Assembly: GCA_016937295.1 (NCBI GenBank)
Contig: JAFGWF010000092.1
Span: 1 to 48,552, forward strand
Direction of reading: 5' to 3'
DNA: 48,552 bases
Origin: Bacteroidales bacterium
GTDB taxonomy: Bacteria; Bacteroidota; Bacteroidia; Bacteroidales; UBA1556
This document shows, piece by piece, positions 1 to 48,552 of the stretch (positions within the stretch are counted from its first letter, which is position 1; the number at the start of each line of letters is the position of its first letter). Under the pieces are notes generated by a model, which was not told where the DNA came from, searched no databases, and saw only the letters and a list, made by a program, of their open reading frames with translations. Both the position numbers and the translations under genes were made by a program.

Positions 1-719
1 AAAACGGGTGTTCCGTCTAAAATTTCATCACCAAAAGTTGGGGAAACCATCCCTCTTAACACATGTTTATGCTCATAGTCAAGTATTGCAGGTGTATTGC
101 CGATGGAAGCATCGAGATTCAGTTGCCCACTTATCATACCAGATTCCGTAATCATAATACAAAGATTATATTTTCCTGATGGCATGGATTTTAGAAAAGT
201 TACCTCTGTATTAAGGCTTAGTATTGTATCTGAATTATTGAATGATGGGTCAAGGTGAATATATAATTCAGGCTCTTTAGGCAAAGAATCAATGAGCTTA
301 CTTACCTCCGTTGCAAATCCTCCTTTGTCCACTAAATAACCACCATTGTTTTGTTTAATTCTATTAATCATTCCAACAGGTATTCCTAAAACACCAAAGT
401 AACTAAGTAAGGAATTCCCTTCAGCACACCGGTAGTCATGATTAAAAGGAAAAGTGTCAGGTTTTGCTTGACCTGTTGTATGTAAGTACACAACTATTAG
501 TTGTTTTCCATATAATTTCTGTAAATCGGAAGCAACTTTATGCGCTGATGGACAATTATTGCATTTATGAGCGGTAAAATCCTCCAAGAGCACTTTTCGC
601 ACAGTGTCGTTGGTTAGGTTGTTGTTATTCCCTATAGTTGTGTAAGGCGCATCTATTTTATCACATGATAATCCGATGAATATCAGGGATATAAATAACA
701 AAATGGATAGCTTATTCAT
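1..719 (-). CDS. Omp28-like thioredoxin-fold lipoprotein (3' end truncated by window edge)
   Basis: Open minus-strand frame not listed in the ORF track because it runs off the window. It reads MNKLSILLFISLIFIGLSCDKIDAPYTT..., with a lipobox-like LSC and EDFTAHKCNNCPSAHKVASDLQKLYG (CxxC) typical of Omp28-related proteins. Confidence 0.8.
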   Translation of the reverse strand, partial: MNKLSILLFISLIFIGLSCDKIDAPYTTIGNNNNLTNDTVRKVLLEDFTAHKCNNCPSAHKVASDLQKLYGKQLIVVYLHTTGQAKPDTFPFNHDYRCAEGNSLLSYFGVLGIPVGMINRIKQNNGGYLVDKGGFATEVSKLIDSLPKEPELYIHLDPSFNNSDTILSLNTEVTFLKSMPSGKYNLCIMITESGMISGQLNLDASIGNTPAILDYEHKHVLRGMVSPTFGDEILDGTPV

Positions 720-759
720 ATTTCGGTTCTTTTAAATTCTTTAAAAATTTGGTAAGGAG

Positions 760-2400
760 TTAAAAACTGCTGGTTAGACTTATTGAGAATCCATTGGTTG
801 CCGGCACCTCACGACAAACACCACCTACACAAAGGATTCCATTGCTTTGTTTTCCGTAAGTCAATGCTAATCGAGTTGTGTTCCAAGTATAACCACTGCT
901 AACTGACAAATAATGAATTTGCATGGTTTCCACCGGATTTCCATAGTTGTACTGGTCAATTACCGCTGCAAAAAAGCTTTTATAATTGTATTCGACCATT
1001 CCCAGAAACCAATTCCCCCAATCTTCTTCAGCAAAAGTGGCTTCAACATCGAAATGTAACGACTGATATTTTTTGAATTTCCACCAAACATCAGCCACGC
1101 CGGTTTGAGCCAACACATTTGGTTCTTCGTGTCCTTCAATCACATTCATATTATAAAAGATGTTATAGTAGGAAAGGATGAGATTCCATTTGGTATTAAT
1201 TTTCTTGGTAATTTTGAAATTGAAATCGTGGTAGTATTTTTCTTTTCCAATCTCGAAAAACGGTGAAGTATAACCATCTGAGGCAGCCATGCCAATAGTT
1301 GTACTGTCATTTATTTGGTTTTTTTGCAGTCCCTGCGATATGGAATAATTGAGTTCGAGACCCATTCCTGTTTTGCCGCCAAGAACTGATTTTTTCTTCA
1401 CTTTATACTGTATTGTTGCTTGCAATCCCATTTCACCATTGGCTTGAGTCGCATAAGGATAATATGCGGGCATTGTGTAGGCATGTTGAGCAGTCATAGC
1501 CGGAATATAGTTTATCGGCAGATTAAATCCGGTAGCGGTGCGGTCGGAGCGAAAGTCCATATTATCAACGCGTTTGGCTTGAAGTGACGCCCCAAATCCC
1601 TTTTTAGAATAACTCAAAGTCAACAAAACAGCATGACCATCCTTGTAAATCATATTATTCGTAGCGTTTGGGTCATTGATTTTATAACCGGCTTCGGTCA
1701 GCAAAACCCAGTTGCCTCGGTAGATATTTAATCGACCGGAATAAGCTCCCACATTGGCAGGAAGGATATAGATAGGATCTAAATCTTGTTGATACCGACT
1801 TACAAAATTTCCACCGACAAAGACCTGTGTTTTTTTATCGTTAAAACGTTTAAATGCTTGATTCAGATGTATTTCTGCATCAATGCCGCGAACTAGTCCA
1901 TCGCCTTTTCCCCAAAAGGAACGTTGTTTTCCGACAAGTCCTGTTATGCGAATGCCGGGAAAATTTGCTTTAACACGAATACCATCTATGGAATTGTCAA
2001 AACCAAGATTCCACTCCTGATACGCCCGCAAAATCATTCCGCTGCCAAACTGTTCGTAAAAGTTTCCGGCGGTGAGCTCAAATTGCTTATTCGTATATTT
2101 TGCGTAGCGATAAGGGATGCCATGCCCTTTGTAGCGTGGGTCAAACCCTTGAAGTGGAGGCATAAAAGCTTCGTAGCGCACTCCGGCCTCAAAATTTTTG
2201 TACGTATAGATTAAGTCTAAAAAGGAATTGACACCCATTTTTTCATCCGGAATCGTGGCGCCAATAATCGTATCTTCCTGATATAGTTGGGCATCTACTT
2301 GAAAACTGCCGTGCAGGGTTCCCCCTTCAGATTGACTATAAAGAGATTTTGTGGATACAAGAAAAGCCACTATGGCGATTATTCCTATAAATTTTGTCAT
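760..2400 (-). CDS. DUF6029-like outer membrane beta-barrel protein
   Basis: 546-aa ORF with signal peptide, beta-barrel-like alternation and C-terminal aromatic F. Has the GILCVGGVCREVPATNGFSISLTSSF tail and is sandwiched between TlpA-like and Omp28-like genes. Confidence 0.75.
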   Translation of the reverse strand: MTKFIGIIAIVAFLVSTKSLYSQSEGGTLHGSFQVDAQLYQEDTIIGATIPDEKMGVNSFLDLIYTYKNFEAGVRYEAFMPPLQGFDPRYKGHGIPYRYAKYTNKQFELTAGNFYEQFGSGMILRAYQEWNLGFDNSIDGIRVKANFPGIRITGLVGKQRSFWGKGDGLVRGIDAEIHLNQAFKRFNDKKTQVFVGGNFVSRYQQDLDPIYILPANVGAYSGRLNIYRGNWVLLTEAGYKINDPNATNNMIYKDGHAVLLTLSYSKKGFGASLQAKRVDNMDFRSDRTATGFNLPINYIPAMTAQHAYTMPAYYPYATQANGEMGLQATIQYKVKKKSVLGGKTGMGLELNYSISQGLQKNQINDSTTIGMAASDGYTSPFFEIGKEKYYHDFNFKITKKINTKWNLILSYYNIFYNMNVIEGHEEPNVLAQTGVADVWWKFKKYQSLHFDVEATFAEEDWGNWFLGMVEYNYKSFFAAVIDQYNYGNPVETMQIHYLSVSSGYTWNTTRLALTYGKQSNGILCVGGVCREVPATNGFSISLTSSF

Positions 2401-2417
2401 AAGGTTAAGATTATGAA

Positions 2418-2936
2418 TTATTTAATGGCTTCTCCTTTTTTGACTTTTCGAATGATTTCTATCATTTCCAGTTCGCCACCTTCCGAAAAAGTAGTGTGTT
2501 GCCATACGATTTCTCCTTTTCCATTGAGGATAAAAGTATGGGGAACCATATTGACGCCCATTGCTCGTTTAAAGTCTCCGTTTTCATCAAGGTAAACCTC
2601 ATATTCCCATTCTTTGGAATCGACAAATGGTTTAACCTTGAATGAATTACGAGTGTTGTCGATGGAAACGGCTACTAATTTTACGCCGGTTTCTTCTTGC
2701 CAATCGGCATACACTTCGTTGATTGTGGTGAGCTCTTGAATACAGGGTTTACACCAAGTAGCCCAAAAACTAATGATAATCGGATTTCCGTCATTAGCGA
2801 TGTTTGATGTGTTGAAAACACTGCCATCCAATGCTTTAATGTCGATAGATGGGATTTTCTGTAGGTTTTCGTCAGCGGTAAATCCTGCTACAAGAAGCAT
2901 TAACGGAAGCGCAATGAATAAAATTGATTTTCTCAT
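2418..2936 (-). CDS. TlpA-family periplasmic thiol-disulfide oxidoreductase
   Basis: Signal peptide plus SFWATWCKPCIQEL (CxxC thioredoxin active site). Confidence 0.92.
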   Translation of the reverse strand: MRKSILFIALPLMLLVAGFTADENLQKIPSIDIKALDGSVFNTSNIANDGNPIIISFWATWCKPCIQELTTINEVYADWQEETGVKLVAVSIDNTRNSFKVKPFVDSKEWEYEVYLDENGDFKRAMGVNMVPHTFILNGKGEIVWQHTTFSEGGELEMIEIIRKVKKGEAIK

Positions 2937-2962
2937 AAGGTGTGTATTGAGTTGTGTTCCAA

Positions 2963-2998
2963 TTGGCTGCGAAATTAGAAAAATTTTCCATTCTGCAA
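2963..2998 (-). promoter_or_regulatory. Putative Bacteroidota sigma-ABfr type promoter for the TlpA/DUF6029/Omp28 operon
   Basis: Minus strand reads TTG-N18-TAATTTCG (2998..2970), one mismatch from TAnnTTTG, about 30 nt upstream of the TlpA ATG. Confidence 0.45.
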
Positions 2999-3160
2999 CA
3001 CTAAAACAATTTAGGAAAATGCAGCTAAGTTCAAATTTTGTGCCTAAATTGCCGACTTATGAAACCTTCTGCGAATTAATGGCTTTCAAGTCCTTGCTCA
3101 ATTCCAACCTATTTCTAATCACGCAACTACCGTTGAACTTTGATTGGTTGAAACCGTTAA

Positions 3161-4597
3161 TTACAACCCTATGCCATAATAGGCTTTGATGCCATTAGGA
3201 TAAATTCCCTCAATGAGCACTCCGCCTTTTTTAGTGCTTAACAATTTATAAATATCATCGGGTTGATTTACCGGTTTGCGGTCGATCTTGGTAATGATGA
3301 AGTCGTCTTTAATTCCGGCATTGGCAATGATACCACGCTTAATTTCAGTAACTTGAACGCCATTTTCGATACCTAATAGACTTTTTGTCTTTTCGTCAAC
3401 TGGTTTTAGGTTAGCTCCTAACTCCAAAACGGCCTCCTCATGCGCCGAACGAAGTTTTGTGTTCCCTTTCATGTCGGTGAGCTTAACAGTAGATGTTTTT
3501 TCATTATCTTTTTGCAGATACTTTACTTCAATTGCATCACCGGGCCGATGCATCCCAACACGCTCTAACAATTCGCTCGGACTGTTTATTTCTATATTGT
3601 CAATTTCCAAAATAATATCGCCGGCTTTGATTCCGGCTTTTTCGGCTGGCAGTCCGTCAACAACACCTTCCACTAATACACCTTTAAGGTTTTTCAACTT
3701 ATAGGCTTCTGCCACTTTTGCATTGATTTCGGCAATCGAAATTCCAATTACTGCTCTTTGCACTTGTCCAAATTCTTTCAGATCTTTGACCACTTTTTTT
3801 ACAATGCCGGAAGGAATAGCAAAACTGTATCCTTGGTAATATCCAGTTCTTGAGGCTATTGCAGCGTTTATGCCAATAAGTTTTCCTTCGATATTGACTA
3901 ACGCTCCCCCTGAATTTCCCGGATTAACCGCAGCATCGGTTTGAATAAAGGATTCAATGGCCGAATTTCCAGGTAATATGTTGATATTTCGGGCTTTAGC
4001 AGAAACTATTCCTGCCGTAACTGTTGATGTTAGGTTAAATGGATTTCCTACAGCCAAAACCCACTCACCTACTTTTACACTGTCGGAATTGCCAAAAGTG
4101 AGATATGGTAATTCTTTGTCTTCAACCTTTAATAATGCTAAGTCGGTACTGGCATCTAACCCAATGGTTTTTGCTTCATACGACCTTTTATCGTTCAAAA
4201 TTACCGTAATCTTATCGGCTTGCTGAACGACATGGTTATTGGTTACAATGTATCCATCAGAAGAAATTATTACACCCGACCCGCTTGCCTTATAAACTCG
4301 ATTGCCTCCGTTGAAGAAAAAATCCTCAAGCGAAAAAAAATCGTCATAAACACTACTTTTTCTGGTAAACTCGGTTTGGATGTGAACAACAGCGTGTAGC
4401 GCATTCTCAGCACTCGAATTGAAGTCCATCATCAATTGCTTGCTTGTGGGTAGGTAAGCAGTTTGATAACCAATGTTTTGTGGCACTTCTTTTAGAACCA
4501 CTTTTGGTTCGTCTTGATCCTTAATTTGATCGTATAAAAATAATGTTAGTGTTGAGACTGCAACTGCCAAAACTATTGTTTTTAAAGCCTGTTTCAT
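3161..4597 (-). CDS. htrA: Do/HtrA-family serine protease with two PDZ domains
   Basis: TNNHVV, STDLALLKV and NPGNSGGAL catalytic motifs, then two PDZ-like regions. Start moved from 4618 to the internal ATG (MKQALK) because AGGAG lies about 7 nt upstream of it. Confidence 0.93.
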   Translation of the reverse strand: MKQALKTIVLAVAVSTLTLFLYDQIKDQDEPKVVLKEVPQNIGYQTAYLPTSKQLMMDFNSSAENALHAVVHIQTEFTRKSSVYDDFFSLEDFFFNGGNRVYKASGSGVIISSDGYIVTNNHVVQQADKITVILNDKRSYEAKTIGLDASTDLALLKVEDKELPYLTFGNSDSVKVGEWVLAVGNPFNLTSTVTAGIVSAKARNINILPGNSAIESFIQTDAAVNPGNSGGALVNIEGKLIGINAAIASRTGYYQGYSFAIPSGIVKKVVKDLKEFGQVQRAVIGISIAEINAKVAEAYKLKNLKGVLVEGVVDGLPAEKAGIKAGDIILEIDNIEINSPSELLERVGMHRPGDAIEVKYLQKDNEKTSTVKLTDMKGNTKLRSAHEEAVLELGANLKPVDEKTKSLLGIENGVQVTEIKRGIIANAGIKDDFIITKIDRKPVNQPDDIYKLLSTKKGGVLIEGIYPNGIKAYYGIGL

Positions 4598-4854
4598 GTT
4601 ATTTCTCCTTTCATTCATTTAAATATTATTTTAGTATTGCTTTATACTATGTTGAACTTAGTTGATTTGTTAATCATTTTAATTTCAACGTATTTTGTTA
4701 AAATTTGGAATAATTGACTGGTAAACGCAAAATTATCCCTTTATGATATTTTTGGTTGTTAAATGTAGTTAACCAAAGTAAACGATTCTAAAGGGATTTA
4801 TGTGGACTGATTTTCTTTTTTATGTATGTTTGTGGTCGTTTTTACCTCATCCAA

Positions 4855-5556
4855 ATGCAACGTTATTTTTTAGGAAAATTTGTGTTTTTTATTCTTGGCA
4901 TGGTCGCCGGGTTGGGTTTATTTTGGATATATGGGATCTATATAAATCAAGATGTTTTTCAAAATTCTACTCCGGAGATGGAGCAATTAGTTGAATTACC
5001 AATTAATGAAGCCGAATTTAAAGTGAAGAAAAAGATAAAACCTAAAACAAAGAAATCCGCTCAGCTTGACGTTTCTGATAGTTTGATTATGTCGATTCCA
5101 GACAGCTTGACCGACATAAATTTGAGTTTCGAAAAATCTAATGGGGATACTTTATCTATACTTCAAAATGATTCTATCGGCAGTGTTGATTTTGTTGTGA
5201 TGCAAGATGAGAAGGTCTATGCTCGTTACTTTAAACCATCTGGCAATCCTGTGCTTTTTCACTGTGATTTTGATGCAGAAATGGATAGTATTCTGATAGA
5301 TAATTCTATGACCTTGCCCAAAGAAGGCTTGTTGGTTGAATTTTGGCGGTCGCCGGTCAATTTTTCCGGATATCGACTCTCGCGTCAAAAATTAGTGCTT
5401 TTTGGAGTTTTTGAATATGATAGCTTGTCGTTTCATTATCACGAAGAAGAAGTTTTGCTAATGAAATACAAGCAAAAATCGTTTATCCTCAAATGTGGAA
5501 ACGATTTTTCTCCCATCATCTTTAATCCTAATAAAAAGGGGCGTAAGCCATCTTAA
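4855..5556 (+). CDS. Hypothetical membrane-anchored protein
   Basis: ORF with one N-terminal TM (MQRYFLGKFVFFILGMVAGLGLFWIYG). Start moved from 4822 because that ATG lies against a TATGTTTG promoter-like box. Confidence 0.7.
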   Translation: MQRYFLGKFVFFILGMVAGLGLFWIYGIYINQDVFQNSTPEMEQLVELPINEAEFKVKKKIKPKTKKSAQLDVSDSLIMSIPDSLTDINLSFEKSNGDTLSILQNDSIGSVDFVVMQDEKVYARYFKPSGNPVLFHCDFDAEMDSILIDNSMTLPKEGLLVEFWRSPVNFSGYRLSRQKLVLFGVFEYDSLSFHYHEEEVLLMKYKQKSFILKCGNDFSPIIFNPNKKGRKPS

Positions 5557-5561
5557 ATGAT

Positions 5562-6356
5562 ATGAATCTAGTGCATTTCTCGAAATATCACGGAGCCGGT
5601 AATGACTTTATACTAATTGATAACAGAGACTTAGTTTTCAATGTTAACTCGCAATATATCCGTATGTTATGTGATCGACATTTTGGAATAGGGGCTGATG
5701 GGCTGATGCTTTTAGAAAACCACTCCGAATTTGATTTTACCATGCGTTATTTTAATGCTGATGGCGGTGAGGCAACGTTATGCGGCAATGGTGGTAGATG
5801 CATTAGTGCCTTTGCTCATCAACTTGGTGTGGTTGGTTCAACAGCTTTTTTTCTGGCATCCGATGGTCCACACAAAGCCCAAATATTTCCCAATGGATTA
5901 TCGTATATGGTTGAATTGCAGATGAATGATATTGTGCGTGACACGGTTGATAGCGACTATTCGTTTCTGAATACCGGTTCGCCACACCATGTTCAGTGGG
6001 TTGATGAGGTGTCAAATATGGAAGTTTTTCAACATGGTTCACAGATTCGTTTTTCTGAACATTATAAAGGTATCGGTGGAACAAATGTGAATTTTGTGGA
6101 GATTTTAGATTCTAATCAGCTAAAAATCAGAACTTATGAGCGTGGTGTTGAAAATGAAACTCTCGCCTGTGGAACTGGTGCAGTTGCTTCAGCTATTTTG
6201 TTTGCTTTAAAAAACAACTTAAAAGAAGGTCCTGTTGTTCTTCGAGCTGTTGGAGGTGATTTGACGGTTAATTTTTCCATAGAGCCAAATAATGTTACCA
6301 ATATTGTTCTTTCAGGCCCGGCAGTGAAGGTCTTTGAAGGAACTATTAAATTTTAG
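5562..6356 (+). CDS. dapF: Diaminopimelate epimerase
   Basis: KYHGAGNDFILIDN, ATLCGNGGRC and ENETLACGTGAVAS, the two catalytic-cysteine motifs. Confidence 0.97.
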   Translation: MNLVHFSKYHGAGNDFILIDNRDLVFNVNSQYIRMLCDRHFGIGADGLMLLENHSEFDFTMRYFNADGGEATLCGNGGRCISAFAHQLGVVGSTAFFLASDGPHKAQIFPNGLSYMVELQMNDIVRDTVDSDYSFLNTGSPHHVQWVDEVSNMEVFQHGSQIRFSEHYKGIGGTNVNFVEILDSNQLKIRTYERGVENETLACGTGAVASAILFALKNNLKEGPVVLRAVGGDLTVNFSIEPNNVTNIVLSGPAVKVFEGTIKF

Positions 6357-6361
6357 TATTA

Positions 6362-6877
6362 ATGCTTGAAAATGACCAAATTTATTTAAGAGTTGCTGAA
6401 ATTAAGGATGTGGATTTTCTGCTTCAAACCGAAAATAACTCTGAGTATTGGCATGTTTCCGGTACTCTTTTTCCATATTCTCGTTTTGAATTGGAATCCT
6501 TTATTCTAAATAATTCTCACGATCTTTTCACGGAAAAACAACTTCGATTAATGATTTGTGAGATGACTTCTGATAATCTGGTTGGCATGGTGGATCTTTT
6601 CGACTACCATCCAATGCATCGTAGGGCTGGTGTGGGAATCATTGTCGATGAAGTAGTTAGGCATCAAGGCGTAGCATCTCAAGCATTAAACTTAGTGTGC
6701 GAGTATGCAAAAACTATTCTTCAGTTGAATCAACTTTATTGCGAAGTTCAAACGGATAATTTTACTTCCTTAAAGCTTTTTGAGAAGTTAGGTTTTGTTA
6801 AGATTGGTGTGAAAAAGCAATGGGTATTTGTTGATAATCAATGGAAAGACGTGTGTTTTTTTCAAAAATTGCTTTAA
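6362..6877 (+). CDS. GNAT-family N-acetyltransferase
   Basis: RRAGVGIIVDEVVRHQGVASQALNLVCEYAK and EVQTDNFTSLKLFEKLGFVKIGV, typical RimJ-like GNAT motifs. Confidence 0.9.
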   Translation: MLENDQIYLRVAEIKDVDFLLQTENNSEYWHVSGTLFPYSRFELESFILNNSHDLFTEKQLRLMICEMTSDNLVGMVDLFDYHPMHRRAGVGIIVDEVVRHQGVASQALNLVCEYAKTILQLNQLYCEVQTDNFTSLKLFEKLGFVKIGVKKQWVFVDNQWKDVCFFQKLL

Positions 6878-6906
6878 ATGAGTTGGGTGGTTTTTGATTT
6901 GTTGAA

Positions 6907-7956
6907 ATGAATTGTTTTAAAATGAGAATATTTAAAATTGTTTTGGTGGTGATTTCGGTTGTTTTAATCGGTGTTGCAATTTTGTTTTATAAACTTTACC
7001 AAAAATATCAGGCGCCAATTGTTGCCTTGCCATCATCATCGGCTATTTTTTTTATTCCTACAAATTCTGACTATCATTATGTATTGAAATCGCTTTATAA
7101 TCAAGGTTTTGTGAAGGATACTTCTCTACTGAATTTTGTTGCCGAATTGAAAAAATACCCTCAGAAAGTCAAACCTGGACGATATCGCTTGCAAAATGAA
7201 ATGAATGCCAATCAGTTAGTAAATATGTTGCGTTCAGGCCGACAAGACCCTGTAATGTTTACCTTTAATAATATCCGTTTTTTGCCCAAACTTGCCGGAT
7301 TAGCTGCCGCCAAACTTGAGTTAGATTCTGCCAAGTTAATGTCAATGCTCACCAATCGGCCTCTTTTAGATTCTATCGGATTCACACCGGAAACAGCCAT
7401 AGCTCTTTTTATTCCAAATACTTACGAGTTTTTTTGGAATACTTCTGAATTGGAGTTTGTCGAAAGAATGCACAAAGAATATAAGAAATTCTGGTCTGAG
7501 AATAGAACTTCTAAAGCTATGGATATGTCATTGTCGCCCATAGAAGTGAGTATTTTGGCAAGCATCATTCAGGAAGAAACCAACAAAACTGATGAGATGA
7601 GCCGAATGGCCGGTGTGCTCGTCAATAGGTTACGCCGTAATATGAAACTTCAAGCCGACCCAACCGCAAGATATGCTTATGGCGACTTTTCCGTCAAACG
7701 AATACTGACTGATTACACCTTGATAGAATCACCTTATAATACGTATCATATTTTTGGTTTGCCACCAGACCCTATTTGTATGCCCGAACAGAAAGCAATA
7801 GATGCGGTTTTGAATTTTGAAAAAAATTCTTATCTCTACTATTGTGCACGCGCCGATGGGTCGGGTTATCACGAGTTTGCCGAAAATCATTCTCAACATA
7901 TTCGTAATGCAAATGCCTATCATAGTTATTTACGTAAGTTGAATATCCGTAGGTAA
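6907..7956 (+). CDS. mltG: Endolytic transglycosylase MltG (YceG)
   Basis: N-terminal TM, SIIQEETNKTDEMSRMAGVLVNRLRRNMKLQADPTARYA, FGLPPDPICMP. Confidence 0.94.
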   Translation: MNCFKMRIFKIVLVVISVVLIGVAILFYKLYQKYQAPIVALPSSSAIFFIPTNSDYHYVLKSLYNQGFVKDTSLLNFVAELKKYPQKVKPGRYRLQNEMNANQLVNMLRSGRQDPVMFTFNNIRFLPKLAGLAAAKLELDSAKLMSMLTNRPLLDSIGFTPETAIALFIPNTYEFFWNTSELEFVERMHKEYKKFWSENRTSKAMDMSLSPIEVSILASIIQEETNKTDEMSRMAGVLVNRLRRNMKLQADPTARYAYGDFSVKRILTDYTLIESPYNTYHIFGLPPDPICMPEQKAIDAVLNFEKNSYLYYCARADGSGYHEFAENHSQHIRNANAYHSYLRKLNIRR

Positions 7957-7999
7957 TAATTTTTAAGATGATTCGTTTATCGAAACTAAACCCAATCCT

Positions 8000-8758
8000 A
8001 TGAATTCAAAACTATTACTAATATTTATTCTTACATTGTTGATTAACAGTGGATTAAAAGCTCAATCAGTAACTGACACGAATATTCGAATATCTATGTT
8101 TTCTGCCCATTATTCATTTCATATTCCGGGTGGCGATTTGAGTGATAGATTTGGAAACAGCAATTCCGTTGGCGCTGATTTTTCCTTTAAAACAGTAAAT
8201 GGATGGCTTTTTGGCGCCGACTATTCTTTTGTTTTTGGGGAAAACGTAAAGAATAAAGATAGCTACTTTGCGGCGATTCGCAATAGTAAAGGATATGTGA
8301 TTGATGGCGATGGTAATTTTGCGGAGGCTTATATTTATCAGCGTGGATTTAATGCGTCTTTAATGGTAGGAAAGCAATTTAACTTTTGGGCGCCAAATCC
8401 TAATTCGGGACCTTTTATACAAATTTATGGTGGTTTTTTCCAGCATTATGTTCGTATCGAAAATCCTTATAGGGTTGCTCCTCAGATTATTGATGAGTAT
8501 GCTAAGCTTTATGATCGTCTTACCAATGGCTTCAGTATTTCTGAGTTTGTTGGCTACCGATTTATGGGAAATAAGCGTTTGATTAATTTTTATGCCGGTT
8601 TTGAGTTTGTTCAGGGGTTTACCGCCGGAAAACGCTCTTACAATGCTGATGACCGCCTAATAGATAACAGCAAACGCTTGGATTTGTTGTCAGGCCTGAG
8701 AATTGGTTGGGTCATTCCTCTTTATGGTAAAACGAAACAGGAATTCTTTTATTTTTAG
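8000..8758 (+). CDS. Hypothetical secreted/outer-membrane beta-barrel-like protein
   Basis: Signal peptide (MNSKLLLIFILTLLINSGLKAQ), amphipathic beta-strand character, C-terminal aromatic. Confidence 0.65.
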   Translation: MNSKLLLIFILTLLINSGLKAQSVTDTNIRISMFSAHYSFHIPGGDLSDRFGNSNSVGADFSFKTVNGWLFGADYSFVFGENVKNKDSYFAAIRNSKGYVIDGDGNFAEAYIYQRGFNASLMVGKQFNFWAPNPNSGPFIQIYGGFFQHYVRIENPYRVAPQIIDEYAKLYDRLTNGFSISEFVGYRFMGNKRLINFYAGFEFVQGFTAGKRSYNADDRLIDNSKRLDLLSGLRIGWVIPLYGKTKQEFFYF

Positions 8759-8770
8759 AAAGTTTTGATT

Positions 8771-10015
8771 ATGAGAGTTCTGTATTCCTTGGGAATTCGT
8801 CTTTATGTTTTGGCCATACATTTGGCTGCATTTTTCAATAGGTCTGCTGCAGCTTGGGTTAAGGGAAGAAAAAATCAGCCTGAATTTTCGGGAGACAAAA
8901 CGGATTCTTGGATATGGTTTCACGCGGCCTCTCTTGGGGAGTTTGAACAGGGAAGGCCTGTAATTGAGCAATTTAAAACGGATTTTCCCTCATATAAAAT
9001 TCTCATAACCTTCTTTTCCCCATCAGGTTACAATGTGCGTAAAAATTATCTGATTGCAGATTTTATTACTTATCTGCCTCCTGATTTGAACGTTTCAATG
9101 ACTAAGTTTATAGCTCAATTCAATTTGAAATTAGTCGTTTTTGTTAAGTACGAATATTGGTATAATCTTCTAAATGTCTTAAAAATCAATGATATACCAT
9201 ATTTTTTTATATCTGCAATCTACCGACCATCACAGATTTTCTTTAAACCTTACGGACGCTGGTTTAGAGAACATTTGGAAGCTTCATCGCATATTTTTTG
9301 TCAGGACATCGATTCTGTGCAATTATTAAAAAATATAGGAATTGAAAGGGTTTCGCTATCCGGCGATACAAGATTTGATAGGGTGATTGCAGCAATTTCG
9401 GAACACAAGAATATCGATTTTGTGAAAGCGTTTTCGTCCGAAAGTCAAGTGGTTGTTGTGGGGAGCTCATGGCCTGAAGATGAATCGTTGATTGCAACTA
9501 TTATCAGAAAATCCAGCCTTAACTATAAATGGATTTTAGTACCTCATCATGTTGATGAAAGCCATATCAGTCAAATAATTACGCTCTTTGAGGGACATAA
9601 GATTCTTAGGTTTTCTCAAGTAAAACCTCAATTTAAGGCCGAAGATTTTCAAATATTAGTGATTGATAGCATTGGACTACTGCTTCATCTTTATCGTTAT
9701 GCTACTATCGCTTGGGTTGGTGGCGGATTTGGTGCAGGTATTCACAACATTCTTGAACCTGCTGCATATTCTAAGCCGATCATTATCGGGCCTCGATACC
9801 AAAAGTTTAAAGAAGCCAAAGACCTTGTTCGATTAGGTGGGGTTTTCCCTGTCAGTGCATTAGATGAGGCTGTTTCAGTACTCGAAAAAATGCAAAATGA
9901 CGCTGTGTTTTTTGAAAAATCATCAAAAATATCCGGTGATTATGTTTACGAAAACCAAGGAGCCACAGAACACATAATGGCATTTTTTAGAAATTATAAC
10001 TTAAAAAACTCATAA
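8771..10015 (+). CDS. waaA: 3-deoxy-D-manno-octulosonic acid (Kdo) transferase
   Basis: HAASLGEFEQGRPVIEQ, FFSPSGY, VGGGFGAGIHNILEPAAYSKPIIIGPRYQKFKEA. Track start 8765 is a TTG; the ATG at 8771 is preferred. Confidence 0.95.
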   Translation: MRVLYSLGIRLYVLAIHLAAFFNRSAAAWVKGRKNQPEFSGDKTDSWIWFHAASLGEFEQGRPVIEQFKTDFPSYKILITFFSPSGYNVRKNYLIADFITYLPPDLNVSMTKFIAQFNLKLVVFVKYEYWYNLLNVLKINDIPYFFISAIYRPSQIFFKPYGRWFREHLEASSHIFCQDIDSVQLLKNIGIERVSLSGDTRFDRVIAAISEHKNIDFVKAFSSESQVVVVGSSWPEDESLIATIIRKSSLNYKWILVPHHVDESHISQIITLFEGHKILRFSQVKPQFKAEDFQILVIDSIGLLLHLYRYATIAWVGGGFGAGIHNILEPAAYSKPIIIGPRYQKFKEAKDLVRLGGVFPVSALDEAVSVLEKMQNDAVFFEKSSKISGDYVYENQGATEHIMAFFRNYNLKNS

Positions 10016-10421
10016 AATCTCTAATGATTTTCTTGTGGTCAAACGCTAGCTCTGGCAAATCATAGATACTGAACCATTGCGCCGATGCGGCATCATCACC
10101 GGCAATTACTGATAAATTGTGCATAGCAAGTTCGGTTTTAAAAAATACCATTGAAATAGTTCTATGACGCGGGTCTCTGTCGATGGCGTCATATATTTTA
10201 AATGCGGTCAGGGTGTCGAATGAGATGCCAGTTTCTTCTTTGAGCTCTCTCAAGGCAGCTTGTTCCAAGGTTTCGTCCAAATCAACAAAGCCTCCCGGCA
10301 AGGCCCATTGGCCTTTGAAGGGAGGCTTTTTTCTTTGAATCAAAAGAATCTTTTCCTCTTTTGATAGAACTATAATATCAACAGTGAACGCAGGTCGTGG
10401 ATATGTATAGCAATAAGGCAT
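9987..10421 (-). CDS. NUDIX hydrolase
   Basis: Nudix box GGFVDLDETLEQAALRELKEETGI. Confidence 0.94.
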   Translation of the reverse strand: MPYCYTYPRPAFTVDIIVLSKEEKILLIQRKKPPFKGQWALPGGFVDLDETLEQAALRELKEETGISFDTLTAFKIYDAIDRDPRHRTISMVFFKTELAMHNLSVIAGDDAASAQWFSIYDLPELAFDHKKIIRDFMSFLSYNF

Positions 10422-11962
10422 TATTTTGCATAAGAAACAGCCCGTGTTTCTCTGATAACCGTAATTTTTATTTGACCTGGATAAGTCATTTCCTCCTGAA
10501 TCTGTTTCGATAATTCAAAGGAAATATTATTGGCTTCCTCATCCGAAATTTTGTCGGCACCAACAATTACCCGCAATTCGCGTCCGGCTTGGATGGCATA
10601 AGTTTTTAAAACTCCGGGGAATGATAAAGCTCTGTTTTCTAATTCTTTAAGACGATTGATATACGCTTCTACCACTTCTCGGCGTGCACCAGGGCGAGCT
10701 CCTGAGATGGCATCGCAAACTTGAACAATTGGTGAAATCAGCGTAGTCATTTCAATTTCGTCGTGGTGCGATCCAATGGCATTGCAAACCTCAGGCTTTT
10801 CTTTATACTTTTCTGCCAACTTCATTCCATGCAATGCGTGTGGTAGTTCAGGCTCATTCTCCGGAACTTTTCCAATATCATGCAGTAGTCCGGCGCGTTT
10901 GGCTAATTTTGGGTTTAGGCCAAGTTCAGCAGCCATTGTTGCACAAAGATTGGCTACTTCACGACTATGTTGTAATAAATTTTGCCCGTAGCTTGAGCGA
11001 TATTTCATGCGACCAACCATGCGAAGCAACTCGTGGTGCATACCATGAATTCCCAAGTCAATAGCAGTACGCTTACCGGTTTCCATAATTTCCTCTTCAA
11101 TCTGCTTGCGGGTTTTGGCAACTACTTCCTCAATACGTGCAGGATGTATGCGGCCATCACTCACTAATTTATGTAGAGATAACCGTGCAATTTCGCGCCT
11201 TACCGGATCAAAGCCCGATAGAATGATGGCTTCAGGGGTATCGTCCACTATGATTTCGATCCCTGTTGCGGCTTCTAAAGCTCTGATATTTCGTCCTTCA
11301 CGACCAATGATACGACCTTTTATGTCGTCATTTTCAATATGAAAAACCGATACGGTATTTTCAATAGCTGACTCCGTTGCGGTGCGTTGTATAGTTTCAA
11401 TAACAATCTTTTTAGCTTCAAGGTTTGCCGTCATTTTCGCTTCTTCCATCATTTCATTGATGTAATTGATTGCATCAGACTTTGCTTCGGCTTTCACAGC
11501 TTCCAATAATTCTTCCTTCGCTTCTTGAGCCGAAAGACCACTAATGGCTTCTAACTGTTCAATCTGCCGCTTTTGTGACTTTTCAAGCTCTTTTTCTTGT
11601 TGCAATAAATGAAGCCTTTTGCCTTCAAGGGCTTCTTTAGCTACTTCAATTTCTTCCAACATTTTTTTAATCTCCTCATTCCTCGCATTTAAATGTGTCT
11701 CGCGATTATTGAGCTTGTTCTCAAGTTTTAGAAGACCTTGTTTTCTCTGGCTTACATAGTTATCATGCTCTGTTTTAAGCTTAATAAACTTTTCTTTAGC
11801 CTCTAAAATCCGGTCTTTTTTTAATACCTCAGCTTCCGCTTTGGCTTCGTCAATCAATTGATGACTCTTCTTTTCAATTGATTTTCTTAAAAGTGTGGCA
11901 GTAATACCAATGCCAACACCAATCCCTACAAGGGTTCCCAGAATAATATATAAATACATCAT
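10421..11962 (-). CDS. rny: Ribonuclease Y
   Basis: N-terminal TM and coiled coil, KH region ([19 protein letters not shown]), HD domain ([10 protein letters not shown]). Confidence 0.97.
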
Positions 11963-11991
11963 AGAACAAAAAATAATTTAATGAAGAATGC

Positions 11992-12189
11992 TAAAAAAAA
12001 CCCGCCCATTCTAAATTGGAGCATGATAAACCCCAATATGACATGTATGGAGATGCCAGATTCCGCGAACTTCCACCGACCGTAATGGTACCCGTAGGTT
12101 GAGGCCTGTTCTAATAATCTATGAGCTTTTCTCCAATTTAATTTCTGTTGAGTTTATATACTAAGTTCAGAATGGTGCGGGTAAGCTTT
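11992..12189 (-). ncRNA. ssrS: Structured small RNA, probable 6S RNA (SsrS)
   Basis: Between zapA and rny. 12001-12012 (CCCGCCCATTCT) pairs with 12169-12181 (AGAATGGTGCGGG), and 12013-12021 (AAATTGGAG) pairs with 12131-12139 (CTCCAATTT). On the minus strand the 3' arm of the stem is followed by a run of seven T. A promoter-like sequence lies just upstream. Confidence 0.6.
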
Positions 12190-12195
12190 ATGAGT

Positions 12196-12228
12196 AATAA
12201 ATACAATTATTACGCATAAATTTTCAAA
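12196..12228 (-). promoter_or_regulatory. Putative promoter for the zapA-rny intergenic ncRNA
   Basis: Minus strand TTTG (12228..12225), 21-nt spacer, TATTTATT (12203..12196), close to the Bacteroidota TTTG-N19/21-TAnnTTTG consensus. It overlaps the zapA 3' end. Confidence 0.4.
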
Positions 12229-12517
12229 GAACGTTTTCGTATTGTAAAATCTTATCAATCTCGTTTAGTGAGTTTAGAATTTCACCTTTCTCGCTTTGGC
12301 TGATGGTCTGCTCCGAAAGTTTTCGACTGGCAATCTCCAAACATACCATAGATAATAGGTCTTGGTGATCTTTAAATGAGTAATTCTCAGAATACATTTT
12401 TACTTTTTCGTTTATTTCCGATGAGGCCTTACGAATCAACTCTTCTTCAGTCGAATTTTCAACTGTTAGTCGATATGTACGCCCTGCTATCGTAACTGTT
12501 ATTCCTAATGAACTCAC
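12224..12517 (-). CDS. zapA: Cell division protein ZapA
   Basis: ITVTIAGRTYRLTVENSTEEELIRKASSEINEKVKMY, typical ZapA N-terminus; C-terminal coiled coil. Confidence 0.9.
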   Translation of the reverse strand: MSSLGITVTIAGRTYRLTVENSTEEELIRKASSEINEKVKMYSENYSFKDHQDLLSMVCLEIASRKLSEQTISQSEKGEILNSLNEIDKILQYENVL

Positions 12518-12523
12518 TAATTG

Positions 12524-12832
12524 TTATTTTAATAATGTTATACAATAATCAATTTCTCGCACTAATTCAGCAATCTTCTGTTTCGAACCTTTATCACTCG
12601 TTTCTGAAGTAATGGAGCCGGCTATCTTGATAATTTCTATCTGATGCTTTAACTCATTGATTTCAGAATTTCTTTTATGAATCTCATTCTCAGCTTCTTT
12701 TAAGCGTTTTTGAAGATTCTTGTTTTCCCCTTCCAAGTATAGATTTCGCTCAGCTACCCTCTTGGCTCTGCTATGCAAACTTGCTAAAAGTACCTTTATC
12801 TCTTCCATTCTTTCAGGTGAAAATTTCATCAC
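12524..12832 (-). CDS. Short coiled-coil protein upstream of zapA
   Basis: 102-aa ORF, heptad-rich (YLEGENKNLQKRLKEAENEIHKRNSEINELKHQIE), 6 bp upstream of zapA on the same strand. Confidence 0.75.
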   Translation of the reverse strand: MMKFSPERMEEIKVLLASLHSRAKRVAERNLYLEGENKNLQKRLKEAENEIHKRNSEINELKHQIEIIKIAGSITSETSDKGSKQKIAELVREIDYCITLLK

Positions 12833-13194
12833 AAAAGTAATCTTTTTTTTTAACCAAATCTTATTTTTTCTTCACGCACACACTATTTAGTTTGCATGTA
12901 TATCGAATCCAGTTCTTTCTGTTGTCCTGTTAATTTTTTCAGAAACGCTTTGTATTTTATGGATAATTTTGTTAAATATTGATTATATAGTGCATCAAAA
13001 TGCTTATAATGAATGATATGTATATCATCAAAAAATTGTCGTTTGTAAATATTTTTATTTTTTTATTGGATTATTGTTGTAAATTGTAAAAATTATTATG
13101 AAGTTATATAAAAGTTTTTATTTTTTTAAATAATTAATAAACAGTTATTTATAATATTAAAACCGAAAAGTATTTATAATTTTAGTTGGATGTT

Positions 13195-13224
13195 TTTGCG
13201 ATTATTGATGTTTATATATTTTTG
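13195..13224 (+). promoter_or_regulatory. Putative promoter of the TonB-dependent receptor operon
   Basis: TTTG (13195-13198), 18-nt spacer, TATTTTTG (13217-13224), an exact TAnnTTTG match. Confidence 0.6.
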
Positions 13225-13250
13225 CAATTATTACGTTAATTATGATATTT

Positions 13251-15617
13251 ATGAGAATTGTTATTACCCTTTCATTATTCTTGTTTTTTGCATCCATAGC
13301 AATGGATATTACTGCTCAAGGGGTGTTTAAAGGAAAAGTTATCGACTCGAAAACGAAAGTTGCATTAGTGGGTGCTAGTCTTAAATTAGATGAAATAGCT
13401 ACCGGAACAATCACTGATGGCGAAGGAAAGTTTTCCTTTGAAAACTTGAAATTCAAATCCTATGTTTTATTAGTAAAATATCAAGGTTATTATGATGTGG
13501 TTCAAAAGATAAATGTTGAATCGTTTGTTAATCAAGAGATTATAATTGAGATGCGATTGAATATCAGAGAATTGACCACTGTTGAAATTCGCGATGATAA
13601 GATTGTTAGTCATCCCTATTCAAAGCAAACAATCTCGCGGGTTACACTCAGTCAGGAGCCGGTTAGAGATATTGGCGATTTTTTACGATCCATTCCCAAC
13701 GTTAGTGCGATTCGCAAAGGTGGGGCAAATCTTGACCCTGTAATCAGGGGGTTTAAGTTTGACCAGCTCAATGTTCAGGTTGATAATGGCCTTTCGATGG
13801 AAGGCGGCTGCCCAAATCGCATGGATCCAACCTCTGCCCACGTTGAGGCGTCTGATATCGAAGCTATCGAAATTTATAAGGGTCCCTTTGCATTGAGATA
13901 TGGTCCGGTAATGGGTGGTGTGATTAATATGCTCACTATCAATCCGCGTCCTTACGAAACGTTTAGTGTTTTTGTGAAAGGTAATATGGGCTATGAAAGT
14001 AATTGGAATGGAATGCGGCAGCATGTAACGGTGCTTGGTGGTAATCAAAAGATATTTTTTGCACTTACCGGAAACGATGCCCGATACGGTAATTATTCGG
14101 ATGGAGACGGGAGTTTGGTAAAATCTGATTTTCGAAAAATGGGTTTCACCGGTAAATTGGGTTATGCCCCTGCTAAAAATCATCGAATTATTTTTTCTGC
14201 TTCTAAGTTTTATGCTCGTGACGTGGCTTTCACTGCTCTGCCAATGGACGAACGCACCGACAACACAAGTTTGTATTCACTCGATTATCAAGCAAAGAAT
14301 ATTTCTAACACTATTTCCTCTTTAGAGTTTAAGGCGTATGCTTCGCTCATCAATCATGTGATGGACAATAATGAGCGTCCATTTGGCGACACTACTTCTT
14401 CCATTGCTGCAATCGATGCTTTGAAGTATGGTTATCGCGCAGAAGCAGGGTTGAATATTGCGAAAGGCCATTTGTTTGTTGGTACTGATTTTTACAGAGT
14501 GGAGAAGGATGGACAGCGGGATAAAATCATGTTAAGTCAATTCCCGATGCAAATCGGTTTGATACCTCTAAAAGTCGAAAACTTATGGAATCAGGCAGTT
14601 ATAACCAATTTGGGTTTATTTGGCGAGTACAAACGCGAATGGACTATGTGGGAAATGGTTGTGGCAATCCGTGGGGACTTTAATCAAGCATATTCCGACA
14701 GCATTTCTTTATTGAATATGATGGGAGTGGATCTTTTAGGAACTCCTGCGGATAGCACTTCCTCGGAGTTGATTAATTTTAGTTTTAGTGCTGGAGTGAC
14801 CAGAAATATTTCAGAATTTTTTACCTTAGGAGCTTCTTTTGGTCGCGGTGTTCGGAGTCCGGGAATGATTGAACGATTTATCGTTTCATTACCAACAGGT
14901 TACGACAATTTTGAATACATTGGGAATCCAAATCTTAAACCCGAAGCTAATAATGAATTCGATTTGGTTTTACGCTTCAATAAATCTCAAATTGGAGCGG
15001 CTGAATTCACCGTTTTCTATAGTTTTATTCAAGATTATATTGGAGGTGAATTTATTCCAAAAACTATTCAAAAACCTTTGACACAGAGTGTGTTGGGGGT
15101 AAAGAGATTTGAAAACTTAGGAAATGCAAATCTTGCCGGTTTCGAGTTTGGATACAATTCTCCAACCTTTTGGAAAATGATGGTGAAGTTTTCAGGCGCA
15201 TATACTTTTGGAGCAATCAAAGAAATTGAAGTGCTGGAGTTTGACGCAAATGGAAATGCTATAAACGCAGAAATGGTTTCTAATGATCCAATCGCTGAAT
15301 TGCCTCCTTTTGAAGCTAAACTTTCGATTGGTTATAAATTATTTGATATGAAATGGATACCTAAAGCGGATTTTCGATATGTTGCCGAACAAAATCGGGT
15401 TAGTGAAGCAAGCTTGGAGCCTGTTTCTCCATCTTTTTACCTTATTAATGTCTCTATGACTTATCGTTTCAGCGATTACCTTGATGTCGCTTGTGGCATT
15501 AATAATTTGCTCGATACGGAATATACCGAGCACCTGAATAGGAGAGTGGTTGGCACCGATTATCGCATTCCTGAACCCGGAAGAATTTTGTATTTAAATG
15601 TGAATTATAACTTTTAA
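13251..15617 (+). CDS. TonB-dependent receptor, OprC/NosA-like (putative copper receptor)
   Basis: N-terminal carboxypeptidase-like domain (KGKVIDSKTKVALVGASLKLDEIATGTITDGEGKFSFENL), plug (SQEPVRDIGDFLRSIPNVSAIRKGGANLDPVIRGF), CPNRMDP and HVMDN motifs, C-terminal barrel ending in NYNF. Start 13251 preferred over 13242. Confidence 0.9.
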   Translation: MRIVITLSLFLFFASIAMDITAQGVFKGKVIDSKTKVALVGASLKLDEIATGTITDGEGKFSFENLKFKSYVLLVKYQGYYDVVQKINVESFVNQEIIIEMRLNIRELTTVEIRDDKIVSHPYSKQTISRVTLSQEPVRDIGDFLRSIPNVSAIRKGGANLDPVIRGFKFDQLNVQVDNGLSMEGGCPNRMDPTSAHVEASDIEAIEIYKGPFALRYGPVMGGVINMLTINPRPYETFSVFVKGNMGYESNWNGMRQHVTVLGGNQKIFFALTGNDARYGNYSDGDGSLVKSDFRKMGFTGKLGYAPAKNHRIIFSASKFYARDVAFTALPMDERTDNTSLYSLDYQAKNISNTISSLEFKAYASLINHVMDNNERPFGDTTSSIAAIDALKYGYRAEAGLNIAKGHLFVGTDFYRVEKDGQRDKIMLSQFPMQIGLIPLKVENLWNQAVITNLGLFGEYKREWTMWEMVVAIRGDFNQAYSDSISLLNMMGVDLLGTPADSTSSELINFSFSAGVTRNISEFFTLGASFGRGVRSPGMIERFIVSLPTGYDNFEYIGNPNLKPEANNEFDLVLRFNKSQIGAAEFTVFYSFIQDYIGGEFIPKTIQKPLTQSVLGVKRFENLGNANLAGFEFGYNSPTFWKMMVKFSGAYTFGAIKEIEVLEFDANGNAINAEMVSNDPIAELPPFEAKLSIGYKLFDMKWIPKADFRYVAEQNRVSEASLEPVSPSFYLINVSMTYRFSDYLDVACGINNLLDTEYTEHLNRRVVGTDYRIPEPGRILYLNVNYNF

Positions 15618-15627
15618 AATATTGATT

Positions 15628-16023
15628 ATGAAATATATAGTGTTTTTCGTTTTGTTAATTATTGCCTTTTCTTCCTGCCAAAAAGACAACGACGAAGTTC
15701 AGGTTGTTTATGCAATAAAAGGTTTTTCACAGCCCTATAAGGTTGTTTATGCCATAGGCGACTTAAATAAAACAGAGGTGTTTAACATTGATCCTGCGGG
15801 CTCCACTTCTTATGAATGGAAAGCTGAACTACAGGCCGTACCCGGCAAAGTAACTTATTTATACGTGGAATCCGATGAAAACATTTCCAATGTTTCGGGT
15901 TTTCATGCCACTATTTTTGTTGAAGGAAAAGTTTTTAGACGTGCTTATGATTATGATGGTACTCGACAAATGCCTAACGATACCACTTTTTACATCAAGC
16001 AGTTTGGCACTATACCTTTTTGA
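15628..16023 (+). CDS. Small putative lipoprotein downstream of the TonB-dependent receptor
   Basis: MKYIVFFVLLIIAFSSCQKDND (lipobox-like SSC), about 10 bp after the receptor stop on the same strand. Track start 15622 is TTG; ATG at 15628. Confidence 0.8.
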   Translation: MKYIVFFVLLIIAFSSCQKDNDEVQVVYAIKGFSQPYKVVYAIGDLNKTEVFNIDPAGSTSYEWKAELQAVPGKVTYLYVESDENISNVSGFHATIFVEGKVFRRAYDYDGTRQMPNDTTFYIKQFGTIPF

Positions 16024-16207
16024 TGTTGTCATAAGGGTAATTTATAATAATTATCATTATATTTTCTCTTTAATTATCAGCTTATCAATGTATTGAAGCG
16101 TTTTACATTGATTATTTTTAACAAAAAGAGTTTTTATTGTAACTTTTAATATCCAACCTTTGTAAAAGATTTCGGTCTCCTATTTTAACAATATTAACAA
16201 CGAACCA

Positions 16208-18088
16208 ATGAAAACTTTCATCAAGATAATTACTATCTTTATTAGCTATTATTCCTTTGGGCAATCGACCCCATCTAATTTTGACTTTATAACTTCAACT
16301 GCCGCAAATACAAGTTATTCGGTTAATGGATACGGCAGTAGTTCGTATCCTAACTCAGCCACCTATAATGTTGTTTTTGGTTATTCTAATGCAACAACGC
16401 AATCCAACGACTACAAACTGGCTTCCTTTGAGGTGAATAGTAATACCTACAATCCAATTACTTTGCCTAATGGTGAGTGTTATAGTAAGGTTGTGGTAAA
16501 TAGGATGGTATTCCCTTCCTCACCTGTTACCGATTTGGGAAAGCAAACAATATTCTTTGAGTTGGGCTCCAAGAGTGGTACCAACTTATATATGACACCC
16601 TCATATACCAATATTCAAGAAGCTGTTAATACCCGAATTTTGAATAGGGGCGGTGATAATGTTTTTTCCAATACAGGTGGACAAACTCTAAATAATATCG
16701 AACGTATTGACTTAATGATTGAGGATGGCGTATTTACTCCGGACAATACGCAATCTGGTTTTTTGATAAATGAACGCGGTGGCAATGATGAATTTATTGT
16801 GGCTGCCATCACAGGATTAGATGCTAATGGTGATGTTAGTAGTGTTGGAAGTTTAGTTTCAATTGCAACTTCGGATTGGGGAAATACAGGATATTCTACC
16901 ACTACAACAGTTTTTCAAAGAGGTACAACGGATACTTATATGCGACCAAATCAAGATTTGACAAGCCAGAATATTTATGGTGTTTTTATTTCATATCAAG
17001 ATTTGGGAATAGCCAACAATACTACAATTTATGGTATCGCCATTTTCCCTGGTGATGTTAACTCATCCATGGATTTAATTGGATTGTCAGATGTGCCTTG
17101 GGATACAGATGCTGACAGTTATGGCTCCGGTGGTTTAGATTTAATGGGCGGTGGTGGATATTTTGCTACTGCAGATGTTATTGTAACTGATCTCCAAACC
17201 ACAATCACTTCCAATACGGCTATTCCTTCGGATGGCGACATCGTGGATATCACAGTTCGGGTTGATAATAATGGGCCAATGTCAGATGATAATATTTCTG
17301 TAACTGCCACAATTCCTGATGGTTATATTTATCAAAATTTGGTTTCAGGATATACTGGTTCAGTATCTGTCGTCGGTTCAACTATAACTTGGACTTTTCC
17401 AGCACTTGCTCTAAACGATTTTGAAGAATTGACTTTTCAAGTAGAGGCAGAAGCAATAGGCGATCGCACATTTACTTCAACGGTTTCCGGTACTAAAACA
17501 GATGTCGTTCCCGGAAACAATCCTGATAACTTGGAATTATTGCTGGATACGGAACAATCTACATTGCCCGTAAGTTTGATTTCTTTTAAAGGTTTTCAAG
17601 ATGAAAATTCTGTTAATTTAGAATGGAAAACCGCTTCCGAAATAAACAATCACTATTTTGAAGTTCAGCGTTGGAACGATCAGCTTGGTTTTGAGACCAT
17701 TGGTGAGGTTGAAGGAAATGGAACTTCGAATATTCTGCACCAATATCTATTTCAAGATTTGAATCCTGTTTTGGGTGTGAATTATTACCGACTTGTTCAG
17801 CATGATTTTGATGGTGCTTCAACTGTTTTTCCTAAAATTGCAGTAAATGTGGACGGAGGAATTAATGATATTCATGTTTTTCCTAATCCAATTATAGATA
17901 AAGTCAGTTTTTCTAATTTTAATCGCATTTCTTCCATTTTCCTTTACGACATGCGTGGCAAAATGCTGATGTCATTCAATCAAGATTCGTATGATTATTT
18001 GGATTTATCGGGGTTGGGAAAAGGTGTGTATTTTTTAGAAATTCAAAGCGGAAGTGAAAAAATAATGCGGAAGATTATTAAGTTATAA
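16208..18088 (+). CDS. Secreted protein with DUF11-like repeat region and T9SS C-terminal sorting domain
   Basis: Signal peptide; DUF11-like segment (VRVDNNGPMSDDNISVTATIPDGYIY); T9SS CTD (IHVFPNPIIDKVSF...YDMRGKMLMSF...LDLSGLGKGVYFLEIQSGSEKIMRKIIKL). Confidence 0.85.
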   Translation: MKTFIKIITIFISYYSFGQSTPSNFDFITSTAANTSYSVNGYGSSSYPNSATYNVVFGYSNATTQSNDYKLASFEVNSNTYNPITLPNGECYSKVVVNRMVFPSSPVTDLGKQTIFFELGSKSGTNLYMTPSYTNIQEAVNTRILNRGGDNVFSNTGGQTLNNIERIDLMIEDGVFTPDNTQSGFLINERGGNDEFIVAAITGLDANGDVSSVGSLVSIATSDWGNTGYSTTTTVFQRGTTDTYMRPNQDLTSQNIYGVFISYQDLGIANNTTIYGIAIFPGDVNSSMDLIGLSDVPWDTDADSYGSGGLDLMGGGGYFATADVIVTDLQTTITSNTAIPSDGDIVDITVRVDNNGPMSDDNISVTATIPDGYIYQNLVSGYTGSVSVVGSTITWTFPALALNDFEELTFQVEAEAIGDRTFTSTVSGTKTDVVPGNNPDNLELLLDTEQSTLPVSLISFKGFQDENSVNLEWKTASEINNHYFEVQRWNDQLGFETIGEVEGNGTSNILHQYLFQDLNPVLGVNYYRLVQHDFDGASTVFPKIAVNVDGGINDIHVFPNPIIDKVSFSNFNRISSIFLYDMRGKMLMSFNQDSYDYLDLSGLGKGVYFLEIQSGSEKIMRKIIKL

Positions 18089-18475
18089 TTCGTATAATTC
18101 AGATAACCAATTATTAAGCATCTTAAAATCCACCGGTTTTTTGATAACTTTATCCAATCCTGAAGATAAATATTCTTCCAAATCTTCATCTTGAAAATTT
18201 GCTGAAACAGCAATAATATGTGATCGTGTATCTAAAAATTCTTTTTCAAATTTTCTTATAGACTTTGTTGCCGCAAGTCCATCCATTATCGGCATCATTA
18301 TGTCCATAAAAACCAAATCAAAAGGCTTTTCCATAAAAAGTTCAACAGCTATAACTCCGTTATCGGCTGTTTCTACTTTTGACTTGTATTTCATCATGGC
18401 AAATTGTAAAACTTGTCGATTTATAGCATTGTCATCAACAATAAGTACCCGTATTTCCTTTATGGATTTCTTCAT
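18083..18475 (-). CDS. Stand-alone response regulator receiver (CheY-like)
   Basis: VLIVDDNAINRQVL, FDLVFMDIMMPIMDG, VSANFQ, KKPVD; no output domain. Confidence 0.93.
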   Translation of the reverse strand: MKKSIKEIRVLIVDDNAINRQVLQFAMMKYKSKVETADNGVIAVELFMEKPFDLVFMDIMMPIMDGLAATKSIRKFEKEFLDTRSHIIAVSANFQDEDLEEYLSSGLDKVIKKPVDFKMLNNWLSELYEL

Positions 18476-18873
18476 AAAAATTTATTTGAGCTATTCAAAA
18501 TCAGGGATTTAGTTTTTGTTGTGAATAACTTCCTCTACAATTGATTCTCTTATTTGAATAAAGCGTACAAATCTACAAACCATTTTTTATAAATGCAATA
18601 CATGTTTTAAAAAACAATCAGAAAAGAAGGATATTCAAGCGTAGGTTGAAATTTATCAGAAAAATGGGGGCAATAAAGAAGAACTCCCACTGGGAATGGG
18701 AGTCTTACGGGTGGTTATAAATGTTTGGGAAGTAAAGGGATAAATTAAAAAAATCTAATTGATGAAAATTAGACGCAAAGTATTGTAAATAGTTGCCTGG
18801 AAATTTTATCCATCATTAACCCTTAATGCTGATACATTTTATTTGTATTTTCGCTGTTTCAAAATCCATTTCA

Positions 18874-19899
18874 ATGAATTCATATTTAGATGCTGATTCG
18901 GAACGTTTAAGCCCTGCTGAGAAGGAGTTTGAAAAGGCGTTGCGACCCGGAACTTTCTCTTCATTTATGGGGCAACCGCAGGTGGTTGAGAATTTGGAGA
19001 TATTTGTTGCAGCAGCACGGCAGCGCGAAGAAGCACTCGATCACGTCCTGCTTCATGGCCCTCCCGGTTTAGGAAAAACCACTCTTTCGATGATTATAGC
19101 CAATGAATTGGGCGTGGGTATAAAAATTACTTCCGGCCCCGTTTTAGATAAGCCAGGCGATTTGGCCGGTTTACTTACGAATCTTGAGGCCAATGACGTC
19201 CTCTTTATCGACGAAATTCACCGATTAAGCCCCGTGGTAGAAGAATATCTTTATGCCGCCATGGAGGATTATAAGATTGATATTATGATCGAAAGTGGCC
19301 CTAATGCACGCTCTGTACAGATTTCCCTCAATCCGTTCACTTTGATTGGTGCCACCACTCGTTCAGGCTTGCTCACTGCTCCTCTGCGAAGCCGTTTTGG
19401 TATTAATTCTAGGCTATCTTATTATAATGCTGAGGTTTTATCCGATATTGTAATTCGCTCTTCGTCAATTCTCAAAGTGCCAATTGAAACTAATGCCGCC
19501 ATTGAAATTGCTCGAAGAAGTCGCGGAACTCCACGTATTGCCAACGGTTTGCTTCGGCGGGTGCGCGATTTTGCTCAAATTAAAGGCTCCGGAAAAATCG
19601 ATTTGCGAATCGTAAACATTGCTCTTGAAGCACTTAACGTCGATAAAAATGGATTGGATGAAATGGATAATCGTATCTTAACGTCCATAATCGACAAGTT
19701 CAAAGGAGGTCCGGTTGGGCTTACCACCATTGCAACTTCCGTTGGTGAAGACCCGGGTACAATCGAAGAGGTTTATGAGCCTTTTCTCATTCAAGAAGGT
19801 TATTTGATGAGAACTCCCCGAGGAAGAGAGGTTACTCCTCTTGCTTATCAACATACTGGACGAATAAAGTCAACCGGTGACCAAAGGGAACTTTTCTGA
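18874..19899 (+). CDS. ruvB: Holliday junction branch migration DNA helicase RuvB
   Basis: [68 protein letters not shown]. Start moved from 18826 to MNSYLDAD. Confidence 0.97.
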
Positions 19900-19902
19900 A
19901 AA

Positions 19903-20844
19903 ATGGACGGATTTTCCATATCGAACAAGATTAAAGATAAAGCTTTAGAACTTGGGTTCTCGGCTTGTGGTATTGCTAACGTTGAAAGGCTTCAAAAGGA
20001 GTTTATTAATCTAAATCGTTGGTTGGCTGAAGGTTATCATGCCGATATGAGGTATATGGCTCGAAATGTGGAAATGCGATGCAATCCTGCTCTAATTCTT
20101 GAAGATGCAAAATCAGTGGTCTCCGTACTCCTTAACTATTTTCCTGAAACAAAGCAAGACAACGATAGCGAGTTTCTCGTATCGAAATATGCTTATGGTG
20201 ACGATTATCATAGGGTTGTTAAAAACAAACTGCATTTGTTGAAGTCCTTTATTCTTGAGTTCTATCCAAATGCTAAAATGCGAGTTTTCACCGATTCGGC
20301 TCCGGTTCTTGATAGAGCTTGGGCTGTGAAATCGGGTTTAGGTTGGATTGGCAAAAATACCCTGCTTATCAATCCCAAATTGGGTTCTTTTGTTTTTATC
20401 GGTGAAATCGTTGTCGATCAGCAGCTTACAGCCGATAATCCTTTTGAGAAAGAATATTGCGGAAAGTGTACTGCCTGCATTGACGCTTGCCCCACTCAAG
20501 CGCTGCTTGAGCCTTATGTATTGGATGCTAAACGTTGTATTTCTTACCAAACTATTGAAAATTCTGGTTTTATTCCCCCCGAAATCGCTTCTCGTATGGA
20601 AAACCTGATTTTTGGTTGTGATGTTTGTCAGGACGTTTGTCCATGGAATAATAAAGCAAAACCAACTTCTGAATCGGCCTTTTTAATTACGGACAACTTG
20701 CAGAAAATCAATAAAAATACTTTTGAAACCATTGATTTTGAGGGTTTTGAATCCCTTTTTAGCGAAAGTCCAATTATGCGTGCAGGCCTTTTAAAAATAC
20801 GTCAAACGGTAAGTCAGTTAAGGGCTAACGTTAAAAAAAACTAA
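19903..20844 (+). CDS. queG: Epoxyqueuosine reductase
   Basis: YHADMRYM, DSAPVLDRAWAVKSGLGWIGKNTLLI, two 4Fe-4S motifs (CGKCTACIDACP, CDVCQDVCPWN). Confidence 0.96.
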   Translation: MDGFSISNKIKDKALELGFSACGIANVERLQKEFINLNRWLAEGYHADMRYMARNVEMRCNPALILEDAKSVVSVLLNYFPETKQDNDSEFLVSKYAYGDDYHRVVKNKLHLLKSFILEFYPNAKMRVFTDSAPVLDRAWAVKSGLGWIGKNTLLINPKLGSFVFIGEIVVDQQLTADNPFEKEYCGKCTACIDACPTQALLEPYVLDAKRCISYQTIENSGFIPPEIASRMENLIFGCDVCQDVCPWNNKAKPTSESAFLITDNLQKINKNTFETIDFEGFESLFSESPIMRAGLLKIRQTVSQLRANVKKN

Positions 20845-20915
20845 TTTCCTTCATATTTTGAAATATTCTATACTTTAGCATAATCATTCACACTTTATCT
20901 AACTAATTGAAATAA

Positions 20916-22349
20916 ATGAATTTAAGAAAATTAGCGGCCACTTTCGCAATCACTTTGCTGATAATTTCAAATTTGCAATCTCAGAAATTGTGGACTTTAG
21001 CCGAGTGTATTGAGTATGCTGAACATAATAATATTCAGCTTCGAATACAGGAGTTGGGAATTAAAATGCAAGAAGAGTCAGTTTTGCAAAGTCGGATGAG
21101 CTTTTTGCCCAATCTTTCGGCAAACGCATCCGGCAGTTATAACTGGGGAAAAACTATTGACCGTTTCACAAACCAATTTGCCGATTCGCGCGTTTCGAGT
21201 GTCAATTTGTATTTGCAAAGTTCCATGACTTTATTCAACGGTTTTTATCTGTTGAACAATGTAAAAAAACAGAATCTGGAATTATTGGCGCAACGGCAGG
21301 AAATGGAAGCCGCATTGAATATGAAGTCCTTAGAAATAACCACTGCTTTTTTACAAATTTTATATGGAAAAGAAAATTTGTTAGTTGTAAAACAGCAAGT
21401 TTCACTTTCAGAGATGCAGGTTTCGAGGACGCAGCAACTAATCGAAGCAGGGATTTTAGCGGAGGGTGATTTGTTCAATATGAAATCGCAGTTAGCTTCT
21501 GACATTTCTAAAAAAGTACAGGCTGAAAATGATCTTGAATTGGCTTATCTTAACCTGAAACAACTAATGGATTTGCCTGCTGATACCTTGTTCGATATCG
21601 AAACTCCTGAAATCAATATCGCTGACAAAACTGCTGAGCTTCTGGCTTCTTCCGTTATATACAATTTTGCTGTTCAGAATCAGCCCGAAATAAAAGCTGC
21701 CGAAACAAGGTATGATTTGTCTTTGAAAAACTTAGCATTAGCTCGTTCTCGTTATTACCCGACTTTGACCATTTCGGGGGGCGTTGGAACCGGATATTCG
21801 GGAGCTAATGTGGTGATTGACGGAAATCCCATTTTTACAGGACTTTATCCAAGTGGCGATATCACAGCCTCCGGCGATACGGTTCTTACTCCGGCTTTTG
21901 ATTATGATACTAAAACCAAACCTTTTTCGGATCAGATTGATGAAAACCTCAATTATAGCGCCGGTTTGTATCTTTCTATCCCTATTTTTAATAATTACCA
22001 ATCGAAAAGTCAGGTAAATATTTCTAAACTTAGCGTGCAGCAAGCCGAATTGCAATTAGACAAATCTAAGCAAGATTTGAGAAAAACTATTGAGCAAGCT
22101 TATGCGGACGCACGAGCTGCTTTTAATTCCTATCAGGCTGCTTTGTTGAATGTTAAGGCTCTTGAAGAATCGTTTAATTATTCATCGAAGAAGTATGATG
22201 CAGGCTTAATAAACTCTTTTGACTTTAATAATGCAAGAGTTTTATATGAGAATGCACTGAATAACCTTATAAACACCAAATACTCTTATGTTTTCAGAAT
22301 CAAGGTTCTCGATTTTTATTTCGGAAAGCCTTTGACGCTGTCTAACTAA
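20916..22349 (+). CDS. TolC-family outer membrane efflux protein
   Basis: Signal peptide, LWTLAECIEYAEHNNIQLRIQEL start of TolC fold, helical repeats, C-terminal YVFRIKVLDFYFGKPL. Confidence 0.93.
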   Translation: MNLRKLAATFAITLLIISNLQSQKLWTLAECIEYAEHNNIQLRIQELGIKMQEESVLQSRMSFLPNLSANASGSYNWGKTIDRFTNQFADSRVSSVNLYLQSSMTLFNGFYLLNNVKKQNLELLAQRQEMEAALNMKSLEITTAFLQILYGKENLLVVKQQVSLSEMQVSRTQQLIEAGILAEGDLFNMKSQLASDISKKVQAENDLELAYLNLKQLMDLPADTLFDIETPEINIADKTAELLASSVIYNFAVQNQPEIKAAETRYDLSLKNLALARSRYYPTLTISGGVGTGYSGANVVIDGNPIFTGLYPSGDITASGDTVLTPAFDYDTKTKPFSDQIDENLNYSAGLYLSIPIFNNYQSKSQVNISKLSVQQAELQLDKSKQDLRKTIEQAYADARAAFNSYQAALLNVKALEESFNYSSKKYDAGLINSFDFNNARVLYENALNNLINTKYSYVFRIKVLDFYFGKPLTLSN

Positions 22350-22384
22350 ATCGGTACGATATTTTTAATTAAACATTAATTTCA

Positions 22385-23767
22385 ATGAACAATAAGAAAG
22401 TCAGGATTATCATCATCGCAAGCATAGGTTTGTTGATTGTTTTGTTGATAGTCGCCTCCAAACTCGGTTGGATTGGTAAGAAAACCTATACGAAAGTGAG
22501 CGTTCAAAAGGTTGAAGAACGCAATATTGTAGAATACGTAACGGCTTCGGGAAAGATTCAGCCTGAGAAGGAGATTATCATTGCACCGGATGCTTCGGGT
22601 GAAATTGTTGGACTCTTTGTAAAAGAAGGCGACAGTGTAAAAGCTGGTGATTTATTGCTGAAAATCAACCCTGACGTCTATTTGTCGAATGTGGAGAAAG
22701 TAACCGCTTCGTTAAATACCTCTCGGGCCAATTTAGCCAATTCAAAGGCTCGTTTAGCGCAAACCGAAGCTCAGTTTCTAAAAGCTGAAGCTGATTTTAA
22801 CCGTAATCAAAAACTCTTTAACCAAAAAGTTATTTCACAAGCAGACTTTGATATGGTGAATACAACCTACCAAGTGGCAAAGGCTGAGGTGAAAGCTGCA
22901 AAAGAAAGCGTTTCGGCGGCTGATTTCTCGGTTCGTAATGCCGAGGCTGCACTCAAAGAGGCGCAAGATAATCTTACGAAAACGGCTGTTTTTGCACCAA
23001 TTGATGGCACTATCTCGAAATTGGACAAGGAAATGGGCGAACGTGTGGCGGGTGCTTCGCAGTTTTCGGGCGGTACTGAGGTGATGCGAATTGCCAATTT
23101 ATCCAATATGGAAGCTCAAGTGGATGTGAGTGAAAACGATATTGTGAGAGTTAAACTTGGCGATACGGCTCTGATCGAAGTGGATGCTTATCTCGACCGT
23201 AAGTTTAAAGGGGTCGTAACCCGAATTGCAAATAGTTCGACTTCTGACTTGACAAGTGCCGATCAGGTAACGAATTTTAAAGTGCGTATTCGCATCTTAC
23301 AATTTTCTTACAAAGACATCTTAGAGAAAAATCCTCATATCGTGAGTCCTTTTCGTCCCGGCATGTCGGCCTCGGTCGAAATTCGTACTAATTACCGCTA
23401 TAATGTGCTTTCCGTTCCTATTCAGGCGGTTACAACAAGAACGGATACGTCCTCCTTTCACTCGAAGAAATCGAAAGCAAAACCGAAAGATACAGAAGTT
23501 GGAGGGCAGACAACCGTTGTAGCAAAAAAGGATAATCCTAACGAACCTTCTAAAGAAATTTCGGATGAATATGTGTTTGTTTTAAAAGAGGATAAGGTTG
23601 TTTTGCGAAAGGTAAAAGCCGGAATTCAGGATGATCAGCATTTTGAGATTATTGAAGGTCTTTCTAAAGAAGATATGGTAGTTGTAGCTCCTTATCGTGC
23701 TATCAGCACTACCCTCAAAAATGGAGAGATGGTTGAAGTTGTGGATAAAACCAGATTGTTTGATTAA
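22385..23767 (+). CDS. HlyD/MacA-like periplasmic adaptor subunit of an efflux system
   Basis: N-terminal TM, VTASGKIQPEKEIIIAPDASGEIVGLFVKEGDSVKAGDLLLKI lipoyl half-motifs, coiled-coil hairpin. Confidence 0.93.
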   Translation: MNNKKVRIIIIASIGLLIVLLIVASKLGWIGKKTYTKVSVQKVEERNIVEYVTASGKIQPEKEIIIAPDASGEIVGLFVKEGDSVKAGDLLLKINPDVYLSNVEKVTASLNTSRANLANSKARLAQTEAQFLKAEADFNRNQKLFNQKVISQADFDMVNTTYQVAKAEVKAAKESVSAADFSVRNAEAALKEAQDNLTKTAVFAPIDGTISKLDKEMGERVAGASQFSGGTEVMRIANLSNMEAQVDVSENDIVRVKLGDTALIEVDAYLDRKFKGVVTRIANSSTSDLTSADQVTNFKVRIRILQFSYKDILEKNPHIVSPFRPGMSASVEIRTNYRYNVLSVPIQAVTTRTDTSSFHSKKSKAKPKDTEVGGQTTVVAKKDNPNEPSKEISDEYVFVLKEDKVVLRKVKAGIQDDQHFEIIEGLSKEDMVVVAPYRAISTTLKNGEMVEVVDKTRLFD

Positions 23768-24039
23768 TCGGGTGTTTTTGATATGGCTATTTCTTTGTTT
23801 CGCCTTTTTTTAAAACCTTAATCTGGAAATAGTAATCAGGAACTCGATTTTGGTAAAATCGGCAGACCTCGAAAAATCTGCTTTTTAGACAATCGCTGAA
23901 GATAATTCTGTGATTTTCTTATTCTTGATTATCAAGGCAACCTTTTGCCTTATGAAATTCTGTTATAAATCAATCTTGCACTTCAATTCATCTGCCGAAA
24001 AGTATGTATTTTTGTCCAATTCAATTAACACGTAATACA

Positions 24040-25290
24040 GTGAGAGCATTTATTTTAGTTCTGTTTTTAGTTTCTTTGATTTACGATAGTTTTTCTCAGA
24101 ATCGCCCTAACCATTGTGGTACAACAAGTTATTATCAATATCAGTTATCCGTCAATCCTGATTTAGCTAATATCAGGCAGGATTTAGAAATAAAAACGCA
24201 TGATTTTGTTAAGGCAAATCGTGGAACTGGTTCTAAAGAAATTGTCGTTATTCCAGTGGTTGTGCACGTGATTTATTATAACGCGGTTCAAAATATATCC
24301 GATGCTCAGGTGCTTTCACAGATTGAGGTCTTGAATGAGGATTATCGTAGGTTAAATGCAGATACCACAAATACCCCTTCCTTATTTACGTCAGTTGCAG
24401 CCGATTGCCAGATTCAATTTTGTCTTGCTGCACAAGACCCGAACGGGAACTGGACTAATGGTATTACAAGAACACAAACTACCAAAACTTCATTCGACAT
24501 CAATACTGATGAAGCAAAATATACATCAACAGGGGGCCATGATATTTGGGATAGAAATAAATACCTGAATATCTGGGTTGTGCCTTCAATTAGAGATGGT
24601 TCTTATACCGGAATTTTGGGTTATGCCCAGCTTCCGGGCGGCGGTGCTTCCACCGATGGGGTGGTGATTCAGTATTCGAACTTTGGAAGGATTGGAAATC
24701 TTAGTCCCTACTACAATTTAGGTAGAACAGTTACGCATGAAGTTGGTCATTGGTTCAATCTCTATCACGTTTGGGGCGATGATGGAACCGGATGTTGGGG
24801 AAGCGACTATGTTGACGATACGCCAAATCAGGCTGATGAAAATTATAATTGCCCAAGCTTTCCGGAGCCTTCATGCAATAACACATCGGATATGTATTCA
24901 AATTATATGGATTACACGGATGACGATTGCATGAATATTTTTACCGAAGGTCAAAAATTGCGGATGTGGGCTACCATAAACAACTATCGCAGTTCATTGA
25001 AAACATCTCCCGGATGCCTTGTGAATTCCGTCCCCGAAGTGAAACAAAACCGGTCTTTAGTAAATATTTTTCCCAATCCTGCAGTCTCTTCTGTTCTATT
25101 TAATTTTGATGAAACTTTTTCAGGGTTGATTTCCGTCTATTCCATTCAAGGTTTATTGATTGGTCATTACACATTAAATAGCACTAAAGATTTTGTGTTG
25201 GATGTAAATAGTTGGCAAAGTGGTCTATACGTAGCTATTATTCGTAATTCCGCTTATGTCGAAGTAAAGAAAATCGAAATTTTAAAATAA
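24040..25290 (+). CDS. M43-family (cytophagalysin-like) zinc metalloprotease with T9SS C-terminal domain
   Basis: HEVGHWFNLYHVWG (HExxHxxxxxH), Met-turn-like YSNYMDYTDDDCMNIFT, C-terminal VNIFPNPAVSSVLF...LLIGHYTLNS...VEVKKIEIL. Start likely GTG 24040 (MRAFILVLFLVSLIYDSFSQ), not ATG 24004. Confidence 0.9.
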   Translation: MRAFILVLFLVSLIYDSFSQNRPNHCGTTSYYQYQLSVNPDLANIRQDLEIKTHDFVKANRGTGSKEIVVIPVVVHVIYYNAVQNISDAQVLSQIEVLNEDYRRLNADTTNTPSLFTSVAADCQIQFCLAAQDPNGNWTNGITRTQTTKTSFDINTDEAKYTSTGGHDIWDRNKYLNIWVVPSIRDGSYTGILGYAQLPGGGASTDGVVIQYSNFGRIGNLSPYYNLGRTVTHEVGHWFNLYHVWGDDGTGCWGSDYVDDTPNQADENYNCPSFPEPSCNNTSDMYSNYMDYTDDDCMNIFTEGQKLRMWATINNYRSSLKTSPGCLVNSVPEVKQNRSLVNIFPNPAVSSVLFNFDETFSGLISVYSIQGLLIGHYTLNSTKDFVLDVNSWQSGLYVAIIRNSAYVEVKKIEILK

Positions 25291-25305
25291 AGTTTAAGAT
25301 AAAAA

Positions 25306-26406
25306 ATGTATCCTGAAATATTAATTTCTGACGAAAAACTAAAACAGATTGCTAACAAAGTATTGGATGGCAATCGGATTAGCCTCGATGAAGGCGTTTA
25401 TTTATACGATAATGGCGATTTAAGTTTATTGGGTTTCCTCGCCAACACTATACGTGAACGAAAGAATGGCAATAACACTTATTTTAATCGCAACTTACAT
25501 ATCGAGCCTACAAACACGTGTGTCTATGCTTGTAAATTTTGCTCTTATTATAAGAAAAAGGGAGAAGATGGATGGGAATACAGCCAGGATCAGATTGTTG
25601 AAATGGTTCGTAATGCAGGATCTGATATTACTGAGGTTCATATTGTTGGTGGTGTTCATCCAAAGTGGGACGTTCATTATTATGGCGAGATTTTTAAACA
25701 GATCAAATCTGCCCGGCCTGATATTCATATAAAAGCTTTCACAGCGGTTGAAATTAGTTATATAAGCAAGCGAGCCGGAATGTCGGTGCGCGAAGGGCTG
25801 CAAACTTTGAAAGAGTATGGCTTAGATAGTATTCCGGGTGGTGGTGCCGAAATTTTTGATGAGGAAATTAGAAAGCAAATTTGCGGGCAAAAAGATACTG
25901 CCGAACAGTGGCTTTTAGTTCATCAAACAGCTCACGAATTGGGTATTCCGAGTAATGCAACCAATATTTATGGTCATATCGAAAATAATTGGCATCGGGT
26001 GGAGCATATAAATCGTTTGAGAGATTTACAAGATAAAACTAATGGTTTTAATGTATTCATTCCTTTGAAGTTTAAAAACAAGAATAATGAGCTTTCCTAT
26101 TTGCCGGAAGTTTCTATTATTGAGGATGTTAAGATGTATGCCATGTCACGTATCTACTTAGATAATTTTCCACATATCAAAGCTTATTGGCCTATGATAG
26201 GTCGCGATATTGCCCAACTTCTGCTTTCATTTGGTGTGGACGATTTTGATGGAACTATCAACGATAGTACTAAAATTTACAGTCGTGCAGGAGCTAATGA
26301 GCAATCACCGGCAATGACAACGGACGAGATGGTGGAGTTGATTAAAGCTGCAGGACGAAAGCCTATCGAAAGGGATTCGATTTATAATGTTATTAAGGAA
26401 TACTAA
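25306..26406 (+). CDS. mqnE: Aminofutalosine synthase MqnE (radical SAM)
   Basis: TNTCVYACKFCSYYKKKGEDGWEYS (CxxxCxxC), EVHIVGGVHPKWDVHYY, GGGAEIFDEEIRKQICGQK. Confidence 0.93.
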   Translation: MYPEILISDEKLKQIANKVLDGNRISLDEGVYLYDNGDLSLLGFLANTIRERKNGNNTYFNRNLHIEPTNTCVYACKFCSYYKKKGEDGWEYSQDQIVEMVRNAGSDITEVHIVGGVHPKWDVHYYGEIFKQIKSARPDIHIKAFTAVEISYISKRAGMSVREGLQTLKEYGLDSIPGGGAEIFDEEIRKQICGQKDTAEQWLLVHQTAHELGIPSNATNIYGHIENNWHRVEHINRLRDLQDKTNGFNVFIPLKFKNKNNELSYLPEVSIIEDVKMYAMSRIYLDNFPHIKAYWPMIGRDIAQLLLSFGVDDFDGTINDSTKIYSRAGANEQSPAMTTDEMVELIKAAGRKPIERDSIYNVIKEY

Positions 26407-26408
26407 GC

Positions 26409-27062
26409 CTACACTTTCGCCAATATCGTTTTTCCTGCCCTAACTTTTTCTTCCAAACTGACTTGGATTTCGGCATCTAAAGGAAGAAAAACATCTACAC
26501 GCGAACCAAACTTAATGAATCCTAATTGGTCGCCTTGCCTAACTTCTTGACCTTCTTTGGAGTAGCATACTATTCGGCGAGCAACGGCTCCGGCAATCTG
26601 CCGAACCATAATGGTTAGGTTTGAATTTTCTATGGCCACGGTTGCTCGTTCGTTATCGGTGCTGGCTTTTGGAAGCCAAGCAACTAAGTGTTTGCCCGGA
26701 TGATAGCGATAATAGGCAATATTTCCACTTATCGGGTAACGATTCATGTGAGTGTTTGCAGGCGACATAAAAATAGAAATTTGGATGCGTTCATCTTCCA
26801 AAAATTCATTCATTTTTACTTTTTCTATCACCACAACTTTTCCGTCAGCAGGACTAATTACCTGCGATAGATTTTCGACAACTGAAAACTTTGGATAGCG
26901 GAAAAAGCTAATAATTGCCAACCAGAAAAGGAGGGCAAGGAAGCCGAATGTAATAGTGATAAATGGAAAATGCGGTAAACTTGCGTTGACAATCCAAACT
27001 AAAATGCTTAATGCAAAAAAACTGATAATAATAGTTTTAAAACCTTCCTTATGTATTCCCAT
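26409..27062 (-). CDS. psd: Phosphatidylserine decarboxylase proenzyme
   Basis: ISPADGKVVVIEKV, IFMSPANTHMNRYP, IGFIKFGSRVDVFLP-type GS autoprocessing site near C-terminus. Confidence 0.94.
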   Translation of the reverse strand: MGIHKEGFKTIIISFFALSILVWIVNASLPHFPFITITFGFLALLFWLAIISFFRYPKFSVVENLSQVISPADGKVVVIEKVKMNEFLEDERIQISIFMSPANTHMNRYPISGNIAYYRYHPGKHLVAWLPKASTDNERATVAIENSNLTIMVRQIAGAVARRIVCYSKEGQEVRQGDQLGFIKFGSRVDVFLPLDAEIQVSLEEKVRAGKTILAKV

Positions 27063-27120
27063 GGTGCTGATAATTGAACGGAAATTATGTGCAAATATAA
27101 ATATATTGTTCTAAACGAGC

Positions 27121-27933
27121 TTAGAAGAAAAAATAAACATAAGCAGCAGCAGCCGGAAGTCCCAAAGTGGCGCCATCTAATCGGTCGAGAATTCCGCCAT
27201 GTCCGGGGAGAATGTTTCCCGAATCTTTGATATTGAAGCTTCGCTTAAACATCGATTCAACTAAGTCGCCAAAAGTGGCAAAAATGCTGACAATGAAGGA
27301 GTAACCCGCCCAAAGAATCAGATTATTGCTGCCGGTATAAACGCCTGCGGCAACCCCGATTCCTATGCTGAAAACTAATCCACCGATAAATCCTTCCCAT
27401 GATTTTTTTGGTGAAATGCGTTCAAATAACCGATGTTTCCCGAGCAACATTCCTGAGATGTAGGCCATAGTGTCATTTGTCCACAAGGTGAAAAAGAATA
27501 AAAAAACAAAAATGCCCTCTATTTCAGTTGGCTTCACTAATAAAAAGATTGAGGTTGAAAAGGGAATTGCAATATAAAGAGTTGGCAGGATGTTTTCAGA
27601 AATTAGGATTGCCGGTGTTGAGCTGCCGGAATAAAGTTGCAAAATAAAAATCAAACCGATGGCAAAAATGCTGAAAAATAACGATTCAAAAGGAAGATGA
27701 TACGCAAGGACTAAGGATAAATTCAAAAATATAGTTATGGCAAGAGCGATGGAAGGTAAACCATTTTTATAGCTAAAACGTTGCTGCTGAAGCATTCGAA
27801 TCATTTCATAGGCGCTTAACAACGTGAATAATCCAAATAAGGAGATAAAACTTACCTTGCCAAAATAGATGGATAGCAAGACTGCTCCGGCATAGACAAT
27901 CCCTGTAAGACTGCGTAATAGAAAATTCTTCAA
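27121..27933 (-). CDS. cdsA: Phosphatidate cytidylyltransferase
   Basis: Multiple TM segments; SPKKSWEGFIGG and FGDLVESMFKRSFNIKDSGNILPGHGGILDRLDG signature. Confidence 0.96.
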   Translation of the reverse strand: MKNFLLRSLTGIVYAGAVLLSIYFGKVSFISLFGLFTLLSAYEMIRMLQQQRFSYKNGLPSIALAITIFLNLSLVLAYHLPFESLFFSIFAIGLIFILQLYSGSSTPAILISENILPTLYIAIPFSTSIFLLVKPTEIEGIFVFLFFFTLWTNDTMAYISGMLLGKHRLFERISPKKSWEGFIGGLVFSIGIGVAAGVYTGSNNLILWAGYSFIVSIFATFGDLVESMFKRSFNIKDSGNILPGHGGILDRLDGATLGLPAAAAYVYFFF

Positions 27934-28142
27934 AGTTTAGCTTTTTCGATAATTAATTTGGCTTTTAAAACATCGTCCGGCCTGACATATAATTCAATAT
28001 TGCCAAAATTATAATAATGGTCTTTTTTGTTGATGAAATGAGAAACAATTTCAGCTTCAGCCAACAAATCTGTGATAATCACAATCTTATACTCCTGATC
28101 GGCGGTATAAACCAGTTCCCAGTTTTGAGGTTCTTCGTTCAT
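27930..28142 (-). CDS. DUF2007-like small protein
   Basis: 70-aa protein (NWELVYTADQEYKIVIITDLLAEAEIVSHFINKKDH) in the usual cdsA/LUD neighbourhood. Confidence 0.75.
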   Translation of the reverse strand: MNEEPQNWELVYTADQEYKIVIITDLLAEAEIVSHFINKKDHYYNFGNIELYVRPDDVLKAKLIIEKAKL

Positions 28143-28144
28143 AT

Positions 28145-28789
28145 TTAATAGGCTTCAGATACAAAAACAATAAGTTCACGAGGCCCGTGTGCTCCCATAA
28201 CCAAGGTTTTTTCGATGTCGGCTGTTCGAGATGGGCCGGTGATAAAGGAAATCATGGATGGGAGTGAGGTATATTTGGTTTTGATAAATTCAATTGCCGA
28301 TTTAACAGTTTCAACAACCTGACTCGAATTAGCTAAAACAATATGTGTGTCGGCAACAAAATTTGCCAAGCGACCCGATTCTTGCTTTGATGAAACGACA
28401 ACTGTTCCCAAACGCGCAACTAAAGCTTCACAACCGGTGATAATCACTTTAGCAGTCTTGATTTCACTTTGATTAGTGATTACATTAAGGTTTGCGTTCC
28501 TAAGCAGGTTTGCTATTTTTTTGTCTAATGTAAAAAAACTATCAATTTTTCTTACTTCCATCAAAACTTTTAATTCGTTCAGCATCTCACCTGTTGATCC
28601 ACAATAGACAAAACTGCCACCAATTAAATTTAATTCGGAAGCAAACTGAATTAACAAATCCTCTTCTGTAGATTTTTGATAAATCGGGGCTTCTAAATTT
28701 ACATTGGAATAAGGGTTTTCAATGCGAACCAAAGAAGCATTTCTTATGTTTTTGAGTACGTTTTCCCTTGCAGATTTATCGTTCGCCAT
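28145..28789 (-). CDS. LUD (LutC/YkgG-like) domain protein
   Basis: MISFITGPSRTADIEKTLVMGAHGPRELIVFV C-terminus. Confidence 0.9.
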   Translation of the reverse strand: MANDKSARENVLKNIRNASLVRIENPYSNVNLEAPIYQKSTEEDLLIQFASELNLIGGSFVYCGSTGEMLNELKVLMEVRKIDSFFTLDKKIANLLRNANLNVITNQSEIKTAKVIITGCEALVARLGTVVVSSKQESGRLANFVADTHIVLANSSQVVETVKSAIEFIKTKYTSLPSMISFITGPSRTADIEKTLVMGAHGPRELIVFVSEAY

Positions 28790-28809
28790 AGTGCATTCAA
28801 GATTGATTA

Positions 28810-30903
28810 TTATTGCTTTTCAGGTTCGTCATCAGAGGAGGTGCCAATATCCGTTGAGGAATCATAATCGGTCGTGTCCGAATTTTCATCTTTCTTGTGA
28901 AGTCGTTTCTTTTGCGATGATAATTCCCTTATTTTCATGTCTTTAAGCTCTTTGTCCCGTCCGTTGTCAAAATTTCTCGGTCCAAATATTTCTTCGACGT
29001 CTTCATAGAAAATAACCTCATCAGAAAGAAGTTTTTGCGCCAACGATTCAAGCTTTTCTCTATTATCATTAAGTATTTTCAAGGCACGTTGGTAAGCTTT
29101 TTCCACAAGATCGTGGACTTCTTTATCAATAAGTTCCGCAGTTTTTTCGCTGTATGGTTTTGTGAAACTATACTCGGCCTGACCAGAGGAATCGTAATAA
29201 CTTATGTTTCCGATTTTGTCGTTTAAGCCAAAATAGGCAATAATGGCATAAGCTTGTTTGGTAACCCGCTCGAGGTCGTTCAGTGCTCCTGTGGATGATT
29301 TGCCAAAAATGATTTGCTCGGCAGCTCGTCCACCTAACAAGCTTGTCATCTCGTCAAACATCTGATCTAAAGTAGTTATCTGTCTTTCTTCGGGCAAATA
29401 CCACGCTGCCCCGAGCGCTCTGCCACGTGGGATAATTGTAACTTTTACCAAAGGACTGGCGTATTCTAAAAGCCAACTAACAGAAGCGTGGCCAGCTTCG
29501 TGGTGGGCAATAACGCTTTTTTCTAATTTGGTGATGATTTTGTTTCGTTTCTCCAAACCTCCAACAATACGATCGATAGCGTCTAAAAAATCCTGTTTGG
29601 TGATATTTTGTGAGTCGCGCCTTGCTGCAATCAAAGCAGCCTCGTTACAAACGTTAGCAATGTCGGCTCCTGAAAATCCGGGAGTTTGTTTGGCTAAAAG
29701 GCTAATGTCGATGTCGTTAGCCATTTTTAAAGGCTTTGTATGAACTTTAAAGATTTCTTGGCGTTCGTTCATGTCAGGCAATTCGACATGAATTTGACGG
29801 TCGAATCTTCCGGCACGCATAAGAGCTCGGTCGAGAACATCGGCGCGATTGGTGGCGGCAAGTATGATAACTCCTTGGTTTCCTTGAAAACCGTCCATTT
29901 CGGTAAGAAGCTGGTTGAGTGTGTTTTCTCTTTCATCATTTGCTCCTGTAAACTGGTTTTTTCCCCGTGCACGACCTATCGCATCAATTTCGTCAATAAA
30001 TATGATACACGGCGCTTTCTCTTTGGCTTGTTTGAAAAGGTCTCTTACGCGTGAAGCTCCCACACCAACAAACATTTCCACAAAGTCGCTGCCGCTGAGT
30101 GAGAAGAAAGGCACTTTTGCTTCACCGGCCACTGCCTTGGCAAGCAAGGTTTTACCTGTTCCGGGAGGGCCGACCAATAAGGCTCCTTTAGGTATTTTTC
30201 CGCCAAGATTGGTGTATTTTTTCGGATTTTTAAGGAAGTCAACAATTTCCATGATTTCCACTTTTGCTTCTTCTAATCCGGCTACATCCTTGAAAGTGAT
30301 GCTTACTTTATTGCCATCAAAGAGCTGCGCACGCGATTTGCCAATATTGAAAATCTGTCCGCCTCCGGGGCCTGCTCCGCCTGCCATGCGGCGCATTAGG
30401 AAAATATAAAAAAGGATAATCAGTCCGATAGGCAAGACCCAACCAAGTATCTGCCCCCAATAATTTACTCGGTTTTCACGACTTACATAAACTCGCTTGT
30501 CATCCGTTACCTTTACCTCGTCTTGAACTTTTTGAATACGCTCACCAAAGTTTTCTAAATCACCATTATAAACGAAAAATGGCTCTTGAGTTCCAATGGT
30601 AAATCCTTGTTTTTCTTTCAGTTCAGGATAGTCGCTTAGATATTCGCTTCGGATAAACACTTCCGCTGATTCGTCCTTGTTGATAACCACAATCTTCTTG
30701 GCATGACCTTTTTCTAAAATTGTTTTTAGCTTGCCCCATTGAATTGATTCTGTTGAACTTCCAGTATTGCTAAACATGGGAATCAGAATAAAAACTACGG
30801 CTATAATTGCGTAAATCCAATAAAAGCTAAATCCTTTATTGTTTTTGTTGTTGCCGTTGTTTTTTAGGGATGGTGGCGTCTTTTTATTTTGCTCAGTATT
30901 CAT
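28810..30903 (-). CDS. ftsH: ATP-dependent zinc metalloprotease FtsH
   Basis: Two TMs, [37 protein letters not shown]. Confidence 0.98.
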
Positions 30904-30937
30904 TTTTTGTTTTCTAAAAGAGTTGGTTTAACCAAAA

Positions 30938-31309
30938 TTAATTTAAATTTTCGTAGGTTGTGATTGTTGCATCGGACCAAAGTTTTTCCAATTTGAAAAA
31001 TTCCCGAGTTTCCGGTTTAAAAATGTGCACGACTACATCGTAGTAGTCTAAAAGCACCCATTCCATATTTTCTCTGCCTTCAATTCCTATGGGGTCTTCT
31101 TGCAATTTGGTTTTTACAAAACGGTCAACATTCTCATAAAGTGCATGTACTTGGGGTTTGGAATTGCCGGTACAAATCACAAAAAAATCAGCAACTGCCG
31201 ACTTTAAACTTCGCAAATCTATCACGGAAATATCGGAAGCTTTCTTGTCCTGCAATGCTTCTACTATCACTTGGGTTAATTCCGGTAAATCGTTATTCGT
31301 TTTATTCAT
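30938..31309 (-). CDS. rsfS: Ribosomal silencing factor RsfS
   Basis: VEALQDKKASDISVIDLRSLKSAVADFFVICTGNS, WVLLDYYDVVVHIFKPETREFFKLEKLW. Confidence 0.96.
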   Translation of the reverse strand: MNKTNNDLPELTQVIVEALQDKKASDISVIDLRSLKSAVADFFVICTGNSKPQVHALYENVDRFVKTKLQEDPIGIEGRENMEWVLLDYYDVVVHIFKPETREFFKLEKLWSDATITTYENLN

Positions 31310-31327
31310 TGAATTTAATTAGGTCGG

Positions 31328-31367
31328 CAAAAATACTAATTTTAACAATCGTTTATTGTTAATTTTG
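31328..31367. promoter_or_regulatory. Divergent rsfS/birA promoter region with a perfect palindrome
   Basis: TTAACAAT-CGTTT-ATTGTTAA (31342-31362). TAATTTTG (31360-31367) on the plus strand and TATTTTTG (31335..31328) on the minus strand both match TAnnTTTG. Confidence 0.5.
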
Positions 31368-31410
31368 CCAAATAATCACGTAGTTAAATCTACGTACCCT
31401 ATATGTTTCC

Positions 31411-32145
31411 ATGCGTTTTGATGTGAATTATTTTCCGGCATTAAACTCTACTAATGATTATCTGCAATCGTTGGTGCAAAAATCAGTGATTTATGAAGGT
31501 TTTGTTGCCTTTTGTGGTGAGCAGCTCAAGGGGCGTGGGTTAGGCTCTAATGTTTGGCAAAGTGCCGCAAATCAAAATTTGTTGTTCTCTGTCTTACTCC
31601 AACCTGTTTTTTTACCGGCTGTTTCGCAGTTTAAACTTTCGATGGCTGTGGCTTTGGGAATTCAACAAATGCTTTCTGAAGTTATTGATAATCAAGATTT
31701 TTACATTAAATGGCCTAATGATATTTATTGGAAAAAGAAGAAAATTGCCGGAATTCTTATTGAAAACTCTATTGCTGGCAATCAAATGAAAACGGCTATT
31801 GTCGGGGTCGGTCTGAACGTGAATCAGTTAGTTTTTTCTAACGCTATTCCAAATCCAACCTCAATGAAATGGATTGTTCAGCATGACTTTGACCTTATTT
31901 CAGTACTGAATATGGTATTAGATAAGTTGGATTTTTTTTACGAAATGTTGAAAAATAGTCCTCAAAAATTAGTTTCTCTTTATCATAAAAATTTGCTAAT
32001 GATAAACCAAAAGATGGTTTTTCGGAGCGATAATTCGTCTTTCGTAGGTGAAATTTTAGGTGTGGATGAATTTGGAAGATTGGTGATTTCCACTGAAATG
32101 GGTATAAAGGTTTTCGGATTTAAGGAGGTTGAATATGTATTTTAA
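31411..32145 (+). CDS. birA: Biotin-[acetyl-CoA-carboxylase] ligase, no N-terminal HTH
   Basis: STNDYLQ, GRGLGSNVWQSA, KWPNDIYWKKKKIAGILIE. Confidence 0.95.
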   Translation: MRFDVNYFPALNSTNDYLQSLVQKSVIYEGFVAFCGEQLKGRGLGSNVWQSAANQNLLFSVLLQPVFLPAVSQFKLSMAVALGIQQMLSEVIDNQDFYIKWPNDIYWKKKKIAGILIENSIAGNQMKTAIVGVGLNVNQLVFSNAIPNPTSMKWIVQHDFDLISVLNMVLDKLDFFYEMLKNSPQKLVSLYHKNLLMINQKMVFRSDNSSFVGEILGVDEFGRLVISTEMGIKVFGFKEVEYVF

Positions 32146-32159
32146 TAAATGTACAGATT

Positions 32160-33920
32160 ATGAGATGTTTAGTGATTTTTGTAATCCTTGTTTCCATGTT
32201 TTCTTGTAAAAATGAATCTATGAAAAATAATAATATTGTAATTCGCTTGATTCAAACTACGGATGTGCATGGTGCAATTTTTCCGGACGATTTGCTTTCA
32301 GGGGAAAAGCGAGAGGGTTCATTGGCTCGGGTTTATAGCTATGTTCAAACACAAAGAGCGAATGATTCCCTTGAGGTGGTTTTGTTGGACAATGGCGATT
32401 TGCTTCAAGGAGATCCGGTAGTTTATTATTACAACTTTATGAATCGCGATTCGGTTCATTTGTTGGCTCGAGTGATGAATTATATGGAGTATGATGCGGC
32501 ATCTGTTGGTAATCACGACATTGAAGCCGGTCACGAGGTTTATGATGCGTTTCGAGAAAACCTTCATTTCGATTGGCTTGCAGCAAATGCAGTGGATGAA
32601 TCAACAGGTAAACCTTATTTTAAGCCTTACACTATCCTTGATCGTCAGGGGATTAAAATTGCGGTTTTAGGATTGATTACTCCGTCAATTCCTAATTGGC
32701 TTCCGCCGTCAACATACTCTGGAATGCACTTCGACGACATGATTGAGTCGGCAAAATTTTGGGTCAACGAAATTCGACAAAAGGAAAACCCGGATGCTAT
32801 AGTTGGTTTGTTTCACTCAGGACTCAATGCGTCTTATGGGGGAGGAAATCCTAATGAAAAGTTCAATGAAAACGCCTCAATGTTAGTGGCGGAGCAAGTT
32901 CCGGGTCTGGATGTGGTTTTTGCCGGACACGATCACCGTGTTGCTAATTTACGGGTAAAAAACATTGAAGGTGATACGGTTGTGGTTATTAACCCCGGCG
33001 CTTATGCAATGAATGTCGGACAAGTGGATTTATCCTTCCGCTGGAATTCTAAACTGTCGAACTATGAGCTTGAAAAATCAGGATCGATTGTTTCAATGAC
33101 CAACCTTAAACCGGATAGTACTTTTCTGTACCTATTTAATCTTGACTTAGAGGCCGTTCGTAAATATGTAAAACAACCTATTGGTCGTCTTTTGCGAAAG
33201 ATTGACGCCAGTCAATCGTTATTTGGTTCCTCGGCTGCTGTGGATATTGTGCACACTGGGCAACTTGAGCTGTCTAATGCCGATTTATCCTTGGCTTCTC
33301 CTTTTTATATGGATTATCAGTTGGATACCGGTATGCTTTTTATGAAAGATATGTTCCGACTCTATCGCTTCGAGAACTACCTTTATGTGTTGGAAATGAG
33401 CGGTTTGGAGTTTAAAAATGCTTTGGAGTATTCTTATGATAAATGGATTAAGACTATGAAATCGGCTGATGATATAATGTTTCAATTGGCGGAGGATGAA
33501 TCTGGTGTTTTGAAATTAAATGACCGAGGAAAGTATTTCCTTAAAAATCCATTCTATAATTTCGACTCCGGTGGGGGATTAATTTATACGGTTGATTTAA
33601 CCGAGAACTTTGGAAGTCGAATCAAGATTATTAGTTTATCCAATGGAAAACCTTTTGATTTATCGGGGAAATACAAGGTAGCCATGAATTCTTACCGAGC
33701 CAATGGCGGAGGAAACATACTCACCGATGGAGCCGGAATTCAAAAAAAGGATTTAAGTAAACGGATTTTAACTACCGCCCCCCACGACTTTCGATTGATG
33801 CTATCTGACTGGATAATTTCTAAAAGAAAAATAGATGGTAAACCGACTAATAATTGGAAATTTATTCCCGAAAACTTTGCTGAAAAAGGAAAATTGAACT
33901 ATTTATTGGTTCGGTACTAA
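32160..33920 (+). CDS. Metallophosphatase / 5'-nucleotidase (UshA/CpdB-like) lipoprotein
   Basis: Lipobox-like MFSC, TTDVHGAIFPDD, VLLDNGDLLQGDP, GNHDIEAG, FAGHDHRV, MNSYRANGGGN. Confidence 0.92.
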   Translation: MRCLVIFVILVSMFSCKNESMKNNNIVIRLIQTTDVHGAIFPDDLLSGEKREGSLARVYSYVQTQRANDSLEVVLLDNGDLLQGDPVVYYYNFMNRDSVHLLARVMNYMEYDAASVGNHDIEAGHEVYDAFRENLHFDWLAANAVDESTGKPYFKPYTILDRQGIKIAVLGLITPSIPNWLPPSTYSGMHFDDMIESAKFWVNEIRQKENPDAIVGLFHSGLNASYGGGNPNEKFNENASMLVAEQVPGLDVVFAGHDHRVANLRVKNIEGDTVVVINPGAYAMNVGQVDLSFRWNSKLSNYELEKSGSIVSMTNLKPDSTFLYLFNLDLEAVRKYVKQPIGRLLRKIDASQSLFGSSAAVDIVHTGQLELSNADLSLASPFYMDYQLDTGMLFMKDMFRLYRFENYLYVLEMSGLEFKNALEYSYDKWIKTMKSADDIMFQLAEDESGVLKLNDRGKYFLKNPFYNFDSGGGLIYTVDLTENFGSRIKIISLSNGKPFDLSGKYKVAMNSYRANGGGNILTDGAGIQKKDLSKRILTTAPHDFRLMLSDWIISKRKIDGKPTNNWKFIPENFAEKGKLNYLLVRY

Positions 33921-34086
33921 TTTGCCTTATTTCCTGGGAGACGTTCCAAATATTGGAATTTTAATTTCCCAAAATGAATCCAATTTTTATAAGCGCTTTG
34001 TTTATAGTGCTGTTTATCAATGATATATATTTTGAATAAAAGCGGTGTATGGTTTGCTTCATGGCATTAGGTTAAATTTTATTGCT

Positions 34087-35388
34087 ATGAAACAGATTTT
34101 ATTCACAATTGCATTTTTAGTTCTAATTCTGAGTTTTTCCAACAATTCAGGTTTTTCTCAAACGAATAGGGCTTTATATTTTGATGGCGTTGACTCTTAT
34201 TCTCAAGCCCCAAATTCTAATAGTTTGAACTTTAATAATCAGCTTACTGTGATGGTTTGGGTGAAAACATTGGATAACCGTACAGCCAAATTAGTTGAAA
34301 AGGAAACTTGGACTAGTGGCTGGACCATGGACCAGGACAAATGGAACGGATGGCAGGCCGGTTTTGTTGATGCTGATGGCAACGGTTATTCCCTTCAATG
34401 GGGCGATGGAATTCCGGTTTTTGGGAAATGGTATCACATTGCCCTAACCTACGATGGCGCTGTTTTGAAACTCTATGTGGATGGGATTCTGAAAAACTCT
34501 GTCTCGGTTGCTACAACCATAAAACTGAATTCGGTTCCCGTGTCGTTTGGCTCCGATAATGGCTCCCAAAAATTTTTCAAAGGTGCTATTGATGAAGTGC
34601 AAATCTGGAATACCGCATTAAATGAGGTTGAGATTGATGCCATAAAAGATAATTATTTGACCTCTACAAATCTACCATCATCACTCGACTGGTCTGATTT
34701 AAAAGCATATTGGAGCTTCGATGAAGCAACCGAATCATACCTGATTGAGGATAAATCAGATTATTCAAATGATGGCGAATTGTATAATATGAATCCAATG
34801 GTGGATAGAATTGAGTCGGATATTTTTGACTCTGAAAATTCAACGCTCCCCGTAAGTTTAAACGATTTTTCGGGCTATGCCCAAGGCCAATCTGTGGTAT
34901 TGAGCTGGACTACGTTGATGGAACTCAACAACGATAAATTTATTTTGGAATATTCCATAAATGGTTTTTCATTCGAAACGGTGGCCGAAATTGCCGGAGC
35001 CGGATATTCAAACGTGCCTATTAGTTATGATTTTGTTGATGTTTTGCGCGGTGATTTGGTTTACTATCGTCTCAAACAAATGGATTTTGATGGAAAAACT
35101 ACCATTTCTTCAACAGTGACAGTAAGCAATTCAAAAATGGATTTTTTGGCATTAGATAGGATTTCAGTAATTGAAAATCAGATTAATGTAATATTTAATC
35201 GACCAATTGAATCTTCATATAGTCTGGAGATTTTCGATTTGAGTGGCCGAATTTTAATGACGACCTCCAACTTTTCCAACGATACACAAATTCAGATTCC
35301 TATGTCAGATTTTAATCATAACGCTTTTGTTATTGTACGAATTACAATTAAAGGTGAGGTTTACACTAAAAAATTGATTGTCAATTAA
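34087..35388 (+). CDS. LamG-domain secreted protein with T9SS-type C-terminal domain
   Basis: Signal peptide from MKQILFTIAF; LamG (ALYFDGVDSYSQAPNSNSLNFNNQLTVMVWVKT...WYHIALTYDGAVLKLYVDG); CTD (SYSLEIFDLSGRILM...KGEVYTKKLIVN). Confidence 0.87.
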   Translation: MKQILFTIAFLVLILSFSNNSGFSQTNRALYFDGVDSYSQAPNSNSLNFNNQLTVMVWVKTLDNRTAKLVEKETWTSGWTMDQDKWNGWQAGFVDADGNGYSLQWGDGIPVFGKWYHIALTYDGAVLKLYVDGILKNSVSVATTIKLNSVPVSFGSDNGSQKFFKGAIDEVQIWNTALNEVEIDAIKDNYLTSTNLPSSLDWSDLKAYWSFDEATESYLIEDKSDYSNDGELYNMNPMVDRIESDIFDSENSTLPVSLNDFSGYAQGQSVVLSWTTLMELNNDKFILEYSINGFSFETVAEIAGAGYSNVPISYDFVDVLRGDLVYYRLKQMDFDGKTTISSTVTVSNSKMDFLALDRISVIENQINVIFNRPIESSYSLEIFDLSGRILMTTSNFSNDTQIQIPMSDFNHNAFVIVRITIKGEVYTKKLIVN

Positions 35389-35391
35389 TTA

Positions 35392-35814
35392 TTATTTGAT
35401 TCTGAAGTTGAAAGTTTTGCTTTGTTTTTTTCTGGTAAAATAGAGCATAGCGTAATAGGGTACCAACATTCCAATAGCAGTAAGTCCTGAAACGCCTTCG
35501 CTAAAACCTAAAAATTGCATGATGATTACAGAAAATAATATTACTAAAAATGGAATAAAATAACCCAAAATGACCGCTTTTGCCCCCATTCCAACATTTA
35601 AAACCACAGTCACAAGGTCGTTTGTTTTGAAATTTCTCCCGTCAATATGTGCTACTTCAACAATTTTTTCTTCTACGTCTCCTACTGAGCATGAGCCCTT
35701 TACCGAACACGAAACACAAGCGGATTGACTGACGATTGCAATAGTTATTTTTTCGTTGTCAATGCCAATAATTCGACCTAAATGTTCAATGGTGTTGGGA
35801 GCTTCTTTACTCAT
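35392..35814 (-). CDS. RseC/MucC-family (SoxR-reducing system) protein
   Basis: ACVSCSVKGSCSVGDVEEKIVEV cysteine motif and two TM segments. Start moved to MSKEAPN. Confidence 0.9.
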   Translation of the reverse strand: MSKEAPNTIEHLGRIIGIDNEKITIAIVSQSACVSCSVKGSCSVGDVEEKIVEVAHIDGRNFKTNDLVTVVLNVGMGAKAVILGYFIPFLVILFSVIIMQFLGFSEGVSGLTAIGMLVPYYAMLYFTRKKQSKTFNFRIK

Positions 35815-36156
35815 AGAATCTAAATTTAAGAAATGCAAAAGTACAATTTATCGCTTTACTATCCCTTCTCTATATGGTTAATCTTTCATGGATAATTTGT
35901 CAATAGTTGGTTTGATATTTTGCTAAAAAAGGTCATTTTAATAGAAAAATGAAATTTAGAATGAGTTTAAATAAAAGTGTATCTATCACTATATCAGTGA
36001 TTAAGAGATATTTTTTATTTAGAATTGTTTTAAGTAAGATAGTAATTAACTTGTATTCAATCATATATAGGTCATTTGTCTTTAGAATCTAAGAACTTGA
36101 ATATAAGGAAGTTGTTATTATTTTTGCAGCACATTAACCCAATAAATTATCATACA

Positions 36157-37191
36157 GTGGATAGTGGAATAATAACAGCTCTAGTAACGTTATCAGCCAT
36201 TGGGGCAGTAGCCGCAGTGGTTTTATATTTTATAGCTCAAAAGTTTAAGGTCATTGAAGACCCACGGATAGATGATGTAACGGATGCTTTGCCCGGTGCC
36301 AATTGCGGTGGTTGCGGCTATGCAGGCTGTCGCGCATTTGCTGAAGCGATGGTTAAAGAAGGCACTATGGAAGGCTTCTTTTGTCCGGTAGGTGGAAATG
36401 ACTTGATGAAAAGCCTCTCGCCTTTACTTGGTGTGGAAGCGGTGGAGAAGAAACCTCAAATTGCCGTCTTGCGATGCAACGGTTCTGTGAAGAATTCTCC
36501 TGCAAAATATAATTATGATGGACCAAAAAATTGCACTTTTACCCATACTCTTTCATCAGGAGAAGGTGGCTGCATGTTTGGCTGTCTTGGTGGAGGTGAA
36601 TGCGTTGACGCCTGTGATTTTGATGCAATGTATATGGATCCTGAAACCGGTTTGCCGGTCGTAAAAGACAATTGTGTGGCTTGTAATGCCTGTGTTTTGG
36701 CTTGTCCGCGCGACCTTCTCGAATTGCGCAATCGTGGTCCAAAAGACAAACGAATTTTTGTTGCGTGCATGAATCAGGAAAAAGGCGGTCCGGCGAAGAA
36801 AAACTGTAGCGTTGCCTGTATTGGTTGTGCAGCTTGTTTCAAAGTATGTCCTCACGATGCCATAACCATGAATAATAATTTGGCATATATCGACTACGAA
36901 AAATGCACGCTTTGCCGAAAATGTGTGGAGGTTTGTCCTACGGATGCTATTCATGAAATCAATTTCAAACCCAGACCTCCAAAGGCAGAAGTAACCAAAG
37001 GGGATGAACCTAAAAAGGCACCTGTTAAAAAGGCTGTTGTGGTTGAGGAAGGTGCAGCACCTGCTCCAAGACCGGCAAAAGAACCTCGTGCCGAATCAAC
37101 GGAAGTAGCCATTGAAAAACCAAAAGCAACTTCCACAACTTCCGAAAAAAAGGAAGAAAATAAATCTGAAAATCAAAATAACAATCAATAA
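36157..37191 (+). CDS. rnfB: Rnf complex subunit B (ferredoxin-like)
   Basis: N-terminal TM, GANCGGCGYAGCRAFAEAM, multiple 4Fe-4S ferredoxin motifs. Likely GTG start (MDSGIITALVT), not ATG 36076. Confidence 0.93.
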   Translation: MDSGIITALVTLSAIGAVAAVVLYFIAQKFKVIEDPRIDDVTDALPGANCGGCGYAGCRAFAEAMVKEGTMEGFFCPVGGNDLMKSLSPLLGVEAVEKKPQIAVLRCNGSVKNSPAKYNYDGPKNCTFTHTLSSGEGGCMFGCLGGGECVDACDFDAMYMDPETGLPVVKDNCVACNACVLACPRDLLELRNRGPKDKRIFVACMNQEKGGPAKKNCSVACIGCAACFKVCPHDAITMNNNLAYIDYEKCTLCRKCVEVCPTDAIHEINFKPRPPKAEVTKGDEPKKAPVKKAVVVEEGAAPAPRPAKEPRAESTEVAIEKPKATSTTSEKKEENKSENQNNNQ

Positions 37192-37204
37192 AACGGAGAA
37201 TACT

Positions 37205-38539
37205 ATGTTGAAAACCTTTAGAATTGGCGGTGTTCATCCAAAAGAAAATAAGATGTCGGCCACAGCGCCCATTGAAGTAATGGAACATCCAAAAAGAGCA
37301 GTAGTGCCTGTTTCTCAACATCTTGGAGTTCCGGCCAAAGCTCTCGTAAAAAAGGGAGATTTTGTTAAGACAGGGCAGATGATAGCCAAAGGTGAAGCTT
37401 TCATTTCGGCAAATGTGCACTCGCCTTTCACCGGAAAAGTTTTTAAGGTTGAAGAAACGTTAGATTCAACCGGTTTCCGCCGTATGGCTGTCATTATCGA
37501 TGTGGAGCCTGACCAATGGATGGAAGGCATTGATTTAAAAACTGAAATAAAGCGTGATATTGACCTGTCGCCGGAGGAAATCGTGAAAAAAATCCATGAA
37601 AATGGCATCGTTGGCATGGGTGGCGCTACTTTTCCTACTCATGTAAAGTACATGGTTCCGGAAGGAAAAAAGGTGGAATACCTTATAATTAATGGCGTAG
37701 AGTGTGAGCCTTATCTCACTTCCGATCATCGACTTATGCTTGAAAAAGGGGAGGAAATGATGATTGGTATTGCCATTTTGATGAAGGGACTCAAAGTGAA
37801 TAAATGTATCATTGGTGTTGAAAATAATAAACCGGATGCCATTGCTCTCCTTAAGGATATTGCTTTGAAATATCAAGGGATTACGGTTGAGCCTCTTAAA
37901 GTGCAGTATCCGCAAGGCGGTGAAAAACAACTGATTGACGCGGTTCTGCGCCGTCAAGTGCCGGCAGGTAAACTTCCTCTTGATGTAGGTTGTGTCGTAA
38001 ATAATGTGGGAACTTGTTTCGCCGTTTATGAAGCTGTTCAAAAGAACAAACCTCTCATTGAACGTATCGTGACAGTTACCGGAAAACCGGTTAAAAAACC
38101 GTCCAATTTTTTGGTTCGTATTGGAACACCGGTGGATATGCTGCTCTCTAAAGCTGAAGCAGACGTTGAAGCTTCCGGTAAAATAATCAATGGCGGTCCG
38201 ATGATGGGAAAAGCTTTAGTAACCACAGATGTTCCTGTTACTAAAGGAACTTCCGGAATTTTGCTTATGGAAATAGCTGAATCGAACAGGAAAGAAGAGC
38301 AAAATTGTATTCGTTGTTCCAAGTGTACAACGGTTTGTCCTCAAGGATTAGAGCCACATTTGCTAAAAGTTCTTGGCAAACGAATGGATGCTGAGGCTTG
38401 TGAAGTGGAACGTATCATGGATTGTATTGAATGCGGAAGTTGTGTTTATACCTGCCCTGCTCAAATTCCTCTTCTCGACTATATCCGCATTGGAAAAGCA
38501 AAAACCGGTGCTATGATTCGCAACAGGAGTCGAAAATAA
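37205..38539 (+). CDS. rnfC: Rnf complex subunit C
   Basis: GGVHPKENK, GMGGATFPTHVK, NGVECEPYLTSDHRLM, CIRCSKCTTVCPQGLEPH, CIECGSCVYTCPAQIPLLDYIR. Start moved from 37112. Confidence 0.96.
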   Translation: MLKTFRIGGVHPKENKMSATAPIEVMEHPKRAVVPVSQHLGVPAKALVKKGDFVKTGQMIAKGEAFISANVHSPFTGKVFKVEETLDSTGFRRMAVIIDVEPDQWMEGIDLKTEIKRDIDLSPEEIVKKIHENGIVGMGGATFPTHVKYMVPEGKKVEYLIINGVECEPYLTSDHRLMLEKGEEMMIGIAILMKGLKVNKCIIGVENNKPDAIALLKDIALKYQGITVEPLKVQYPQGGEKQLIDAVLRRQVPAGKLPLDVGCVVNNVGTCFAVYEAVQKNKPLIERIVTVTGKPVKKPSNFLVRIGTPVDMLLSKAEADVEASGKIINGGPMMGKALVTTDVPVTKGTSGILLMEIAESNRKEEQNCIRCSKCTTVCPQGLEPHLLKVLGKRMDAEACEVERIMDCIECGSCVYTCPAQIPLLDYIRIGKAKTGAMIRNRSRK

Positions 38540-38579
38540 TATGAAAGTAATTATTTAAACAATAGTTAAAAATAAAGAT

Positions 38580-39575
38580 ATGAGTTTATTAGTTGTTTCT
38601 GGTTCGCCGCACGTTCACGGAGATTTGACCACGAAGAAAATTATGTGGGGAGTTGTGTATGCAATGATACCTGCCTTGCTTGTTTCGTTTTATTTCTTCG
38701 GAATGGGAGCCGTAAAAGTGGTATTGGTATCGGTTGTGGCCTCCTTATTTTTTGAGTGGGTTATCACTAAATATCTGCTCAAGCAAAAGCCCCAAATCAC
38801 CGATGGATCCGCTCTTATCACCGGTATTCTTCTGGCTTTCAACGTCCCTTCAAATCTTCCGGTTTGGATAATTATTGTGGGGGCTTTAGTTGCTATTGGA
38901 ATTGGAAAAATGTCTTTTGGAGGCTTAGGCAAAAATCCATTCAATCCGGCACTTGTCGGACGCGTTTTTCTGCTTATCAGTTTTCCGGTTCAAATGACCA
39001 GTTGGCCTACACCAATACCTATGTTTAAAGCTCCTATGCTTGATGCCATTACCGGACCTACACCCTTAGGAGTGGTTAAAGAAGGTTTGAGAAATGGAGA
39101 GTCGATGGAGTCTGTGATGTCGCAAGTTCCTGATTACGTGAATTTATTACTTGGATATAATGCCGGTTCACTTGGCGAAGTGTCCGCTTTGGCTCTGCTG
39201 CTTGGCGGATTATATATGTTGTTTCGTAAGATTATCACTTGGCACGTTCCAATGAGTTATATGGCTACAGTGCTGATTTTTAGCGGTATTTTGTGGCTTG
39301 TCGATCCGAATGCTTATGTAAATCCGCTTTTCCATTTAGTTACCGGAGGCATGATGTTAGGTATTTTTTATATGGCAACGGATATGGTTACGTCTCCAAT
39401 GACGCCTGTTGGCCAAATTATTTTTGGTGTTGGAGTGGGGTTATTAACCATCATCATACGAGTTTGGGCGGCCTATCCCGAAGGGGTTTCGTTCGCTATT
39501 TTGATAATGAATGCCGCAGTGCCTCTACTTAACAAAATCAAACCCAAGCGTTTTGGGGAAGTTGTAAAAGCATAG
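38580..39575 (+). CDS. rnfD: Rnf complex subunit D
   Basis: Polytopic; SGSPHVHGDLTTKKIMW, GGLGKNPFNPALVGRVFL, FYMATDMVTSPMTPVGQIIFG. Confidence 0.96.
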   Translation: MSLLVVSGSPHVHGDLTTKKIMWGVVYAMIPALLVSFYFFGMGAVKVVLVSVVASLFFEWVITKYLLKQKPQITDGSALITGILLAFNVPSNLPVWIIIVGALVAIGIGKMSFGGLGKNPFNPALVGRVFLLISFPVQMTSWPTPIPMFKAPMLDAITGPTPLGVVKEGLRNGESMESVMSQVPDYVNLLLGYNAGSLGEVSALALLLGGLYMLFRKIITWHVPMSYMATVLIFSGILWLVDPNAYVNPLFHLVTGGMMLGIFYMATDMVTSPMTPVGQIIFGVGVGLLTIIIRVWAAYPEGVSFAILIMNAAVPLLNKIKPKRFGEVVKA

Positions 39576-39599
39576 TTGAAAATTTGAAAATTTAAAATA

Positions 39600-40181
39600 A
39601 TGGCTAAGAAAGAATCAAAATTTGGCAATATGGTCATCACATTAGTGTTGATTACTGCCATTGCAGGTCTGGCGTTGAGCTTTGTTCATAAGCTTACCGA
39701 AGCGCCCATTCGTGAGGCTCAAGCTGCAAAACTAAAAAAAGCACTCACCAAGGTTTTGCCTGAGTTCGACGATGTTACTTCAAAAATGGTGATGCCGGTT
39801 AGCGGGCCGGACAGTATTGAGTTTTACACCGCCACAAAAGATGGTGAGACCGTTGGAATTGCTGTGAAAACATATACAAACAATGGCTTTTCGGGTCACT
39901 TCGATATTTTAGTCGGGTTTTATCCTTCTGGAGTGATAATAAATACTGCGGTTTTAGGTCACAAAGAAACTCCGGGTCTTGGTGATAAAATGGATGAGGC
40001 TAAAAGTGATTTTCCAATCCAGTTTAAAGAAAAAGATCCTGCAAGCTTTAATTTGAAAGTTACGAAAGATGGCGGCGACGTAGATGCCATTACAGCTTCA
40101 ACAATTAGCTCACGTGGTTTCTGTGATGCCGTTGACAGAGCATATCAAACTTTGATGAAAGAAGGAGGTAATCATGAATAA
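39600..40181 (+). CDS. rnfG: Rnf complex subunit G
   Basis: N-terminal [14 protein letters not shown] and [17 protein letters not shown] (flavinylation-site motif). Confidence 0.95.
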
Positions 40182-40767
40182 TTGGAAAAATTTTACGAAG
40201 GGTTTTATTAAAGAAAATCCTGTATTTGTGCTTTTGCTTGGCATGTGTCCAACGCTTGGTGTTACCTCGTCTGCAATCAATGGCTTGGGAATGGGATTAG
40301 CTACCACTTTTGTTTTGGTTATGTCGAATCTTGTGGTTTCGTTGGTTAAAGACCTTATCCCCGGCAAGGTGCGTATTCCGGCTTTTATTGTGATTATTGC
40401 ATCATTCGTAACCATTGTGGATATGCTTATGGCAGGATATGCGCCTGCACTGCATGAGCAGTTGGGCTTATTCATTCCACTAATTGTGGTCAACTGCATT
40501 GTTCTTGGTCGCGCCGAAGCATTTGCTTCACGCAATAATGTGGTTAGCTCTGTTATCGATGGATTGGGAATGGGATTAGGTTTCGCTTTTGCGCTCACCA
40601 TTCTTGGAGCAGTTCGCGAAATTCTCGGCGCCGGAAAGGTGTTCGATATTCCTTTACATATTTTTCCGGCAGGAGTCGATGGAATGCTCACTTTTATCTT
40701 AGCTCCAGGAGCGTTCATTGTGCTCGGATACCTTATTGCAATCAATAATAAAATTAATAAAGCTTAA
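40174..40767 (+). CDS. rnfE: Rnf complex subunit E
   Basis: [45 protein letters not shown]; polytopic. Confidence 0.96.
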
Positions 40768-40777
40768 ACTCTGAATT

Positions 40778-41350
40778 ATGGAATATATCTTAATCATTAT
40801 TGCGGCTGTCTTTGTAAACAATATTGTTTTAGCGCAGTTTTTAGGTGTTTGTCCTTTTCTCGGGGTTTCAAACAAAGTTTCTACCTCCATCGGTATGTCC
40901 GGTGCTGTAATGTTTGTTTTAGTTTTAGCTACTTTAGTCACGTATCTGATTCAACATTATATTCTTAATGCGTTTGGAATTCAGTATTTGCAAACTATTA
41001 CATTCATCTTAGTAATTGCTTCCTTAGTGCAAATGGTGGAAATTATTCTTAAAAAAGTTTCACCATCCTTATATCAAGCATTAGGAATTTTTCTTCCTCT
41101 TATCACAACCAACTGTGCTGTTCTTGGAGTTGCCATTCTTACTATTCAAAAGGATTTCAATTTGTTAGAAGGAATGGTATTCGCCATTGCCAACAGTATA
41201 GGCTTTGGGTTGGCGTTGATTCTCTTTTCAGGAATCCGCGAACACCTCGACCTTATGGAATTGCCCAAAGGAATGCGTGGAGTGCCTGCCGCTCTTATTG
41301 TTGCAGGAATTTTAGCTCTTGCTTTTATGGGTTTCACAGGCATTGCCTAA
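40778..41350 (+). CDS. rnfA: Rnf complex subunit A
   Basis: VNNIVLAQFLGVCPFLGVSNKV, IFLPLITTNCAVLGVA; polytopic. Confidence 0.96.
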   Translation: MEYILIIIAAVFVNNIVLAQFLGVCPFLGVSNKVSTSIGMSGAVMFVLVLATLVTYLIQHYILNAFGIQYLQTITFILVIASLVQMVEIILKKVSPSLYQALGIFLPLITTNCAVLGVAILTIQKDFNLLEGMVFAIANSIGFGLALILFSGIREHLDLMELPKGMRGVPAALIVAGILALAFMGFTGIA

Positions 41351-41374
41351 CCTAAAACTGAATATAATTATTAA

Positions 41375-41410
41375 GCATCGCGTTTTTTCGTGGTGCTTTT
41401 TCTTTTTATC
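41375..41410 (+). terminator. Rho-independent terminator of the rnf operon
   Basis: GCATCGCG-TTTTTT-CGTGGTGC (8-bp stem with two G:U pairs) followed by TTTTTCTTTTT. Confidence 0.75.
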
Positions 41411-41439
41411 CATTAAATTTGCTGCCTATTTAATATGCT

Positions 41440-42387
41440 ATGAATCAAAATCGTACTATCTTTTGCATAGGAGAAGCCATTTACGACATCATTATTAAAG
41501 CCGGAAAACCTGATGATGCAGCCGTAGGTGGAGCACTTCTAAACACTTCAGTTTCGCTTGGAAGATTAGGAATGCCGGTTGAATATGTTGGAGATACAGG
41601 TGATGACCCGATAGGTGAATTGATGAAGGCATTTTTACTGAAGAATGGTGTTGGAAATCGCTATTTTGTCAGCTACACCGGCAGCCGCTCTCGTCTTGCC
41701 ATCGCATTTATTGACGATATAAATCATCCTCGATATGTTTTTTATAAACTTGATGCTCCCAATTTGCCCGACTTAATTTATCCTCAAATCAGTGAAAATT
41801 CAAACGACATTATTGTTTTTGGTTCGTTTTTCGGAATTAAAGAATCTATTCGCAAAAATCTAATGGGTTTTCTTAAAGATGCAAAGCAAAAAGGGGCATT
41901 GATAATCTATGACCCGAATTTTCGGCCTAATCATCTGTCATTGCTTCCCAAAGTTCGGTCTTATATTGAAGAGAATATTAAACTTGCACATATTACCAAA
42001 GGTTCGGATGATGACTTTAAGCTGATTTTTGGAACGACAGATTTTGACTCTACACGGAAAATCATCACCAATTTGGGTTGTAGGGCTTTTTTCTATACAG
42101 CCAATCGTAATGGTATTTATTATCAGGTGAACGAGTTGGTCGGGCATTATCAATCTGCTGAAATTCAACCGGTTTCGGCCATTGGGGCAGGGGATGCTTT
42201 CAATGCGGGGCTGGCTTATTCGGCTTTTACTTTAGACATAAACTCGCATAATTTTGCAGAAAAAGTGGAAACGAATGCAAGGTTAATTAATAAAACAGCG
42301 GATGAATTTGCAGTAAATGTGTGCTTGTCAATGGAAAATTATATAGGACAAGATATCGTGAATAAGTTTCAAACAAAAGCTGATTAA
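41440..42387 (+). CDS. PfkB-family carbohydrate kinase (fructokinase-like)
   Basis: GEAIYDIIIKAGKPDDAAVGGALLNTSVSLGRLG and SAIGAGDAFNAGLAY. Confidence 0.93.
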   Translation: MNQNRTIFCIGEAIYDIIIKAGKPDDAAVGGALLNTSVSLGRLGMPVEYVGDTGDDPIGELMKAFLLKNGVGNRYFVSYTGSRSRLAIAFIDDINHPRYVFYKLDAPNLPDLIYPQISENSNDIIVFGSFFGIKESIRKNLMGFLKDAKQKGALIIYDPNFRPNHLSLLPKVRSYIEENIKLAHITKGSDDDFKLIFGTTDFDSTRKIITNLGCRAFFYTANRNGIYYQVNELVGHYQSAEIQPVSAIGAGDAFNAGLAYSAFTLDINSHNFAEKVETNARLINKTADEFAVNVCLSMENYIGQDIVNKFQTKAD

Positions 42388-42427
42388 GGAATTCCACTAA
42401 AACATAATCTGGAATCCCACATTATTG

Positions 42428-43261
42428 TTACCTATTGGCGTCAGTAATCAATCTGGCTTCTTCGATGATAGTTTTAACTTTTTGCTCTGTCAGGCCTAAT
42501 TGTAGGAGCAGCTCTGATTTGTCTAATATTTCGCGGCAGAGTACAATGCCTTTTTCCATCAAAACGGCCTTTAACGCGTTTGGGATAGTGTTGACAGTGG
42601 TGATAGGATGCAAGCCCGACTTATCAATCCAGTTTCTTAATCCATGACCGTTTGGATAGTCCCAACCGACTAACCGCAATCCCACACATTTTCCAAAGTC
42701 TTCAGCATCAGTGGTAAATCGCGTATTGGAGACTATCATACCAGTGATTTTTCGCGTTTCACCTTCCGATTCCCATTTTTGCTTCATGTCCAAAAATCGA
42801 CTTTGAATATATAGTGGAATCTTTACGTCATTTTTCTGTCCTTGGTCTCGATGAAACTTGCATTCCACCATGATTTTCTCAAAGCTGTTTTCAGCCACTA
42901 CATCCAGTTCGTGGCGCACGCATCGACCCATTTCAATCACGTTGGTTTGGGTTTCAAAACCTTTGCTTTCCAACAGACGTGCAACAAATTTTTCAAAGGG
43001 ATAGCCTCCAGGGCCAAGCTCAAAAACCGCGCGTTTCAACTGGTATCTACCTGCCGCAAAACCGGAAATCTTTCGCAATTGCAATAAGGCTCTTTGATAA
43101 ATCTTTGCTGTCGAAACGCCATCTTTCACCGTCTTTAGCACATGATTGAGCACTTTTGTTGCCTCGTCTGGACGAGCTCCGGATCGTATTAAGGCGTCAA
43201 CTATCTTTGATTCATCAAAATCAACTAATTCTCCGTTTGCTTTCCGAATTTTTATGCTCAT
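42428..43261 (-). CDS. ATP-cone domain fused to Mrr-type (PD-(D/E)XK) restriction endonuclease-like domain
   Basis: N-terminal ATP-cone (IKIRKANGELVDFDESKIVDALIRSGARPDEATKVLNHV), then Mrr-like FVARLLESKGFET...RHELDVVAENSFEKIMVECKFH (D...ExK). Confidence 0.82.
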   Translation of the reverse strand: MSIKIRKANGELVDFDESKIVDALIRSGARPDEATKVLNHVLKTVKDGVSTAKIYQRALLQLRKISGFAAGRYQLKRAVFELGPGGYPFEKFVARLLESKGFETQTNVIEMGRCVRHELDVVAENSFEKIMVECKFHRDQGQKNDVKIPLYIQSRFLDMKQKWESEGETRKITGMIVSNTRFTTDAEDFGKCVGLRLVGWDYPNGHGLRNWIDKSGLHPITTVNTIPNALKAVLMEKGIVLCREILDKSELLLQLGLTEQKVKTIIEEARLITDANR

Positions 43262-43292
43262 AATCAATATTTTAAGTGGATTGAAGTCGCGT

Positions 43293-45893
43293 TTAAAAAT
43301 CTCTCCAGTCGCGTTTCTTCGTAAGTTTCAAATCTTGCAATAATGGTGATTTTACTCGAACTGTTAAATTGAAAGATCGGCGAAACCCTGTTGGTATCCA
43401 ATTGAACATCAACTCCCAACAATGTAAATCGCGATATATGTCGATAGTGGTAAAGGTTAAATCTTTTGCAGTAAAGTCGTAACCCGATGAAACTCCGATT
43501 TTCCATTTTTTAGTGATATTCACGTCTCCCGAAAAGTTTAAGGTTGTAACTCTCGTTCGGATATAGTTGTTTTGAGATGTGTTGAAAGCATCGGTGTAAA
43601 CATAAGAGTAATTGACAGTTACGTTCCACGGGTTGTTAAAATCTACATAATGTTCAGGAAAGGTGTTTACTTGTCTAAGCTCCTCCGAACTGCCTTGTTC
43701 CGATTTATACTCCGGCTTGGGTTTTTTCTTATTTTTAAACGTGTTGGCCGACAAACTATAATTTAAAGTGAGGTTAATATTATACGAATTCTGACGCAAA
43801 AGTTTATTGTTTACTTCCCAATTCAACTTGTTGATTCTCGTTTTTGTAACCGGATCAAAAGCATAGAAATCCCAATTTCCTGTAAATTGAACTCCTATCT
43901 GTTTGAGGATGGTTGTTCGCGCCAAAACGGAAAGTGGTGCTAATTGAAATTCCTCCTTTGCCAAATCGTAACTTGTTCCTAATGTGAAACTTTCAATAAT
44001 TCGAATTTTTTTCATGCCGGTCACGGTGTCTTTTTTTGACCTTATTTTCGCTTCTAAAGTGTTATTTAAACTGAGGTTAATAGCTCCCGATTTGCCATCC
44101 GGCGGACTTCCAAAAATACCTCCCTCATAAATGGTATAACGAATCACGTCTCCATCATCGTTCACATATTCGCGATAATAATTCAACTCTTTGCTAATGT
44201 TTGGCCGATAGGAAAAGCTCGCAGTGGGGGTGAGCACATGACGCAAGTAACGCACCGGACCGTATTTTAATCCAAACATACCATAAATTCGAGTGCTCAT
44301 GCCTGAGCTGAAAGAGACATCGTGAGCTGCACTGAAACCCAAGTTCTCTTGACTAACAACTCCTCCTGTATCGACATTATTGACAATCAGATTTGGATCC
44401 CACGTTTTGTTTATTGTACTGAAATACCAATATTCGTTTAGATTGATATTATTCGTCCAGTTGAAGTATCCCACAGGAATTGTCACAGAAAGTGGAATAT
44501 TGTGTTTAATGCCATTATCAAAATCGGAGAATTGGGTTTTAGATAGCATGGAGTCTGTAGTTATCAGTTGATTACGCGCTTCCATGTTATAGGTAAAATT
44601 GATTTTCTCGTACCAACGAGTTTTTCCTACCTGCAATTTTCTTTGAAACGGATTGATGCGTTGAGTGCTAAAAGTAAGCGTTGGCAAAAGCAGGGTCATC
44701 TGGTGGGAGGATGAGTTTTGGTTGTGATTGATATTGATATTCAGGTTGTTATTGCCAATGCGGGTGCTATAAGATATGCTTGATTGAAATTCGTTGGAAA
44801 CAATGTCGTTAGCATTATACGAGTTTAACTTATTATACTGGGTTGACCCAAAATTCACATTAGCCGTAAAATTGGAGTTAGGATTTGCTTTTGGGTCTTG
44901 GCGGTGAAACCAATTAATAAAATACTGTTGTTCTTCAGAGTAATTGTCCGTATCCGTTTCGCCATATTTATTTTTCGCAAATTGCACTTGAACATTTCCG
45001 TTAGCTTTATAGCGCCAATTATAGTTGCTCAGCGCGCGCAATGCCCAACTTCCTTTGGTGTAAATATCGCCCCGAAGTGCTAAATCAACATGCTCTCCTA
45101 AACCGATATAATAACCACCATTGCTCAAAAAATATCCGCGATTCTCCGTGTAACCATAGCTTGGAATTAAAATTCCGTTAGCTCGGCCTCTTTTATTTGG
45201 AAAAAAACCAAAAGGTAGAACTAAAGGTATTGGAATATCTTCTATTTCCATATAAATTGGACCCGTAACTATCTTGTCGTCAGGGATAATCTTCCCTTTA
45301 TTATAACGAATGCTATAATGTGGATGAGGCAAGGAACAAGTGGTAAAATGACCTTTATGCACATAGGTTGTGTTGTCGGGCATTTTTTTTCCCTCGGCTA
45401 AAAAAATATACGCATCGCCATCTTGTTTTGTAACGTTGTAAACCAAACCTTTGCGAGTGGTGAAGTTATATTTCATCACCGTCGTTTTGTACTCGTCAGC
45501 GCCTTCTTTGAAGACAGGTTCTCCAATCATTTTGCCGCTGCTGTCGGGCATTCCCGTGGCATATACGGTATTGTTCACAAAATCAATTTCGATGTAAGCT
45601 GCTTCTAAGGTGATGTTCTCGTATTCTACCTTAGCATTCCCAAATAAATAAGCCTTTTGAGTTTTGTAATTTATTTTAACAGAGTCTTTTGCGGTTCTGA
45701 TAATTCTTGATTCAAGGATAAAATTTTGGGGTTTTTTTGGAATAATTGAATCGGATGTTAGGCTGTCCGTTTTTAAACTTTGGGCAAATAGATTGGGTAC
45801 GGTAAATGTCAAAATTACCAATAGGATAAAAAGACGCAATAATTTTGTTGATAAAACCGTTAACAAATTCGACAGCCTGTTTGATATTAACAA
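43293..45893 (-). CDS. lptD: LptD-like LPS-assembly outer membrane protein
   Basis: OstA-like N-terminus (TQKAYLFGNAKVEYENITLEAAYIEIDFVNNTVYATG), GHFTTCSLPHPHYSIR, long barrel. Confidence 0.9.
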   Translation of the reverse strand: MLISNRLSNLLTVLSTKLLRLFILLVILTFTVPNLFAQSLKTDSLTSDSIIPKKPQNFILESRIIRTAKDSVKINYKTQKAYLFGNAKVEYENITLEAAYIEIDFVNNTVYATGMPDSSGKMIGEPVFKEGADEYKTTVMKYNFTTRKGLVYNVTKQDGDAYIFLAEGKKMPDNTTYVHKGHFTTCSLPHPHYSIRYNKGKIIPDDKIVTGPIYMEIEDIPIPLVLPFGFFPNKRGRANGILIPSYGYTENRGYFLSNGGYYIGLGEHVDLALRGDIYTKGSWALRALSNYNWRYKANGNVQVQFAKNKYGETDTDNYSEEQQYFINWFHRQDPKANPNSNFTANVNFGSTQYNKLNSYNANDIVSNEFQSSISYSTRIGNNNLNININHNQNSSSHQMTLLLPTLTFSTQRINPFQRKLQVGKTRWYEKINFTYNMEARNQLITTDSMLSKTQFSDFDNGIKHNIPLSVTIPVGYFNWTNNINLNEYWYFSTINKTWDPNLIVNNVDTGGVVSQENLGFSAAHDVSFSSGMSTRIYGMFGLKYGPVRYLRHVLTPTASFSYRPNISKELNYYREYVNDDGDVIRYTIYEGGIFGSPPDGKSGAINLSLNNTLEAKIRSKKDTVTGMKKIRIIESFTLGTSYDLAKEEFQLAPLSVLARTTILKQIGVQFTGNWDFYAFDPVTKTRINKLNWEVNNKLLRQNSYNINLTLNYSLSANTFKNKKKPKPEYKSEQGSSEELRQVNTFPEHYVDFNNPWNVTVNYSYVYTDAFNTSQNNYIRTRVTTLNFSGDVNITKKWKIGVSSGYDFTAKDLTFTTIDIYRDLHCWELMFNWIPTGFRRSFNLTVRVKSPLLQDLKLTKKRDWRDF

Positions 45894-46001
45894 ATCTAAA
45901 GGTTTAATTTTGTTGAAGGCCTAATGCTATCATTAACAATGAGATAACTGATTAACCTTATGCCTGAAAACAATTTGTAAAATAACTAAAACTTTACCAT
46001 C

Positions 46002-47192
46002 GTGAAACGCTTAATTTTCGTTTTTGTTTTATGGCTTGCCGTTTTTTTATGGAATACCAAAGTGTATTCTCAAGATCCATACAAAATAAAGGTAGTTGTG
46101 ATTGATGCCGGACATGGCGGTAACGACCCTGGTGCTGTCGGCAAAAGTTCTAAGGAAAAGGATATTGCGTTGAGTGTTGCTCTTAAATTGGGCAACTATA
46201 TCAAAACAAATTATAAAGACGTGAAGGTGATTTATACTCGTGATACGGATGTTTTTGTGGAGCTATATAAGCGAGCCGAAATTGCCAATAAAGCCAACGC
46301 CGATTTGTTTATTTCCATCCACTGCAACGCAACTGAAAGCTCAAAACCCAATGGTACCGAAACTTGGGTCATGGGTTTGCACAAAAGCCAGGCGAACTTG
46401 GAAGTAGCCAAAAAAGAAAATTCTGCAATACTTTTAGAATCGAATTCCGGCGATGCTTACGACAATTTTAATCCTAATTCCCCCGAATCGTATATCATAT
46501 TTTCGCTCTTTCAATCGGCTTTTCGTGACCAAAGTATCGACTTTGCCACCAAAATCGAAAATGAGTTTAAAACCCGAGTCGGGCGAAATGATAGGGGAGT
46601 GAAAGAAGCCGGATTTCTGGTGCTTTGGAAAACTACCATGCCAAGCGTTTTGATAGAATTGGGCTTCGTTTCTAATCCTGAAGAAGAAAAATTTTTGAAA
46701 TCAACTCAGGGTCAAGACTATCTTGCATCGGCGATTTATCGGGCATTTAAGCAATATAAAACTGAAATGGAAGGTTCAGATGGAAAAGCAGAACAGTCTG
46801 ATTTAAAGTCTGTTGATGTTGAGAATAAAAAGGAAGATGCCAAGCAAGAGTCGGTTCAGGCAAAACAAGCGGATGCCGACACGATAAAAACGGCTGCTTT
46901 AGTGGAGGATGAAATTGTATTTGGAGTTCAGTTTACGAGCTCTTCGGAGAAAAAGCCGGCTTCTGCTTCATCATTTCAGAGCCTTCAGGACGTTTGGAGC
47001 TACTATCAGTCAGGACTTTATAAATATGTGAGTGGAAAATATGATACTATTGATGATGCTGTTTCTCATTTGAAAATTGTCAGAAGTAAGGGCTTTTCCG
47101 ATGCCTTTGTGGTAGCATTTGTCAACGGAAAACGCATCACACCGCAAGAGGCCGTTAAGTTGATTGAAGAAAAAAAGAAAAATAATCCCTGA
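46002..47192 (+). CDS. N-acetylmuramoyl-L-alanine amidase with SPOR-like C-terminus
   Basis: VVIDAGHGGNDPGAVG, SIHCNA, VLIELGFVSNPEEEKFL; C-terminal KYVSGKYDTIDDAVSHLKIVRSKGFSDAFVVAF. GTG start. Confidence 0.94.
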   Translation: MKRLIFVFVLWLAVFLWNTKVYSQDPYKIKVVVIDAGHGGNDPGAVGKSSKEKDIALSVALKLGNYIKTNYKDVKVIYTRDTDVFVELYKRAEIANKANADLFISIHCNATESSKPNGTETWVMGLHKSQANLEVAKKENSAILLESNSGDAYDNFNPNSPESYIIFSLFQSAFRDQSIDFATKIENEFKTRVGRNDRGVKEAGFLVLWKTTMPSVLIELGFVSNPEEEKFLKSTQGQDYLASAIYRAFKQYKTEMEGSDGKAEQSDLKSVDVENKKEDAKQESVQAKQADADTIKTAALVEDEIVFGVQFTSSSEKKPASASSFQSLQDVWSYYQSGLYKYVSGKYDTIDDAVSHLKIVRSKGFSDAFVVAFVNGKRITPQEAVKLIEEKKKNNP

Positions 47193-47211
47193 CAACCAAT
47201 GATTATCTTTT

Positions 47212-47219
47212 ATCTTTGT
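47212..47219 (+). promoter_or_regulatory. Putative -7 promoter element for the MCE gene
   Basis: TATCTTTG, exact TAnnTTTG match 17 nt before the ATG; no convincing -33 element. Confidence 0.3.
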
Positions 47220-47235
47220 GCACTAAATCATCCTT

Positions 47236-48231
47236 ATGAAGATTAGAAAAGAATTTTACCTCGGTTTTGTGGCCACTTTTACCATTGTGAGTGCCTATTT
47301 TGGATATAATTTTCTGAGAGGAAAGGATTTATTAGACCGGACTTATAACTACTATATTATTTATGATAAAATTGCCGGCCTTTCCGAATCAAATTCCGTT
47401 TATTTAAATGGGTTCAAAATCGGCTTAGTGAGCGGCTTAGACCTTCTACAATCTGACGGATCAAATCGCGTTTTAGTGGAAATTCAAGTGGATAAAACCG
47501 TCCGGATTCCCAAAAATTCCGTAGCCAAAATTGAATCCGATTTTCTTGGTGTGAACACTATTTCCATACTTTTTAGCAATAATCCGGATTTTGCCGAAGA
47601 CGGCGACACTCTCAACTCGGCCATTGCAACCACCATTCAAGAAGAGGTTTCTATGCAAATTCTGCCTCTGAAAGCCAAGACCGAGAATATGTTAGCCACT
47701 TTAGATACTGTGCTTGAGTCGATTAAGTATGTTTTTAATGAAGAAACACAACGATCATTAGCTAATTCATTTGCTAGCATTCAAAAAACTATCAATAATA
47801 TCGAACATTCTTCCTTTACTTTAGATACCGTTCTCACCACTCAAAAAGGAGTTATCAGTAGAATTTTGGAAAATGTTCATTCGATTACTTCCAACCTCAA
47901 GAATAATAACGAGCAAATCAATCGGGCGATTGCCAATTTTTCCAATTTCAGCGACAGTTTAGCAAAAATTGATTTACGCAAAACCATCTATGCCGCCGAA
48001 AAAGCTTTGTCTGATTTTCAGTCCATTTCCGACAAAATCAATAGGGGAGAAGGCAGCCTTGGAATGCTTGTAAATAACGACACACTCTATCACGAGTTGG
48101 AAGCCGCCTCACACGAACTCAACAAGTTGGTTGAAGACATCAAACTAAACCCACAGCGTTATCTGCATTTTTCCGTCTTTGGCCGCAGTCCCAAGCGTAA
48201 TGTTTATGTCGATCCGGATTCTGTGAAGTAA
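47236..48231 (+). CDS. MlaD/MCE-family lipid transport protein
   Basis: N-terminal TM, YNYYIIYDKIAGLSESNSVYLNGFKIGLVSGL MCE domain, C-terminal helical region. Confidence 0.93.
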   Translation: MKIRKEFYLGFVATFTIVSAYFGYNFLRGKDLLDRTYNYYIIYDKIAGLSESNSVYLNGFKIGLVSGLDLLQSDGSNRVLVEIQVDKTVRIPKNSVAKIESDFLGVNTISILFSNNPDFAEDGDTLNSAIATTIQEEVSMQILPLKAKTENMLATLDTVLESIKYVFNEETQRSLANSFASIQKTINNIEHSSFTLDTVLTTQKGVISRILENVHSITSNLKNNNEQINRAIANFSNFSDSLAKIDLRKTIYAAEKALSDFQSISDKINRGEGSLGMLVNNDTLYHELEAASHELNKLVEDIKLNPQRYLHFSVFGRSPKRNVYVDPDSVK

Positions 48232-48552
48232 GGGTTGTAAAGTGGCTTCGCCGTAAAGGGTTGTAAAGTGGCTTCGCCGTAAAGGATTGTAAAGTGGCTT
48301 CGCCGGAAGGTGTGGTAAAGTGGCTTTGCCGGAATGGATTGTAAAGTGGCTTCGCCGTAAAGGGTTGTAAAGTGGCTTCGCCGGAAAGGTTGGTAAAGTG
48401 GCTTCGCCGTAAAGGGTTGTAAAGTGGCTTCGCCGTAAGGGGTTGTAAAGTGGCTGCGCCGTAAGGGGTTGTAAAGTGGCTTCGCCGTAAAGGGTTGTAA
48501 AGTGGCTTCGCCGTAAGGGGTTGTAAAGTGGCTTCGCCGTAAGGGGTTGTAA
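48229..48552. repeat. 26-bp tandem repeat array, 12 copies, continuing past window end
   Basis: Consensus GTGGCTTCGCCGTAAAGGGTTGTAAA. Unit starts at 48242, 48268, 48294, 48320, 48346, 48372, 48398, 48424, 48450, 48476, 48502 and 48528, always 26 bp apart. A 14-nt partial unit overlaps the mlaD stop codon. Confidence 0.97.

Follow-up and report, generated by a model that had tools for sequence, protein, structure and literature searches.

A Bacteroidales TonB-dependent receptor of the OprC/NosA type retains the four copper-ligand residues of OprC and probably imports ionic copper

The closest described relative of the receptor analysed here is OprC of Pseudomonas aeruginosa (PDB 6fok, 6z8q and others), whose crystal structure identified C143, M147, H323 and M325 as copper ligands, and in which the exchange C143A abolishes Cu(II) binding (PMC8610252). 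OprC has been described as conserved in many Proteobacteria, and NosA of Pseudomonas stutzeri carries the same motif, with just some residues of the methionine track being conserved even there (PMC8610252). In case of the Bacteroidota, one example has been noted from sequence, namely G2EC70 of Bizionia argentinensis, which is described as a TonB-dependent receptor with 21.8% identity to OprC and a CxxxM-HxM motif, with CcoG, NosL and a P-type ATPase listed for transcription units close by (PMC11213822). An OprC-type transporter in Bacteroidota is therefore already on record, and the gene described here, which resembles the Bizionia receptor as far as the published description goes, is a further example. 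Published copper measurements on a Bacteroidota member of this type were not found in the literature. A different TonB-dependent copper importer is CrtA/BfrG of Bordetella pertussis, which forms a separate sequence cluster, accepts chelated Cu(II) and uses other binding residues (PMC12914433).

The receptor gene is located at positions 13251-15617 (+) of the window, i.e. the whole analysed stretch of 48,552 nucleotides from a Bacteroidales bacterium. Its frame is open over 789 codons including the stop codon and encodes 788 residues; an ATG at 13242, 9 nt before 13251, is the earliest in this frame and could be an alternative start. Pfam recognizes a CarbopepD_reg-like N-terminal domain (PF13715, 52.8 bits versus a cut-off of 32.2; residues 27-111, nt 13329-13583, +), a TonB-dependent receptor plug domain (PF07715, 56.8 bits; residues 120-219, nt 13608-13907, +), and a TonB-dependent beta-barrel. 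The carboxypeptidase-like N-terminal domain had already been proposed in a sequence-only reading of this DNA, which had also placed a CPNRM motif at 13809-13823 (+) and an HVM motif at 14355-14363 (+), both of which are exact to the base. They correspond to residues 187-191 and 369-371, each pattern matches only once in the receptor, and the whole protein contains two cysteines. A promoter-like sequence of the Bacteroidota type, TTTG-N18-TAnnTTTG, is present at 13195-13224 (+), leaving about 17-26 nt to the start codon. As this is one match in the window versus 2.4 expected by chance, it is suggestive only, and the candidate was rejected as indistinguishable from chance.

The two motifs had been likened to the C143/M147 and H323/M325 pair of OprC with its similar local context, and this comparison holds down to the individual alignment columns. 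In an unguided phmmer alignment, C187, M191, H369 and M371 stand exactly on the columns of C143, M147, H323 and M325, and a separate MAFFT alignment places the ligands on the same four columns. CPNRM and HVM are 182 residues apart, as had been counted before, versus 180 residues in OprC, and the local contexts are GGCPNRMD and NHVMDN here versus GACPNRMD and DHIMDN in OprC. In an alignment of the window protein with 18 Bacteroidota homologues that share 87 to 26% identity with it, the four residues are invariant in 19/19 sequences, as are N189, R190, D192, P193 and M332, while CxxxM is absent from four paralogues of the same genome. Because the ligand columns coincide in two alignments, the ligands are invariant throughout, and the paralogues lack CxxxM, a chance match of the motif to OprC can be regarded as excluded.

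Among proteins of solved structure, P. aeruginosa OprC is the best relative in a phmmer search of PDB sequences (E 1.8e-40), followed by PirA (1.6e-13). The best NCBIfam model is TIGR01778 (TonB-copper) with 244 bits, which is below the curated equivalog cut-off of 472.45, and the receptor can thus be classed as a relative of the OprC type that is outside this equivalog. An AlphaFold2 model calculated from the 19-row alignment (mean pLDDT 79.8, pTM 0.74, i.e. moderate confidence) retrieved OprC chains at places 1-28 of the PDB matches in a fold search (E 3e-44 to 2e-39), with a TM-score of about 0.86 over OprC, and the next match was the haem receptor PhuR (1.5e-36). Both proteins share the fold with plug and barrel, the CPNRM and HxM columns, an equivalent of Met286, and a conserved C-terminal region (YTEHLN, PEPGR), whereas they differ in that their identity is only about 22%, and in that the match to OprC begins at residue 134 of the window protein, with no CarbopepD domain aligned.

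The position of PhuR as next structural relative, together with the fact that the TonB-hemin model TIGR01785 is the second-best profile match (175.7 bits versus a cut-off of 316.85), could indicate that the receptor imports haem or another soft metal and that the motif is an inherited remnant. We regard this as very improbable, since a remnant would not be expected to keep four ligands and M332 invariant at 26-30% identity, and since copper chaperones are encoded next to the receptors of relatives. As to the profiles themselves, TIGR01785 fails its cut-off and so does the siderophore receptor model TIGR01783 (96.5 bits versus 223.5), and an assignment as siderophore or haem receptor was rejected on these scores; siderophore models are not the best match, in line with the earlier view that this is no siderophore receptor. 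The presence of a phylum-typical CarbopepD domain and of a lipoprotein gene after the receptor gene might also bring to mind a glycan receptor of the SusC kind in which the motif arose by chance, the lipoprotein acting in a SusD-like way. Such a function is exceedingly improbable, as the SusC model TIGR04056 reaches 36.8 bits versus a cut-off of 368 and covers residues 27-212 only, i.e. the N-terminal part, as the lipoprotein is a small beta-sandwich of about 130 residues and not a SusD-like helical repeat protein, and as each ligand of the motif has its counterpart in the alignment with OprC. Profile scores, PDB sequence search, ligand invariance and fold search already contradict it, and a SusC/RagA assignment was rejected for the low TIGR04056 score and the lack of a SusD-like partner, which agrees with the earlier exclusion of SusC.

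In the model, CPNRM is part of a predicted plug loop (pLDDT about 68-70 around residues 181-200), and HVM is part of a predicted barrel strand (residues 355-372, confidence about 91), i.e. both motifs are found in those regions to which they had been assigned from the letters of the DNA. Based on the homology to OprC, we infer that C187 and M191 from the plug and H369 and M371 from the barrel converge on one copper ion. OprC furthermore possesses a silver-binding track of the methionines 286, 339, 341, 343 and 348. The first four of these could be compared in the MAFFT alignment: Met286 is kept as M332 (14244-14246, +), a deletion removes the positions of Met339 and Met341, and serine stands in place of Met343. 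The OprC loop methionines 338, 339 and 341 have no counterpart, and unlike OprC the window protein thus lacks the methionines of the 338-343 loop, which is why the path by which copper enters may differ from that of OprC.

The loss of these methionines suggests a different outer vestibule, and one may therefore consider that the receptor imports carrier-bound copper, the carrier being a metallophore or some small copper protein, instead of the bare ion, and that the four residues handle copper after its delivery. Many TonB-dependent receptors import chelated metal, MbnP-type proteins that are encoded beside relatives of the receptor could serve as carriers, and chelated Cu(II) is the reported substrate of CrtA (PMC12914433). 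We nevertheless find this rather unlikely, because the full four-ligand site is retained, which in OprC binds the bare ion, and because CrtA belongs to a cluster that is distinct from OprC (PMC12914433). An import of ionic copper is preferred: it is highly probable that the gene product is a TonB-dependent importer of the OprC/NosA type that brings this substrate across the outer membrane, and for which we infer copper binding, transport and the direction of flow. In such an importer, a copper ion from outside would be held between C187/M191 of the plug and H369/M371 of the barrel wall, with M332 left as a low-affinity methionine along the entry path. A remodeling of the plug by TonB would then set the copper free in the periplasm, for use by haem-copper oxidases and possibly by the MbnP/MbnH system of copper proteins.

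The gene neighbourhoods of relatives are linked to copper. Within the order, the receptor gene is followed by MbnP and usually MbnH (L036, L038, L039; MbnP in L040), and in L035 MbnP/MbnH are encoded divergently upstream of the receptor. A NosL-like gene comes next after the receptor gene in L095. The description of TIGR04052 gives copper binding as a property of the MbnP family. The genome of the window contains an MbnP and MbnH (di-haem peroxidase) pair on another contig (C15, L061:5767-7708, -), as well as two haem-copper oxidase subunit I genes. In three genomes (G050, G036, G056), the MbnP/MbnH pair is downstream of the receptor, unlike the unlinked pair of the window's genome. The window receptor is flanked by genes that appear by sequence to have housekeeping functions, and copper genes are not adjacent, so that their connection with the receptor is an indirect one in this case. 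Neither the window's genome nor those of its congeners yielded a NosL, and a NosL link was dropped for this genus; the receptor differs in this from NosA, which is tied to denitrification. Together with the profiles, the fold search and the invariant ligands, the copper-linked neighbourhoods of relatives support the proposed OprC/NosA-type receptor of Bacteroidota. In five congeners (L031-L034, L047), the receptor gene follows one gene for a lipoprotein that resembles formylglycine-generating enzyme (by sequence GldJ/GldK-like) and another that looks PorP/SprF-like, and the window is arranged otherwise. In another congener (genome G008, L035:8442-10822, +), the receptor frame is broken by a TGA into ORFs of 527 and 250 codons' worth of residues (aa), due to either a sequencing error or pseudogene formation.

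Receptor relatives were detected at E <= 1e-40 in 9/10 other genomes of the genus and in 11/49 other genomes of the order, and, counting the window's own genome, at E <= 1e-100 in 35/297 genomes of the phylum. The site is readable in 33 of the phylum relatives, 21 of which possess C-P-(N/S)-R-M, HxM and an M332 equivalent, and the window protein belongs to this Cys-bearing group. The remaining 12 form one supported sister clade in a FastTree phylogeny (L116-L126 and L128), with GPxRMD in place of CPNRM, HxM kept, and leucine in place of M332, which is thus lost together with the cysteine. As genes for SCO1-like and PCuAC-like proteins are found downstream of the receptor in two loci of this clade (Pfam-confirmed in L118, and in the same order by sequence in L119), its members may handle copper too, by a changed site.

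A cruR homologue stands ahead of oprC in P. aeruginosa (PMC9426467), whereas the 410-nt region upstream of the window receptor contains no CruR-like leader ORF. Small ORFs that resemble CruR stand before the transporter gene in most other Bacteroidota. At 28 loci, an ORF of 100-200 aa precedes the receptor gene on the same strand, and 27 of these ORFs have a Pro-Pro in their last 13 residues, mostly as FHPP, versus 9/199 other ORFs of that size at the same loci; the 27 loci share descent and do not represent 27 independent events. The 27 ORFs encode 3-10 cysteines each, and the gap to the receptor gene is 29-225 nt. The one exception, at L128, overlaps with the frame of the receptor and is likely to be spurious. 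None of ten tested leader ORFs matched Pfam, and six of these ten had no NCBIfam match either. The 27 loci are L096-L109, L111-L120, L122, L124 and L046 (e.g. L096:6730-7116, +), and the endings are (F)HPP or PPP. These ORFs likely correspond, in Bacteroidota, to CruR, the copper-sensing leader peptide (uORF). Copper-related RAPP/RGPP leader ORFs have been reported to be absent from Bacteroidota (PMC12992588), and an FHPP version would escape such a search.

Only 4 nt after the receptor stop codon, at 15622-16023 (+), a gene begins for a lipoprotein of about 131-133 residues with an SSC lipobox at Cys19. A homologue is encoded directly downstream of the receptor in 12/19 other loci with a detected receptor, including three from other families (L036, L037, L038). 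Pfam and NCBIfam gave no accepted family match. The model is a confident eight-stranded beta-sandwich (pLDDT 87) with weak likeness to MmpS5, and an MmpS-like family was rejected, as PF05423 is under its cut-off in one homologue and the fold match 9mvz has a TM-score of 0.47. Invariant are the Ser-Cys of the lipobox, K21, Y30, Y79, K103, G129 and P132. Since no His, Met or Cys is conserved in the alignment apart from the lipobox, a structural or docking partner appears more likely than a copper chaperone, and the protein would probably be a dedicated periplasmic or outer-membrane partner of the receptor. It could even be that both proteins take up copper as a two-part unit peculiar to one lineage of the order, in which the small beta-sandwich lipoprotein of an undescribed family is an obligate partner that receives copper from the receptor or passes it to MbnP, instead of the methionine-loop entry path of OprC, but we consider this more far-reaching idea doubtful. 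The product of the next gene (16208-18088, +) is a secreted protein that contains a DUF11 domain and carries a sorting tail for type IX secretion (PF18962); among the compared loci, this gene is kept just in that of the closest congener.

The sequence-only reading had thus recognized the receptor type, and had overlooked the published Bacteroidota precedent for the motif (PMC11213822), the absence of the OprC loop methionines, and the conserved downstream lipoprotein gene. What is additional here is this lipoprotein gene without database match, and the CruR-like FHPP leader ORFs in most other Bacteroidota. As the site is strictly conserved in several Bacteroidota families and occurs amid copper genes, the entry of copper through the outer membrane of Bacteroidota becomes directly testable, and the conserved lipoprotein and the CruR-like leader ORFs of relatives add two more uncharacterised genes to test.
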